Below, in pieces: positions 1 to 64,000 of a stretch of DNA of 64,000 bases. The DNA is taken from the NCBI GenBank assembly GCA_946403855.1, contig CAMJBH010000003.1, positions 62,001 to 126,000 of the forward strand, in the 5' to 3' direction. The position numbers were made by a program, and so were the translations under genes. The stretch comes from an uncultured Bacteroidales bacterium. GTDB taxonomy: Bacteria; Bacteroidota; Bacteroidia; Bacteroidales; UBA932. The number at the start of each line of letters is the position of its first letter. Within the stretch, counting starts at the first letter, position 1. Under the pieces are notes generated by a model. That model worked only from the letters and a program-made list of their open reading frames with translations, had not been told where the DNA came from and ran no database searches.

Positions 1-232
1 TCCGGTCTTTGTCGGAAAGGTTCTGTATGCGCAGGTCCAGGCCGCTTACGCGGAAATCCACGAGCAGCGACTCTTCGGTACGGGCAATCCTTCCGTTGCA
101 TAAGGGGGCATAAGGATAGGCGTCTGGCCAGTTGATAGTATCTACCCTGAAAGGTTCGCCGCCAAGTTCGATTGCGGTATCGAGGTCAATGTCCTCGAGG
201 TTACGGAGTAAAGGGATGCGTAACGATTTCAT
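1..232 (-). CDS. Partial CDS (runs off window start); possible carbohydrate-binding family 9-like protein
   Basis: Minus-strand frame from ATG at 232: MKSLRIPLLRNLEDIDLDTAIELGGEPFRVDTINWPDAYPYAPLCNGRIARTEESLLVDFRVSGLDLRIQNLSDKD, open to the window edge; family by general resemblance only. Confidence 0.4.
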   Translation of the reverse strand, partial: MKSLRIPLLRNLEDIDLDTAIELGGEPFRVDTINWPDAYPYAPLCNGRIARTEESLLVDFRVSGLDLRIQNLSDKDR

Positions 233-235
233 ACT

Positions 236-694
236 CTATTCATGGTTTTCAAGACGTCTGAGCGCAAGCTCTTCCCAGCGCGTTCCGGGACGGCCGTAAT
301 TGGCGTAAGGATAAATGCTTATGCCTCCCCTGGGAACAAACAGTCCGGTGACTTCCAGATACTTAGGATCCATGAGCCGCACCAGGTCCTTCATTATGAC
401 ATTCACGCAGTCTTCATGGAAAGCGCCTTCGTCGCGGAAACTGAAAAGGTACAGTTTGAGGCTCTTGCTCTCCACCATGCGCTTGTCGGGCACATAGCTT
501 ATGCGGATTTCCGCAAAGTCGGGCTGCCCTGTAATCGGGCACAGGCTTGTGAATTCGGGGCAGTTGAAACGCACCCAATAGTCATTGTCCTGGTGCTTGT
601 TTTCAAAAGTTTCGAGCACCGAAGGATCGTATGTACTTTTATATACTGCTTTGTGGCCGAGGGACTTCAAGCCCTCCGATTTCCTTTCTTCCAT
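236..694 (-). CDS. queF: NADPH-dependent 7-cyano-7-deazaguanine reductase QueF
   Basis: 152 aa with [27 protein letters not shown] and [12 protein letters not shown] motifs typical of QueF. Confidence 0.93.
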
Positions 695-1371
695 TATAAA
701 TCTCCTATCTTGAACGGATTGTAAGAAATGTCTGTATCATAAGTATCCACCTGCTCGGCCGCCTTGACCTTGCGGACCACAAGGGAGGTCACGGGCAGGA
801 TGAGAATTTCATAGCACACCTTGAAAGTAACCTGGGCAAGCATCATAGACGCGAGGGCCTTCAGCGGAGTGCCCCAGAACGCTATCGGCATGAATATAAG
901 CGAGTCCAGAAGCTCTCCGGCAAGTGAAGACAGGATTGCCCGCACACCGAAGCGGCGCCCTTCGGAGGCAATTTTCATTTTGCTGAGCACCAGCGAATTG
1001 AGGTGCGATCCGGCCAGGAACGCCAGCAGCGAAGCCGCAGCCACCCTGGGAGCCATATTGAACATGAAGTCGAAATGTTCGGCCCCGTCCCAGAACGAAG
1101 CGGCGGGCAGCCACACCAGGAGCTGTCCCAGAATGACCACCAGGAAATTCATAAAGAAGGCCGTCCATATGACGAAACGCGCCTTCTTGTAGCCCCACAC
1201 TTCGGATATACAGTCGTTAAGGATATACGACAGTGGGAAGATGATCACAGCCCCGGGAAGATTTATCCCCCAAAGGCTTATCACCTTGGTTGCGAACAGA
1301 TTGGACGTAATGAGGCAGACCGTAAACAGCACTGCCATCAACAAGAATGTTGTCGAAAACTCTTTTTTCAT
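694..1371 (-). CDS. Queuosine precursor transporter (YhhQ/VUT family)
   Basis: Hydrophobic protein [35 protein letters not shown]...; adjacent to queF; start moved to internal ATG. Confidence 0.85.
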
Positions 1372-1426
1372 CTTTGCAGTTTTTATAGTGGTACCTGTTA
1401 CACTTGATCCTGCACCGTGCAGAATC

Positions 1427-1440
1427 TCGCCGCAAAGATA
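1427..1440 (-). promoter_or_regulatory. Putative Bacteroidetes promoter (-7 TATCTTTG) for the queuosine transporter/queF operon
   Basis: Minus strand reads TATCTTTGCGGCG, matching TAnnTTTG, about 60 nt upstream of ATG 1371. Confidence 0.5.
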
Positions 1441-1453
1441 GACATTTTTTTTG

Positions 1454-1867
1454 TTATCGCACGCAGGTATCAACTATCGCCCGGTAAAGCTCCGGGAAAC
1501 GGGTCGCCAGCGGTACGGGCTTGCCGGCTTCGATAAAGCAGTGGGTGCTGGTTGCAGTGCACACCAGCTTGCCTCCGACCTTCATGGTGTATTTGAAGCT
1601 GATTTTAAGATCGCTCATTTCATCCACAAGCACTTCAATTTCTATCACATCCTTGAATGTCGTGGTGCGTTTGTAATTGATACTCAGCGATACAACCGGC
1701 GACACTACTCCCTCTGCCTCCATACGCTCAAAGCCATAGCCAAGCTCGTCCATCCAATAGATACGGGCTTCTTCCATGAAGCGTATATAGTTGGAGTGAT
1801 GGGTGACGCCCATCCTGTCGCACTCATAATACTTAACCTGATGCTTGTAGGGCTGGATCTGTTTCAT
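1454..1867 (-). CDS. Acyl-CoA thioesterase, 4HBT/YbgC-like
   Basis: MKQIQPYKHQVKYYECDRMGVTHHSNYIRFMEEARIYWMDELGY: hot-dog thioesterase signature. Confidence 0.85.
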   Translation of the reverse strand: MKQIQPYKHQVKYYECDRMGVTHHSNYIRFMEEARIYWMDELGYGFERMEAEGVVSPVVSLSINYKRTTTFKDVIEIEVLVDEMSDLKISFKYTMKVGGKLVCTATSTHCFIEAGKPVPLATRFPELYRAIVDTCVR

Positions 1868-3642
1868 AATTTTCCTCCTGTATATAATTCCCAATATTTA
1901 CCGTGGGTTTCGAGCAGTTCGAAATGCTTTCCGGCCTCTATAATGTGACCCTTTTCCAGAACGATAATGTAATCGGCGTCACGTACAGTCGAAAGCCTGT
2001 GGGCGATGACGAAGCTAGTACGGCCTTTCATTATGCTGTCCATGCTCTTCTGGATGAGTTTCTCGGTTCGTGTGTCAATCGAAGATGTGGCCTCGTCGAG
2101 GACCAGGACTGGCGGATCGGCTACCGCCGTACGCGCTATGCTCAGCAGCTGCCTCTCGCCTGCGCTCAGAGAACCGCCGTCCCCTTCTATGCATGTGTTA
2201 TAGCCATCCGGCAGACGCATAATGAAAGAGTGGGCGCATGCAAGCTTGGCCGCCTCGATGCATTCTTCATCAGTGGCGTCGAGCCTGCCGAAACGTATAT
2301 TTTCCATGACGGTACCGCTGAACAGTTCCGTCTGCTGGAGCACTATTCCGAGGGAGCCGCGCAGCGAAGGCTTCTCTATGTCAAACACATTGAAATCATC
2401 GATACGTATCTCTCCGTCCGAAATGTCGTAGAAACGGTTGATAAGGTTGGTGATGGTGGTCTTCCCCGCCCCGGTGCCGCCCACAAAGGCAATCTTCTGC
2501 CCCGGATAAGCCGTGAGTGTTATATCGTAAAGCACCTGTTTCTCAGGCACATAGGCAAAGTCCACGTCTTTTAGGCTCACGAGGCCCTCCTGGGGCACAA
2601 GTTTGTCCCCGTCTTTCCAGAACCAGCCGCTGCCGGACTTGACCAGCTTCACTTTTCCTTCGTCTTTCTCCGGGGTTTCGTCCAAGAGGTCATAGACCCT
2701 GTCGGCGCCGGCCGAAGCCATGGCTATATTGTTGACTTCCTGGCTTATCTGGGCAATGGGACGGGAAAAGTTCTTATGCAGCGTAAGGAACGACACAAGA
2801 GTACCGACCGTAAGCGCCGCTGCTCCGTAGTTCAACGAAATATATGCTCCCGCGATTGCTATCAAGACATAGCCAAGGTTAGCTATGCCGGCATTGATGG
2901 GCATGACAGTATTGGCCACGCGGTTGGCCTTGAATACGCTTCGGAAGAGATCTTTGTTGATTTCAGCGAAGCCCTGCGCAGCCTGCGCCTCATGGCTGAA
3001 GACCTTCACCACTTTCTGGCCAGAGACCATTTCTTCAATGTATCCGTTCACCCGGGCCATGTTTTCCTGTCGCCCCTTGAAGTAGCGGCGAGAGTACTTG
3101 GACATGGTGACGGCCACCACCATCGCACCGGCTGCGCAAAGAAGCGACAGGCCCGTAAGCGGCACGCTCAGCACAAGCATGCTCACAAAGGTGGAGACCA
3201 GCGTTATAACGGCGCTGAAAAGATGCGGCAAGGTACGTCCCACCATCTGACGGAAGGTGTCCATATCGTTGGTAAAGACCGACATTACCGATCCGTGGGA
3301 GTGGGAGTCGAAGTACCTGAGCGGAAGGCGCATGAGGTGATCGAAGGCATCGATACGGAGCTGCCTGATTATGCCCTGTTCCACCTTGATCATGAAGAAA
3401 TTGTAGAAGAAGGAGGCGGCTGTTCCGAGCAGCAGCACTGCAGCCAGTTTGAGCAGCGCCAGCCCCAGCGGAGAGAAATCGGGCACGTCCTGCTGTGAAA
3501 GCGGAAGTATATAGCCGTCGATCAGCGTGCGCGTAAAGAGGGTCATGGCAAGGGTGCACAAAGTCGAAACCACTATGAGCACCGCCACTGCGAGCAGAGT
3601 CCATTTCCAGTCCCGGAACATGTGTTTCAGAAGCCGTTTCAT
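1864..3642 (-). CDS. ABC transporter ATP-binding/permease (MdlB-type half exporter)
   Basis: Six-TM region plus NBD: Walker A GGTGAGKTT, VLVLDEATSSID; overlaps the next ABC gene by 4 nt. Confidence 0.92.
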   Translation of the reverse strand: MKRLLKHMFRDWKWTLLAVAVLIVVSTLCTLAMTLFTRTLIDGYILPLSQQDVPDFSPLGLALLKLAAVLLLGTAASFFYNFFMIKVEQGIIRQLRIDAFDHLMRLPLRYFDSHSHGSVMSVFTNDMDTFRQMVGRTLPHLFSAVITLVSTFVSMLVLSVPLTGLSLLCAAGAMVVAVTMSKYSRRYFKGRQENMARVNGYIEEMVSGQKVVKVFSHEAQAAQGFAEINKDLFRSVFKANRVANTVMPINAGIANLGYVLIAIAGAYISLNYGAAALTVGTLVSFLTLHKNFSRPIAQISQEVNNIAMASAGADRVYDLLDETPEKDEGKVKLVKSGSGWFWKDGDKLVPQEGLVSLKDVDFAYVPEKQVLYDITLTAYPGQKIAFVGGTGAGKTTITNLINRFYDISDGEIRIDDFNVFDIEKPSLRGSLGIVLQQTELFSGTVMENIRFGRLDATDEECIEAAKLACAHSFIMRLPDGYNTCIEGDGGSLSAGERQLLSIARTAVADPPVLVLDEATSSIDTRTEKLIQKSMDSIMKGRTSFVIAHRLSTVRDADYIIVLEKGHIIEAGKHFELLETHGKYWELYTGGKL

Positions 3643-5384
3643 ACCTGATCGAAATCGGCCTCCCCTCCGGATGTCTGCATATCGTATATTTCCTTGTATA
3701 TTCCGCCTGAGGCGAGGAGTTGCTCATGGGTGCCGACTCCGCATATACGACCGTCGTCCATAACCACTATGCGATCGGCATCCTTGATGCTGAGTATGCG
3801 CTGCGAGATGATCAGCAGTGTGGTATCCGGGATGCGCCTGGCGAAAGTATCCCTTATGCGTGCGTCAGTGGCCGTATCAACGGCGCTGGTGGAGTCGTCC
3901 AGAACCAGCACTTTGGGGTGCCGGAGCAAAGCCCTGGCTATGCACAGGCGCTGCCTCTGGCCGCCGGACAAGTTGGCTCCTCCCTGGTCGATGACGGTAT
4001 TAAGCCCCTGCGGCAAATCGGCGACGAAGTCGGCCGCAGACAGCTCACAGGCTTCAAGACACTCCTGCTCAGTGGCATCGGGGTCTCCCCAGCGGAGGTT
4101 TTCGAGCACGGTACCGCTGAACAGCGTGTTGTTCTGCAGCACCACGCCCACGGCCCCGCGTATAGCATCAAAAGAATACTCTTTTACATCGCGGCCGCCC
4201 ACTTTCACAACGCCGCTTCTTGCATCGTACAAACGGCTTATCAGGTTGACGAGCGTGGATTTTCCGCTTCCGGTACCGCCTATGATTCCAATTCTTTCGC
4301 CGGCCGAAATATGCAGGTTGACGTCAATCAGGGCAGGATTTCCGCCCTCGGCATACGAGAAGCTCACATCCTCGAAGTCTATGCTTCCGTCCGGGACGTC
4401 GGTCAGAGGGTTGTCCACTTCTTTCATGCCGGGTTCGTGGTCCAGCACCTCCGCTATACGTTTTCCGCTCGCAACGCTCTGGGTGAGCATCACAAAAATC
4501 ATGGAAAGCATCATCAGCGAGCTGAGAATCTGCATCTGGTAGGTGAACAGTGAGGTCAGCTGGCCAGTGGTGAGCGTTCCGCCGACAATGAATTTGGCAC
4601 CGAACCACGACAGGATTATCATGGATGCATAGGTGACGATGTTCATGACCGGCTGGTTGAAGTTAACTATCGTCTCAGCGGCTACGTTCAGGCGGTAGAT
4701 CACATCTACGGCTGCACGGAACCGCAGTCCTTCGTGCTTTTCGCGCACGAAAGACTTGATTACCATGATGCCTGCCACGCCTTCCCGGACGACGCTGTTA
4801 AGGTCGTCGTACTTGCGCATGAGTTCGGCGAAAAGCTTCATGGAACGGGACACTATGAAGTAAAGCGCCACGGCCAGGAACGCCATGGCTCCGACGAACA
4901 CCAGGCTCAGGCGCAGGTTGATGAAAAAGCTCATGAACATGCCCGCCAGCACGTTCAGGGGCGCCCTCACGCTTATGCGCAGCAGCATCTGGAAGGCGTT
5001 CTGAAGGTTGGCCACGTCGGTGGTCATGCGGGTCACAAGGCCTCCGGTGCTGAAGGTATCGATGTCCGAAAAGCTGAAAGTCTGGATCTTGTCGAACATG
5101 GCGCCTCTGAGGTTCATGGCAAAGCCGGCCGAACTGCGGGCGGATTCGCGTCCGGACATGATTCCGAAGAAAAGGCTCACGGCCGCGATCCCAACCATTA
5201 TGGTTCCGTACTTCCACACCGCATCGATATTACCGGCCATAAGGCCTTTGTCTATCAGGGATGCGGTGACATAGGGGATGAGTACGCCCATAAGTACTTC
5301 AAGAGCAGTCCAAAGCGGCGCCATCAAGGCGGAGCGTTTGAACTGCCCTACATAAGATAATAATGTCCTCAACACGAGGGACAA
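3639..5384 (-). CDS. ABC transporter ATP-binding/permease (MdlA-type half exporter)
   Basis: Walker A GGTGSGKST, LSGGQRQRLCIARALL, VLVLDDSTSAVD. Confidence 0.92.
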   Translation of the reverse strand: MSLVLRTLLSYVGQFKRSALMAPLWTALEVLMGVLIPYVTASLIDKGLMAGNIDAVWKYGTIMVGIAAVSLFFGIMSGRESARSSAGFAMNLRGAMFDKIQTFSFSDIDTFSTGGLVTRMTTDVANLQNAFQMLLRISVRAPLNVLAGMFMSFFINLRLSLVFVGAMAFLAVALYFIVSRSMKLFAELMRKYDDLNSVVREGVAGIMVIKSFVREKHEGLRFRAAVDVIYRLNVAAETIVNFNQPVMNIVTYASMIILSWFGAKFIVGGTLTTGQLTSLFTYQMQILSSLMMLSMIFVMLTQSVASGKRIAEVLDHEPGMKEVDNPLTDVPDGSIDFEDVSFSYAEGGNPALIDVNLHISAGERIGIIGGTGSGKSTLVNLISRLYDARSGVVKVGGRDVKEYSFDAIRGAVGVVLQNNTLFSGTVLENLRWGDPDATEQECLEACELSAADFVADLPQGLNTVIDQGGANLSGGQRQRLCIARALLRHPKVLVLDDSTSAVDTATDARIRDTFARRIPDTTLLIISQRILSIKDADRIVVMDDGRICGVGTHEQLLASGGIYKEIYDMQTSGGEADFDQV

Positions 5385-5411
5385 GGATACTAATTATTGT
5401 GATTTTATTTC

Positions 5412-5419
5412 TATCTTTG
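5412..5419 (+). promoter_or_regulatory. Putative -7 element TATCTTTG upstream of nicotinamidase-like gene
   Basis: TATCTTTG 17 nt before ATG 5436. Confidence 0.5.
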
Positions 5420-5435
5420 AAAAAAATCTAAAACT

Positions 5436-5981
5436 ATGTCCAACAGAAGGATTTTACTGGCAGTTGATCTGCAGAAAGATTTCATAGACGGTTCCCTCAC
5501 CGTTCCCAATGCATTCACCGTCATTCCGGAAATCAACAGGGTAAAAAAAGATTTCGACCTGGTGTACTTCACCCTGGACTGGCACCCGCTTAACCACTGT
5601 TCCTTCAAAGCACAGGGCGGGCCTTGGCCCCCTCACTGCATTCATCACACTGCAGGCGCTTCGATTCCCGACGAGGTGTTCGAAGGACTTGAAGAGAGCC
5701 GCATCCGCTTCATCTTGAAAGGGCGCCGTCCGGAGCGCGAGGAATACGGTGCGTTTGTGGATTTCGATCCTGATAATCAAGACCTTTTCGAGCCCGGCGA
5801 CGAAGTTGTAGTGTGCGGAATAGCCGCGGAGTACTGCGTGCTTGAGACGCTCAAAAAGCTTTATGAGATAAGTCTTAAGATAGGATTCACGGTTAAGGTG
5901 TTCCTTGGCGGTACGGCTAAGTTTGAAAGCCACGACACCGTTGTCGCTTTCATGGCGGAGAACGGAATCAAAGTCTGGTAG
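5436..5981 (+). CDS. pncA: Isochorismatase-family protein, probable nicotinamidase
   Basis: LLAVDLQKDFIDGSL, FTLDWHPLNHCSF, GGPWPPHCIHHTAGASI, GIAAEYCVLETLK. Confidence 0.85.
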   Translation: MSNRRILLAVDLQKDFIDGSLTVPNAFTVIPEINRVKKDFDLVYFTLDWHPLNHCSFKAQGGPWPPHCIHHTAGASIPDEVFEGLEESRIRFILKGRRPEREEYGAFVDFDPDNQDLFEPGDEVVVCGIAAEYCVLETLKKLYEISLKIGFTVKVFLGGTAKFESHDTVVAFMAENGIKVW

Positions 5982-6016
5982 CTTCCGCCCGGCATAGAAT
6001 ATTCATTTTTCAGCTA

Positions 6017-6097
6017 TTATACAGCCGCTATACTCTGTTAGGGCACCCGTTAAACATGGGGAAAAGGGTGCCCTAACAGAGTATAGCGGCTGTATAA
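6017..6097. repeat. Long perfect inverted repeat (2 x 32 bp, 17-nt spacer)
   Basis: Left 6017-6048 ttatacagccgctatactctgttagggcaccc; right 6066-6097 is its exact reverse complement. Confidence 0.95.
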
Positions 6098-6206
6098 CAA
6101 CGAAACGGGTGCTGGAGCAGTCTGGCGGCTGTAAAAAGTTGACAAAATTTTCCGGAGGCATTTAACTTTTGTGTACCGGCGCAGTCTAAACTATAAAATC
6201 TCGATT

Positions 6207-8105
6207 ATGAAAAGAACCCTCCTTTGCGCCCTCCTCACCATCATTTGCAGCCTCGCCGGCGCCCAAGAAGGCAGAATTGTCTGCGACGAAAGCTGTGACA
6301 TCCCTACAACCGCGGACCACAGCGGAAACCCCGGATACGCAGTAGTCTCTCCTGTCGGCTACGGCACCGTACCCATGATCCAGCAAGCCCCAAGACTAAC
6401 AAGCCTTAACGGCAAAACAATAGCCGTAGTGGGAGTCAGCTTCATGACCTCCGTCACCCACCCCGAAATCAAGCGCCTCATCCTGGAGAATTATCCCGAC
6501 GCCAAAGTACTGCTGCTCGACGAGATAGGCGCAGCAGGAGTGTACCCCGCACCTGGCATCACACGCAAAGCCAAAGAAGAGTTCCAACGCAAACTCATAG
6601 AAATGAAAGTCGATGCCGTCATCTCAGGCAACGGAGGCTGCGGCCTCTGCACCCCCAAGGAAACCGGCTCCTGCATAGCCGCAGAGTATCTGGGCATCCC
6701 GTCCGTCATCGTTGCCGGCCCCGGCTTTTCCGACCAGGCCCGCTACACCGCCCTGAACAACGGCGTAGCTGTCATGCGCGTTGCCGAATACCCTGGCGCT
6801 TTCGCTGCACAGACCCATGAAGAACTAATACGCAACACCAGAGAAGTCACTTGGCCTCAGATAGTTGACGCTCTCACCCGGCCCATCACGGAGGAAGAGC
6901 TGAATGCCGGAATGTCTGCCACTCACGGAGTTATTCGCGACGACGCGTTCTTCGGCACGCTCGAAGAGATAGACAGCTATTTCAAAGACATGAACTGGAG
7001 CGACGGGCTGCCGTTCGTCCCTCCCACCTACGAGAGAGTACAGGAATTCCTCAAATACACTGACATGAAGTGGGACGAGACGGTGGCGGTACTGCCGATA
7101 GCCCACCGCAACAGCACCGTATGGCATGTGGCAGTGAACGGCGTAATGGCGGGCTGCAAGCCGGAATACATGCCCATCTTGATAGCCATGACCAAAGCTA
7201 TGGGCGGGCCCGATTTCCGCCACACCCTGGCAAGCACCCACGCTTGGATACCCTACAGCTGGATAAACGGCCCTGTGGCCAGGCAGCTCGGCATCGACAG
7301 CGGACAGGGGCAGATAAACGAAGATGCAAACATCGTCCTGGGCCGTTTCATGAACCTGGCGCTCATGAACTTAGCCGGCTACTACGTCAAGCAGGACCGC
7401 ATGGGGACTTTCGGCTATCCGGTGTCCTGGTGCATGGTCGAAGACGATGCCGCCTGCCTGCGCGTCGGTTGGAAGCCCTACCACGTCCGCAACGGATTCA
7501 AACTCAACGAAAGCACCATAACTACGGGTTCCACCTTGCTGTGGGGCAACAACATGGCACCTTCCACAACCGATCCTCAGAAGGTTATGGAATTGCTGGC
7601 CTGGGACATCTCTGAGCGCTGCCAATTCGCACTCGGAAGCGGACGTCAGTACACCTTCAGGACCATTTTGATGACCGAGCCCGTGGCTGCTATCCTGGCC
7701 GGTAAATACCGCAGTCCGGAGGCCCTGGACAAGGCCCTGGTCCAGAATTCCAGACGTCCCGTCAAAGAAAGGGCATTCGCCAACTACTACGCCAATCCCG
7801 GCAGCGCGAAAGACGGAGGCGAGCACAGCCTGAGGCAATATACAGGCCATATTCGCAAAGCTGAAGGAGGCGAACTCACCCCCACCGCCCCCTGGTACGA
7901 TTCCCCCGAGGCGGAGCAGATGACTATTCCCACAATGAAGCAAGGCATGACCGCCTATCTGATCACCGGCGACTCGGCCAGGAACAAGGTACAGACCATG
8001 CCCGGAGGCGGTTATTCCACAATTGCCATCGAACTTCCCGCAAACTGGGACGAGCTCACGGCTCAGCTCGGCTACCGCCCCATCAAAGAATTCTACCTGC
8101 GCTGA
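6207..8105 (+). CDS. Exported large protein with a UGSC-like (TGSC) motif domain at the N-terminus
   Basis: Signal peptide MKRTLLCALLTIICSLAGAQ; N-terminal half contains NGGCGLCTPKETGSCIAAEYLGIPSVIV; start moved to internal ATG. Confidence 0.6.
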   Translation: MKRTLLCALLTIICSLAGAQEGRIVCDESCDIPTTADHSGNPGYAVVSPVGYGTVPMIQQAPRLTSLNGKTIAVVGVSFMTSVTHPEIKRLILENYPDAKVLLLDEIGAAGVYPAPGITRKAKEEFQRKLIEMKVDAVISGNGGCGLCTPKETGSCIAAEYLGIPSVIVAGPGFSDQARYTALNNGVAVMRVAEYPGAFAAQTHEELIRNTREVTWPQIVDALTRPITEEELNAGMSATHGVIRDDAFFGTLEEIDSYFKDMNWSDGLPFVPPTYERVQEFLKYTDMKWDETVAVLPIAHRNSTVWHVAVNGVMAGCKPEYMPILIAMTKAMGGPDFRHTLASTHAWIPYSWINGPVARQLGIDSGQGQINEDANIVLGRFMNLALMNLAGYYVKQDRMGTFGYPVSWCMVEDDAACLRVGWKPYHVRNGFKLNESTITTGSTLLWGNNMAPSTTDPQKVMELLAWDISERCQFALGSGRQYTFRTILMTEPVAAILAGKYRSPEALDKALVQNSRRPVKERAFANYYANPGSAKDGGEHSLRQYTGHIRKAEGGELTPTAPWYDSPEAEQMTIPTMKQGMTAYLITGDSARNKVQTMPGGGYSTIAIELPANWDELTAQLGYRPIKEFYLR

Positions 8106-9158
8106 TTAATAGTACTCGGCGTTATACTTGGTGAGTATGTCCATGTGCATGTAATTGTCACGCCTGACAGGATCTTTTCCGAATACAATCTTGTCGGTTA
8201 GTGCTTGAATTGCCATGGACACTTGCTCATCCGGGTGCTGCGCAATCAGCACCGACACGGTGCCCCTGCCAAGCGCCGACATATTGGCCCTCAGATTATC
8301 AAAGCCCACCACCCGCTGCACTTTGTCCGGGTGCCTCTCAAGCCATGGCACGATGATGTGGATACGGGAATTGAACATGGCAACGTGGCTGGTCTGGGGA
8401 AATGCCGCAAAGAATGCTTCCAGGTCCTGGTCCATGCGTTCCGGGTCCATAGGGTCCACGAACAAGGTGCGCACCACGCTGTCCGGGCAATGCTCGTTCA
8501 TATAGTCCATGAAGCCCGCGCGCCGTATCACGGTCGGGTCGGACTGGCGCAGAGGGTCGCGCTTGACTCTCACCAGGAGCACATCCGCAGCGCTGTTGTC
8601 AACGGTCAGCTGGTCCGCGCATAAGATTCCGCTTTTATATTCCGGCAGGCCGAAATAGGCAAGGTAACCTTCGTCATCTTGCTTGGTATCGAAGAACACA
8701 TAAGGAATGGAAAGCTTCCTTAGCTCAGCAGTAAACATTTGTGTATCAGAACCGAACATAGGCGCCAGAACCACTCCCGAAGGCTTGCTTTCCAGCAGTC
8801 TGGAACAAGTAGCCCTGAACGACGAGGCATCTCTGGGATCATACTCAAACAGCTCGGTCTCTATGCCCAAAGGGCCCACCGCTTCAGCCGCTTTGCCAAT
8901 GCCCTTGACTGCAAGCTCCCAGAAAGTATCCACATTAGCTTCCGGGATAAGCACGGCGATCATCCTCGATATTCCCCTGGCCAGCATCGAGGCCAGCATG
9001 TTGGGTTCGTAACCGAGTTCTTTGATTACGGACATGACTTTTTCGTAGCTCTTCCTGGACACTTCTCCCCTGTCATGGAGAACGCGGTCCACCGTACCTT
9101 TGGACAAGCCGGAGAGGCGGGCTATATCCATAATTGTCGGTTTCTCTTTCTGAGGCAT
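8106..9158 (-). CDS. LacI-family transcriptional regulator
   Basis: MPQKEKPTIMDIARLSGLSKGTVDRVLHDRGEVSRKSYEKVMSVIKELGYEPNMLASMLARG: LacI HTH plus sugar-binding domain. Confidence 0.92.
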   Translation of the reverse strand: MPQKEKPTIMDIARLSGLSKGTVDRVLHDRGEVSRKSYEKVMSVIKELGYEPNMLASMLARGISRMIAVLIPEANVDTFWELAVKGIGKAAEAVGPLGIETELFEYDPRDASSFRATCSRLLESKPSGVVLAPMFGSDTQMFTAELRKLSIPYVFFDTKQDDEGYLAYFGLPEYKSGILCADQLTVDNSAADVLLVRVKRDPLRQSDPTVIRRAGFMDYMNEHCPDSVVRTLFVDPMDPERMDQDLEAFFAAFPQTSHVAMFNSRIHIIVPWLERHPDKVQRVVGFDNLRANMSALGRGTVSVLIAQHPDEQVSMAIQALTDKIVFGKDPVRRDNYMHMDILTKYNAEYY

Positions 9159-9205
9159 AAAGATTTGTTTAATAAACACACAAATATATAAATTTTTTAA
9201 TAAAA

Positions 9206-9244
9206 CCGTTACCGTGCACGATTTTTTTCCGTTACCGTGCACGG
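9206..9244. promoter_or_regulatory. Tandem operator-like repeats for the divergent LacI regulator/pectin locus
   Basis: CCGTTACCGTGCACG at 9206-9220 and 9229-9243 (23-bp period), each containing palindromic CGTGCACG. Confidence 0.75.
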
Positions 9245-9260
9245 AATTGAAAAATTATTG

Positions 9261-9268
9261 TATATTTG
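9261..9268 (+). promoter_or_regulatory. Putative -7 element TATATTTG of the pectin locus
   Basis: TATATTTG 25 nt upstream of ATG 9293; TTG at 9247-9249 is a candidate -33 element abutting the second operator repeat. Confidence 0.6.
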
Positions 9269-9292
9269 CAACCGACACTATTATAATAATCA

Positions 9293-10765
9293 ATGAAAAC
9301 TGCTCAGATCTTTACTCTTATCTCAACAGCTTTCGCTGCTCTTACCCTTTGTGCGTGCACAGGGAGCACATCTGCCGTCTCCGTAACGGATGTTCCGTTC
9401 GAAATGCCGGAAGTCGTGTACCCTTCCATTCCTGAGCGGAGCGCCGACATCAGCGACTTCGGAGCGAAGGGCGACGGACAGACTCTCTGCACCGATGCCT
9501 TCGCCCAGGCCATCCGTCAGCTTTCGGACAAAGGCGGCGGCCGCGTCATAGTTCCGGCCGGCATCTGGCGCACCGGCCCCATCACCCTGGAAAGCAATAT
9601 CGAGCTCAACATACACAAGAATGCAGTCGTGGTATTCGATCCCGACCAGTCTCTCTACCCCATCATAGACACCAATTTCGAAGGGCTGGACGTACGCCGC
9701 TGCCTCTCCCCCATCAACGCCGACGGTGCACATGACATTGCAATCACTGGCGAGGGAGTCATAGACGGTAGCGGAGAGGCATGGAGGGAAGTCAAGCGCC
9801 GCAAGGTTTCCGACGACCAGTGGAAGCGAATAACGGCCCGCGGCGGGTTCATCCCCGAGGACGGCAAGGCTTGGTACCCCGACGAAGGCTATTACAAGGC
9901 CCGCCTCACCGCAGGTTCCCTCAATTTTCCCGACCCTTCGCTGGACGAACAGGAGATCAAGACCTTCCTGCGCCCGGTTATGGTCTCGCTCCGCAACTGC
10001 GAGAGAGTGCTCCTCCAAGGCTGCACATTCCAAAACTCCCCCTGCTGGAACATCCATCCCCTTTACTGCAAGAATCTTATAATCAAAAACATAAACGTCC
10101 GCAACCCCCACTATTCCGCAAACGGTGACGGCATAGACATCGACGCCTGCGAGAACGTCATCTTGAGCGATTCCACCTTCGATGTGGGAGACGACGCGAT
10201 CTGCATCAAATCAGGCAAGGACGAAGACGGCCGCCGTCATGGCAGAGCCTGCCGCAACCTGATAATCACCGGATGCACAGTGTATCACGGGCACGGCGGC
10301 TTCGTGGTCGGCAGCGAGATGTCCGGCGGCGTGGAAAACATCCTTGTGAGGGACTGCCGCTTCCTGGGCACCGACGTAGGCCTGCGCTTCAAGAGCACCC
10401 GCGGCCGCGGCGGACTGGTCCGCAACATCTGGTGCGAGCGCATCTACATGAAGGACATTGTGACCTACGGCGTGATATTCAATCTCTACTACGCAGGTGT
10501 GGCCGCAACAGAAATGTCCAACGGCGCCTTCCAGCCTTACATCCCTCCCGTGGACGAGACCACACCTGAATTCAAGGACTGCCATTTCAGCGAAATAGTG
10601 TGCTCCGGAGCCGGTCAGGCCATCTACATCAACGGCCTGCCGGAGATGCCGGTCAAGAACATCGACTTCAGCTCCTGCAGCTTCACGGCCGCGAAATCAG
10701 CCGAAGTTAACTACGCAGAAAACGTAACATTCTCGGACGTCACCGTAAACGGACAGACATTATGA
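9293..10765 (+). CDS. Glycoside hydrolase family 28 (polygalacturonase-like) lipoprotein
   Basis: DFGAKGDGQTLCTDAFAQAI, NGDGIDIDACENV, DVGDDAICIKSGKDEDGR, HGHGGFVVGSEMSGG; lipobox LTLCAC. Confidence 0.93.
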   Translation: MKTAQIFTLISTAFAALTLCACTGSTSAVSVTDVPFEMPEVVYPSIPERSADISDFGAKGDGQTLCTDAFAQAIRQLSDKGGGRVIVPAGIWRTGPITLESNIELNIHKNAVVVFDPDQSLYPIIDTNFEGLDVRRCLSPINADGAHDIAITGEGVIDGSGEAWREVKRRKVSDDQWKRITARGGFIPEDGKAWYPDEGYYKARLTAGSLNFPDPSLDEQEIKTFLRPVMVSLRNCERVLLQGCTFQNSPCWNIHPLYCKNLIIKNINVRNPHYSANGDGIDIDACENVILSDSTFDVGDDAICIKSGKDEDGRRHGRACRNLIITGCTVYHGHGGFVVGSEMSGGVENILVRDCRFLGTDVGLRFKSTRGRGGLVRNIWCERIYMKDIVTYGVIFNLYYAGVAATEMSNGAFQPYIPPVDETTPEFKDCHFSEIVCSGAGQAIYINGLPEMPVKNIDFSSCSFTAAKSAEVNYAENVTFSDVTVNGQTL

Positions 10766-12441
10766 AACGAATTTCCCCCATCTTCATAGCCCTGGCGTGG
10801 CTGTTCTTCAGTTCATTCACCATCCATCTCATGGGCGACAGCACCATGGCGGAGAAGAACCTGTCCAAAGGCAATCCCGAACGCGGCTGGGGCATGATGT
10901 TCCAGAATTTCCTCGACGACGGGGTCAAAGTCATCAACTACGCCCAGAACGGCCGCAGCACCAAGAGCTTCATTGACAAGGGCCTCTGGGAAAAAGTTTA
11001 CAACGCAGTAGCGCCGGGCGACTATGTCTTCATAGAATTCGGCCACAACGACTCGAAAAAGTCCGACCCCGAGCGCTACGCCGCCCCCTGGGGTGCCTAC
11101 CAGGACAACCTGAGGCTATTTATCGACGGCGTGCGCGAAAAGGGTGGCACCCCGGTGCTGCTCACTCCGGTGGCCCGCCGCTGGTTCAAGGAAGGAAAGC
11201 TCGACCGTGAATGCCACGGAGACTACCCTGCCGCAATGAAGCAGGTGGCTGAGCAGAAGGGAGTTACGCTTCTCGACGTCACCACTTCGACCCTCGATTG
11301 GATTGAAGCCCTCGGAGACGAAGCCTCCCGTCCGTTCTTCATGCATCTGGCCCCCGGCAAATACGCTTATGCACCGGACGGCAAGACCGACAACACCCAC
11401 ACCGTGGCAAGCGGAGCCCGTGAAGTCACCAAAATCGTCTGCTCGCTGATAGAAAAGCAGATTCCCGAAATCGCCGCCCACCTTACCTCATACGACATAG
11501 TCGTCTCTGCCGACGGCCACGGCGATTACATGACGGTGCAGGAAGCCATCAACGCCTGCCCGGACTACAGCCACAGCGAGATAACCACCATCCTTATACG
11601 CAAAGGCGTTTACAACGAAGAAGTCATTATCCCCCACTCGAAATTCCGCCTCCACATCAAGGGAGAAGACGCCCAGAACACCATCATTAGCTACGGCAAG
11701 TACGCAAAACAGAACTGGCCTGGCCGCGATTTTGCCATCGGCACCTCGGGCAGCGCCAGCGTGTATATACATTCGAGCTACGTCACCTTCGAGAACCTGA
11801 GCTTCGAGAATACCGCCGGAGAGGGCAAGGAGATCGCCCAGGCCGTGGCCGTGTTCACCGACGGCGACTTCCTGTTCTTCAAGGGCTGCCGTTTCATCGG
11901 CAACCAGGACACCCTCTACACCTACGGACGTTTCGGCAAAGACGGAGGAATCAAACGCAACTACTTCTTGGACTGCTACATAGAGGGTACCACCGATTTC
12001 ATCTTCGGTCCTAGCATAGCCTATTTCGAGAATTGCCATATCCACTCCAAGAAAAACAGTTATGTAACCGCAGCATCAACCCTCAAGGGACAGAAATACG
12101 GTTACGTGTTCAAAAACTGCAAACTCACCGCCGCCCCCGGCATAGACAAAGTTTACCTGGGACGTCCCTGGGGCGCCTACGCCAAGACAGTTTTCATCGA
12201 ATGCGAACTAGGGCCTCACATTGTTGCGGAAGGTTGGCATGACTGGGAAAAAGAGGGCAAGCCTAACACCAAGAAGAATTCCTACTATGCCGAATATGGC
12301 AATTTCGGTCCCGGAGCCGCCGGGCCGAGAGTCAAATGGTCCCATAAACTCAGCAAACGCAAGCTTGCAGATTACAGTTTTGAAAAAGTAATGTTCCAGG
12401 AAGAAGACGGAATAATCTGGAACCCGTACGACAACCGATGA
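10762..12441 (+). CDS. Bifunctional pectin esterase: N-terminal SGNH rhamnogalacturonan acetylesterase (CE12-like) plus C-terminal pectin methylesterase (CE8)
   Basis: GDSTMAEKN...GWG and EFGHND (SGNH); CE8 motifs IGNQDTLYTYGRF, DFIFGPSIAYFENC, YLGRPWGAYAKTVF. Confidence 0.9.
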   Translation: MKRISPIFIALAWLFFSSFTIHLMGDSTMAEKNLSKGNPERGWGMMFQNFLDDGVKVINYAQNGRSTKSFIDKGLWEKVYNAVAPGDYVFIEFGHNDSKKSDPERYAAPWGAYQDNLRLFIDGVREKGGTPVLLTPVARRWFKEGKLDRECHGDYPAAMKQVAEQKGVTLLDVTTSTLDWIEALGDEASRPFFMHLAPGKYAYAPDGKTDNTHTVASGAREVTKIVCSLIEKQIPEIAAHLTSYDIVVSADGHGDYMTVQEAINACPDYSHSEITTILIRKGVYNEEVIIPHSKFRLHIKGEDAQNTIISYGKYAKQNWPGRDFAIGTSGSASVYIHSSYVTFENLSFENTAGEGKEIAQAVAVFTDGDFLFFKGCRFIGNQDTLYTYGRFGKDGGIKRNYFLDCYIEGTTDFIFGPSIAYFENCHIHSKKNSYVTAASTLKGQKYGYVFKNCKLTAAPGIDKVYLGRPWGAYAKTVFIECELGPHIVAEGWHDWEKEGKPNTKKNSYYAEYGNFGPGAAGPRVKWSHKLSKRKLADYSFEKVMFQEEDGIIWNPYDNR

Positions 12442-13631
12442 AAAGAATACTTATACTCATGGCTCTTGCCTTGACCGCATGCACGGCCAAGGCTCCGCTG
12501 TATTATGATGTCGCCCGCTCAGAAATGGAAAGGAATCCCAAGGCTTCCTATATCGACGGGCAGGAGGGCAAGCTGAAGTGGAACTACACGACAGGTCTGG
12601 AACTCAAGAGCATTCTGGACGTCTATTGCCTTACCGGCAAGAAAGACAAGGCGCTGCTCGAATATGTAGATTCCTGGTACGATGCAATCATCAGCCCCAA
12701 CGGGGAGATTGGTGGCAAGTACAAACTGTCAAATTACTCCCTGGACCATATCTGCCCCGGCAACACCTTGTTCACGCTCTACGACCTTACGCGCAAAGAC
12801 AAATACCGTCTTGCCATGGACTATGTGTACCGCCAGCTGCTGGAGCAGCCTCGCAACGACGAAGGCGGTTTCTGGCACAAGCAGATTTATCCGGGACAAA
12901 TGTGGCTGGACGGCTTATATATGGCTCAGCCGTTCTATGCCATGTACACCTCCCGCTATTCGCCTCCCTTCCTGAAGGCCAATAACTTCGAGGATATCAT
13001 CAGTCAGTTCGACCTGGCTTTCTCCCACTGCCTGGACACTCAGACAGGGCTTTTGCGCCATGCCTGGGACTCTTCCCTTGCATCAAACTGGTGCGATCCG
13101 GCTAACGGACAGTCCGCCCATGCCTGGGGCCGCGCCTTGGGATGGTACTGCATGGCCCTTGTGGACGTCATCGAGATACTCGACAAGAACGAAGACTTTA
13201 TCTCACCGACCAACGTAGGACGGCTCAAGATACAGCTCAAGTTCATCCTCAACTCCCTCAAGAAGTACTCAGACCCTGCTACTGGCATGTGGTATCAGGT
13301 GCTCGACCGTCCCGGGCAGGAGGGAAACTACCTTGAAGCGTCCTGCAGCGCCATGTTCAGCAACGCCATCTCCAAAGCATACAACCTCCACATAATAGAC
13401 GACATCGCCTACGCGCGTAAAAGTTATGAAGGGCTCATTAAGACATTCGTAAGCAAAGATTCAAAAGGGCTTACGGACTTCGGGCCTTGCTGCGAGGTCG
13501 CCGGTCTGGGCGGCAAACAGAACCGCAGCGGAGACTATGAATATTACATACACGAGCGCGTGCGCGCGAACGACCCCAAAGGCATAGGTCCGCTTATCTG
13601 GGCTGCAATTGAATACGAGAAGATAAAATGA
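12438..13631 (+). CDS. GH105 unsaturated rhamnogalacturonyl hydrolase (YteR-like)
   Basis: Length and motifs GGFWHKQIYPGQMWLDGLYMAQPFYA, AHAWGRALGWYCMALVDV. Confidence 0.9.
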   Translation: MKRILILMALALTACTAKAPLYYDVARSEMERNPKASYIDGQEGKLKWNYTTGLELKSILDVYCLTGKKDKALLEYVDSWYDAIISPNGEIGGKYKLSNYSLDHICPGNTLFTLYDLTRKDKYRLAMDYVYRQLLEQPRNDEGGFWHKQIYPGQMWLDGLYMAQPFYAMYTSRYSPPFLKANNFEDIISQFDLAFSHCLDTQTGLLRHAWDSSLASNWCDPANGQSAHAWGRALGWYCMALVDVIEILDKNEDFISPTNVGRLKIQLKFILNSLKKYSDPATGMWYQVLDRPGQEGNYLEASCSAMFSNAISKAYNLHIIDDIAYARKSYEGLIKTFVSKDSKGLTDFGPCCEVAGLGGKQNRSGDYEYYIHERVRANDPKGIGPLIWAAIEYEKIK

Positions 13632-15523
13632 TACGTAACCGAATTATAACTGCGGCAGCGATGGCTCTATGCCTTGCCGCATGCGGACAAAAGACTCCTG
13701 CTGAAGAGTCTTCCGCACCTGCGGTGCCCACCGGAGTAAGCCTCCACAGCGCCACCGAGACTTCGCTTACTTTCAAATGGAACCAGGCAGAAGGTGCCGA
13801 TTCCTACGAATGGCGTCTGCTCAAAGGGGCCCAGAGCGTTGCAGAAGGCACGCAGACCAAGAGGAACGCCAACATAGCAGACCTCACTCCTGCTACCACA
13901 TACAGCTTCTCCGTACGGTCTCTGTCGGGATCCGCTGCATCTGAATGGTCTGCAAGTTTAGAGGCATCGACCAAAGACAACAGCGCCGGCCAGGACGACC
14001 CCGGCAATATAGATCCTGACCCCGAAGCCAGCATCAAATACACCGACTTCATGATTCCGGAAGCAGAAGAAGCTGACGGTGCAGCCCGGGCCTTCCCCGG
14101 AGCCGAGGGCTGCGGCATGTTCACCACCGGCGGACGCGGCGGCAAAGTTATACATGTCACCAGCCTTGCCGACAGCGGCGCAGGCACCCTCAGGGCCGCT
14201 CTCAGCGAAAGCGGGAACCGCACCATAGTCTTCGACGTGGCCGGCCGCATCGAGCTCAAGTCCAATCTGGTCATCAAACGCGGCGACGTGACAATAGCCG
14301 GGCAGACAGCCCCTGGCGACGGTATCTGCATCAGCGGATGGTCAACGCAGGTTTCCGCTGACAACCTGATTATCCGTTTCGTCCGTTTCCGCATGGGAGA
14401 CGAAGGCGCAAAGGCATATAAGGCCACGATGTCGGAAGAACAGTGGGCCGCTCTGTCGTCAATACCCATGGAAGACTGCATCTGGGGGCGCGATCAGAAA
14501 AACATCATCCTTGACCATTGCTCTATGAGCTGGTGCATAGATGAATGCTCTTCATTCTACGACAACGACAACTTCACCATGCAGTACTGCATCATCGCAG
14601 AAAGCATGAACAAATCTTTCCATCCCAAAGGTGCACACGGCTACGGCGGCATCTGGGGGGGCCACGGAGCCACTTTCTCCCACAACCTGATTGCACACCA
14701 TACAGCGCGTACGCCGCGCCTGTGCGGAAGCCGCTACACCGGAAAACCCGAGAACGAAAAGGCCGAAATCGTGAACAACGTGTTCTATAACTGGGGTCCG
14801 ACCAACGGCGGTTATGCCGGCGAGGGCGGCTCTTTCAATTTCGTCAACAATTACTACAAACCGGGTCCGTCCACTGCCACCAAGAGCAACCTGGTGAACC
14901 GTATATTCTCGCCGAATGCCGACGACGGTTCAAACAAGAACGCCAAAGGCATATGGGGCAGTTTCTACCTCAGCGGGAATTACTTCGACAGCGACTGTCC
15001 GTCACTCAGCGCCAAGCAGAAGGAGCTTTGCGCAAGTGTGAACTCCAACAACAACACCGGCCTTCAGCCCAACGGAACCCCCTCCGGATCCATCATATCT
15101 TCCACGCGCTTCGACATCTCCGTCAGCGGCAGCAGCATCCATGAGCTGAGCGCTGCAGATGCATACGAAACCGTGCTCGCCAGCGCAGGAGCAAGCCTGA
15201 GCCGCGACGCCGTTGACGCCCGCATCGTGAACGAAGTCAAGAGCGGAACCGCACCCAACGGCACCCGCGGCATCATCGACTCCCAGACGCAGGCAGGCGG
15301 ATGGCCTTCATACAAAGCTACCGAGGAGCAGATTTCCCTCGCATCGAAGGATTCTGACGGCGACGGTATGCCCGACTGGTTCGAGGAAGCTGCCGGCCTG
15401 GCCAAAAGCAATCCTGCCGACGGAGCTGCTTACGGCCTCGATCCTAAGAAACGCTACACAAACCTGGAAATGTACCTGCATTACCTGGTCCGCGACATCG
15501 TTGCTGCACAATATTCGAAATAA
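13628..15523 (+). CDS. Pectate lyase-like (PL1-type) lipoprotein with N-terminal fibronectin III domain
   Basis: Lipobox LAACGQK; FnIII VPTGVSLHSATETSLTFKWNQ; FPGAEGCGMFTTGGRGGKVIHVTSLADSGAGTLRAAL; parallel beta-helix pattern. Confidence 0.85.
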   Translation: MIRNRIITAAAMALCLAACGQKTPAEESSAPAVPTGVSLHSATETSLTFKWNQAEGADSYEWRLLKGAQSVAEGTQTKRNANIADLTPATTYSFSVRSLSGSAASEWSASLEASTKDNSAGQDDPGNIDPDPEASIKYTDFMIPEAEEADGAARAFPGAEGCGMFTTGGRGGKVIHVTSLADSGAGTLRAALSESGNRTIVFDVAGRIELKSNLVIKRGDVTIAGQTAPGDGICISGWSTQVSADNLIIRFVRFRMGDEGAKAYKATMSEEQWAALSSIPMEDCIWGRDQKNIILDHCSMSWCIDECSSFYDNDNFTMQYCIIAESMNKSFHPKGAHGYGGIWGGHGATFSHNLIAHHTARTPRLCGSRYTGKPENEKAEIVNNVFYNWGPTNGGYAGEGGSFNFVNNYYKPGPSTATKSNLVNRIFSPNADDGSNKNAKGIWGSFYLSGNYFDSDCPSLSAKQKELCASVNSNNNTGLQPNGTPSGSIISSTRFDISVSGSSIHELSAADAYETVLASAGASLSRDAVDARIVNEVKSGTAPNGTRGIIDSQTQAGGWPSYKATEEQISLASKDSDGDGMPDWFEEAAGLAKSNPADGAAYGLDPKKRYTNLEMYLHYLVRDIVAAQYSK

Positions 15524-15564
15524 TCAATACTACCAACTATATTAATTATTAACATCAAAAATCC

Positions 15565-18500
15565 ATGAAAAATCCAGCAAAGAAACTTATTTTTACTCTG
15601 CTTGGAATGGCCATGGCTGTCTCGCTTTCAGCACAGAACACCATCACAGGTATCGTGACTGACGAGAGCGGCGAGCCCCTCATCGGGGCCGGCGTCGTGA
15701 TCGAGGGGACAACCAACGGCACCATCACCGGAATGGACGGCGATTACATGATCGTCGTTCCCGAAGGTGCCGCCAATCTGGTCTTTTCATTCATCGGACT
15801 CACCGAGCAGGTGGTCCCCATCGATGGACGCACCAAGATTGATGTAGTCCTGGCAGCCAACAACACCGTCCTCGACGAAGTTGTTGTGGTGGGTTATGCC
15901 ACTGTGAAGCGCCGCGACCTCCTCGGCTCCGTCTCTTCCGTCAGTTCCGACAAGCTCACCGAGCAACCCGTTACTTCTGTCAGCCAGGCGCTTGCAGGAA
16001 AGATGGCCGGCGTGTCCGTAACCACCACCGAAGGTGATCCCGACGCCGACATCAAGATCCGCGTCCGCGGCGGCGGTTCCATCACCCAGGACAGTTCACC
16101 TCTGTACATCGTGGACGGCTTCCCCGCCGAATCTATCAATGACATCGCAGCTTCGGAAATCGCATCCATCGACGTGCTCAAGGATGCATTCTCGACCGCA
16201 ATCTACGGTAGCCGAGGGGCCAACGGTGTCGTGATCGTCACCACCAAGAGCGCCGACAAGGGCGAGAAGGTTTCGGTAAAATTCAACGCCTACTACGGAC
16301 TTAAGACCATGGCCAACAGACAGGCCATCCAGCCTATGGACGTCGAGAACTTCGTCAAGTTCCAATACGAAAAGGCCCTGGTTCTCAACCGCGTAAGCAA
16401 CGATTATATGCCCTACTACGGACTGTTCTCCGAAATGGATCAGTACAAAGGCATGGCCAGCAACGACTGGATCGACGCAGTGTTCGGAAACACCGGATCA
16501 TCCTTCTCCGCCGACTTCTCCGTATCCGGCAGCAATGAGGGCGTAAACTGGACTCTGGGCTATGCACACATGGGCGACAACGCCATCATGTACGGCTCCA
16601 ACTACGTCAGGGACAACCTCAACCTCAAGACCAATTTCAAGACCTCCAAGACCACCAGCATCGACGCCAGCATTCGTTATGCCCGCGTGAATGTTCGTGG
16701 CGCCGGAGCCAACAGTCTCAACGACAAGGGCTCCACTTCCGGCAACGGACGTCTCAAGCACGCCGTGCAGTTCGCACCCATCCCGGTCAACACCATGAGC
16801 CTTGAAGACGAGGAAGCCGAACTTTACGGAGACAATGTCCAGCCTCTCCGCAGTGTTGCCGACAACGACAGCAAGCGTCTTCGTACCGTGCTGAACGCCA
16901 ATGCAGCTTTCAACTGGAAGATTATCGACAACCTCCGCCTCAAGATCGAGGGCGGCATGGAAGACTGGCGTCAGAGCGACGACCGCTTCTACGGCCTGTC
17001 CACCAAGCTCAGCGCCCAGGACAGCAAGGTTCCCGGAACTCCCTCCAGCAACCACAAAGAGGCCTTCCGCACCAAGTACCGCAATACCAACACTTTGAAT
17101 TTCGACTTCAAAGACATCTTCAAGAACGATGACCACCAGCTCACCGCCCTCCTCGGCGAAGAGCTCACCATCACCAACTCCAACACCATCGACATGCTGG
17201 TGGACGGTTTCCCTACGTTCTTTGATTCTCAGCTGGCATGGTACTTCATGTCTTCCGCCAAAGGCAACCTCAGCGGCGACGTTGTGGCCAATAACACCGA
17301 GGTAAGCAACAAATTCGCAGCCCACGACGCCCTGCTTTCTTTCTTCGGACGCGTGAACTACGATTACAAGCACAAATATTCCATTGGCGCCACCCTGCGT
17401 GCTGACGGTTCCTCGAAGTTCAGCAATCCTTGGGGATTTTTCCCTTCCGCCGCTGCCTCCTGGACCATTTCCAACGAGCCCTGGATGGACGGAAGCCGTG
17501 GCTGGCTCGACCAGCTCAAGCTCCGCTACAGCTTCGGTACCGCCGGTAACAACAACATCCCTTCGGGACAGCTGCTCAGGGAATATGAATCCCACGCCAG
17601 TTCTTACATCAGCCCCGGCGGATCCTACATGTCAACAAAGATCACCGACGGCAAACTCGTGATGAACAACCCCGACCTCAAGTGGGAGACCACATACACC
17701 CACAATATCGGTCTGGATTTCAGCTTCTGGCAGTCCAAGCTCAACGGTAGCCTGGAAGTTTACCAGAACGACACCAAGGACCTTCTCATTAACTTCCCCA
17801 TCTCGGGTGCAGGTTACCAGAGGCAGTACCGCAATGCCGGTTCCACCCGCAACCGCGGTATTGAGCTCACTCTCAACGCTCCCATCATTGCCAAGAAGGA
17901 CTTCTCCCTCAACCTGAGCGGCAACATTGCCTACAATGTCAATTCCGTAACCGACCTGGGCGGACTGGATGAGATTTCTTCCGACTCCGGCTGGGCTTCT
18001 TCCGAAATCAGCGGCGACTACCTGGTAAAGAAAGGTGAGCCCCTCGGAAACATGTACGGCTACGTCAGCGACGGCTTCTATACCGTTGACGACTTCGAGG
18101 GTTACATCGGAGGCAAATGGGTTCTCAAGGACGGCGTAGCCAACGACAAAGATATCATAGGTGAAAGGTATGTCATGCCCGGCGCCCTCAAACTCAAGAA
18201 CGTGGACGGCTCAGAGGACAACCTGATCACCGCAGGCGATATCACCAAGATCGGCAACGCCCTGCCCGACTTCACCGGAGGCTTCTCGCTGAACGGTTAC
18301 TTCAAGGGCTTCGATTTCAGTGCCAACTTCAATTTCATGCTCGGCAACCAGGTGTACAACGCCAACAAGATCGAGTTCACATCTTCCCGCAAGGACAGCT
18401 ACATCAACCGCAACCTCATCAACATGATGAACGTTGACAATCGCTGGACCGTGGTTGACTGGAACACCGGCGAACTTATCACCGACGCCGAGACGCTTCG

Positions 18501-18822
18501 TTCCCTCAATGCCGGCAAGACCATGTGGAGCCCCCTCACCAACAAGGCCGTCTTCACCGACTGGGCAGTGGAAGATGCTTCTTTCCTCCGCCTTCAGAGC
18601 GCCACGATCGGCTACACTCTTCCCGAGACTCTCACCCAGAAGGTCCGTCTCAAGAAGGCCCGCATCTACCTAACAGGCACCAACCTGTTCTGTCTCACGA
18701 AATACTCAGGGTACGACCCCGAAGTTGACACCCGCCGCACCACTCCCCTTACTCCTGGCGTGGACTATTCCGCTTATCCCAAGAGCATCGGCTTCGTGGC
18801 AGGTCTGAATCTCACATTTTAA
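15565..18822 (+). CDS. susC: SusC-family TonB-dependent outer membrane receptor
   Basis: 1085 aa; carboxypeptidase-like ITGIVTDESGEPLIGAGVVIEG, DEVVVVGYATVKRRDLLGSVSSV plug, terminal F. Confidence 0.96.
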   Translation: MKNPAKKLIFTLLGMAMAVSLSAQNTITGIVTDESGEPLIGAGVVIEGTTNGTITGMDGDYMIVVPEGAANLVFSFIGLTEQVVPIDGRTKIDVVLAANNTVLDEVVVVGYATVKRRDLLGSVSSVSSDKLTEQPVTSVSQALAGKMAGVSVTTTEGDPDADIKIRVRGGGSITQDSSPLYIVDGFPAESINDIAASEIASIDVLKDAFSTAIYGSRGANGVVIVTTKSADKGEKVSVKFNAYYGLKTMANRQAIQPMDVENFVKFQYEKALVLNRVSNDYMPYYGLFSEMDQYKGMASNDWIDAVFGNTGSSFSADFSVSGSNEGVNWTLGYAHMGDNAIMYGSNYVRDNLNLKTNFKTSKTTSIDASIRYARVNVRGAGANSLNDKGSTSGNGRLKHAVQFAPIPVNTMSLEDEEAELYGDNVQPLRSVADNDSKRLRTVLNANAAFNWKIIDNLRLKIEGGMEDWRQSDDRFYGLSTKLSAQDSKVPGTPSSNHKEAFRTKYRNTNTLNFDFKDIFKNDDHQLTALLGEELTITNSNTIDMLVDGFPTFFDSQLAWYFMSSAKGNLSGDVVANNTEVSNKFAAHDALLSFFGRVNYDYKHKYSIGATLRADGSSKFSNPWGFFPSAAASWTISNEPWMDGSRGWLDQLKLRYSFGTAGNNNIPSGQLLREYESHASSYISPGGSYMSTKITDGKLVMNNPDLKWETTYTHNIGLDFSFWQSKLNGSLEVYQNDTKDLLINFPISGAGYQRQYRNAGSTRNRGIELTLNAPIIAKKDFSLNLSGNIAYNVNSVTDLGGLDEISSDSGWASSEISGDYLVKKGEPLGNMYGYVSDGFYTVDDFEGYIGGKWVLKDGVANDKDIIGERYVMPGALKLKNVDGSEDNLITAGDITKIGNALPDFTGGFSLNGYFKGFDFSANFNFMLGNQVYNANKIEFTSSRKDSYINRNLINMMNVDNRWTVVDWNTGELITDAETLRSLNAGKTMWSPLTNKAVFTDWAVEDASFLRLQSATIGYTLPETLTQKVRLKKARIYLTGTNLFCLTKYSGYDPEVDTRRTTPLTPGVDYSAYPKSIGFVAGLNLTF

Positions 18823-18834
18823 TTGCCTGTGAAG

Positions 18835-20676
18835 ATGAAAAAGATATTCAAACTTATCCTTTGTGTCGCAGTCACCGCTGCCCTTGCATCTTCCTGCGAC
18901 AATCTGCTCAAGCCCGTGTCTCCTTCCTCGTTTGAAGAAGAGACCGTGTTCTCCAACTACAACCTCGCCGAGAGTTCCATCTTCGGAATCGTCCACACCT
19001 TCGGCATAGACAAGTCCTACAGGAACCGTTTCCTGCCTTGGTACGGATACAATACCGACATCGAGTGGTACAATACCTTCACCCCCGGCGACTCCAAGTC
19101 CGACATCGGCACCTACAACTGCCTTCCCAACAACTCGCAGCTCAATGAAGCCGAAGGCTGCTATACGCTGATGTACACGGCTATCGAACGTGCCAACCTG
19201 GCCATTGAAGGCCTGCGCAAGTTCGGCAATGTCGAGCAGAACGCTGACATGGCTTACCTCCTTGGCGAGGCCCTGACCCTGCGTGCCATGATTTACTACG
19301 ACCTCTGCAAGGCATGGGGAGACGTTCCCGCCCGTTTCGAGCCCGTAACGTCAGAGACCATCTATCTTGCAAAGTCCAACCGCGACGAGATCTTCAAGCA
19401 CATACTTTCCGACCTCGAAGAGGCTTTCGCTTATCTGCCTTATCCCGGCGCCACGGCTAACACCCAACGCACCGACCGCATCAACAAGGTCTTCGCTGAA
19501 GGACTGTACGCCCGTATCGCCCTCATGGCCTCCGGCTACGCACTGCGTCCCGATGACGGCATGGTGGGCACGAACGACCTGGGTTCCGTACGTCTGTCAA
19601 GCGATCCCGAGCTCCAGAAGAGCGTCCTGTATCCCAAGGCCCTCGCTTATCTGAAAGATGCCATCGCTAACGGCGGATGCCACCTTGACCCCAGCTACGA
19701 GGCATACTGGAAGCGCCTGAACGCCAAAGAGAACCTCACTTTCGACGGTGAGACCCTGTATGTCATTCCATTCGGCGAGAACCGCGGACAGTGGAACAAC
19801 TACTATGCAGTGCGCGTCGAAGCAGGATCCCGCTACAACACCTACACCGGAGCCCGGGGAGGCTCTACCGGCCCTGTGCCCTACTTCTGGTGGAAGTACG
19901 ACGAGAAAGACGTCCGCCGCGACATCACCTGCGTCAACTACAAATGGGACGGCGAAAGCGACGAACTGGTGCCTGCAGGCATTGCCAGCTGGTATTTCGG
20001 AAAATATCGTTTCGAATGGGCCAAGGATCCCGCCAGCAACGCTGACGACGGTGTGAAGCCTGTCGTGATGCGTTACTCCGACATTCTTCTCATGGCAGCC
20101 GAAATCGAGAACGAACTCAACGGCCCCACTTCTGACGCAAAGAGCTGGTTCCTCCAGGTCCGCAGCCGCGCATTCGGCGGCGACGTAGATGCTGCTGAGG
20201 CCTATGTCAACGGACTTTCCGGCAAGGATGCATTCTTCAACGCAATAGTTGACGAGCGTGCATTCGAATTCTGCGGCGAAATGCTCCGCAAGGCCGACCT
20301 CATCCGCTGGAACCTCCTCAAGACAAAGCTCGACGCTGCTAAGCTCGAACTCCGCGCCCTGCGCGACCACACCGGTGAATATGCCGGCCTTGGCGATGAT
20401 GTTTACCATCAGTACGACGAGGACACCCAGACTCTCCGAATCTACGGATTCAAGGTGGGCGAAACGACCCGCCCCGCAGGCGCCTGGGAAAAAGACGGCA
20501 GCTATTTCTCCAAAACAGTTGACACCAAAGGCAAAGACACCGGGCTCTACGACGGCCGCATCGACGGCATCTACTCCAACGGGGATCAGATGGAATGGTA
20601 CATGTACTGGCCCATCTTCGCCTCCCAGATATCCAGCAGTCAGAAATATCTTGTAAACGACTACTATTATGAATAA
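18835..20676 (+). CDS. susD: SusD/RagB-family nutrient-binding lipoprotein
   Basis: Lipobox ASSCDNLLKP; directly follows SusC; SusD-like length and C-terminal features. Confidence 0.94.
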   Translation: MKKIFKLILCVAVTAALASSCDNLLKPVSPSSFEEETVFSNYNLAESSIFGIVHTFGIDKSYRNRFLPWYGYNTDIEWYNTFTPGDSKSDIGTYNCLPNNSQLNEAEGCYTLMYTAIERANLAIEGLRKFGNVEQNADMAYLLGEALTLRAMIYYDLCKAWGDVPARFEPVTSETIYLAKSNRDEIFKHILSDLEEAFAYLPYPGATANTQRTDRINKVFAEGLYARIALMASGYALRPDDGMVGTNDLGSVRLSSDPELQKSVLYPKALAYLKDAIANGGCHLDPSYEAYWKRLNAKENLTFDGETLYVIPFGENRGQWNNYYAVRVEAGSRYNTYTGARGGSTGPVPYFWWKYDEKDVRRDITCVNYKWDGESDELVPAGIASWYFGKYRFEWAKDPASNADDGVKPVVMRYSDILLMAAEIENELNGPTSDAKSWFLQVRSRAFGGDVDAAEAYVNGLSGKDAFFNAIVDERAFEFCGEMLRKADLIRWNLLKTKLDAAKLELRALRDHTGEYAGLGDDVYHQYDEDTQTLRIYGFKVGETTRPAGAWEKDGSYFSKTVDTKGKDTGLYDGRIDGIYSNGDQMEWYMYWPIFASQISSSQKYLVNDYYYE

Positions 20677-23600
20677 GTTCAGATTCGCAATACTGGGCCT
20701 GGCCGCTCTGGCAGCAGTCTCCTGCATCAACAAGGAGTTCGAAGAGATGACCACAGTGCCCCTCAAGCGCTGTCTGGAGCCTATGAACCTGTCAGCCAAG
20801 GTAGATGCCAATTCCGGCGTACAGACCACCTTCAAGTGGGATGTCACTTCGGATGCGGAGCAATATATCCTTGAAGTCCTCACCGAAGAAGGCCAGCGCG
20901 TGCTCTACGACACCCTGGCTCCCGGTCAGGTCCCCTTCGTGACAGAACTCGAGGCAGACGGCGTATATACCTTTACCGTCCAGGGAATCTCTTCCAAACT
21001 TGAAGATTCCAACTTGGCGGAATTCGGCGAAACATTCAAGACCTACGCCATCAAAGATAACCTCTTCCTCACCCTCACCGGCAAGACTTCCGAGTCGGTA
21101 TCCCTGAGCTGGTCCAACTCCGTGGAAGACTACATGGACGTGTCCCACATCGAGGCAAAACCGGTTTCCGGAGGCAAAGGCGTGACCCTCGACATCGAGA
21201 ACAATGAAGCTGTCAAAGCTGCAGCCGCCGCCACCGTAAGCGGCCTCCAGCCCTCAACCGAGTACAACATAGTGCTGTACTTCAAGAGTGCCAGCCGCGG
21301 AGCCCTGACCGTATGGACAAGCCCCGCTCCCGGCACCCTCACCAAGGTTACCACATCTGACGCACTCAAGGCCGCAATGACCGCCGGCGACGATGTTTAT
21401 GTTGGTGCAGAGGGTTCCCCTTATTCTGTCGGCAGCGTCACTCCCGCCAAGGGATTCCGCATGCTCGGTGAGCCCGATGCCTCCGGCAACGCTCCAGTGG
21501 TCAGCACCGACGTGGTTCTTGACGCCGGATTCTCCGGAGACCTCTACTTCGAGAACATCAACTTCGACGGTACAGGCCGCGACCGCATCATCAACCACAA
21601 GGGCGGAGTCATGCAGATCAGCAAGATCAGCATCATCAACTGCGTGATTGCAGGCTTCAACGCCGGTATCTATTATGACAACAGCGCCGACCAGCTCGAC
21701 CTCGGAGAATTCGTAATCGAAGGCTGCGACATTCATGGCATCCTCGGTTCCGGCGGCGACGGATTCGATGTCCGTAACGCATCTACCATAGGCAAGATCA
21801 CTTTCCGCAACAACACCGTGTTCGACGGATTCAGGTCCTTCTTCCGTATCGACGACAAGAGTACGTCCCTGGAAGAAATGGTCTTCGAAAACAACACCGT
21901 CAAGAACATCGCGGTCAACGACAAGGGTATCTTCTACATCCGCGCTCCCTGGAAGAAGTTCACCATCAACAAGAACCTCTTCATGTTCCAGACCGGAGAG
22001 AAGGCCGTCCTCGCCACAACCAACAACGTGGACAATGTGCCCTCCGACATCATTGCAGCGGACAACTACTATTTCAACGTGGGTGAGAAGTTCTTCGGCG
22101 AAACCAAGAATTTCACCGCAGCTCAGATCGGTGCCAAGGCTCTGGCCGCAGACCCTTGCTTCAATTCTAAGGGCAACTTCTTCAACCTGGCCAACGAGGA
22201 ACTGCAGGACAAGAAGGTAGGCGCCGCCAAATGGCTCAACGCCTATGTAGAGCCCATTGAAGACCTCACCCTCGGACTTACCGAAGCCCCTCACACTTGG
22301 GATCTTACCGACGCCACCCTCTTCGCGGGCGACCTCACGAAGTCGAAGGTCCGCGACGGTTTGCTCCTGGTTGCTTCTGAGGCATGTCCTATGAATCTCG
22401 ACGGAGCCATCACCTTCAACGCAGCTTCCGCCAAGAGCAGGAAGGGCGTTCCCACCGACGGCTACATCGCATTCAAGGTTAACGCTCCCGGTTCTGTCAT
22501 CATCAAGGTTGAGGATCCCGACGCCCTGGGCAGTCAGGTAGTCGTGGCCACCGGAGACGTTGACGGCGCTGCCGCATCCATCAAGGGCGGAGCCGTGGCC
22601 AAGGCCGACGGATCGCTGCAGAAGATAGTCCTTGGCGGCATAAGCGGAGAGACCATGGTGTACCTGTATGTCACCGGCGCAGCCAAGATCAGCACCCTGG
22701 CCTGGTCGCCCGACACAGCAGGAGTGAACACCGCGCTCGATGCTCCCAAGCCCACAATCTCCGTAGAGTCCATAACCAAGGGCGATGCAACCGAGATCGT
22801 GGTAAGCTGGGAGGCAGTACCCAACGCCGCCAATTATACTGTTACCTTCAACAGGACCAAGACCACCACGGAAGAAACATCGTTCGTCATTGACGCCGAA
22901 ACCGCGGCGGCCCTCGAAGCTGGCAGCTACACCGTGTCCGTGGTAGCCAACCCCGCCGAATCCGACATCTACAACACCGAATCCGCAGCAGGCGTTGCAG
23001 CATTTGCAGTGCTCGCGGCAGGTGGAGAAGAAATGGTAGAGAAGACCCTCACCTGGGACTTCAGCTCCACAGAATGGCAGGCTGAATTCGCCAAGGTCGG
23101 AGCGTCCGGCACCGATATCACCAATTGGAACCTTACCTACGACGGTCTTACCTTCATCTCGGGAAGCAAGTCCAAGTATGGCTCCAACTACATGCAGTTC
23201 GGCGGTGCAGGCCTTAACAAGACCTCCGGAGAACTGGACCGTTACTTCACGTTTACGGCTCCCGCCGGTGGAACCCTCAAGGTCACTGCCTCCAATACCG
23301 GCAGTTCCGAGGACCTCACCCGCATGGTTTACGTCAAAGTCGGCGACAACGTGCAGCAGCTTGCAGGAGGATACCCCTCCACCGGCGCTCAGGCCATAGA
23401 GTTTGAGGTACCTGCCGGAGAGGTTTACGTTTCCAGTGCAGGCAACGGACTCCGTTTCTACAAGATAGAGTTCACCTATATGGAATCATCCGGCGGCAAG
23501 ACCCCGGTCGAATATGACTGGAACTTCAGTTCTGAAGAGTGGCAGCTCGAACTGGGCAGGCTTGGAGCGTCCGGTACCGATATTACCGACATAGACAGAA

Positions 23601-23947
23601 CCTACGACGGACTTCAGTTCTATTCCAAGACCAAGTCCAAATACGGAAGCAGCTATATCCAGTTCGGTGGCGCAGGAGTCAACAAGGAGGGCGGCATCGA
23701 CCGCTGCTTCAGGTTCACCGCCCCTGACAATGGTACGCTCAAGATCACTGCATCCAACACCGGCAGCAGCGAGGACCTCACCCGCATGGTGCAGGTAAGC
23801 GTTGGCGACGACGTGCAGAGCCTTCCCGGCGGATACCCTTCAACCTCTGCGCAGGAGCTGGAATTCAGCATCAAAGCAGGTGAAGTGACCATCACGACCA
23901 CTGGCAACGGCCTCCGTTTCTACCAGATCAGCTACACCAACCAGTAA
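20669..23947 (+). CDS. SusE-position lipoprotein (DUF4957/DUF5123-like beta-helix) with two tandem C-terminal beta-sandwich domains
   Basis: Lipobox AVSCINKEF, FnIII, right-handed beta-helix pattern, two homologous about 145-aa C-terminal repeats. Confidence 0.8.
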   Translation: MNKFRFAILGLAALAAVSCINKEFEEMTTVPLKRCLEPMNLSAKVDANSGVQTTFKWDVTSDAEQYILEVLTEEGQRVLYDTLAPGQVPFVTELEADGVYTFTVQGISSKLEDSNLAEFGETFKTYAIKDNLFLTLTGKTSESVSLSWSNSVEDYMDVSHIEAKPVSGGKGVTLDIENNEAVKAAAAATVSGLQPSTEYNIVLYFKSASRGALTVWTSPAPGTLTKVTTSDALKAAMTAGDDVYVGAEGSPYSVGSVTPAKGFRMLGEPDASGNAPVVSTDVVLDAGFSGDLYFENINFDGTGRDRIINHKGGVMQISKISIINCVIAGFNAGIYYDNSADQLDLGEFVIEGCDIHGILGSGGDGFDVRNASTIGKITFRNNTVFDGFRSFFRIDDKSTSLEEMVFENNTVKNIAVNDKGIFYIRAPWKKFTINKNLFMFQTGEKAVLATTNNVDNVPSDIIAADNYYFNVGEKFFGETKNFTAAQIGAKALAADPCFNSKGNFFNLANEELQDKKVGAAKWLNAYVEPIEDLTLGLTEAPHTWDLTDATLFAGDLTKSKVRDGLLLVASEACPMNLDGAITFNAASAKSRKGVPTDGYIAFKVNAPGSVIIKVEDPDALGSQVVVATGDVDGAAASIKGGAVAKADGSLQKIVLGGISGETMVYLYVTGAAKISTLAWSPDTAGVNTALDAPKPTISVESITKGDATEIVVSWEAVPNAANYTVTFNRTKTTTEETSFVIDAETAAALEAGSYTVSVVANPAESDIYNTESAAGVAAFAVLAAGGEEMVEKTLTWDFSSTEWQAEFAKVGASGTDITNWNLTYDGLTFISGSKSKYGSNYMQFGGAGLNKTSGELDRYFTFTAPAGGTLKVTASNTGSSEDLTRMVYVKVGDNVQQLAGGYPSTGAQAIEFEVPAGEVYVSSAGNGLRFYKIEFTYMESSGGKTPVEYDWNFSSEEWQLELGRLGASGTDITDIDRTYDGLQFYSKTKSKYGSSYIQFGGAGVNKEGGIDRCFRFTAPDNGTLKITASNTGSSEDLTRMVQVSVGDDVQSLPGGYPSTSAQELEFSIKAGEVTITTTGNGLRFYQISYTNQ

Positions 23948-23950
23948 TCT

Positions 23951-23991
23951 TTTTGGGGAATCGGGCCTGACCGCCCGGTTCCCTCCCAAAA
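23951..23991. terminator. Intercistronic stem-loop between SusE-like gene and uxaC
   Basis: gggaatcgggc (23956-23966) / gcccggttccc (23973-23983), 6-nt loop, outer tttt(t)ggg/cccaaaa pairing. Confidence 0.55.
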
Positions 23992-24009
23992 TCTAAAAAC
24001 ACAAATAAA

Positions 24010-25425
24010 ATGAGCTTTATCAACCCCGATTTCATGCTCCAGACGGAGACCGCCCGCAAACTCTACCACGAGCACGCGGAGAAAATGCACATCATCGACT
24101 ACCACTGCCATCTTGTGCCCCAGCAGATTGCCGAGAACATCCAGTTCCGCGACATCACACAGCTGTGGCTGGTGGACGGTCACTATGGCGACCACTATAA
24201 ATGGCGCGCCATGCGTGGCAACGGTGTGAGCGAGGACTACCTCACAGGAGGCAAATACGACTCCTGGGAGACCTTCAAGAAGTGGGCTGAGACGGTGCCC
24301 TATACAATGCGTAACCCCCTGTATCATTGGACCCACCTCGAGTTGAGCCGGGTATTCGGAATAGACAAGCTCCTCTGCCCCGCCACCGCCCGGGAGATAT
24401 TCGAAGAGTGCAACGCCAAGCTGGCCACTCCGGAATTCCGCGGCCAGGCCCTGATACGCAAGTTCAACGTGGACGTGGTCTGCACCACCGACGACCCCGC
24501 AGACGACCTGCGCTGGCACAAAAAGATAGCAGCCGAACCTTTCGGCACCAAGGTCATTCCCGCATGGCGTCCCGACAAGGCAATGGCCATCGAGAATCCC
24601 GAGACCTACAAAGCATATCTGAAGCAGCTCGGCGAGGCGGCCGGCATGGAAATCGACTCCTACACCGACCTGCAGGAAGCCCTTAAGAAGCGCCACGACT
24701 ACTTTGCCGCCAATGGCTGCAAGCTCTCGGACCACGGGCTCGAGACCTTCTATGCCGCCGACTACAAAGAGCTTGAGATCGAGCTTATTTTCAAGAAAGT
24801 GCTCATGGGCATCGCCCCTGGCCCCAAAGAGCTCGAGAAGTTCCGCAGCGCCTTCCTCCACGACCAGGCCGTCATGGATGCCGAGGCCGGCTGGACCCAG
24901 CAGTTCCACGTCGGCGCCATCCGCAACAACAATTCCAAGATGTTCGAAAAGGTCGGTCCCGACACGGGTTTCGATGCCATACATGACCTGCCCACCGCAG
25001 CCGCAGGCCACAAGTTCCTGGACAGGCTCGCCAGCGAAGACAAGCTCGCCAAGACCATTCTTTACTGCCTCAATCCCAAGGACAACGAGGTCATGATGAC
25101 CATGGCCTACACCTTCAACGACGGCACGGTTCCCGGCAAGATGCAGTTCGGCTCCGGCTGGTGGTTCCTGGATCAGGAAGACGGCATGCGCAAGCAGATG
25201 AACGCTCTCAGCAACCTGGGTCTGCTGAGCCGCTTCGTGGGCATGCTCACCGACAGCCGTTCATTCATAAGCTACCCCCGCCACGAGTACTTCCGCAGGA
25301 TTCTGTGCGACGTGATCGGCGCAGACATCGAAAACGGCAAACTCCCCGCCTCCGAGATGGACTTCTTGGGCCAGATGGTCGAAGACATCTGCTACAACAA
25401 CGCCAAGAACTACTTCCAGTTCTAA
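24010..25425 (+). CDS. uxaC: Glucuronate/galacturonate isomerase
   Basis: FMLQTETARKLYHEHAEKMHIIDYHCHLVPQQIAENI...; VVCTTDDPADDLRWH; DSRSFISYPRHEYFRRI. Confidence 0.96.
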   Translation: MSFINPDFMLQTETARKLYHEHAEKMHIIDYHCHLVPQQIAENIQFRDITQLWLVDGHYGDHYKWRAMRGNGVSEDYLTGGKYDSWETFKKWAETVPYTMRNPLYHWTHLELSRVFGIDKLLCPATAREIFEECNAKLATPEFRGQALIRKFNVDVVCTTDDPADDLRWHKKIAAEPFGTKVIPAWRPDKAMAIENPETYKAYLKQLGEAAGMEIDSYTDLQEALKKRHDYFAANGCKLSDHGLETFYAADYKELEIELIFKKVLMGIAPGPKELEKFRSAFLHDQAVMDAEAGWTQQFHVGAIRNNNSKMFEKVGPDTGFDAIHDLPTAAAGHKFLDRLASEDKLAKTILYCLNPKDNEVMMTMAYTFNDGTVPGKMQFGSGWWFLDQEDGMRKQMNALSNLGLLSRFVGMLTDSRSFISYPRHEYFRRILCDVIGADIENGKLPASEMDFLGQMVEDICYNNAKNYFQF

Positions 25426-25452
25426 TGTCATTCTGAACGTAGTGAAGAATCT
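25426..25452 (+). repeat. TGTCATTCTGAACGTAGTGAAGAATCT dispersed repeat copy ending just before uxaA ATG
   Basis: Near identical to 38564-38590. Confidence 0.9.
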
Positions 25453-26997
25453 ATGAAGTACATTAAGATTAACCCTGACGACAATGTGGCGGTAGCCCTG
25501 CAGGACCTTCCCAAAGGCGAAAACGTGGAAGGCGTCGTGCTGCAAATGGACGTGCCCCGGGGGCATAAAATCGTACTCAAAGACCTTGCAAAAGGCGAGA
25601 ACGTCATCAAGTACGGCTTCCCCATCGGCCATGTCACCCGTCCGGCGGCAGCTGGAACCATGGTGGATCATAGCTGCATCAAGACCAACCTGGAGGGCCT
25701 CCTGGAGTACAGCTACTCACCCGCCCTTGTGGAGATTCCCGAAGCCTCCCGGAAACGCAGTTTCAAAGGCTTCAGAAGAGCGGACGGACAGGTCGGCATA
25801 CGCAACCAGATATGGGTAATCCCCACAGTAGGATGCGTGAACGGCATCTGCGAAGAAATCGTACGACGGTTCAAGAAGGAGCTTGAAGCGGCAGGAGAAC
25901 TGCCCCCGAGCGACTTTGGCCCTTACGAACAGGAGCAAGGGGGCAGTTCCCCTGAAGCGAAAAGCTCCGTCGACGCCATCGTGGCCTTCCCCCACAACTA
26001 CGGCTGCTCTCAACTAGGCGGCGACCACGAAAACACCCGTACCGTACTCGCCGACATGGTGCATCACCCCAATGCCGGAGGTGTGCTTGTCGTCAGCCTG
26101 GGCTGCGAAAACAACCAGCTGGACGCCTTCCGTGAGCTGGTCGGCCCGGTCGATGAAAGCCGCGTACGCATGTTCGCAACGCAGAAAGTCAGCGACGAAG
26201 TGGAATACGGCCTTCAGCAGCTTCGCGAGATTTATGCGGTCTGCTCACAGGACAAACGTGAGGACGTGCCCGTGAGCGAGCTGCGCGTGGGCCTCAAATG
26301 CGGAGGCTCCGACGGCCTAAGCGGCATCACCGCCAACCCTCTTCTGGGCGTTTTCTCCGATTGGATCGTGGCCCAGGGCGGCACGACTGTCCTGACCGAG
26401 GTGCCCGAAATGTTCGGTGCCGAGACCATCCTCATGAACCGCTGCCAGGACAAAGAGACATTCGACAAGACCGTAGCGTTGATAAACGATTTCAAAGATT
26501 ACTTCATCAAGCAGGGCATGCCCGTTTACGAGAATCCCTCGCCCGGCAACAAAGTCGGCGGCATCAGCACGCTGGAAGAAAAGAGCCTCGGCTGCACCCA
26601 GAAATGCGGAAAGAGCATTGTACGCGGCGTACTCAAATACGGCGAGCGCCTGAGTGTCAAGGGCCTCAACTTGTTATCGGCCCCGGGTAACGATCTGGTG
26701 GCCTCCACGGCCCTCGCTGCCTCAGGCTGCCAGATTGTGCTCTTCACCACCGGCCGCGGCACACCTTTCGGGAGCTTCGTACCCACCATGAAGATAAGCA
26801 CCAATACTCCCCTGTTCGAGGCAAAGCCCCGTTGGATAGATTTCAACGCCGGTGTACTTGCTCAGGACGAACCCATGTCATCCGTAGCGCCGCGTTTTAT
26901 CGAGGCCGTGTTGGCGGCCGCGAGCGGCGAGCCTGTAAACAACGAGAAGAACGGCTACCGCGAAATAGCCATTTTCAAATCGGGTGTCACACTTTAA
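25453..26997 (+). CDS. uxaA: Altronate dehydratase (with in-frame inserted palindromic element)
   Basis: YIKINPDDNVAVALQDLP, GCVNGICEEI, YGCSQLGGDHENTRT, GLKCGGSDGLSGITANP, IAIFKSGVTL C-terminus. Confidence 0.96.
   Translation: MKYIKINPDDNVAVALQDLPKGENVEGVVLQMDVPRGHKIVLKDLAKGENVIKYGFPIGHVTRPAAAGTMVDHSCIKTNLEGLLEYSYSPALVEIPEASRKRSFKGFRRADGQVGIRNQIWVIPTVGCVNGICEEIVRRFKKELEAAGELPPSDFGPYEQEQGGSSPEAKSSVDAIVAFPHNYGCSQLGGDHENTRTVLADMVHHPNAGGVLVVSLGCENNQLDAFRELVGPVDESRVRMFATQKVSDEVEYGLQQLREIYAVCSQDKREDVPVSELRVGLKCGGSDGLSGITANPLLGVFSDWIVAQGGTTVLTEVPEMFGAETILMNRCQDKETFDKTVALINDFKDYFIKQGMPVYENPSPGNKVGGISTLEEKSLGCTQKCGKSIVRGVLKYGERLSVKGLNLLSAPGNDLVASTALAASGCQIVLFTTGRGTPFGSFVPTMKISTNTPLFEAKPRWIDFNAGVLAQDEPMSSVAPRFIEAVLAAASGEPVNNEKNGYREIAIFKSGVTL
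25892..25954. repeat. 63-bp palindromic element inside uxaA (core CTTTGGCCCTTACGAACAGGAG)
   Basis: Arms 25892-25907/25939-25954 (15/16 complementary); core 25914-25935 identical to 46851-46872 in hutI. Confidence 0.85.
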
Positions 26998-27016
26998 AAA
27001 AGCAACACGCATTATT

Positions 27017-27148
27017 ATGAACAAAAAGAATTACACTGCCCCGCAGGCAGAATGGCTCGAAGCAGACAGCGACTACTGCTTCCTTCAGGAGAGCGTTTCC
27101 GGCGACATTCCCGCGCTTGATGAAAGCGGAGTTGAAATAACTTGGTAA
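27017..27148 (+). CDS. Small ORF (43 aa), sORF family member 1
   Basis: MNKKNYTAPQAEWLEADSDYCFLQESVSGDIPALDESGVEITW*, 15 nt upstream of a lipoprotein gene. Confidence 0.7.
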   Translation: MNKKNYTAPQAEWLEADSDYCFLQESVSGDIPALDESGVEITW

Positions 27149-27163
27149 AAGGAGGATAACGTC

Positions 27164-28750
27164 ATGAAAAAGATTTACATTTTCGCTCTTGCGGCACTTT
27201 CGCTGCTTTCCGCCTCCTGCGCCAAGGAGAGATTCACAGACAACGGCACCCCCGCCGCTACAATAAGCAAAACCTTCACGGTAACGGCTCCACAGGGCAC
27301 CAAGACCGAACTCGACGGGCTCAATGTCCTTTGGTCAGAAGGCGACCAGATCAACGTGATTGCCAAAACTTCCGGCAACCAATATGCCTTCACTCTCTCA
27401 GAGGGAGCAGGTACCGCCAGCGCCAAATTCAGCGGCACAATCGCCGAGGCCGATGCCGGTGAAACACAGTTCTATGCGCTCTATCCCAACGTGGCCATAC
27501 GCTCCGAGGAAACCAACAACAAAGGCGAGCGATGGGCCCTCGACCTTGACCAGCTGGTCATTGACCAGGCAGTTACCGCCCAGGAGGCAGTCGAAGGCGT
27601 CTTCCCCACCACCGCAGCATTCATGACAGCTGTCAGCGATGCTGACGGCAAGCTTGCCTTCCGCCACGGCGCCGCCTATTTCAAGATTCAGATTAGCGCT
27701 GAGGGCGTCAAATCCATCCGCTTCGAAGTCAGTGGCGGAGCCCGTCTCGGCGGCCGCCCCATTTACAATATGTCGGACGGATCCACATTCCAGGTCAACG
27801 GAGCCAAGAGTTTCATGGACTTCACCTGCGAGGGCGGCTTCAAAAAGGACGCTACATATTACCTTCCGGTCCTTACCAAGCAGTCTGACTGCGGAACCCT
27901 CACCCTTACCTTCAACGGCGACAACGCCAAAACAGCCACTGCTGAAACGACATCGTTGAACAAAGTAAAACTTGCTTCCGGCAAAATATACGACCTCGGT
28001 GCGCCTGCTATCAAATTCACCCCCATTATAGTAGCTGACGATGTCGCAGTTGACGCCGATGCCACTTCCGGGTCCATTGCATACGAAATCACCAACGCCA
28101 CTGCCGACGGAGTGCTCAGAGCAACCCTCCAAGATGCTGCCGACTGGATTACTATCGGCGAAATCGCTGAGGATGCCGTATATTTCACCCTTTCTGCAAA
28201 CACCGGTGCCGTGCGCAGCGCCACGGTAGTTCTCTCCTATTTCTACGGCGCCGAGTCCGTCACCAAGGAAATCGTCATCACCCAGGCGGCCCAGGGCTCT
28301 ACCGAAGTTTCCCGCACCCATCTTTTCTACATCGATTCGGAAGGAACGGTAAAGAACCTCACCGACGGAGTTGACGGCGATTACTATACTGTCACCGGCA
28401 CAAGCCTTCTTGAATGTGCGGCTGACGGCTATTTCGGAGTTAACGCCTTCGAAATCCTTGGTAATACCTATACAACTGCAAAGAAAATCGACGGCAGCAA
28501 TAGCATTTCATTCACGACTAACGCCACCGCTTCATCTACCATCCGCTTCTTTGCCGCACGTCGTCAGACAGACAAAGACGGTATAATCAAGCTCAAGAAA
28601 GGCAGCTCCAACATCATCAACGCCAGCATGACTTACAAGGAACTCTACGACTCCGGGGTTGTGAATCTCGACAAGAACACTGAATATAAGTTCGACAAAT
28701 CCGGTGAAGTCGGAATATTCTATATCGAAGTGACAGAAACATTTGAATAA
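27164..28750 (+). CDS. Lipoprotein: fimbrillin-like N-terminal domain plus BACON-type domain plus C-terminal domain
   Basis: Lipobox LSASCAKE; TKTELDGLNVLWSEGDQINV...YALYP; BACON-like AADWITIGEIAEDAVYFTLSANTGAVRSATVVLSY...IVITQAAQ. Confidence 0.75.
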   Translation: MKKIYIFALAALSLLSASCAKERFTDNGTPAATISKTFTVTAPQGTKTELDGLNVLWSEGDQINVIAKTSGNQYAFTLSEGAGTASAKFSGTIAEADAGETQFYALYPNVAIRSEETNNKGERWALDLDQLVIDQAVTAQEAVEGVFPTTAAFMTAVSDADGKLAFRHGAAYFKIQISAEGVKSIRFEVSGGARLGGRPIYNMSDGSTFQVNGAKSFMDFTCEGGFKKDATYYLPVLTKQSDCGTLTLTFNGDNAKTATAETTSLNKVKLASGKIYDLGAPAIKFTPIIVADDVAVDADATSGSIAYEITNATADGVLRATLQDAADWITIGEIAEDAVYFTLSANTGAVRSATVVLSYFYGAESVTKEIVITQAAQGSTEVSRTHLFYIDSEGTVKNLTDGVDGDYYTVTGTSLLECAADGYFGVNAFEILGNTYTTAKKIDGSNSISFTTNATASSTIRFFAARRQTDKDGIIKLKKGSSNIINASMTYKELYDSGVVNLDKNTEYKFDKSGEVGIFYIEVTETFE

Positions 28751-28757
28751 GAATCAC

Positions 28758-28895
28758 GTGAAATCTACTCTCTACGCACCCCCTGTGTGCGAATACGAAT
28801 ATTACCTTGAGGCCGCCTCCCTGCTCACAGGGAGCGACCTTACCGACGACGGCGCAGGCGACAGCCTGATTCCGGGATCTGAATTCACATTCTAA
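28758..28895 (+). CDS. Small ORF (45 aa, GTG start), sORF family member 2
   Basis: (M)KSTLYAPPVCEYEYYLEAASLLTGSDLTDDGAGDSLIPGSEFTF*, 12 nt upstream of the PL1 lipoprotein gene. Confidence 0.65.
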   Translation: MKSTLYAPPVCEYEYYLEAASLLTGSDLTDDGAGDSLIPGSEFTF

Positions 28896-28907
28896 ACCAC
28901 TGCAGCG

Positions 28908-31900
28908 ATGAAAAAGACTCTTTTAGCACTTTTGACTCTCGCCGCAGCGGCTGCGGCCTGCCAGCCCAAGGAACTCGCGGACAGCGACTCCGGACTCGTA
29001 CGAGAGATTCCCGTCACCTTTACCGCCGAGCAGCCCGCCACCCGTACCTTCATCGAGGCTACGCCTACAGGCTGGACCCCTAAATGGCAGAAGGGCGACC
29101 TTCTCACCGTCACATACCTTCAGGACGGTGACTACACAGCACAGAAGGAATTTACGAACAGCGCCGAGGACGGCACCACAGGTGTGTTCAGCGGCACTCT
29201 TGAGCTCGCCGACGGCACCCATACCATCTACGCCTACTACCCCGCCGGCATGAAGGACGGGCGCAGCGATAAGACCTTCAAGTTCGCCCTGCCTCCCGTG
29301 CAGACCATCCCTAGCCTCACCACCTTCGACCCCGCTGCCGACCTTCTGGTCAGCGACGGCGCCGAGGTCGTGATTGAAAGCGGAGCGCTCAAATCGGCAC
29401 AGACCCTTCATTTCAACCGCATTTTTGCTGTGGCAAAGATAGTCATCGCCGACGGTACGACCGGTAGCAAGCTTGCCGGCAAAGCCATCAAGAACGTGAC
29501 CTTCAAAGTCTCGTCCGGCACACTCACCGGCCGCGCCTCCGTGGACATAAGCACGGCAAAGCTCACAGCATGGGAGGGCAAAAGCAGTTACAACTATGTA
29601 ACAGCATCCTATTCCGGCAGCGACTGGAAGGCCGACGGCTCCACCGGAGCATTTATCGTCATCAATCCCGCCACTTTTGCAGCCGGAGTCACCGTAACTG
29701 CAGTGGTAGAGACTGACGATTCAAGCATCAACATAGAGCGCAGCGTGACTCTGTCCGAAGCTCTCGCCTTCGAGAGCGGCAAGGTGAACACGCTGACATT
29801 CAGCATCAAGGACAGCGACATCGAAGAAGATACCGGCATAGAGCCCACTACCTGGGACTTCTCAGAGGAGGCCTGGCAGACCGCATTTGCGAAAATCGGC
29901 ACCATCAACTCCGACATCACCGGCTGGAACCTTACCCTCAACAACCTGACTATAGTTTCCACCAAGAAGAGCAAGTACAATACGACCTTCTTCCAGTGGG
30001 GCGGCGCGGGCGGCACCGACGACAGGTACATGACCTTCACCGCTACCACGGCCGGGAAACTCACCGTGTGGGCTTCCAACACAGGTTCCAGCGATGACCT
30101 TAGCCGCAAGGTAGAAGTAAGGGCCGGCAGCTACAGCGGAACCTTTGCCGCCGGTACTTCAACCAACAATGCTCCCACCGAGTGCACTTTCAAGGACGTC
30201 CCTGCAGGTGAAGTCAAAGTTTATTCTTCCGGAAACGGACTCCGCTTCTACAAACTCGAGTTCACCGGTGAAGTCAAGGAGGCCGAGCCCACTCCGGAGC
30301 CCGGTCCCGAGGATGGCGGCGAACAGGAGTGCACCACGCCTCCACCCACCGGAACAGTTGACCCTGCACGCATGTACGGTTATGCCGAGGCCGCAGGAGT
30401 AAAGGGAGGAGAAGGCGCAGACGCCCTGCATACCTTCCACTTCAACGACGGAGCAGCTCTCCAGACCTGGCTCCTGGCCCGTGAAAAGGCCGAGAAGAGC
30501 GGTGACAAGAGCCCCGTAATAATCTGGCTCAGCGGCTCTTTCGGACCCGAGGACGGCCGCAGCGGCGCCTTTGACGTGAAGAGGGTTTCCAACCTCAGTT
30601 TCTTCGGCACCGATGACTTTGTGATGGACAAGGTTGGAATGTTCCTTGTGGAGGCAGAAAACATCGTGATCCGCAACATCCACTTCAACCAGCCCAAGTA
30701 CCCCGTGGATGCAATATCGATGCAGGAATGCAATATGGTCTGGGTGGACCACTGCACCTTCACGTCCCTTGACCAGACCAAGGATGCCGAGGACGGCAGC
30801 TGCGACGCCACCCACGGCAGCAAGAACATCACTGTGAGCTGGTGCGTCTTCGACAAGACCCAGAAGAGCTGCCTTGTAGGCCACTCCGACAAGGTCAACA
30901 GCGACACCGCCAACGACCCCGACATCACCATAACCTTCCACCACAACTGGTTCGCAAAGTCCAGCTCGCGCCATCCGCGCGTGCGGTTCGGCACCGCCCA
31001 CGCCTACAACAATTTCTACGATGGCTGCACCACCTACGGAGCCGGCTCGGCCAGCAGCGCAAAGGTGCTCGTGGAGTACAACTACTTCGACGCAGTACAG
31101 CTGCCTACCGACATAGCCACATATCCGGCCAAGGAAAACGGCAATTCCAACCTGACGGACGGTACAGCAGGCTTCCTTTATCCCACGCAGAACGTTTATT
31201 ACAACAAGCCCGCCAAGGCCAAGGAGCCTTATCCGCTGTGCAACGTAAAATACACCACCTATCACGGCGCCACCGTCACTCCCCTCACCTACGAGGACTT
31301 CAAGCCCGACTACGAGTACACTGTCACTCCTGTTGAGGATATTCCTTCCGTTGTGACGGCCAATGCCGGCTACGGTAAGCTCTCCGGCTTTGCCACGGCA
31401 CCCATCGAAGTCAACAACGGAGGCATAAGCGGCGGAGGTGATACTCCCGACAACCCTGAAACTCCCGACACCCCTGACACCCCTGCAGCCGGCCTCGCCG
31501 AAGGATGGAGCTGGGTAAACAACAACGCCACAGCCAATTACGCCGTTACCGACGGCAAGCTGAGCATAGCCTCCACCGGCAAGTGGGAGAGCAAGGCCCA
31601 GGGCTTCGGTTTTGTGTACCGCGAGGTTAGCGGCGACTTCACCGCTACTGTCAAGCTGGTATCTTTCACCCCCCAGAAAGCCGGCAGCAACCAGGCCGTT
31701 GCGGGCCTGATGGCCATTGACGGTGACGTTTCCGCCACGGATGCAAACCTGGTTTACGGAATAGGAGGCGGCAACTACTACGGAAACTTCCGTCCCGCCG
31801 CCGGCTCCGACAGGTCAGGTTTCACGCTCAAAGCCCCCGCCACCAGCGGAACCGACGTGGTAATCAGGATGAAGCGTGAAGGCAATATCCTCAAGTTCAG

Positions 31901-32069
31901 CTATTCGCTCGACGGAGGTCAGACCTTTGGAGACGCGTCTTCCAAGGAATTCACTTCCCTTTCCGAAACCATCCACGTCGGCCTCGGAGTAAACAGCGGC
32001 GACAACAGCAAGCAAAGCACCGCAGTATTTGGAGATTTCACCATAAACAACACAACCATAGCATTTTAA
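28908..32069 (+). CDS. Multidomain pectate lyase (PL1-like) lipoprotein: fimbrillin-like + beta-sandwich + lyase + C-terminal beta-sandwich
   Basis: Lipobox AAACQPKE; ATRTFIEATPTGWTPKWQKGDLLTV; NMVWVDHCTFTS, TITFHHNWFAKSSSRHPRVRFG. Confidence 0.85.
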   Translation: MKKTLLALLTLAAAAAACQPKELADSDSGLVREIPVTFTAEQPATRTFIEATPTGWTPKWQKGDLLTVTYLQDGDYTAQKEFTNSAEDGTTGVFSGTLELADGTHTIYAYYPAGMKDGRSDKTFKFALPPVQTIPSLTTFDPAADLLVSDGAEVVIESGALKSAQTLHFNRIFAVAKIVIADGTTGSKLAGKAIKNVTFKVSSGTLTGRASVDISTAKLTAWEGKSSYNYVTASYSGSDWKADGSTGAFIVINPATFAAGVTVTAVVETDDSSINIERSVTLSEALAFESGKVNTLTFSIKDSDIEEDTGIEPTTWDFSEEAWQTAFAKIGTINSDITGWNLTLNNLTIVSTKKSKYNTTFFQWGGAGGTDDRYMTFTATTAGKLTVWASNTGSSDDLSRKVEVRAGSYSGTFAAGTSTNNAPTECTFKDVPAGEVKVYSSGNGLRFYKLEFTGEVKEAEPTPEPGPEDGGEQECTTPPPTGTVDPARMYGYAEAAGVKGGEGADALHTFHFNDGAALQTWLLAREKAEKSGDKSPVIIWLSGSFGPEDGRSGAFDVKRVSNLSFFGTDDFVMDKVGMFLVEAENIVIRNIHFNQPKYPVDAISMQECNMVWVDHCTFTSLDQTKDAEDGSCDATHGSKNITVSWCVFDKTQKSCLVGHSDKVNSDTANDPDITITFHHNWFAKSSSRHPRVRFGTAHAYNNFYDGCTTYGAGSASSAKVLVEYNYFDAVQLPTDIATYPAKENGNSNLTDGTAGFLYPTQNVYYNKPAKAKEPYPLCNVKYTTYHGATVTPLTYEDFKPDYEYTVTPVEDIPSVVTANAGYGKLSGFATAPIEVNNGGISGGGDTPDNPETPDTPDTPAAGLAEGWSWVNNNATANYAVTDGKLSIASTGKWESKAQGFGFVYREVSGDFTATVKLVSFTPQKAGSNQAVAGLMAIDGDVSATDANLVYGIGGGNYYGNFRPAAGSDRSGFTLKAPATSGTDVVIRMKREGNILKFSYSLDGGQTFGDASSKEFTSLSETIHVGLGVNSGDNSKQSTAVFGDFTINNTTIAF

Positions 32070-32083
32070 CAACACTGAATAAT

Positions 32084-33523
32084 ATGGAAAGATTAAACCG
32101 CACATCCGCCCCCCAGGCGAAGACCTACACCGAGAAGGTAATCCAGTTCGGCGAGGGTAATTTCCTCCGAGCATTCATCGAGTGGATCATCTGGAAGACA
32201 AACCAGAAGACCGACTTCAATGGCAGCGTGGTAGTAGTCCAGCCCATCGAGAAAGGCATGGTCAGCTGGCTCAATGAGCAGGACGGACTGTATCACCTCA
32301 ACCTCCAGGGTCTGCAGAACGGCGAGCCCGTGGACAGCGTTGACCTTATCGACGTAATCTCCCGCGGCATCAATCCCTACGAGGACTTCCAGGCATATCT
32401 GAAACTTGCCGAGCAGCCTCAGATGCGCTTCGTCATTTCCAACACCACCGAGGCCGGTATCGCCTTCGACCCTGCCTGCAAGCTGGATGACGCTCCCTGC
32501 GCCTCCTATCCCGGCAAACTCACCCAGTTGCTCTATCACCGCTGGAAGTTCTTCAAAGGCGACCCTTCCAAAGGATTCATCATTTTCCCTTGCGAGCTGA
32601 TTTTCGAGAACGGCAAGCACCTCAAAGAGTGCATACGCCAGTACATCGACCTTTGGCAGCTGCCCGAAGGCTTCCGCACCTGGTTCGAGCAGAGCTGCGG
32701 CGTCTATAGCACGCTTGTGGACCGCATCGTCCCCGGATACCCCCGCGACAATGCCGCCCAGCTGTGCGAGCGTGTCGGCTATCAGGACAACCTGCTCGAC
32801 AAGGCGGAGATCTTCCACCTCTGGGTCATCGAGGCACCCAAGGAAGTGGCCGCAGAGTTCCCCGCCGACAAGGCCGGACTCAATGTGCTTTTCGTTCCCT
32901 CCGAGGCCCCTTATCACGAGCGTAAAGTTACCCTCCTGAACGGCCCTCACACCGTGCTGAGCCCCGTCGGCTACCTGAGCGGCCTGAATACCGTAAAAGA
33001 GTGCTGCGAGGATCCTGAGATAGGAAAATTCGTACACAAAGTGATGTACGAAGAGCTTCTTCCCACCCTCAACCTACCCAAAGAGGAGCTTGAGAAGTTC
33101 GCCGACGACGTAATGGAGCGCTTCCGCAATCCTTTCGTCAAGCATTTTGTGACTTCCATCATGCTCAACTCCTTCCCCAAGTTCAAGACCCGCGACCTGC
33201 CCGGTCTCAAGACCTATCTTGAGCGCAAGGGCGAGCTGCCCATGGGCCTGGTGCTCGGACTTGCCGGCATCATAACCTATTACAAGGGAGGCAAGAGGGG
33301 CGAAGACGAAATCATCCCCAACGACGATCCCAAGATCATCGAGCTTCTTCAGAACCTCTGGGCGAGCGGCAACGTCAACCAAGTCGCCGAGGGTGTACTC
33401 GGAGCCGAGTTCATTTGGGGCGAAGACCTGAACGCCATCCCCGGACTCACCCGTATCCTGGGCAAGGCTCTCGCTCTCATTCAGATGGAAGGCATGCGTG
33501 CAGCGGTAAAAGCCATATTATAA
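32084..33523 (+). CDS. uxaB: Tagaturonate reductase
   Basis: VIQFGEGNFLRAFIEWIIWK, VISNTTEAGIAFD, KVTLLNGPHT. Confidence 0.94.
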   Translation: MERLNRTSAPQAKTYTEKVIQFGEGNFLRAFIEWIIWKTNQKTDFNGSVVVVQPIEKGMVSWLNEQDGLYHLNLQGLQNGEPVDSVDLIDVISRGINPYEDFQAYLKLAEQPQMRFVISNTTEAGIAFDPACKLDDAPCASYPGKLTQLLYHRWKFFKGDPSKGFIIFPCELIFENGKHLKECIRQYIDLWQLPEGFRTWFEQSCGVYSTLVDRIVPGYPRDNAAQLCERVGYQDNLLDKAEIFHLWVIEAPKEVAAEFPADKAGLNVLFVPSEAPYHERKVTLLNGPHTVLSPVGYLSGLNTVKECCEDPEIGKFVHKVMYEELLPTLNLPKEELEKFADDVMERFRNPFVKHFVTSIMLNSFPKFKTRDLPGLKTYLERKGELPMGLVLGLAGIITYYKGGKRGEDEIIPNDDPKIIELLQNLWASGNVNQVAEGVLGAEFIWGEDLNAIPGLTRILGKALALIQMEGMRAAVKAIL

Positions 33524-33529
33524 GAGCAT

Positions 33530-34993
33530 ATGAGTACTCATCAGAAACTAATGACCAACTGGCGTTGGTGGATATGTAGCCTGCTGTTCGTGGCGACCAC
33601 TGTCAACTACCTCGACAGGCAGGTGCTGTCACTCACTTACGAAGAGTTCATCAAGCCCGAATTCCACTGGACCGATGCAAACTACGGCACCATCACCAGT
33701 TTCTTCTCCATATTCTACGCAATTTGCTGTCTGTTTGCAGGCAAGTTCGTGGACTGGATGGGCACCAAGAAGGGCTACCTGATCGCCATCGGCGTATGGT
33801 CTGCAGGCGCCTGCCTGCATGCGGCCTGCGGCTGGGCCACCGCCCACATCGCAGGACTCGACTCCGTAGCCGCCATGCGCGCAGTAGAGGCCGGTTCCAA
33901 CATTGCACTGGCAGTATCAACTACATCTGTTTACCTCTTCCTGCTTTGCCGCGGCATACTGGCCCTGGGCGAAGCCGGTAACTTCCCGGCAGCAATCAAG
34001 GTCACCGCTGAATACTTCCCCAAGAAGGACCGCGCTTTCGCGACCTCCATCTTCAACGCCGGAGCATCCGTGGGCGCTCTTGCAGCTCCCCTGCTCATAC
34101 CGCCCCTGGCAGTCAAATTCGGCTGGGAGATGGCCTTCATCATCATCGGCGGCCTGGGATTCATCTGGATGTTCTTCTGGACCTTCATGTACGATAAGCC
34201 CGAAAAGAGCAAGAGGGTGAACGAAGCGGAATTGGAGTACATCCATCAGGACGATGCTGCAGAGGCCTTAGAAAAGGCCAAAGCTGCAGAACTCGCCGCA
34301 AACGAGAAAAGCATACCATTCATCCAGTGCTTCAAATACAAGCAGACCTGGAGTTTCATCGCCGGCAAGTTCTTCACCGACGGTGTATGGTGGTTCTTCC
34401 TGTTCTGGGCCCCTTCTTATTTCAGCAACCAGTTCCAGGCTCCGGCCACATCTCCCCTGGGCCAGTGGCTCATCTTCACGCTCTACCTCATTGTGACGGT
34501 GATATCCATCGGCGGAGGCTACCTGCCCAAGATTTTCGTGGACAAAAAGGGCATGAACCCGTATGCCGGACGTATGCTGGCCATGCTGATATTCGCATTC
34601 TTCCCCCTGGCAGCCCTGTTTGCACAACCTCTCGGAATTCATTTCAATTCTCCTTGGTGGCCCGCAATCCTCATTGGTCTTGCCGGAGCCGGACATCAGG
34701 CATGGAGCGCCAACCTCTTCTCGACCATAGGCGACATGTTCCCCAAGAGCACCATCGCAACCATCACCGGCATCGGTGCCATGGCGGGAGGAATTGGTTC
34801 CATGATTATCCAGAAAGTAGCAGGCAACCTGTTCACCTATGCTGAGACTCAGGGGGCAGCCTTCACCTTCCTCGGATTCGAAGGCAAGCCTGCCGGATAC
34901 TTCATCATGTTCTGTTTCTGCGGTCTGGCATACCTGATTGCATGGTCCATCATGAAGAGCCTGGTGCCCAAGTATAAACCCATTGAACTGTAA
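33530..34993 (+). CDS. MFS transporter, hexuronate (ExuT-like)
   Basis: NYLDRQVLSLTYEEF, GEAGNFPAAIKVTAEYFPKKDRAFATSIFNAGASVGA; located in uronate catabolic cluster. Confidence 0.9.
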   Translation: MSTHQKLMTNWRWWICSLLFVATTVNYLDRQVLSLTYEEFIKPEFHWTDANYGTITSFFSIFYAICCLFAGKFVDWMGTKKGYLIAIGVWSAGACLHAACGWATAHIAGLDSVAAMRAVEAGSNIALAVSTTSVYLFLLCRGILALGEAGNFPAAIKVTAEYFPKKDRAFATSIFNAGASVGALAAPLLIPPLAVKFGWEMAFIIIGGLGFIWMFFWTFMYDKPEKSKRVNEAELEYIHQDDAAEALEKAKAAELAANEKSIPFIQCFKYKQTWSFIAGKFFTDGVWWFFLFWAPSYFSNQFQAPATSPLGQWLIFTLYLIVTVISIGGGYLPKIFVDKKGMNPYAGRMLAMLIFAFFPLAALFAQPLGIHFNSPWWPAILIGLAGAGHQAWSANLFSTIGDMFPKSTIATITGIGAMAGGIGSMIIQKVAGNLFTYAETQGAAFTFLGFEGKPAGYFIMFCFCGLAYLIAWSIMKSLVPKYKPIEL

Positions 34994-34996
34994 AAG

Positions 34997-35854
34997 ATGA
35001 AAAAAATCATCATACCGATTTTAGCAATCCTCACCCTCGGCGCCTGCAATCAGGCGCCAAAGGGCGAGGTTATGGCCCGCGCCGTCCCCGAAAGGGCCGA
35101 CGATTTCGTGTTTGAGAACGACCTGGTGGCCGGACGTTTCTACGGCAAGGCCCTGGAAGGCAATCCCACTTCGCCCGGCATAGATATTTGGGTTAAACTG
35201 CCCGGGAAACTGGTTGCGGACGAATGGTATAAAGGTGCCATGGAAGACCCCGACTTTTACCATCACGACCACGGCGGGAAAGACTGTTACAAAGTGGCTG
35301 TGTCTCTTGGAGGCGGCGCTTCCGCACCGCTGATTTGCGACACGCTACGTTATCCCGCCACCAATTACCGCTCCTACGAAATTCTGGAGCAGGGCCCCGG
35401 CAAAGTGGTGTTTGTGCTGCACTACCCTGAATGGGAGGCAGTGCCGGGAACGACAGTCGCCCTGGACAAAAAGGTTTGTGTCAAGCCCGGGACATATTTC
35501 TGCGACGTTGAAGACACATATACTTTCAGCGGCGCCGAAACCCTCACCATAGCGGCCGGCATCAACAGACATCCTGCACAGGAGACTATCGAAAACGAGC
35601 TGTGCGGAACCGACCGTTACGCCATCTGGGAAAGGGCGTCCGACCAGAGCATCGAGCCGGAGAGCGGCATGCTCGGAGTGGCGGTAGTAATGAAGGGAGC
35701 ACACTGGGCCGGAGCATCCACAGACGGAGTCCATGGCCTGTGTACCAAGCAGATACGCAGCGGTGAGACTGTACGTTACAGCTTCGGTTCATGCTGGTCC
35801 AAGGGCAATATAAAGAGCTGCGAGGCTTGGTTCGAAACGGTAAAGAAGCAATGA
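34997..35854 (+). CDS. DUF4861-like lipoprotein
   Basis: Lipobox LGACNQ; ARAVPERADDFVFENDLVAGRFYG, typical of pectin loci. Confidence 0.7.
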   Translation: MKKIIIPILAILTLGACNQAPKGEVMARAVPERADDFVFENDLVAGRFYGKALEGNPTSPGIDIWVKLPGKLVADEWYKGAMEDPDFYHHDHGGKDCYKVAVSLGGGASAPLICDTLRYPATNYRSYEILEQGPGKVVFVLHYPEWEAVPGTTVALDKKVCVKPGTYFCDVEDTYTFSGAETLTIAAGINRHPAQETIENELCGTDRYAIWERASDQSIEPESGMLGVAVVMKGAHWAGASTDGVHGLCTKQIRSGETVRYSFGSCWSKGNIKSCEAWFETVKKQ

Positions 35855-36651
35855 ACGATCTGTTTTCACTTAAAGGACGCAACGCCTGGGTCACGGGCGC
35901 TGCCTACGGAATAGGCTTCGCGATTGCCAAGGCATTCGTGGAGGCCGGGATAGACAATATTATCTTCAACACCTCAAACGAGGCCTCCATGCAAAAGGGA
36001 CTCGACGCCTACCGTGAGGCCGGTATCCGCAACGTACATGGCTATGTGTGCGACGTTACCGACGAAACGGCCGTAAAAGCCCTTGTGGAGCGCATTCACG
36101 CCGAAGTAGGCCCTATCCACATACTGGTCAACAACGCCGGCATCATCAAGCGCATACCCATGCACGAGATGAAACGGGAAGAGTTCCAGAGGGTTATCGA
36201 CGTGGATCTGGTTGGACCATACATCTGCTCTGCAGCGGTGGTTCCGGAGATGATGGAACGCCGTGAGGGCAAGATCATCAACATTTGCTCTATGATGTCA
36301 GAACTTGGACGCGAGACAGTGAGCGCCTACGCCGCCGCTAAGGGCGGTCTCAAAATGCTCACCCGCAACATATGTTCTGAATACGGAGGCTACAACATCC
36401 AGTGCAACGGCCTGGGGCCCGGCTACATAGCCACGCCGCAAACCGCCCCGCTAAGGGAGCCGCAGCCCGACGGCAGCCGCCATCCCTTCGACAGTTTTAT
36501 TTGTGCCAAGACACCGGCCGGACGCTGGCTTGATCCTGATGAGCTTGCAGGTCCCGCAGTATTTCTGGCCTCACATGCCTCAGACGCCGTAAACGGCCAC
36601 ATCCTGTATGTGGACGGAGGTATTCTCGCATATATTGGAAAACAACCATAA
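35851..36651 (+). CDS. kduD: 2-dehydro-3-deoxy-D-gluconate 5-dehydrogenase (SDR)
   Basis: MNDLFSLKGRNAWVTGAAYGIGFAIAKAF...; 4-nt ATGA overlap with upstream gene; adjacent to kduI. Confidence 0.9.
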   Translation: MNDLFSLKGRNAWVTGAAYGIGFAIAKAFVEAGIDNIIFNTSNEASMQKGLDAYREAGIRNVHGYVCDVTDETAVKALVERIHAEVGPIHILVNNAGIIKRIPMHEMKREEFQRVIDVDLVGPYICSAAVVPEMMERREGKIINICSMMSELGRETVSAYAAAKGGLKMLTRNICSEYGGYNIQCNGLGPGYIATPQTAPLREPQPDGSRHPFDSFICAKTPAGRWLDPDELAGPAVFLASHASDAVNGHILYVDGGILAYIGKQP

Positions 36652-36655
36652 CATC

Positions 36656-37498
36656 ATGAAAATCAATTGTCAGGTAAGACAGGCGTCCAGCAATGTGGAC
36701 GCAAAGCACTATGATACCGAAAGGCTTCGCAAAGAGTATCTTGTAGAAAACCTTATGGTGGCCGATGAGATAAACATGGTTTATTCTATGTTCGACCGCA
36801 TAATCGCCGGCGGAGCTGTTCCCGTGAATGAGGACTTGCTCCTGAGCGCCCCCGAAATCCTTCGCGCCGACTACTTCACACAGCGCCGCGAGCTGGGAAT
36901 CATCAACGTGGGCGGCACCGGCAAGGTGCAGGTGGGTGATGAAGAATTCACAATACCGTTCAAAGAGGCTCTCTATGTGGGACGGGGCGACCGCCACGTT
37001 ACCTTCAAGAGCGTGGATCCTTCCAACCCTGCGCATTTTTACTTCTGCTCTGCCACCGCACATAAGGAAACCGGCATCAAGCAGGTGAGCAAGAAGGACG
37101 CCGTGGTTATGCATCTGGGAAGCCTCGAAGAAAGCAACGAGCGCACTATCAACCGCTTGCTGGTCAAGGAAGTAGTTCCCTGCTGCCAGCTGCAGATGGG
37201 AATGACGGAGCTCTCCCCCGGAAGCACTTGGAACACCATGCCGGCGCACACGCACGACAGGCGCATGGAGGTTTACTTCTATTTTGAACTCCCTGAAGAC
37301 GCGGCTGTGTGCCACTTCTGCGGCGAGCCTCAGGAGACACGTCACATCTGGATGCACAACGAGCAGGCTGTTATCTCCCCCCAGTGGAGCATACACAGCG
37401 CCTGCGCCACCCGGAATTATACTTTCATATGGGGCATGTGCGGAGAGAACGACGACTACAACGACATGGACTGGTGTGCAACAAAAGACTTAAAATAA
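36656..37498 (+). CDS. kduI: 5-dehydro-4-deoxy-D-glucuronate isomerase
   Basis: VRQASSNVDAKHYDTERLRKEYLVENLM, PAHTHDRRMEVYFYFELP, GEPQETRHIWMHNEQAVISPQWSIHSA. Confidence 0.95.
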   Translation: MKINCQVRQASSNVDAKHYDTERLRKEYLVENLMVADEINMVYSMFDRIIAGGAVPVNEDLLLSAPEILRADYFTQRRELGIINVGGTGKVQVGDEEFTIPFKEALYVGRGDRHVTFKSVDPSNPAHFYFCSATAHKETGIKQVSKKDAVVMHLGSLEESNERTINRLLVKEVVPCCQLQMGMTELSPGSTWNTMPAHTHDRRMEVYFYFELPEDAAVCHFCGEPQETRHIWMHNEQAVISPQWSIHSACATRNYTFIWGMCGENDDYNDMDWCATKDLK

Positions 37499-37499
37499 T

Positions 37500-38537
37500 A
37501 TGGCAAAAGTAGTTACATTCGGCGAGGTCATGCTTCGCCTTTCAACCCCCGGGTACCTGCGCTTCAGCCAGGCCCATCAGTTCGACGCCACTTTCGGAGG
37601 CGGCGAGGCCAACGTGGCCGTATCTCTGGCAAACTATGGCGTGGACGCTCAGTTTGTTACCCGCATGCCCAAGAACGACATTGCAGACATGTGCATCAAT
37701 GAGCTTCGCGGCCTGGGCGTAGGCGTGGACGGTATTGTGTACGGCGGAGACCGCGTGGGCATTTATTATCTTGAGACAGGTGCGGTAGCCCGCGGAAGCA
37801 AGGTCGTTTACGACAGGGCTCACTCCGCCATTTCCGAGATTCAGCCCGGAATGGTAGATTGGCACAAGGTGCTGCAGGGTGCCGACTGGTTCCACTGGAC
37901 TGGCATCACTCCCGCCCTCAGCCAGGGTGCTGCAGACGCCTGCCTCGAGGCCATCAAAGTGGCCAACGAACTCGGCGTCAAAGTGAGCTGCGACCTGAAT
38001 TACCGCAAGAAGCTCTGGAAATACGGCAAGAGCGCATCTGAGGTCATGCCCGCCCTGGTGGAAGGCTGCGACCTCATACTCGGCAATGAAGAAGACGCCG
38101 AGAAGGAATTCGGCATCAAGCCCGAAGGCTTTGACGCGGAAAAGACCGGCGGAGAGATCGACCAGACCCGTTTCGAGAGCGTTTGCCGCCAGCTCATGGA
38201 GCGCTTCCCGCGCTGCAAGAAAGTGGCTGTAACCCTGCGTGGCTCCATCAATGCAAACCACAATACCTGGGGCGGCGTGCTGTACGACGGCAAGACTCTC
38301 TGGCAGAGCCGCCGCTACGACATCACCCATATCGTTGACCGCGTGGGAGGCGGCGATTCCTTCATGGGCGGACTGCTGTACGGCCTCATTACCTACGGCA
38401 CCGACCAGGAAGCCATTGAATTTGCCGCAGCGGCATCTTGCCTCAAGCACACGATAATCGGCGACTATAACCGCGTGACCGTGGCCGAAGTCGAAGGCCT
38501 TATCAACGGAGGCGGCTCCGGCCGTGTATCCCGCTAA
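37500..38537 (+). CDS. kdgK: 2-dehydro-3-deoxygluconokinase (PfkB family)
   Basis: FGEVMLRLSTPGYLRFSQAHQFDATFGGGEANVAVSLANYG, RVGGGDSFMGGLLYGL. Confidence 0.93.
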   Translation: MAKVVTFGEVMLRLSTPGYLRFSQAHQFDATFGGGEANVAVSLANYGVDAQFVTRMPKNDIADMCINELRGLGVGVDGIVYGGDRVGIYYLETGAVARGSKVVYDRAHSAISEIQPGMVDWHKVLQGADWFHWTGITPALSQGAADACLEAIKVANELGVKVSCDLNYRKKLWKYGKSASEVMPALVEGCDLILGNEEDAEKEFGIKPEGFDAEKTGGEIDQTRFESVCRQLMERFPRCKKVAVTLRGSINANHNTWGGVLYDGKTLWQSRRYDITHIVDRVGGGDSFMGGLLYGLITYGTDQEAIEFAAAASCLKHTIIGDYNRVTVAEVEGLINGGGSGRVSR

Positions 38538-38543
38538 CCAACG

Positions 38544-38590
38544 GTCATTCTGAACAAAGTGAATGTCATTCTGAACAAAGTGAAGAATCT
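38544..38590 (+). repeat. TGTCATTCTGAACAAAGTGAAGAATCT dispersed repeat, one partial and one full tandem copy ending just before eda ATG
   Basis: Partial 38544-38563 plus full 38564-38590; near identical to 25426-25452. Confidence 0.92.
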
Positions 38591-39253
38591 ATGGCAAAAT
38601 TCAGAAAAATAGATACCATCGGTATCATCCGCAGCACGGGAATAGTGCCCGTGTTCTACAACAAAGATATAGAGCTCACCAAGAAGGTAGTTAAAGCCTG
38701 CTACGACGGTGGCATCCGTGCCTTTGAGTTCACCAACCGCGGCGACGGAGCCCACAAGGTATTTGAATCGCTGATAAGCTTCGTGCGCGAGGAATGCCCC
38801 GAAATGGCACTTGGCGCCGGCACCATACTCGATGCCCCCACCGCCGCCCTGTACATGCAGATGGGAGCCGACTTCATCGTGTCTCCCTGCCTCGTAGAGG
38901 AAGTGGCTCCGCTGTGCAACCGCCGCGGAGTTCCCTACTCTCCCGGATGCGGCACTGTGAGTGAGATTGTACGGGCTCAGGAGCTGGGCTGCGATCTGGT
39001 GAAGGTGTTCCCCGCAGGGACCGTGGGCGGTCCTGCCTTCGTAAAGAACATCCTTGGTCCTCTGCCCTGGGCAATGATAATGTGCACCGGAGCCGTCGAG
39101 CCCACCGAGGAGAACCTTTCAGCCTGGGCAAAAAGCGGTGTCACGGCAGTAGGAATGGGTTCCAAGCTGTTCCCGAAAGAAGTGGTCGCATCAGGCGACT
39201 GGGCTGCCGTTTCGGAACTTTGCGCCAAATCTCTCGGCTGGTTCAAGAAATAG
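38591..39253 (+). CDS. eda: KDPG/KHG aldolase
   Basis: GIIRSTGIVPVFYNKDIE, GGIRAFEFTNRGDGA, GADFIVSPCLVEEVAPLCNRRGVPYSPGCGTVSEI, KVFPAGTVGGPAFVK. Confidence 0.93.
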   Translation: MAKFRKIDTIGIIRSTGIVPVFYNKDIELTKKVVKACYDGGIRAFEFTNRGDGAHKVFESLISFVREECPEMALGAGTILDAPTAALYMQMGADFIVSPCLVEEVAPLCNRRGVPYSPGCGTVSEIVRAQELGCDLVKVFPAGTVGGPAFVKNILGPLPWAMIMCTGAVEPTEENLSAWAKSGVTAVGMGSKLFPKEVVASGDWAAVSELCAKSLGWFKK

Positions 39254-39275
39254 CTCTTCCTGACAGCAGCTGCGC

Positions 39276-39384
39276 CGTCCTCCCGGTATGGGCATTGGAC
39301 TGCGGGACTCCTCCACACAAAGTGGGTCCCCTCCCTTTTCGGGAGCCAAAGGTCCCGCAGTCCAATGCCCATACCGGGAGGACG
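39276..39384. repeat. Long perfect inverted repeat (2 x 33 bp) with structured 43-nt central segment
   Basis: Left 39276-39308, right 39352-39384 exact reverse complements; inner stems ccac/gtgg and ctccc/gggag. Confidence 0.95.
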
Positions 39385-39430
39385 ATGCTATCTTAAGAGC
39401 ACCATTTTTGCTTTTTGCGCAGAAAAGATG

Positions 39431-39438
39431 TAATTTTG
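39431..39438 (+). promoter_or_regulatory. Putative -7 element TAATTTTG
   Basis: TAnnTTTG match 22 nt upstream of ATG 39461. Confidence 0.5.
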
Positions 39439-39460
39439 AAAGATTATTTTGCAGATAGAA

Positions 39461-40375
39461 ATGAAAAGAGCATTAAACATTATGTTGGCCGCCGTACTTG
39501 CGGCATGTGTATTCTCCTGTCAGAAACCTGTCAACCCCGACCTTCCCACCATCGAATGGCCGTCCAATACATCTTTCGCACAACTTGAACTTGCGCCCGG
39601 AGTGGACGGAGCCATTACCATATCAGCCCCCGGCAAACTGGACATACTCACCATCACCATGGGTCTCGGAGACTACGCAATTCTGGCAAACCCCTACATC
39701 GGAGTGTCTTCCAACAAAGGCTCAGGGAAAAACAGCCCGGTGCTAGACGTCATAGACGACCCCACCGTTGCTTCCTTCCTCCAGAATCTCGGCATGAGCG
39801 CCGGGCCCGGCCTCCGCGGCAAAACCGTAGCCAACCTAAATCTGGTCGATATACTTGAAAAACTCTTCCAGGGCCAGCCGGTGCAGAACAACACCAGCTT
39901 CACCATGAAAATCGACCTCAAGGACCAGGCGGGAAACAGCAAGACCGCAACGGCCAGGTTCCACTTCACTTCCGCCCCCTCTTTCACATGGGACGGCAAC
40001 GCAGCCTTCAACACAGTTGACCTGAATGCCGCCAAAATGCCCTGCAAACTGAGAATCACAGCTCCCGGCAAGATAGAGGCGCTCACTGTCACCCTCGAGA
40101 ACGGAGCCGACAACCGGGTGGTATCCAATGTCAAGAACCGCACGGCAAACGGCGGCACCGTGATGGACCTGGTGAATGACGAAGAAGTGGCCAAGTACCT
40201 GTCGCAGTTCTTCCCCACCGGAACGGCCGTGACCGGAAAGACCGAACTGCTGATGGACTTTGGATTCATGTACGACTGGGCCCCCGACATGGGAACGTCC
40301 ACCAATGTATTCACCATCAAGGCTGTTGACCGTAACGGCAAAGATACCACCGCCCAGGTCAAATTCAAGAAATAA
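39461..40375 (+). CDS. Hypothetical lipoprotein with two internally homologous domains
   Basis: MKRALNIMLAAVLAACVFSCQKP lipobox; two similar segments starting near SNTSFAQLEL and NAAFNTVDLN. Confidence 0.65.
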   Translation: MKRALNIMLAAVLAACVFSCQKPVNPDLPTIEWPSNTSFAQLELAPGVDGAITISAPGKLDILTITMGLGDYAILANPYIGVSSNKGSGKNSPVLDVIDDPTVASFLQNLGMSAGPGLRGKTVANLNLVDILEKLFQGQPVQNNTSFTMKIDLKDQAGNSKTATARFHFTSAPSFTWDGNAAFNTVDLNAAKMPCKLRITAPGKIEALTVTLENGADNRVVSNVKNRTANGGTVMDLVNDEEVAKYLSQFFPTGTAVTGKTELLMDFGFMYDWAPDMGTSTNVFTIKAVDRNGKDTTAQVKFKK

Positions 40376-40408
40376 TCTGACCCGTTTAGCAGTTGATTTC
40401 AGAAATGA

Positions 40409-41359
40409 TTAATCCGAAAGGTCCGTCTTTGTGCGGACCTTCCGCGTTTTATGACGCTTCTGGTTGTTCCAGAGTCCGTACACCTCACTGACGTTTCCTG
40501 CCGTAATGAAGGCCTGGATATTGTTCACGCGCATCATGTTCATGAGGTTACCAAACTCTTCCTGGGTCAGCAGGACCTGGATTTCAACATGCTCGTTGCC
40601 GCTGAATCCGCCCTGCACCTTGTAGAGGCTGCACCCCCTGTTTAGGTTCTCCACAATGAACTTACGTATCTGTTCATGATTGTCGGAAATGATGCACACG
40701 CGCTTACGCTTATTGAGACTGGCGGTGAAATAGTCAATTGCAAGCCCGTTGAGCCATGTTCCCACAAGGCCGGTTACGACCATTCTGAACGGATTGATGG
40801 CAAAAGCCGTGCAGCAGATTATGGCGCCAGCGACCGTGACTGAAACACCAATATCGAAGTGGAAGTATTTGTTTACTATCTTTGCCAGTATGTCTAGCCC
40901 GCCCGTGGATGCATTGATGCTGAAAAGAATGGTTTGAGAAACACTCACCACAAGCACGAAACACACCAGGTCCAGGAGCGGCTCTCCCATCACCGAGCTC
41001 ATGCCTGGCTCTATCAGTCTCTCATAAGGCAGTATCTTTTCCCAGAGGTCGAGCATGGGACCAAGGATCATGGCGGTATAAACGGTCTTCGCTCCGAACT
41101 CCTTGCCTATAAGCAACCAGGCAAGCAAGAGGAGTATTGCGTTTATTACCATCACAACCAGCGAGACCTTAACATTGATGCCGACCATCCCGAAAAGGTT
41201 GGAAATAACAATCGACAAACCGGAGATGGAGCCAAGTACCAATTTGCTGGGTATCATGAAGTAATACACGGCGGCAGCGGCTATCATCATACCTAGTGTC
41301 ATGATGAACAGTTCCTTCCAGAATTTGAAGGTCACCAGATAACGTAGTATGTCTTTCAT
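40409..41359 (-). CDS. YitT family membrane protein (DUF161/DUF2179)
   Basis: MKDILRYLVTFKFWKELFIMTLGMMIAAAAVYYFMIPSKLVLGSISGLSIVISNL; C-terminal SLNKRKRVCIISDNHEQIRKFI. Confidence 0.85.
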   Translation of the reverse strand: MKDILRYLVTFKFWKELFIMTLGMMIAAAAVYYFMIPSKLVLGSISGLSIVISNLFGMVGINVKVSLVVMVINAILLLLAWLLIGKEFGAKTVYTAMILGPMLDLWEKILPYERLIEPGMSSVMGEPLLDLVCFVLVVSVSQTILFSINASTGGLDILAKIVNKYFHFDIGVSVTVAGAIICCTAFAINPFRMVVTGLVGTWLNGLAIDYFTASLNKRKRVCIISDNHEQIRKFIVENLNRGCSLYKVQGGFSGNEHVEIQVLLTQEEFGNLMNMMRVNNIQAFITAGNVSEVYGLWNNQKRHKTRKVRTKTDLSD

Positions 41360-41410
41360 TATAGTGGTTAGTTTACAGTTCAAATATAACATAAATTGCA
41401 AAAAAATGGC

Positions 41411-41418
41411 TACTTTTG
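41411..41418 (+). promoter_or_regulatory. Putative -7 element TACTTTTG for the histidine-degradation operon
   Basis: TAnnTTTG match 22 nt upstream of ATG 41441. Confidence 0.55.
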
Positions 41419-41440
41419 GGAATAAAACTGGTAACCGCAA

Positions 41441-43147
41441 ATGAAGAGAATCATTGAATGCGTCCCGAATTTCAGCGAAGGACGCGACCGCTCGGTAATA
41501 GACCGTATCGTGGAGGCAATTGCATCCGTAGAAGGCGTGAAAGTGCTTGACGTCGATCCCGGAGAGGCCACAAACCGCACTGTCGTAACTTTTGTCGGCG
41601 AGCCCCAGCCCGTGCTGGAAGCGGCTTTCCGCGGAGCGTCCAAAGCGGCGGAGCTTATAGACATGAGACATCACCACGGAGCCCATCCCAGAAGCGGCGC
41701 CACCGACGTACTTCCTTTGATTCCGGTGGCCGGTATCACCCTGGAAGAATGCGCCGAACTTGCACGCGGCCTGGCTCAGAGGCTATGGAGCGAACTTGGT
41801 ATCCCCTGCTATTGTTATGAGGCCGCCGCCTTCAAAGAGGAGCGCCGCAATCTGGCTGTATGCCGTGCCGGAGAATACGAAGCGCTTCCGGAGAAGATGG
41901 CCGACCCTGAGCGCAAACCCGATTTCGGAGAAGAATGGAACGAAAGGGCAGCCCGCACCGGCGCCACCAACGTGGGAGCCAGGGGTTTCCTTATCGCCGT
42001 CAACTTCAACTTGAACACCACATCTACCCGCAGGGCCATGGCTGTCGCCTTCGACGTCCGCGAGAAAGGACGCAAGGCCCGCGAAGGCGGATCCCTCACC
42101 GGCAAACTTCTCAAAGACGAACAGGGCCGTCAGATTTGGATCCCCGGCACCCTCAAGGGCTGCAAGGCAATAGGCTGGTACATAGACGAATACGGCATAG
42201 CCCAGGTTTCCATGAACATAACCGACATCGACGCTACGCCGCTTCATGTAGCCTACGAAGAAGTGAGCCGCGCCGCAGCAGCACGAGGACTTCGCGTCAC
42301 CGGTGCAGAAATAGTGGGTCTGGTGCCCAGGAAGGTACTTCTCGACGCCGGCAAGTTCTACCTCGCCAAGCAGCAGCGCTCCCTCGGGATCGCTGAGGAA
42401 GAAATTGTCAAGATAGCAGTCAAGTCCATGTCGCTTGACGATCTCAAGCCCTTTGAACCGTCAGAGAAGGTCATAGAATACCTGATGGAAGATCCGGCCG
42501 AAGCGGCAGCCCGCGAAAAGCTCGTCCGCATGAGTCTGAAAGCTTTCACCAAAGAGACAGCCTCTGAATCGGCCGCGCCGGGAGGAGGGTCGGTTTCGGC
42601 AGCTATGGGCGCACTGGGAGCCGCACTTGCCACCATGGTGGCCAACCTATCATCACACAAACGCGGCTGGGACGACAGATGGAAGGAATTTTCTGACGTG
42701 GCTGAGCGCGGGCAGGCACTCATAGACGAGCTCACGGCTCTCGTGGACGAAGATACTGCGGCATTCAACCGCATCATGGACGCTCTCTCACTGCCCAAAG
42801 GCACCGAAGAAGAAAAGGCCGCAAGGGCGCAGGCGCTGGAGGATGCTACTCTCTATGCAGCCTCCGTTCCCCTGCGTACGATGGAAGCATCGCTGCGCGC
42901 ATTGCCGCTTGCCCTCGAAATGGCCCGCAAAGGCAACCCTGCTTCGGCCTCCGATGCTGGTGTAGCGGCGCTTGCCGCAGTGGCCGGCATACGCGGAGCG
43001 CGGCTGAACGTCCGCATCAATTCCGCCGGACTGTCCGACAAGAGCGCGGCGGAGCCGTTGCTCAAGAGGGCCGACGAGATTGAGCTTGAAGCCCTTGAGC
43101 TGGAGAAGTCAGTACTTGAAGAAGTAAACAAAAATATACTGCTGTAA
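41441..43147 (+). CDS. ftcD: Bifunctional glutamate formimidoyltransferase / formimidotetrahydrofolate cyclodeaminase
   Basis: IIECVPNFSEGRDRSVIDRIVEAI...DMRHHHGAHPRSGATDVLPLIPV; C-terminal cyclodeaminase AFTKETASESAAPGGGSVSAAMGALGAALATMV. Confidence 0.93.
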   Translation: MKRIIECVPNFSEGRDRSVIDRIVEAIASVEGVKVLDVDPGEATNRTVVTFVGEPQPVLEAAFRGASKAAELIDMRHHHGAHPRSGATDVLPLIPVAGITLEECAELARGLAQRLWSELGIPCYCYEAAAFKEERRNLAVCRAGEYEALPEKMADPERKPDFGEEWNERAARTGATNVGARGFLIAVNFNLNTTSTRRAMAVAFDVREKGRKAREGGSLTGKLLKDEQGRQIWIPGTLKGCKAIGWYIDEYGIAQVSMNITDIDATPLHVAYEEVSRAAAARGLRVTGAEIVGLVPRKVLLDAGKFYLAKQQRSLGIAEEEIVKIAVKSMSLDDLKPFEPSEKVIEYLMEDPAEAAAREKLVRMSLKAFTKETASESAAPGGGSVSAAMGALGAALATMVANLSSHKRGWDDRWKEFSDVAERGQALIDELTALVDEDTAAFNRIMDALSLPKGTEEEKAARAQALEDATLYAASVPLRTMEASLRALPLALEMARKGNPASASDAGVAALAAVAGIRGARLNVRINSAGLSDKSAAEPLLKRADEIELEALELEKSVLEEVNKNILL

Positions 43148-45183
43148 TGGCCCATAACGACACTGAACTATTCCGAAAACAGGTTTTGGAAGGCATCCCG
43201 GACGAACTCCCGGAGCTTCAGCCGTATGACAACACTGTAAACCATGCTCCAAGGCGCAAAGACATTCTCAGTGACGACGAGAAGGCGCTTGCGCTCAGGA
43301 ATGCACTGCGGTATTTCCCAAAGAAGCACCATGAGGCACTCGCACCCGAATTCGCGCGGGAGCTTCAACTCTACGGGCGCATATATATGTACCGTTTCCG
43401 TCCTTCTTACGAGATGTATGCGCGTCCCATAGACGAGTACCCGGCAAGGTGCCCTCAGGCGGCAGCGATAATGGCCATGATTCAGAACAATCTTGACCCG
43501 CGCGTCGCCCAGCATCCGCACGAACTCATCATCTATGGCGGCAACGGAGCCATATTCCAGAACTGGGCACAGTACCGCCTTACCATGCAGTACCTTGCCA
43601 CCATGAGCGAGGACCAGACTCTGGTCATGTATTCCGGACACCCTCTGGGCCTCTTCCCTTCACATAAAGACGCTCCAAGGGTCATAGTAAGCAACGGAAT
43701 GGTCATTCCTAACTATTCCAAGCCGGACCACTGGGAGAGATTCAACGCCCTGGGAGTGTCCCAATATGGACAGATGACGGCCGGCTCGTATATGTACATA
43801 GGTCCGCAGGGTATAGTGCACGGCACCACTATTACTGTGATGAATGCTGCCAGGAAGCAGCTGAGAGCCAGGGGCATAGAAGGAGACGACAGAAGCGGGA
43901 TGCTCTTCGTAACCGCAGGACTCGGAGGCATGTCCGGAGCCCAGCCAAAAGCCGGCAACATAGCAGGAGTGGTGAGCGTTACGGCAGAAATCAATCCGAA
44001 AGCTGCCGAAAAGCGCTACGAGCAAGGCTGGGTTGATGAACTGCACTACGACCTTGACGAGCTCACAAGCCGCATCAAAAAAGCGGTTGCCGATAAAGAA
44101 TGCGTTTCCCTAGCCTACGTAGGCAACGTGGTTGATCTCTGGGAAAGGCTTGCGGCAGAAGATATAAGGGTCGATCTGGGGTCGGACCAGACTTCTCTGC
44201 ACAATCCATGGGCGGGAGGATACTACCCTGCCGGATTGAGTTTTGAGGAATCGAAACGAATGATGGCGGACGACCCGGCCCGTTTCAAAGAAGCCGTGCA
44301 GGCTTCGCTCCGCAGGCAGGTTGCAGCAATCAATGTACTTGCCGCACGCGGAATGTACTTTTTCGACTATGGCAACGCCTTCCTGCTGGAGAGTTCACGC
44401 GCCGGAGCGGACGTGCTGCTGCCCGACGGCCGCTTCCGCTATCCTTCGTATGTGCAGGACATCATGGGGCCCATGTACTTCGACTACGGCTTCGGGCCTT
44501 TCCGCTGGGTCTGCATGAGCGAGAAGCCCGAAGACCTTGCAAAGACCGACGAGATTGCGATCAAAGTGCTCACGGAAATCGCTGCCGAGGCCCCTGCCCG
44601 TATAGCCGGGCAGATGCGCGACAACATACAGTGGATACGCGAAGCCGGGCGCAACAAGCTGGTGGTAGGGTCCCAGGCTCGCATCCTCTACGCCGACTGC
44701 GAAGGGCGGACCAAGATCGCCCTTGCCTTCAACGAAGCCATACGCAAAGGCGAAATATCAGCCCCTATCGTGCTGGGACGCGACCACCACGACGTTTCTG
44801 GCACCGACTCGCCGTTCCGCGAAACGTCCAACATCTATGACGGATCCCGTTTCACGGCCGACATGGCGATACAGAATGTAATTGGCGATGCCTTCCGCGG
44901 CGCCACCTGGGTATCCATCCACAACGGCGGCGGAGTTGGTTGGGGAGAAGTTATAAACGGAGGCTTCGGCATGGTCATCGACGGCAGCGAGGACTCCGCA
45001 AGGCACATTCGCGAAATGCTTTTCTGGGACGTCAACAACGGAATCGCCAGACGCAGCTGGGCCCGGAATGACGGCGCCCGCTTCGCCATCGAACGCCAAA
45101 TGGCCAGCACCCCCGGGCTGCGCGTCACCCTGCCCAACGACGCCGACAATCAACTTATACTTAACTGTTTGAAACAAAAATGA
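43147..45183 (+). CDS. hutU: Urocanate hydratase
   Basis: MYSGHPLGLFPSHKDAPRVIVSNGMVIPNYS, TAGLGGMSGAQPKAGNIAG, NGGGVGWGEVINGGFGMV. Confidence 0.95.
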   Translation: MAHNDTELFRKQVLEGIPDELPELQPYDNTVNHAPRRKDILSDDEKALALRNALRYFPKKHHEALAPEFARELQLYGRIYMYRFRPSYEMYARPIDEYPARCPQAAAIMAMIQNNLDPRVAQHPHELIIYGGNGAIFQNWAQYRLTMQYLATMSEDQTLVMYSGHPLGLFPSHKDAPRVIVSNGMVIPNYSKPDHWERFNALGVSQYGQMTAGSYMYIGPQGIVHGTTITVMNAARKQLRARGIEGDDRSGMLFVTAGLGGMSGAQPKAGNIAGVVSVTAEINPKAAEKRYEQGWVDELHYDLDELTSRIKKAVADKECVSLAYVGNVVDLWERLAAEDIRVDLGSDQTSLHNPWAGGYYPAGLSFEESKRMMADDPARFKEAVQASLRRQVAAINVLAARGMYFFDYGNAFLLESSRAGADVLLPDGRFRYPSYVQDIMGPMYFDYGFGPFRWVCMSEKPEDLAKTDEIAIKVLTEIAAEAPARIAGQMRDNIQWIREAGRNKLVVGSQARILYADCEGRTKIALAFNEAIRKGEISAPIVLGRDHHDVSGTDSPFRETSNIYDGSRFTADMAIQNVIGDAFRGATWVSIHNGGGVGWGEVINGGFGMVIDGSEDSARHIREMLFWDVNNGIARRSWARNDGARFAIERQMASTPGLRVTLPNDADNQLILNCLKQK

Positions 45184-46667
45184 CTCACTATATTTCAACC
45201 CAAGCCATCACCCTTGAACAACTCAAGCAAATCATAGAAGGCAACTATAAGCTTGCTCTCTCGCAAGAAGCCAAAGATGCCATAGTAAAGTGCCGTAAGT
45301 ATCTGGACAGCAAAATGGAAGACCTGGACCGCCCGCTCTACGGCATCACCACGGGCTTCGGATCGCTGTACAACGTCACTATCCCCAAGGATGAGCTCTC
45401 TAAGCTACAGCACAACCTCGTGATGTCGCATGCATGCGGCTCCGGCGAAACCGTAAGGCCCCAGATAGTCAAGCTCATGCTGTTCCTCAAGGCCCAGAGC
45501 CTGTCGTACGGTCATTCCGGAGCGCAGCTCATTACAGTTCAGAGGCTTATCGACATGTTCAACGAGGACATCCTGCCTGTAGTATATCAGCAGGGGTCGC
45601 TTGGAGCTTCCGGCGACCTGGCTCCCCTCGCCCACCTCAGCCTGCCTTTGATAGGCATGGGAGAAGTGCTGTACAAAGGCAAGGTCAGGCCGGCAGCCGA
45701 GGTGTGGGCAGAGAAGGGGTGGGAACCCATAACCCTCCAGTCCAAAGAAGGACTTGCCTTGCTCAACGGCACCCAGTTCATGAGCGCCCATGCTGTGTGG
45801 GCCATCCTCAAGAGCATGCGTCTGTCGCGCTGGGCAGACCTGATAGGCGCCATGTCGCTCGATGCCTACGACGGCCGTATAGAACCTTTCCTGCCGCTTA
45901 CGCACCTGCTGCGGCCTCATAAGGGACAGATTCTCACCGGGCAGAAGTTCATGGAAATTCTGGAGGGCAGCGAGCTGATAAACCGGCCCAAGGAACACGT
46001 GCAGGACCCCTACAGCTTTCGTTGCATACCGCAGGTACACGGCGCGGTCAAGGACAATATCTTATACGTCAAGTCGGTGATAGAGAACGAGATAAACTCA
46101 GCTACGGACAACCCTAACATCTTCCCCGATGAAGACATGGTAATATCGGCCGGAAACTTCCACGGAGAGCCTATAGCCATCCCGATGGATGCCTTGTCCA
46201 TAGCCATGTCGGAACTGGCCAGCATCTCGGAGAGGCGCACCTACCAGCTGATTCACGGCCTTCGCGGCCTGCCCAAATACCTGGTGGCCAACCCGGGCCT
46301 CAACAGCGGCTTTATGATTCCGCAGTACACGGCCGCCTCCATCGTGAGCCAGAACAAAGGTTTGTGCTGGCCGGCATCGTGTGACTCTATCCCCTCTTCC
46401 CAGGGTCAGGAGGACCATGTGAGCATGGGTTCCAACTCCGCGACCAAGCTTGCCCGAATAGTGGACAACACAGAGAGAGTGCTGGGCATTGAGCTTTTCA
46501 ACGCCGCCCAGGCGCTCGAATTCCGCCGCCCGGCCAAGTCTTCTCCGAAAATCGAACGGGTGTTCGAAGATTTCCGAAAAGAGGTTCCGTTCATAGACAA
46601 CGACACATACATGCATCCCTTAATCGAGAAGTCCATAGAATTCATAAGGCAGGAACAGTATCTATGA
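45180..46667 (+). CDS. hutH: Histidine ammonia-lyase
   Basis: GITTGFGSLYNVTI, GSLGASGDLAPLAHLSLPLIGMGEV (ASG MIO motif), QEDHVSMGSNSATKL. Confidence 0.96.
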   Translation: MTHYISTQAITLEQLKQIIEGNYKLALSQEAKDAIVKCRKYLDSKMEDLDRPLYGITTGFGSLYNVTIPKDELSKLQHNLVMSHACGSGETVRPQIVKLMLFLKAQSLSYGHSGAQLITVQRLIDMFNEDILPVVYQQGSLGASGDLAPLAHLSLPLIGMGEVLYKGKVRPAAEVWAEKGWEPITLQSKEGLALLNGTQFMSAHAVWAILKSMRLSRWADLIGAMSLDAYDGRIEPFLPLTHLLRPHKGQILTGQKFMEILEGSELINRPKEHVQDPYSFRCIPQVHGAVKDNILYVKSVIENEINSATDNPNIFPDEDMVISAGNFHGEPIAIPMDALSIAMSELASISERRTYQLIHGLRGLPKYLVANPGLNSGFMIPQYTAASIVSQNKGLCWPASCDSIPSSQGQEDHVSMGSNSATKLARIVDNTERVLGIELFNAAQALEFRRPAKSSPKIERVFEDFRKEVPFIDNDTYMHPLIEKSIEFIRQEQYL

Positions 46668-47959
46668 TTATCACTAACATTGGCGAACTTGTAGGTATTG
46701 TGCCGGAAGACGTCCTTAGGAAGCAGGGGGCCGAGATGTCTCAAGTCAAGTCCATACGCAACGCCTGGCTTCGAATCGCTCCCGACGGCACCATCGCCGA
46801 CTTCGGAACCGGCAGTGGCTTTGGTTCCGGCAGCGGCTGCCCCGAGCCGGCTTTGGCCCTTACGAACAGGAGGCTCGCAGCAGGCTCTGCCGGGGCTGCC
46901 GGGGCTGCAGAAGCAGAGGAAGTACTGGATGCCGAGGGCGGAATGGTCATGCCGGGCTTCTGCGACAGCCACACCCACGTTGTTTACGCCGGCAGCCGGG
47001 AAGGCGAATTCATCGACAAAATAAACGGCCTCAGCTACGAACAGATAGCCGCCCGCGGAGGGGGAATACTGAACTCCTCCGACCTGCTTCACGAAACAAG
47101 CGAAGACGAGCTCTACCGCCAATCCATGCAGCGGGTGCATGAAATGATGGCCAAAGGCAGCGCCGCCATCGAAATCAAAAGCGGATACGGCCTCAACCCG
47201 GCAGATGAGCTCAAAATGCTGCGGGTAATACGCCGAATCAAAGAAAATGTCCCCGCCCTCATTCGCTCCACTTTTCTGGGCGCACACGCGGTAGGCCGAG
47301 GCTACAGCCACCAAGAATATGTGCAGGCTGTCATCGACATGATGCCGAAGGCCGCTGAACTTGCAGACTTTGTGGACGTCTTCTGCGACCAGGGATTTTT
47401 CACTACGGACGACTGCGCCCGCATACTCGAAGCAGGAGCCCGCCATGGACTGAAGCCGAAGATACATGCAAACGAACTTGCCCAGAGCGGAGGCGTACAA
47501 GTAGGAGTAAAGTACGGCGCTTTGTCTGTCGATCACCTGGAAAGAAGCGGAGAGGCTGAAATCGAAGCCCTGAAAGGAAGCGGAACCATGCCCACCATGC
47601 TCCCCGGATCGTCTTTCTTCCTCGGAATTCCCTACGCCAAGGCCAAAGATTATATACAAGCCGGACTGGGCATAGCACTGGCATCCGACTACAACCCCGG
47701 CTCATCCCCTATGGGAGACATGCGCTTTGTGATGGCTCTGGGCTGCATAAAAATGCGTCTCTCCCCTGCCCAGGCCTTCAACGCCGTTACGCTCAACTCC
47801 GCATATGCAATGGGGGTGAGCCACCTCACTGGCAGCATCACCCCCGGTAAAAGAGCAGACTTGATAATAACCCAACCAGGCTGGAACCTGGACCGTCTGC
47901 CTTATTTATTCCAGACGCCCTTTATAAAACGCGTTCTGACAGCCGGAGTTTCACTTTAG
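46664..47959 (+). CDS. hutI: Imidazolonepropionase (with in-frame inserted palindromic element near N-terminus)
   Basis: MPGFCDSHTHVVYAGSREGEFIDKINGLSYEQIAARGGGIL, IEIKSGYGL, KIHANELAQSGG, ALASDYNPGSSP. Confidence 0.94.
   Translation: MIITNIGELVGIVPEDVLRKQGAEMSQVKSIRNAWLRIAPDGTIADFGTGSGFGSGSGCPEPALALTNRRLAAGSAGAAGAAEAEEVLDAEGGMVMPGFCDSHTHVVYAGSREGEFIDKINGLSYEQIAARGGGILNSSDLLHETSEDELYRQSMQRVHEMMAKGSAAIEIKSGYGLNPADELKMLRVIRRIKENVPALIRSTFLGAHAVGRGYSHQEYVQAVIDMMPKAAELADFVDVFCDQGFFTTDDCARILEAGARHGLKPKIHANELAQSGGVQVGVKYGALSVDHLERSGEAEIEALKGSGTMPTMLPGSSFFLGIPYAKAKDYIQAGLGIALASDYNPGSSPMGDMRFVMALGCIKMRLSPAQAFNAVTLNSAYAMGVSHLTGSITPGKRADLIITQPGWNLDRLPYLFQTPFIKRVLTAGVSL
46828..46907. repeat. Degenerate palindromic element inside hutI sharing core CTTTGGCCCTTACGAACAGGAG with uxaA
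   Basis: Core 46851-46872 identical to 25914-25935; imperfect arms around it (GAGCC/GGCTC, ggcagcggctgcccc vs ggggctgcc...). Confidence 0.75.
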
Positions 47960-49397
47960 ACCTTTCGCACAAAGGCTTCATGCCATAGATCTGCCAAGCA
48001 CGCGGGTGGAAGTAGGAATCTAGCCCGCTCTCGACGTCGTATCCTCTGGCGGCAGCCCTTGCCGCAATACCTGAAGGAGCCTGATAGACTATCGACTGGA
48101 TGGTGATTTCTTCGTAATCTCCATAATACTCATCATTCACATAACCCGCGAACAGCAGATTAAGTCCGTAAGACGCATAAGCAAAGCTCAAACTATGCGG
48201 TGCCGTGACATTGAAGGCTATATCATCGTTATAGATATATTGATCATCACACATTACTACCTTAATCCATACTATGTCTGTCTGGGTTTCGTCTTTGTAA
48301 AATCCGGCAACTATCTGGCCGCTGTAAATGCTGTACAGAGACTTATCGGAATCATATTCACCATACAATTCCACATCATCAGCAATACCGAAGGATTCGG
48401 CGGTAAGCAGGACTGGACCATTTGCAGCGTCTGCAGAAGGGCCTATCGTAACCGGGTCGCTGTAAGGGCCCAGGCCATTTGTCGCCTCATACTTGGACTT
48501 GCTATTGATAATGTAGTTTCCGCTAAGGTCACTCTCAATCTCTTCAGTAGAAGCCCCCTCAGGGAACACCACCTCGGCTGCCGGCATATTAATGCGGGTA
48601 TTGCGCTTGATTTCTACAGGGGTGGAGATGCTTAATAAGCACGGATGGTCGAAGTCAAAAGATTCATTAATAACATATACCGTGAAACCTTCGCTCAGCA
48701 CTGCCGGAGGAAGCACGAACCAGAAATCCGTAGCGGCCTCGGCTGTTGCGCCCAGAGTAATCGGCTCATCAAAAATCATATAAACATAAGCGTCCCCTTC
48801 AGCAGAGACGGTAAGCTTCGGTTCCGCTCCGGGAGCAGCCGTCACAACCGCTGCTCCGGATATAGGCTCCTCGGCATTGGAATCAAGCTCTAATCCGGCG
48901 ACAGATACGTTATCTCCGTATAATTTGAGGTGAACATAGCCGCCCACATTACGGAAGAAAAGATTCTCATCTTCCGTTGCGGAAATCATGATGTTGTCTT
49001 TCGGTCCGAAACTGTTGCCAAAACCCGACTGCACAGTAGGGAAGGTCACATTGATCTCGCCCTCCGCAGATATAGCATTATTAACATCATACGGATATAC
49101 TGCATAGACATAGTTCAACGCATCGGAATCAAAACCATCGCGCACAATCTTAAAGTCTCCGGAATTAGCTCCGTCGACGCCCTGGAATTCAGCTATTCGA
49201 CTTGTCTTGGTCTTATTGAACAGATTGATAGAATCTTTGGCGTTCCAATAAATCTTAAGATCTTCGGCATACAGCTTTGTACCCTGGAGGCCCTCTATGG
49301 TAGCATGGAACAGAGGAGAAGATTTAACCGACTCAATCTTGGTGCTGCATGACACTGCCAGTGCCGCTACTGCAATAAATATAAATAACCTTTTCAT
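47922..49397 (-). CDS. Fimbrillin-like lipoprotein
   Basis: MKRLFIFIAVAALAVSCSTK lipobox; KIYWNAKDSINLFNKT...YVYAVYPYDV...FWFVLPPAVLSEGFTVYV pattern. Confidence 0.7.
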   Translation of the reverse strand: MKRLFIFIAVAALAVSCSTKIESVKSSPLFHATIEGLQGTKLYAEDLKIYWNAKDSINLFNKTKTSRIAEFQGVDGANSGDFKIVRDGFDSDALNYVYAVYPYDVNNAISAEGEINVTFPTVQSGFGNSFGPKDNIMISATEDENLFFRNVGGYVHLKLYGDNVSVAGLELDSNAEEPISGAAVVTAAPGAEPKLTVSAEGDAYVYMIFDEPITLGATAEAATDFWFVLPPAVLSEGFTVYVINESFDFDHPCLLSISTPVEIKRNTRINMPAAEVVFPEGASTEEIESDLSGNYIINSKSKYEATNGLGPYSDPVTIGPSADAANGPVLLTAESFGIADDVELYGEYDSDKSLYSIYSGQIVAGFYKDETQTDIVWIKVVMCDDQYIYNDDIAFNVTAPHSLSFAYASYGLNLLFAGYVNDEYYGDYEEITIQSIVYQAPSGIAARAAARGYDVESGLDSYFHPRAWQIYGMKPLCERSKVKLRLSERVL

Positions 49398-49549
49398 TGC
49401 ATGTCCCACTCATAAAGGTTTGTATCATCGACAATGAGCTCTGTATTCGGCGAAGAGTCCAAAAGAACATCCGTAAGAGAGTACGGAAACAACTCACAAT
49501 CCGGTGCGGCATACCTCGCCTTGGTGCCGCAGAAACTAATTTTTTCCAT
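49394..49549 (-). CDS. Small ORF (51 aa), sORF family member 3, overlapping lipoprotein start (ATGA)
   Basis: MEKISFCGTKARYAAPDCELFPYSLTDVLLDSSPNTELIVDDTNLYEWDMQ*; TGA stop overlaps downstream ATG. Confidence 0.7.
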   Translation of the reverse strand: MEKISFCGTKARYAAPDCELFPYSLTDVLLDSSPNTELIVDDTNLYEWDMQ

Positions 49550-49581
49550 AGGGCTGGAACAATAATATTAACACTACGCCC

Positions 49582-49589
49582 CAAATATA
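49582..49589 (-). promoter_or_regulatory. Putative -7 element TATATTTG for sORF3/lipoprotein bicistron
   Basis: TATATTTG on minus strand, 32 nt upstream of sORF3 ATG. Confidence 0.5.
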
Positions 49590-49654
49590 GAAAATTATTT
49601 TTATTTGTACCCTTTGGAGCAAGAAAATCTAACGCTTTCCTGAAAAAACAATTA

Positions 49655-49696
49655 CGGGTCCACCAGCTGCTTAGCTAAGCAATGCTGGTGGACCCG
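49655..49696. terminator. Strong palindromic hairpin downstream of SDR gene (13-bp perfect arms plus inner palindrome)
   Basis: cgggtccaccagc (49655-49667)/gctggtggacccg (49684-49696); inner tgcttagctaagca is itself a palindrome. Confidence 0.7.
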
Positions 49697-49749
49697 CCCG
49701 GTCACGGCTGCATGGCTGCATATGTTATACAGACAGCAGCAACTAAAAG

Positions 49750-50520
49750 CTAAATGCAGGTATAACCGCCGTCAACAGCAATGTTCTGCCCCGTTACATA
49801 AGTACTGGCGGGCGAAGCAAGGAAGAGTGCACAGGAATCCAGTTCCCCGCTCTTGCCATAACGTCCCAGAGGTATATTCTGCTTGGCAATAGCTTGGAAG
49901 AAATCTGAATCGAGGGTGGCGGTAGTAAGATCGGTATAGAAATAACCCGGACAAATGCTATTGACTGTGACGCCATGTTTGCCCCATTCTGCGGCAAGAG
50001 CCCTGGTCAGATTGACTACGCCTCCCTTGGCAGCATGATAAGGAGCGCTGCCGACAATGAGATTACCCACCAGACCATACATGGATGCGATATTGATGAT
50101 GCGTCCGAAGCCGGCTTTAATCATTTCCTTGCCAAACTCCCTGGCGCAAACGAAGGTCCCGAAAAGGTCAATCTCCATTTCTTTGCGGAACTGCTCGTCG
50201 GTAATTTCTTCGGCGGGAGCGACAGCCCCGGTACCAGCATTGTTCATCAGAATATCCACACGTCCGAAACGGGACATGGTAGCCGCCACGGCTGCCTTCA
50301 CCTTTTCCGTGTCGGTAATGTCACATGCAAAAGGCAGGACTTCCACGCCGAATTCTTCATTTATAGCCTTCGCATTCTCTTCCAGAAGGTTCATGCGGCG
50401 TGCAAGAAGGACAAGGTTAGCACCCTGGCTTGCAAAAGCTTTTGCCATCTGAAGGCCAAGGCCCGTTGATGCACCGGTAACCACGGCAACGCGGCCCGAA
50501 AGGTCAAAATAATTCTTCAT
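49750..50520 (-). CDS. SDR-family oxidoreductase (gluconate 5-dehydrogenase-like)
   Basis: VAVVTGASTGLGLQMAKAF, NNAGTG, YHAAKGGVVNLTRALAAEWGKHGVTVNSICPGYF. Confidence 0.85.
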   Translation of the reverse strand: MKNYFDLSGRVAVVTGASTGLGLQMAKAFASQGANLVLLARRMNLLEENAKAINEEFGVEVLPFACDITDTEKVKAAVAATMSRFGRVDILMNNAGTGAVAPAEEITDEQFRKEMEIDLFGTFVCAREFGKEMIKAGFGRIINIASMYGLVGNLIVGSAPYHAAKGGVVNLTRALAAEWGKHGVTVNSICPGYFYTDLTTATLDSDFFQAIAKQNIPLGRYGKSGELDSCALFLASPASTYVTGQNIAVDGGYTCI

Positions 50521-50531
50521 ATATAGGATCT

Positions 50532-52157
50532 TTATTTTGTGAGTTTATCGAATTTCTTTGGACGTATAACTGTTTCCTCGTGGATTATATTGCCTTCAGC
50601 ATCCGTAACCCTCACAAGAATGGGAGAAGTAGCGTTTGAGGCCGTTGCAACATAACTGTGAGGCATCTTGCGGTCTGTTATTTCTTTCTTGGAAGGATTG
50701 CTGGCGCTAGTAAGCTTGGGCGTAACATAAGTGATTACGTACAGCGGGTCATCTGTGTCGGACTCGCTCACTGCCAGCGGCTTGCCGTCTTCGAAAACTT
50801 CTACTTTGTCTCCGGATTCATAGCCCCAATAGTTCACGTAAACCATGTTGGCATAGGACGGATCGGCGTACCAGCTGCGCTCGGGATAAAGTTCATGGAA
50901 AATACGGCACTGAGGGTCGTTACGATAAAAGTCCCCTACGGCATTGATGTCATACACGCGCAGCATCTTAGTGCTGCCGCTCACGGCGACGAAGCGCGGT
51001 TTGGGATCGCTCTCGCTGCAATCCAGGATATTGATAGCCTGTTCGCTGGAATCAGTGCCAAGTGCCTGATAGCCTAGCGGATGCTCCCACATGTTGCCGG
51101 AAGTGGCCCCGAAGATAAACTGTTTGAAACGGGTGAACTTGCCAGTAGTGGAATTAATCAGCTTATGACTATGGCCCGAGAACACATAGACTGAAGGGAA
51201 ATCCTTGAACACTTCGTCGAGAATTACAGCCTGGCCGGGCAGCATCACCTCTTTCTTGTTGGCGTCGTTGAAAAGCGGCACGTGGCAGCAGAAAAAGATT
51301 CGGGTGCCAGGCTTGACATACTTAAGGTCGTTGCGGAGCCATTCTATATCCTTGTCTAGGATATGGCAGACATAATTGCGACTTCCGTTGATATTCTTGT
51401 GCTTCTTGTCCGGTTTGCCATCATTGATGTACTCCACCGAATCCATAAAAATCCAATGGTCGTCACCGATGTTTACGGAATAGCAACCGGGGCCCCAGGT
51501 GTGGCGGTAGTTCCATGCCGACACAAAATCGGTGCGCTCCCCCAGTCCGGCGACAGCCCCGTCGTTGTCGTGGTTGCCGGTTACCGAATAGAGCGGTGCC
51601 GGATAGCCCGACGCTGCCAGAAACTGCTCTGCGGCATACTCATTCATACCGAAGTCGTACCAGTAACGGTCATGGGAGAAATCGCCCAGATTGACAGAAT
51701 AGACGGCACCTCCGGCCGCAGCTTTGTCATATTCCCTCTTGATGACAGGCATCACTGTGGAAGTGAAGCGTTCAAGGTCTTGACGGGAAGGATCGGCGGC
51801 AAAGTGGGTGTCGGTAATGAAAATGATGCTGTATTTGCTTTGGTCTTCAGGGACAAGGGTGAAATTGTGGACCTCCTTCTTTCCGGGAGCCTTGGTCAGC
51901 AAGTGCCAGAAACCGGGCCTGATGGAGTCTATCATCTGCGCCCTGTAGCCGGAGGGAGTAGTGATAAAGACCACGCTGTCCGACTTGTCGGTCACCATTT
52001 TATAGCGCCCTCTGGCATTGGTAAGTACAATCTGACGCCCGTCAGACACTTGTACGCCGGCCACAGGCTTACCTTGAGCAGTAACTTTTCCTTTCACTAC
52101 ACCGGCTTGGATGCACACCGGAAGAAGGACCAATGCCAGAAGAGCTATTCTTTTCAT
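50532..52157 (-). CDS. Calcineurin-like metallophosphoesterase, secreted, with N- and C-terminal accessory domains
   Basis: Signal peptide; [37 protein letters not shown]. Confidence 0.88.
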
Positions 52158-53536
52158 TGCTTGGAATACTTTAAAATCGGTTGACGGGCCGCCACGGTTT
52201 CATCGGGCCGCCCGATCGGGGTATTATGCGGAGCGGTTTTCAGCAGTTCGGGATCGTCCGCCGCTTCACGGGCGATCTTATGCATGACATCGATGAATGC
52301 GTCCAGGGTCTGCAGGGACTCCGTTTCCGTGGGTTCTATCATCAGTGCCTGATGGAAGAGCAGCGGGAAATATATGGTCGGAGCATGGAAACCATAGTCC
52401 AGCAAGCGTTTAGCTACATCCAGAGTGGTCACTTCCCCATGTTCGGCAAGTCCGTCGAAGACGAATTCGTGCTTGCAGACAGACTCTATTGGCAGTTTGT
52501 AGCTGTCTTTGAGCGACTCCTTGATGTAGTTAGCCGCCAATGTGGACAGCTTACCGGCCAGCTTGATGTTCTCCCGGCCGAGGCTGAGTATATAGGCGCA
52601 AGCGCGGACTATAACTCCAAAGTTGCCGTGGAATCCGCTGACCTTCGGTTTGTGCAGGAACGGAACGAGCCTTTCGGCAACGCCCACGGGACCGCTGCCC
52701 GGACCGCCGCCACCATGCGGGGTCGAGAAAGTCTTGTGCAGGTTCAGATGCATCACATCGAAGCCCATGTCGCCGGGGCGCACCACTCCCAGAAGAGGGT
52801 TCATATTGGCCCCGTCGTAATACAGCAATCCACCGCACTCATGCACAAGGGATGCGATTTCTTTGATGTCACGTTCGAAAAGACCCAGCGTGTTCGGATT
52901 GGTCATCATGATACCGGCGATGTCAGGACCGAGCAATGGCTTGAGGTCTTCTACATCCACCAGCCCGTCAGGACGGGATTTCACCACCACGACTTCGAGT
53001 CCGCACACAGCGGCACTGGCCGGATTGGTTCCATGTGCGCTGTCCGGGACGATTATCTTGGTGCGTGCGGTATCGCCCCTGCTCATGTGATATTCCCTTA
53101 TGAGCATCAGTCCGGTGAGCTCGCCATGGGCGCCGGCGCAGGGCAGGAAGGTAAAATGCTTCATGCCGGTAATCTCGGCAAGGGCCTTGTCCATGAAGTC
53201 ATAAACGGCACGGACTCCCTCAGTGCTCGATTCGGGCTGCAGCGGATGCACGCCGTTGAACAACGAGACCAGTTCTTCGTTGATCTTCGGGTTGTACTTC
53301 ATGGTGCAGGAGCCCAGAGGATAAAAGCCCGTATCGACTCCGAAGTTCATCTGGCTCAGATTGGTATAGTGCCGCACGACATCGGGTTCGCTGAGTTCGG
53401 GAAGGTCTAGAGGAGTCTCCCTCCACACAGGACCTACAGGTGCGAAACCAGACTCTCCGGCCGGCTCTGCAGGAAGCGAGTATGCTGAACGGCCCGGACG
53501 GGACAGTTCGAAAACAAGTTTGTCGTAGTATCTCAT
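52154..53536 (-). CDS. gcvPB: Glycine dehydrogenase (decarboxylating) subunit 2
   Basis: [54 protein letters not shown]. Confidence 0.95.
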
Positions 53537-54846
53537 AACTCTGCCTCCTCTATGGTCTTAACCAGTGCGTCGATTTCTTCGCGCGTACGGCGCTCGGTGA
53601 CGCAGAATGTCACATAACCTTCTTCAGTGCCAAGGGCTCCGAAGAATCCCTTGTCCAGCAGGGCCTGCTGCAGCTTGGCAACATCGCACAATGGCTGCAG
53701 GGCAAATTCCTTGAGGAACGGACGGCCCTCGAAAGGATCGGAGAATTTACCGGTGGCAAGGAGCCTGTCGTGCAGGTAGTGAGCCCCCTGATAGCTAAGG
53801 GAGTTGACCTTGCGCAGACCTTCAGGACCCATGACGGACAGATAAACGGTGCACCACAGCGCCATGAGCGACTCGTTGGAACAGATGTTCGAAGTGGCCT
53901 TCTCACGGCGTATGTGCTGCTCGCGCGCCTGGAGGGTCAGCACGAAAGACCTGCGTCCTTCGGCATCCGAGGTCTGGCCGACGATACGTCCCGGAAGTTT
54001 GCGCATCCACTCGGAACGACAGGCCATGAATCCTACGTAGGGACCGCCGTAGCTGAGGGGAATGCCGAGAGTCTGACCGTCTCCGACCGCAATATCGGCG
54101 CCCCATTCCGCAGGAGTCTTAACGACAGCCAGAGCGGAAGGATCGCAATATTCTACCAGCAGACCGCCCATCTCGTGCACCAGTGATGCAAGTCCGGTGT
54201 GGTTTTCTATAATGCCGAAACGGTTGATTGACGGAACAACGACGCCGGCAAGGTCCAAGGTCCCTTCCGACACGGCCTCGGCGATATCCCATGTCTCCAC
54301 CAGATTTATGCCTGAATACCTGGCATAGGTCCGGAGGGTGGCAAGCACGTTGGGAAGAAGAGCCGAAGAGGCAATCACCGTATTGCGCTTGCGGGTGCAG
54401 GCCACGCACATACGCATGGCTTCCGCAGCCGCGGTGGGACCGTCGTACATGGAGGCGTTCGCCACGTCGAGTCCGGTGAGCGAGCATATCAAGGTCTGCC
54501 ATTCGAAAATATAACGAAGGGTGCCCTGCGATATCTCGCATTGATACGGCGTGTAGGCCGTCAGGAATTCTGAACGGGAGGTGATATAAGGAATTACCGA
54601 TGGCGTGTAATGGTCGTACGCACCGCCTCCGGCAAAAACTGTCAGCTTGACATTGCGGGATGCGAGCGCCTCGAACCAGGCACGCACCTCATCCTCGCTT
54701 TTGGCAGCAGGGAGATCATATTCTCCCCGGTGAATGAACTCAGAAGGCACATCGGCATAGAGCTCATCCATGGAGCTCACGCCTATCCTTTCCAACATCA
54801 CCTTTATATCCTCTTCTGTATGAGGAAAATAGGCGAATGTTCCCAT
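53533..54846 (-). CDS. gcvPA: Glycine dehydrogenase (decarboxylating) subunit 1
   Basis: [63 protein letters not shown]. Confidence 0.95.
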
Positions 54847-54849
54847 AAT

Positions 54850-55227
54850 TTATCCGGCTATTTCGGAATATGCTGCCGCATTCATGAGCGAATCCAGTTC
54901 GGAGGTATCGCTCATCTTTACTTTGATGATCCAGGCCCCGTAGGCATCTTCGTTAACCTTCTCGGGAGCGGATTCGAGCTCGTCGTTAACGGCCTCGACC
55001 GTTCCGCTGACCGGAGAATAAAGTTCGCTGGAAGCCTTGACGCTCTCGAGTGCGCCGAATTCCTCGCCAGCCTGAACCTCATCACCTTCCGAAGGAAGAT
55101 CGACATAAGTGATGTCACCCATTTCTGCCTGTGCAAAATCGGATACTCCGATGATGGCAAGGTCACCTTCGACCTTGACCCATTCGTGTGACTCGCTGTA
55201 AAGGAGTCCTTCAATTATTCTGCTCAT
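54850..55227 (-). CDS. gcvH: Glycine cleavage system H protein
   Basis: ESHEWVKVEGDLAIIGVSDFAQAEMGDITYVDLPSEGDEVQAGEEFGALESVKASSELYSPVSG. Confidence 0.97.
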   Translation of the reverse strand: MSRIIEGLLYSESHEWVKVEGDLAIIGVSDFAQAEMGDITYVDLPSEGDEVQAGEEFGALESVKASSELYSPVSGTVEAVNDELESAPEKVNEDAYGAWIIKVKMSDTSELDSLMNAAAYSEIAG

Positions 55228-56327
55228 TTTTTATAGTTTGTCTTATAAAACCTCTTTTTGATAACTTCTCCCGGGAATACATGCTTACGTATCCTCACCC
55301 ACAGGGGCGTGCCCAGGGCGGCGTAAGCGGAATCCACCAAAGCGAAGCAAATGCTCTTGTCCAATGTGATGGAATGATACCCGGTGGTGACGGTTCCGAC
55401 CTGGGTACCGTCTTCGAGTTCTACGGGATAGCCGGCACGCGGTATAGCATTGTCTTTCAGTTCAATGCCTACGATCTTGCGCTGCACGCCCTCCGCTTTC
55501 TGCTTTGCCAGCGCATCCTTGCCGATAAATTCGGGTTTGTCCAGTTTGCAGAACATGGAGAGGCCAGCCATGACGGGACTGATCTCCGGGCTGAGTTCGT
55601 CTCCGTAAAGCGGGAGACCCGCCTCGAAACGCAGCGTGTCGCGGCATCCCAGGCCGCACGGAGTCACGCCGTCTTCAAGCAGTACGGCCCAAAGATCGCG
55701 GATATTGTCCGGTGAAGCATAAATCTCGAAGCCGTCTTCCCCTGTGTATCCTGTACGGCTCACGATAACCCGTCCGCCTTCTTCGTCTTCAAGGTCGAAG
55801 AAAGTGTAGAATTCAAGGTCCCTCAAATCTTCCAGGCCGAACGCCTTGACAAGCGCATCTTCGGCGCCGGGGCCCTGGAGGGCGATCTGTCCCCAGGACT
55901 CGGAGTCGTTGAAAACTTCAACCTTATAATCTTTAGCCTGCTCCAGGAGCCAGTCGTAGTCTTTTTCGACATTCGCCGCATTGACCACCAGCAGATAACC
56001 GGATTCGAATTCCTTGTACACCAGCAGGTCATCGACTGTGCCGCCGTCAGGGTAGCACATCATGCCGTAAAGTATGCTCCCGGGCTCAAGCCCCCGTACA
56101 TCATTTGTAAAGACGTGATTGACAAACACTTCTGCATCCGGCCCGTCAACCAAGATTTCCCCCATGTGGGAAACGTCGAACATGCCTGCCGCATTGCGGA
56201 CTGCATTATGTTCCTGAATTATGCCGCTATACTGAATCGGCATGTCGAAGCCTGCGAAAGGGCTCATTTTTGCCCCAAGTGCGATATGCTCGTCGTGCAG
56301 GCAGGTGGTTTTCAGAGATTGGTCCAT
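55224..56327 (-). CDS. gcvT: Glycine cleavage system T protein (aminomethyltransferase)
   Basis: GMFDVSHMGEILVDGPDAE, SRTGYTGEDGFEIYA, CGLGCRDTLRFEAGLPLYGDEL. Confidence 0.96.
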   Translation of the reverse strand: MDQSLKTTCLHDEHIALGAKMSPFAGFDMPIQYSGIIQEHNAVRNAAGMFDVSHMGEILVDGPDAEVFVNHVFTNDVRGLEPGSILYGMMCYPDGGTVDDLLVYKEFESGYLLVVNAANVEKDYDWLLEQAKDYKVEVFNDSESWGQIALQGPGAEDALVKAFGLEDLRDLEFYTFFDLEDEEGGRVIVSRTGYTGEDGFEIYASPDNIRDLWAVLLEDGVTPCGLGCRDTLRFEAGLPLYGDELSPEISPVMAGLSMFCKLDKPEFIGKDALAKQKAEGVQRKIVGIELKDNAIPRAGYPVELEDGTQVGTVTTGYHSITLDKSICFALVDSAYAALGTPLWVRIRKHVFPGEVIKKRFYKTNYKK

Positions 56328-56349
56328 AGTAGTGTCAAATATAGGAGTT

Positions 56350-57060
56350 TTATAGCGCTTTTCCAAGAATAAAAGCAGGATCGTCGTAGCTTTTTTGCAA
56401 TTCCTCAATCGCAGATATTTCCGCGTCGGAAAGGCAGCGGGAAGAATCGCAGAAATAATCGGTCAAGGTGGAGCCAAGGTCCTCGGCCTTGAGGCCGGGA
56501 ACAATGTCAGCCATATTTGCAACACGCTGACGCACAGACTTTACAGAATGTTTGGCAAGCTTTTCGGCACTGGGGGTGATGGCCATCTGGAGCATGTCCA
56601 GATCTACCGAATGCATAAGCGTACAATGCACGATACTGGCCGAAGGGTGGGCAAAAAAAGCACTCCCCGACACCTTACGGCCTCCGATAAGCACATCGTT
56701 GCGTCCGCTGACCTCTGCTGCGGGGCCGAACGATGACAGACATGCAGCGACTCGCTTAAGAAAAGCGGGGAACACCGTTTCCACCCCTCGTTCCTTTGTT
56801 ATATAAGAAAGCATGAGATTGCCGCGGTCTGCATAGACACAGCCTCCCCCGCTCCTGCGCCTGACGACATTAATCCCCTGCTCCCGGCAGAATTGGAGGT
56901 TAACTTCCGTTTCTATGTCCTGATTACGTCCGATTATGACAGTTGGGTCAACCTGCCAAACAAAAAAACCGCAGCCGTAGGCCGCAGCGACATACTCTTC
57001 CATGGCAAGAAAAAAGGACAGGGACCGCTTCTGTGCGCCAGGAAGAAGAATATTTTCCAT
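56350..57060 (-). CDS. lplA: Lipoate-protein ligase A family
   Basis: VIIGRNQDIETEVNLQFCREQGINVVRRRSGGGCVYADRGNLMLSYI, NDVLIGGRKVSGSAFF. Confidence 0.92.
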   Translation of the reverse strand: MENILLPGAQKRSLSFFLAMEEYVAAAYGCGFFVWQVDPTVIIGRNQDIETEVNLQFCREQGINVVRRRSGGGCVYADRGNLMLSYITKERGVETVFPAFLKRVAACLSSFGPAAEVSGRNDVLIGGRKVSGSAFFAHPSASIVHCTLMHSVDLDMLQMAITPSAEKLAKHSVKSVRQRVANMADIVPGLKAEDLGSTLTDYFCDSSRCLSDAEISAIEELQKSYDDPAFILGKAL

Positions 57061-57527
57061 TACTGGATGGTCTTCAGGTCCTTTTTCAGAATCATTTTAG
57101 GGTCCATCATGGACACCTTCTCAAAAAGGCGTATCCGATTCCCGAGGGAAAGATACACTTTATCTTCATGCTTTCCCTTACGCCACCATTTATAGAACCC
57201 GACAGGATCGTTCTCGTAAGGGATCTTGGCCACGATACCCGTACTGTAGCCCGGATAGTCTATAATAAGCTGAAGGCCCATAAAGCGCTTGTAATACTCA
57301 GGATCGGCCCTGCGAAGCTTACTAACCAAGGGATTGAGAACCTCGAAATTATCTACCTGTAACACCTTGTCTTTCACTATCATACGATGAATTCTCACAG
57401 GATCCGCATTGAGCCAGGCCCCCATCTTCATGGTAATGGGGCCCTCTTCCGTGTCGAGGGTAAGGCTGTCCGTCGAATAATAAATTTTCGAGGAGTCGAG
57501 AGGGAACAGTTCTTCAGCGGCCATCAA
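57060..57527 (-). CDS. Hypothetical protein
   Basis: 155-aa ORF abutting lplA start on the same strand; no family recognised. Confidence 0.6.
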   Translation of the reverse strand: MMAAEELFPLDSSKIYYSTDSLTLDTEEGPITMKMGAWLNADPVRIHRMIVKDKVLQVDNFEVLNPLVSKLRRADPEYYKRFMGLQLIIDYPGYSTGIVAKIPYENDPVGFYKWWRKGKHEDKVYLSLGNRIRLFEKVSMMDPKMILKKDLKTIQ

Positions 57528-57575
57528 AAAATCATCAATAGAGGTGTATCAGTTGGCAAATTTAAGAAATTTTTT

Positions 57576-57583
57576 TAGATTTG
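57576..57583 (+). promoter_or_regulatory. Putative -7 element TAGATTTG
   Basis: TAnnTTTG match 8 nt before ATG 57592 (near-leaderless). Confidence 0.4.
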
Positions 57584-57591
57584 AACAGGTT

Positions 57592-58239
57592 ATGAACAAC
57601 ATTCTGAATTTTAGCGGCGTTTTTAACGATGAAAACTGGCTCCCCGAGGGGCTGTCATATTTCGATTTCCGCACCCTTGAAGGATGCAGCTGCTACTGCA
57701 GTCCAGAATCGGAAAGCATTATCAGAAAGGCAGTTACCGAATGCGGCAAAGCCGGCGTCTGTTGGATAGACACCGGCGATTACCACTACATAAGCCTGTT
57801 CCGCATCGAACTTCTCAAAGAGCCGTTCCTTCTCGCACTGTTCGACAATCACCCGGACGATGAACCGGATTCCCTGTCGAGCGGGCTGCTCAGTTGCGGG
57901 AACTGGGTCAAACAAGCCCGCGAGCGCATCTCGCTGATGAAAGGAGACTACCGCAACTCCGATTCCCTGCCAGGAACGCTGCCGGTATTCCTGTCAATAG
58001 ACCTGGACGTTCTTTCCAGAGATTTCGCAAGAACCGACTGGACACATGGGAACATGTCCGTGACCACCCTGCTTTCGAGCATAGACAAGATCAGGGAAAC
58101 TCACCCCATCGCCGGCGTCGATATATGCGGAGGGCTTACGGTCGCCAAAGGTGCCAGGGCAGAAGACCTCAGCATCAATGCCGGTACCCGGTCGCTGCTA
58201 TATTCTTACTTCCAAAGCCATCCACCCGTGTCAGGATAG
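57592..58239 (+). CDS. Arginase/agmatinase/formimidoylglutamase (ureohydrolase) family protein
   Basis: ALFDNHPDDEPD, LPVFLSIDLDVLSRDFARTDW, HPIAGVDICGG: ureohydrolase metal-ligand motifs. Confidence 0.8.
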   Translation: MNNILNFSGVFNDENWLPEGLSYFDFRTLEGCSCYCSPESESIIRKAVTECGKAGVCWIDTGDYHYISLFRIELLKEPFLLALFDNHPDDEPDSLSSGLLSCGNWVKQARERISLMKGDYRNSDSLPGTLPVFLSIDLDVLSRDFARTDWTHGNMSVTTLLSSIDKIRETHPIAGVDICGGLTVAKGARAEDLSINAGTRSLLYSYFQSHPPVSG

Positions 58240-60896
58240 AGCGCACCGTACTTCCAAATCACCAGATCATAGCCGGCGCCATACTCTTCGGGCACATGAT
58301 ATGAGTTATTCCCAGGAACGTCAAACGCGCCCAGCGATGATGTAAGGTCGATAAAGCCGAATCCGGGAGAAGATGTCTGCGTCAGGTATTCCCTGCTGTA
58401 ACCATATACGGTATAAAGCCTGGAGTACATACCTTTCAGCCGTTTTCCGCTTTCTGAAATGCCGCCGACGGCATTCTCTTCCAGATAGCGGAGCCTTCCG
58501 TCATCCAGCCTGGGGAAAGCCCATTCAACGCTCACATCGCAGCCTCCAGCGCCATTGTCTGCAGCAACTCCTCCTACGGCCAGATTCACCGTAAAGTCAA
58601 CTGAATAACGATAGTCCGACACAAATACTTCACCGGAATGGCGGTTGCGCATGGCCGGCGCAAAGGTGAAATAATGTTCAGGCATAGCTGTCTCAACATT
58701 ATCCGAATAAAGTATAGTCATCTCGACCGTATTATTGTCGGGATAGGAGAAACTGTACTTATTCTCCGAAGAGAAAGGATATACTCCCCTGGCGCTGGAA
58801 TAGTCATTGCCCCTGAGCACCATCCCGTCCAAGCGGAAAGAGTATTTCTCGTCATGGGTGCTTTGCCGGTACCATCTAGCCAGGGCCCAGCTGCTGCGTT
58901 CGCCAAGATGGCGGGACCCGCTGAAAGGCTCAGAAGTATAGAGTTCAGCCGTCGCCGGCAATACTCCGCACTCTCGGTCGTTCGGATATGCCGTCAATCG
59001 TTCCAGGCCTATCTGGCCTGAAGCAAAATCGTAGTTCTCGCTGATTGAGAGCCCACCGTAACTGAGTTTGGACAAATAAAATCCAAAACAGGTGTGCGTA
59101 TCTTCAAGATTAATACATGAAACGGCAGGATTCCCTCCGGAAGTTGCGGGACGCCAGCCACGGCCGTACATTCCCCTTTCCATGTACCTTTCTATCGATA
59201 CATCAAGCAATTCTTCATACAGTTCGGGCACAAAATCACTGTAAGCAAGCAGCCTGCCGTCCGTTCGGTAATAATATGGACCGCAATCGATGACACTGCC
59301 GTCTATAGGAAGGAATATTTTCTCGGAATCGAACCTGAGCAACGGTGCGACAGCCAGGAAAGGTATCCGGACGGCTTCGGTTCCGTCCACCTTGACACAA
59401 AGTTCATCCTCTCCCAGAGCCACTGCATCTACGTACCATTGCTGTCCGCCGGGATGGCTCACATCTGCCGCCCCGGTGGTCCCGCTTACCGTCACGCGGC
59501 CCTCGGGATACTTCCCCGTCCTACGGTCCAGGATCACAAGTTCCGCCCTCTGAGCCAGATACAGGACTCCCCCGCCCACGGCCCATGACGTTTCATAGTT
59601 TCCGGAAACAGGGCTTTTTACCGACAGCTCATGGCTTGTTGCCAATGCTCCGTCCCATGTCAGGGCATCGATCCGGAGAGAGGCGCCTTCCGGCGCTCCG
59701 TCGTGGATGCTGACCCCGAAAGTTTTGCCATCTGCGCCGGAGCTTACCGAAAAGCACATCAGGTCGCCGCTGAACGCATACGAATAATCTCCCGAAGCAT
59801 GGCTCAGATTGGTCACAAGTTCCACGGTCTCGTTCTCGCCGGGGCTTAGAGAGGCAGACTCTGGAACAAATTTCAGCACCCTCGAGTCCTGCAGGCGCCC
59901 GTCGATTTTCCAATCCGTCCGCAGGCAGCCTTCGTCAGTAAAGGTCAATTCGATGTAGTATTGGCCATTGCGCACGATATCAAAGTTCGCCGTGGCGTCC
60001 CGGCCCAGAAACAGCCGGGCCGTCAGAGATTCGCTTCGCACCGTGCCTGAGCTCCCCTCGTAAGTGCCGGTCAGTTCAAAATATGTGCAGTTATCCGGGT
60101 TGTATCCGGCAGAGCGCACTTTCTCCGGAACTTTGGAATCCGGATCGATATTGCCGGCCAGAATATCGCCCTGCAGATTTTCTAGCAAATAAAAATAGCT
60201 TGAATAAGTCCCGTCCGACGAGTTTATCCGCACAAGGTCACTCTCGGAGGCCATATCCCCCGCACAGGTAACTCCAGCGGCTTTGCCCTCCGAGAAGAAG
60301 GGGCAGATGGTATTCATCTGACGCACCGACATAGATGTAAACCTAATTTTGCCGTGCTTGAGCCGGGAAGTATTTATGGTGAAGTTGACCTTGGCGACAA
60401 GCCTTACCATAGGTATTTCCACCCGTGTGGTAGTGGGAGTTATGCACACGCGGCTGCGGCCCGACATCGGAAGGCCTTGACTGTTCCACTCAGATATTCC
60501 GTTCGTGCTGTACTCCAATTGAGATATGGCCGCAGAGAGGCTTGTGGGCAGTTTGCCGGGTATTGCATTGGCAACCGCCAGCACCTCATATGTTTTTCCG
60601 GCCTGGAGTTCAACCGTGCAGCGGCCGGTGCTTACGCCCGATCCGGAATAGCTCAGGTTGCGGGTCAAACCGTCCTGCAATTCACCATCCATGTAAAAAA
60701 ACACCACCGCGCTGCGGATTCCGTCTTCCGAAGCCGTGACGCTGCTTCTGGTATCCACGGCTGGCAGCCCGTCCCCCGACAACATTATACTGACATCCTG
60801 GAGGATCGGAGTCCCGGCCGGTTCGGGCAGTTCAGGGCCCCGAAGGCAAGAAACAGCAATCAGCAGCAGCGCAGACAATATTTGTACACGTCTCAT
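58206..60896 (-). CDS. Large DUF4906-like lipoprotein of fimbrial locus
   Basis: 896 aa, lipobox IAVSCLRG; TRSSVTASEDGIRSAVVFFYMDG; RLVAKVNFTIN; follows fimbrial subunit genes. Confidence 0.7.
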   Translation of the reverse strand: MRRVQILSALLLIAVSCLRGPELPEPAGTPILQDVSIMLSGDGLPAVDTRSSVTASEDGIRSAVVFFYMDGELQDGLTRNLSYSGSGVSTGRCTVELQAGKTYEVLAVANAIPGKLPTSLSAAISQLEYSTNGISEWNSQGLPMSGRSRVCITPTTTRVEIPMVRLVAKVNFTINTSRLKHGKIRFTSMSVRQMNTICPFFSEGKAAGVTCAGDMASESDLVRINSSDGTYSSYFYLLENLQGDILAGNIDPDSKVPEKVRSAGYNPDNCTYFELTGTYEGSSGTVRSESLTARLFLGRDATANFDIVRNGQYYIELTFTDEGCLRTDWKIDGRLQDSRVLKFVPESASLSPGENETVELVTNLSHASGDYSYAFSGDLMCFSVSSGADGKTFGVSIHDGAPEGASLRIDALTWDGALATSHELSVKSPVSGNYETSWAVGGGVLYLAQRAELVILDRRTGKYPEGRVTVSGTTGAADVSHPGGQQWYVDAVALGEDELCVKVDGTEAVRIPFLAVAPLLRFDSEKIFLPIDGSVIDCGPYYYRTDGRLLAYSDFVPELYEELLDVSIERYMERGMYGRGWRPATSGGNPAVSCINLEDTHTCFGFYLSKLSYGGLSISENYDFASGQIGLERLTAYPNDRECGVLPATAELYTSEPFSGSRHLGERSSWALARWYRQSTHDEKYSFRLDGMVLRGNDYSSARGVYPFSSENKYSFSYPDNNTVEMTILYSDNVETAMPEHYFTFAPAMRNRHSGEVFVSDYRYSVDFTVNLAVGGVAADNGAGGCDVSVEWAFPRLDDGRLRYLEENAVGGISESGKRLKGMYSRLYTVYGYSREYLTQTSSPGFGFIDLTSSLGAFDVPGNNSYHVPEEYGAGYDLVIWKYGALYPDTGGWLWK

Positions 60897-60902
60897 TTGT
60901 AT

Positions 60903-61676
60903 TCAATAATTGATTAGTTCATAGTTTTCTGTCTCCCAATCGGCCACTGTGATCAAGGCTCGCGACGAAGACAAATCGACAGTGAGAGCGATATCCAGCA
61001 GGTCAAGGTCATCGTACCGGTAGCCCGATTCCGCTATCATACGGCCTATCTCCACCATCATCGCCGGCTTGCCTGGTTGGAAAATATTCAATGACAATGC
61101 ATCGTCTATTTGTCTCGGGAGCCTTATACAGTATTCAGGGCAGGTTTCATCAACTATCGGAGAGCACGAGAATACACCTGGCACGGGAGACTGGTCGGTC
61201 AGGTCGTACCCGCATACCGGTCCCGTGACCGAGGCCTCGGCACCTTCGGGCATTCCGATAACGGTAAGGAACAAGCGGACAAAGTTTTTGTGCGGAGCTA
61301 CCAGACACTCGTATCTCTCTCCGCTCAGCGTGGCATATTCTCCGCAGCTATACACTTCGTCGCACTGGTTTTCGTACATAATGTCCAACAATCGCCCGTC
61401 CTTGGCATTCATATCGGTGATGCCTGAGAATACAGTCACTAGGGAGGGCTTGCGCGGGACGGTCATTGAGCACCGCCCCGCTTCAAAGTCCTCTCGGCTC
61501 AACATTCCCTGCTTCACCACAGAGCCCTCCTGGACGACGCTTACAAGCACGCTTCCTTCTGTCTTAAGAACATCCTCGGAGCGGACCACCAGCTCACACG
61601 GGCATACTGACCGGTCCTCTTTGACACTGCAAGCCAAAGGGAGAAGGGCGGCAATGAAACAGAAGAACTTACGCAT
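60903..61676 (-). CDS. FimB/Mfa2-family fimbrial anchoring lipoprotein
   Basis: Lipobox LPLACSVKEDRSVCPCELVV, typical FimB/Mfa2 start; C-terminal DLSSSRALITVADWETENYELINY. Confidence 0.82.
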   Translation of the reverse strand: MRKFFCFIAALLPLACSVKEDRSVCPCELVVRSEDVLKTEGSVLVSVVQEGSVVKQGMLSREDFEAGRCSMTVPRKPSLVTVFSGITDMNAKDGRLLDIMYENQCDEVYSCGEYATLSGERYECLVAPHKNFVRLFLTVIGMPEGAEASVTGPVCGYDLTDQSPVPGVFSCSPIVDETCPEYCIRLPRQIDDALSLNIFQPGKPAMMVEIGRMIAESGYRYDDLDLLDIALTVDLSSSRALITVADWETENYELINY

Positions 61677-61678
61677 AG

Positions 61679-62725
61679 CTATTTGTATTCTTCGGTGTAT
61701 GAAGCGTCATCTTCCCATTCCGACACCTTTATATCGACAGTGAAGCTGATCGTCGATGATACCTCAGTATGCGGATCATCCGCAGAAGTGGAGCCGGGCT
61801 TTTTCAGGGTGAGCAGGCTTATATGATAGACCTTGTTGCGCACAAGGGGCTTGGAAGCGTCTTGGGGCAGGGATACAGGATAGTAGCATGTTCTTCCGCC
61901 ATAATCACATTCCAGAACCAGGCGGGTGCGCCTAGGAGTCCATGAGCCGCCATAGGTCGGATCCGTGCAATTATTCGGGAAGGCATAGAAAGAATGGGTT
62001 GTGGTGTAGCTTCCTCCTTCAGGCAGATCTATACTCAGCCCGTCATCTACAGTCATGGCCTTCACAGCAGGTGCAAGATCGATAGGAATCACACCCAACT
62101 TGTTGTACCATATATTCGACTGCTCGCCTTCGCATCCGATGCTGCACTTTCCGACCACATTGCTCAAATATATCTTTTTGATAGTGAGCGGAATGCCGGC
62201 ATAAGCTGTATTGGAGAAATCTCTTTTTATTCCGTCGATAACAACCTTACACGCCAAATGTTTGAGTTTAAGCTCCAGCGTTGCATCATCCAGGCTCACG
62301 GTCTTCTCCGCGGAAGCGCTCATAGTGAGTTTATTGATGGTATTGCTATCGAATTCGATTATGCGCGAACTCAAGTCGGCCGCAGTAGGAATAGACGATT
62401 CGCTGATCTTGGACAGCAGGTTTGCCACGGCCCACACAGTTTTCTTTCCGGGCAGCACATCGAGAGTCAGTTTTGTTGTGTTGGTGACCAGATTAGTCGA
62501 TTTTTCCAGCTTTCCGTCCTCGTTAAACACGACGACCTGCACGTTATAGATGTTTTTGTCTTCGTCGCCGGAGACAATGGCCCTGGTGCTTACGCTGCCC
62601 ACGCTCACGGTAAGCGGCACAGTGGCCGGAGCCGGTGTCTCTACGTAGATGTCTATATCTTTGGTACATGACAATGCAGCCATAGCCATGACGGCTGCTG
62701 AAAGAATATGGTAAATGTTTTTCAT
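61679..62725 (-). CDS. FimA/Mfa1-like (type V pilin) fimbrial subunit lipoprotein
   Basis: Lipobox ALSCTKDIDIY; STRAIVSGDEDKNIYNVQVVVFNEDGKLE...VLPGKKTVWAVANL. Confidence 0.75.
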   Translation of the reverse strand: MKNIYHILSAAVMAMAALSCTKDIDIYVETPAPATVPLTVSVGSVSTRAIVSGDEDKNIYNVQVVVFNEDGKLEKSTNLVTNTTKLTLDVLPGKKTVWAVANLLSKISESSIPTAADLSSRIIEFDSNTINKLTMSASAEKTVSLDDATLELKLKHLACKVVIDGIKRDFSNTAYAGIPLTIKKIYLSNVVGKCSIGCEGEQSNIWYNKLGVIPIDLAPAVKAMTVDDGLSIDLPEGGSYTTTHSFYAFPNNCTDPTYGGSWTPRRTRLVLECDYGGRTCYYPVSLPQDASKPLVRNKVYHISLLTLKKPGSTSADDPHTEVSSTISFTVDIKVSEWEDDASYTEEYK

Positions 62726-62737
62726 AGTGCGTTCCTC

Positions 62738-63085
62738 CTACATTTCATATTGAACTTCTGTATCCGAAGGCAGCATGGTAAGACGTGAACATATCACATC
62801 TACAGCCGTCCTCTCCACTCCGTCGATGCCGGTATAGCGCTGAACCTGGAGCCTGCCGAACACATGCGCCGCACGCCCTTTTTCGATTTTCTCCAGATCC
62901 TGCACGTTTTTGCCTTCAAAGGCTGTAACATTGTGCCATTGGGTCTCGATGACAGGAGCCCCTTCCTTGTTTTTGTAGGCCCTGTTCGTTACCAATGTGA
63001 ACTTTGCCATCTGCTTCTCGTTGATATGCTGGAAGCGGACACTTCCAACAATACCAAGCAGCTCGATCTTGTTGATTTGTTCCAT
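62738..63085 (-). CDS. ssb: Short single-stranded DNA-binding protein
   Basis: MEQINKIELLGIVGSVRFQHINEKQMAKFTLVTNRAYKNKEGAPVIETQWHNVTAFEGKN...; 115 aa, no acidic C-terminal tip. Confidence 0.9.
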   Translation of the reverse strand: MEQINKIELLGIVGSVRFQHINEKQMAKFTLVTNRAYKNKEGAPVIETQWHNVTAFEGKNVQDLEKIEKGRAAHVFGRLQVQRYTGIDGVERTAVDVICSRLTMLPSDTEVQYEM

Positions 63086-63375
63086 AAGTTTTTCATAATT
63101 TGATTTAACATTCGGACATCCCGGCAGCTCTTTGCGCCATCGGCCCGATTGCAAAGGAAGCGCATTTATTTGTACTGTACGCCTGCAGGGCCCTCCCTGG
63201 GCACATATTTTTACGATTTTTTAAGAATCCATGTCCCATTTAAAGAAATGTGCGCCTGATTCTTTAATCGAAAGAATTATTCATTATATAAACATCCGCA
63301 AAATGTGATTTACGATTTTTTAGTTTCCTTGCCGGGCTCATTTCATAGTGCGATATTTGGGCAAAATGGAAGACC

Positions 63376-63741
63376 ATGTATAAAATTACTGACGATCCCG
63401 AAATACATTGTCTGGAGTGCGGCGGTCCCATCTACGGGCGCCCGGACAAAAAGTTTTGCTCTCCATGCTGCAAAAACAAGTACCACGGGCACCTTCGCCA
63501 TGCCCGCGAAAAAGTTCGATCCAAAGAAATGGACATACTGGTGCAAAACTATTCCATTCTGGAAACGGCCCTATGCCTCAACGGAGGGCACGGGTCTATT
63601 GCAGCAATGGAGAGAATGGGCTTCAGACCGGAATATGTGACCCAGGTCATAAAAAAAGGAAAGCACCTGGAATACAGGTGCTTCGACTTCGCTTACAGTA
63701 TCTGCGGAGACAAGATCTCAGGCCTCAGAAAGCTCGGCTGA
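63376..63741 (+). CDS. Small Zn-ribbon-type protein
   Basis: IHCLECGGPIYGRPDKKFCSPCCKNKYHGHLRHAR: CxxC...CxxC motif; 121 aa. Confidence 0.65.
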   Translation: MYKITDDPEIHCLECGGPIYGRPDKKFCSPCCKNKYHGHLRHAREKVRSKEMDILVQNYSILETALCLNGGHGSIAAMERMGFRPEYVTQVIKKGKHLEYRCFDFAYSICGDKISGLRKLG

Positions 63742-64000
63742 TTCAGTGCCGAGAAGCGCATCAAAGTCGGCTTCGGAAATCATTTTGCACGTACCGTTGA
63801 TTTCTGCGCCCATCTCTACCTGAATCTTCTTGACATGCAAGTCTCCATGAACGGATGAGGTAGCTTTAAGTGAAAGGACATCGCGCACAAATATCTCGCC
63901 CTCCACTTTTCCCCAAAGGTCAAGGTCAGAGCAAAGGATAGTTCCTTTGATCTCGGCGTTCTCGCCCACAACAACCCGGCCTTCGGAATAAAGCCTGCCC
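63718..64000 (-). CDS. Bactofilin (polymer-forming cytoskeletal protein), partial at window edge
   Basis: ...GRLYSEGRVVVGENAEIKGTILCSDLDLWGKVEGEIFVRDVLSLKATSSVHGDLHVKKIQVEMGAEINGTC: bactofilin repeats; frame open to 64000. Confidence 0.85.
   Translation of the reverse strand, partial: GRLYSEGRVVVGENAEIKGTILCSDLDLWGKVEGEIFVRDVLSLKATSSVHGDLHVKKIQVEMGAEINGTCKMISEADFDALLGTESAELSEA

Follow-up and report, generated by a model that had tools for sequence, protein, structure and literature searches.

The closest described systems are the linear polyphosphorylated peptides (LPPs) of Bacillota, RiPPs whose core set comprises a RiPP recognition element (RRE), an HprK-like kinase, an archaeal-type signal peptidase I (SpI), an NTP transferase, and an MsbA-like exporter (PMC13381572). 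Their leader follows the consensus YxxPxVLxHQxIxFETxxS, with a Tyr-Ser spacing of 18, and LppB residues N33 and D70 hold the leader Pro and Tyr (PMC13381572). The kinase phosphorylates core Ser3, within AQS, and the SpI-like enzyme cuts off the leader; in LppA, the Tyr is at position -16, and S3 of the AQS3 core is phosphorylated (PMC13381572).

Here, we analyzed a stretch of 64,000 nucleotides (the window) from an uncultured Bacteroidales bacterium, in which a sequence-only reading had pointed out small ORFs (sORFs) directly before lipoprotein genes. We consider it probable (ca. 0.8) that these sORFs are LPP-like, RRE-guided RiPP precursors scattered genome-wide, with one machine for all of them. 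A literature search, mainly of openly accessible papers, yielded no report of the sORF-lipoprotein pairing or of LPPs in Bacteroidales.

Three sORFs and their lipoproteins in a pectin locus

The locus is a galacturonate/pectin operon, encoding a SusD-like protein, UxaC, altronate dehydratase, an oxidoreductase of the mannitol dehydrogenase family, and an MFS transporter. The coordinates claimed for two sORFs of 43 and 45 aa, ending 15 and 12 nt before lipoprotein genes, were confirmed, and the third pair announced at 49.4 kb was found there, with an ATGA overlap (Table 1). For two other lipoproteins of this locus, the SusD-like one (18823) and that at 20669, the search turned up no sORF of this type.

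Table 1. Positions of sORFs, partner lipoproteins, and a promoter element in the window
Feature	Position	Strand	Description
sORF1	27017..27148	+	43 aa; predicted RRE-guided precursor; 15-nt gap between its stop and the lipoprotein 1 ATG (27164)
Partner lipoprotein 1	27164..28750	+	528 aa; SPII signal, fimbrillin-like N-terminal domain, BACON domain, C-terminal beta domain
sORF2	28758..28895	+	Predicted precursor; 45 aa from GTG 28758 or 50 aa from TTG 28743; 12-nt gap to the lipoprotein 2 ATG at 28908
Partner lipoprotein 2	28908..32069	+	1053 aa; fimbrillin-like N-terminal domain fused to pectate lyase (PF00544), GH43_C2-like C terminus
Partner lipoprotein 3	47922..49397	-	491 aa; same N-terminal domain as lipoproteins 1 and 2
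sORF3	49394..49549	-	Predicted precursor of 51 aa; 4-nt overlap (ATGA) of its stop with the lipoprotein 3 start
Bacteroides-type -7 element TATATTTG (TAnnTTTG)	49582..49589	-	Upstream of sORF3; pattern match only

The C-terminal domain of partner lipoprotein 1 resembles, by Foldseek, the carbohydrate-binding domains of pectate lyases (8wc1, 8x8h). The same protein has a Pfam BACON match (9e-7) and matched the profile of the N-terminal domain at 7.5e-78, a value obtained with a profile partly built on lipoprotein 1 itself. Its AF2 model (pLDDT 84) matched the fold of the Bacteroides ovatus fimbrillin-like protein BACOVA_04980 (PDB 3ufi; Foldseek, 1.8e-6). Thus, the claim that the downstream lipoproteins begin with a fimbrillin-like domain is borne out by the common N-terminal domain seen with the profile and by this fold match; a Pfam search gave no match for partner lipoprotein 3. 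As far as modeling goes, the results suggest that partner lipoprotein 1 is a pectin-binding surface protein adjoining a pectate lyase.

Recurrence, selection, and lipoprotein pairing

A profile made from the three window peptides recovered a fourth pair in the genome and then many in the genus. From 35 such peptides we built a profile (A3), which was run over ca. 0.95 Mb of sampled sequence containing 8152 candidate ORFs and gave 31 matches with E values of ≤0.001, the next best having an E value of 0.69. Of these, 30/31 immediately preceded a lipoprotein gene and the other was cut by the end of the locus, a proportion that describes context and not frequency, since part of the sampled sequence was fetched because of earlier matches. 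The A2 and A3 profiles miss a widespread GFAxS type, so a further profile (A8) was added. We counted at least 18 such genes in the parts of this genome examined (about 18 copies of the cassette), and the cassette is found in ca. 11 Bacteroidales families, with matches far outside the window and directly upstream of lipoproteins. Searches of the peptides against Pfam, NCBIfam, PADLOC, and PDB returned nothing credible. The profile gap indicates that the similarity seen among the first peptides goes beyond chance; the ending described for them, E-x-T-W/F, is not general, and an acidic tail with a late aromatic residue takes its place.

Altronate dehydratase is followed by sORF1, lipoprotein 1, sORF2, and lipoprotein 2, wherever the contig suffices, in ten named loci, all of them from uncultured Bacteroidales or Bacteroidia MAGs, several from rumen or omasum; the small ORFs are conserved. 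Median dN/dS values among orthologues were 0.35 for sORF1, 0.27 for sORF2, and 0.22 for a fourth cassette, rough values in that many orthologue pairs are near saturation. The sORFs are under purifying selection at the protein level, and the two checks suggested beforehand, on codon-level selection and on orthologous loci, both came out in favor of genuine genes.

Three relatives carry an extra sORF-lipoprotein cassette between cassettes 1 and 2 (L100, 6862-8644; L101, 3926-5691; L107, 6788-8610) that is absent from the window; sORF and lipoprotein come and go together. The family has a further context in L081, L091, and L095 (genomes G316 and G244), where related Y..P..S small ORFs are placed immediately behind large secreted repeat proteins, with no fimbrillin-like lipoprotein following them.

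The partner lipoproteins share one fimbrillin-type N-terminal domain (TKTxLxGxxVxWxxGDxIxV). Across 464 kb of this genome, with ca. 107 lipoprotein genes counted by a loose rule, 13 genes had a strong match to this domain and 10 of them had an sORF; individual inspection of the remaining three revealed none. Nearly all of the canonical PF13149 genes examined (type V pilin operons) also had no sORF. We rejected the idea of an sORF before every lipoprotein, BACON, or PF13149 protein; the link is to the one fimbrillin-like N-terminal domain. A simple regular-expression association was likewise discarded as too noisy, control motifs also being found near lipoproteins, and profiles were used instead.

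The distance between sORF and lipoprotein had a median of 12 nt, with 45/67 pairs at 11 to 18 nt and 17/67 at -4 to 8 nt. A TAnnTTTG element was found within 150 nt upstream of 18/67 sORFs versus 3.7% of random stretches, and the Shine-Dalgarno signal in the gap was weak (25/67 versus a background of 23.5%). Tail similarity correlated with that of the partner domains (r = 0.73, and 0.59 after removal of the leader; 58 pairs). The correlation between tails and domains is expected for a co-inherited unit and is compatible with binding, although it is no proof of it. Together, the data strongly support a family of small proteins in close and recurrent coupling with surface lipoproteins of fimbrillin-like type.

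Peptide anatomy and the RRE machine

The anatomy of the family was derived from 62 nonredundant peptides. The leader-like half reads Y-x2-P-x-[CAVI]-E...[AC]-x-S, with a Ser or Thr 18 to 20 residues after the Tyr in 61/62 peptides (spacing of about 19) and A or C two positions before the Ser in 46/61. The second residue after Pro was C, A, V, I, T, F, L, or M in the 62 peptides, Cys being the commonest. The variable tail after the Ser comprises about 20 residues, 25% of them D/E and 2% K/R (net charge of about -5), and has an aromatic residue among its last four positions in 55/61 peptides. In sORF1, the leader reads Y6-TAP...FLQ and is followed by E-S26 and the acidic tail. The real hallmark of the family is thus Y-x2-P followed ca. 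19 residues later by Ser, mostly as [AC]-x-S.

Given that Y-x2-P is a leader motif bound by discrete RREs, we searched for PqqD (PF05402), which was present in 10/10 genomes tested, usually as a single strong copy; across the genus, a discrete RRE was found in 83/101 genomes. In this genome, the RRE (PqqD, 5e-16) is part of a cluster on contig C13 (30.95 to 34.2 kb), outside the window, together with an HprK-like kinase, an SpI-like peptidase, and an ABC transporter. The kinase assignment combines a weak HprK_rel_A match (6e-7, below the NCBIfam curated cut-off) with a P-loop, GxSGTGKS or the variant RSGTGKS, in 8/8 loci. The archaeal-type signal peptidase I model TIGR02228 gave matches for G304 (1.4e-10) and G324 (7e-8), both below its curated cut-off, and the Ser and His motifs of the enzyme were present in 7/7 loci, the peptidase of this genome being assigned by motif only. 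The exporter is MsbA-like (PF00664/PF00005; TIGR02203, 4e-71). Such clusters usually also include an NTP transferase (NTP_transf_5, 2.6e-43), which is present in G285, G304, and G324; none turned up within the 20 kb surrounding the RRE of this genome, which is 82% complete.

Columns N35 and D73 are invariant in the Bacteroidales RREs analyzed here; judged by position and motif, they are the counterparts of LppB N33 and D70. Among PDB sequences, the RRE had a single match, the lasso peptide RRE TfuB1 (PDB 6jx3; E value of 1.7e-5), in which both columns are present. Two or more RREs of the clade occur in G340 (C25 and C65), G057 (C3), and G099 (C23); multiple RREs per genome possibly represent separate machines for separate precursor sets.

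Among 292 Bacteroidales genomes, the RRE clade was detected in 21 (E < 1e-15), and the two sORF profiles marked 17, spanning many families. The RRE was present in 16/17 of the sORF-positive genomes (Fisher, 3.9e-21), a value uncorrected for shared ancestry and obtained with an RRE threshold chosen after viewing the list and a second sORF profile built mostly from RRE-positive genomes. With the first sORF profile alone, leaving out the genomes used for the RRE profile, 6/6 were RRE positive (P = 1.6e-8). The exception was G248 (L301), with a genuine-looking sORF, NYISPEVQIIVVEVEKGFAQS, before a fimbrillin-like gene and no RRE of the clade detected, while five RRE-positive genomes gave no match with the sORF profiles. 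Along similar lines, 28/40 of the domain-bearing lipoproteins in RRE-positive genomes had an sORF versus 0/5 in genomes with no detected RRE by the scan used, one of these five, in G248, later proving to have an sORF.

Physical linkage is evidence independent of this test. The gene order is sORF, lipoprotein, kinase, SpI, RRE, NTP transferase, ABC in G304 and sORF, lipoprotein, ABC, RRE, kinase in G203, and in G324 the sORF, the lipoprotein, and all machine parts are embedded, within 12 kb, in a capsule/exopolysaccharide-type locus (L169, 1-13651). In G115, whose precursors are not linked to fimbrillin-like lipoproteins, the sORF opens the cluster, with the kinase 38 nt further on and then SpI, RRE, NTP transferase, and ABC. 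Thus, a precursor is found inside the RRE cluster in these four genomes; in the genome of the window, the precursors are not adjacent to the machine.

Proposed pathway, alternatives, and related systems

An RRE-binding leader motif and co-occurrence, sometimes in one operon, with an RRE/kinase/signal peptidase/exporter set lead us to RiPP-type precursors. The N-terminal half would act as leader, its Y-x2-P-x-[hydrophobic] motif fitting into the groove on a single discrete RRE of PqqD type. The RRE would offer the conserved Ser to the HprK-like kinase and give the archaeal-type signal peptidase access to the junction that precedes the acidic tail, and the tail, with its negative charge and aromatic end, would be exported by the MsbA-like transporter. 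A single machine would serve the ca. 18 dispersed precursors. Each of these is presumably translated and inherited together with a fimbrillin-like lipoprotein of its own, so joint action of the mature peptide and this lipoprotein at the cell envelope seems most likely. More tentatively, the phosphorylated acidic peptide might dock after export, as donor strand or plug, in the fimbrillin-like domain of its own lipoprotein. If so, these genomes would hold genome-wide pairs of modified peptides and surface proteins, polysaccharide-degrading enzymes included, and a RiPP would be a component of surface proteins, structural or regulatory, and not a secreted metabolite.

Of the alternatives, chance or spurious ORFs would be short, unannotated, and below gene-caller cut-offs, as these are, but recurrence across the family and selection, together with the separation of E values (≤0.001 versus 0.69), refute this reading. 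The sORFs might instead be regulatory leaders, coupling devices whose translation opens or re-initiates the lipoprotein start while the product has no function. The tight spacing and the TAnnTTTG enrichment agree with this; however, Tyr, Pro, Ser, and the acidic tail are conserved by residue with low dN/dS, the sORFs co-occur with the RRE and have in-cluster copies such as the one before the G115 kinase, and other lipoproteins manage without an sORF, all of which makes it very unlikely. There is also little chance that the product is an unmodified cytoplasmic chaperone or secretion partner of the fimbrillin-like domain: one-to-one pairing and the similarity correlation would be natural for one, but it would leave unexplained the RRE motif, the co-occurrence with RRE, kinase, and peptidase, and the copies with no lipoprotein neighbor, and a short, variable acidic tail is unlike a conserved chaperone. 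Thus, from the sequence-only reading the coupling of a small-protein family to lipoproteins stands, while the roles it had considered, chaperone, regulatory leader, or secretion partner, lose ground to the RRE motif and the machine co-occurrence.

RiPPs often have receptor or immunity genes as neighbors, and the peptides could be released as signals or toxins, with the lipoprotein as a merely co-transcribed receptor or immunity protein and no partner in display or assembly. The unlinked G115 precursors would fit such a role. We regard it as doubtful, given that about 18 pairs per genome, including a pectate lyase and a BACON/CBM protein in a pectin locus, would be unusual for immunity genes. 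The preferred reading, that of RRE-guided precursors acting with their lipoproteins, provides a testable function for an unannotated small-protein family of which the genomes of gut and rumen Bacteroidales carry many copies each.

With regard to known systems, the partner lipoproteins are similar in fold, as seen for lipoprotein 1, to the FimA/Mfa superfamily (BACOVA_04980; PF13149) but differ in being fused to enzymes or binding domains. Lasso B1 systems (TfuB1) share the RRE match and the YxxPx[LVIAF] leader logic, whereas here the core would stay linear, and neither a macrolactam cyclase nor a B2 protease was found among the genes scanned next to the RREs of this genome, G304, and G324. The motif YxxPx[L/V/I/F/A] occurs in the peptides, although Cys, their commonest residue at that position, falls outside the published set.

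The strongest likeness is to the LPPs (Paenibacillus alginolyticus lpp cluster), which have in common with the Bacteroidales systems a YxxP leader, a discrete RRE with Asn and Asp, the HprK-like kinase, archaeal-type SpI, and MsbA-like exporter, in some of the genomes an NTP transferase, a Ser that follows a small residue at almost the same position, and, as in G324, clusters within capsule loci. The Bacteroidales peptides differ in the Tyr-Ser spacing (19 versus 18), in their short acidic cores, and in a leader middle with E three residues after Pro and ...GFA/LLC in place of HQxIxFET. Given that they depart from the full consensus YxxPxVLxHQxIxFETxxS and that their chemistry is predicted, we do not assign them to the LPP family proper. 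LPPs have been described only from Bacillota, with 1 to 3 precursors inside the cluster, whereas here many dispersed predicted precursors, nearly all of which would be overlooked by mining near the RRE alone, are each found with a fimbrillin-like lipoprotein. An LPP-like pathway stated to be restricted to Bacillota would extend to another phylum, and the picture of one cluster and one product would change to one machine with a large set of scattered precursors, every one of them linked to a surface lipoprotein, for example a pectate lyase.
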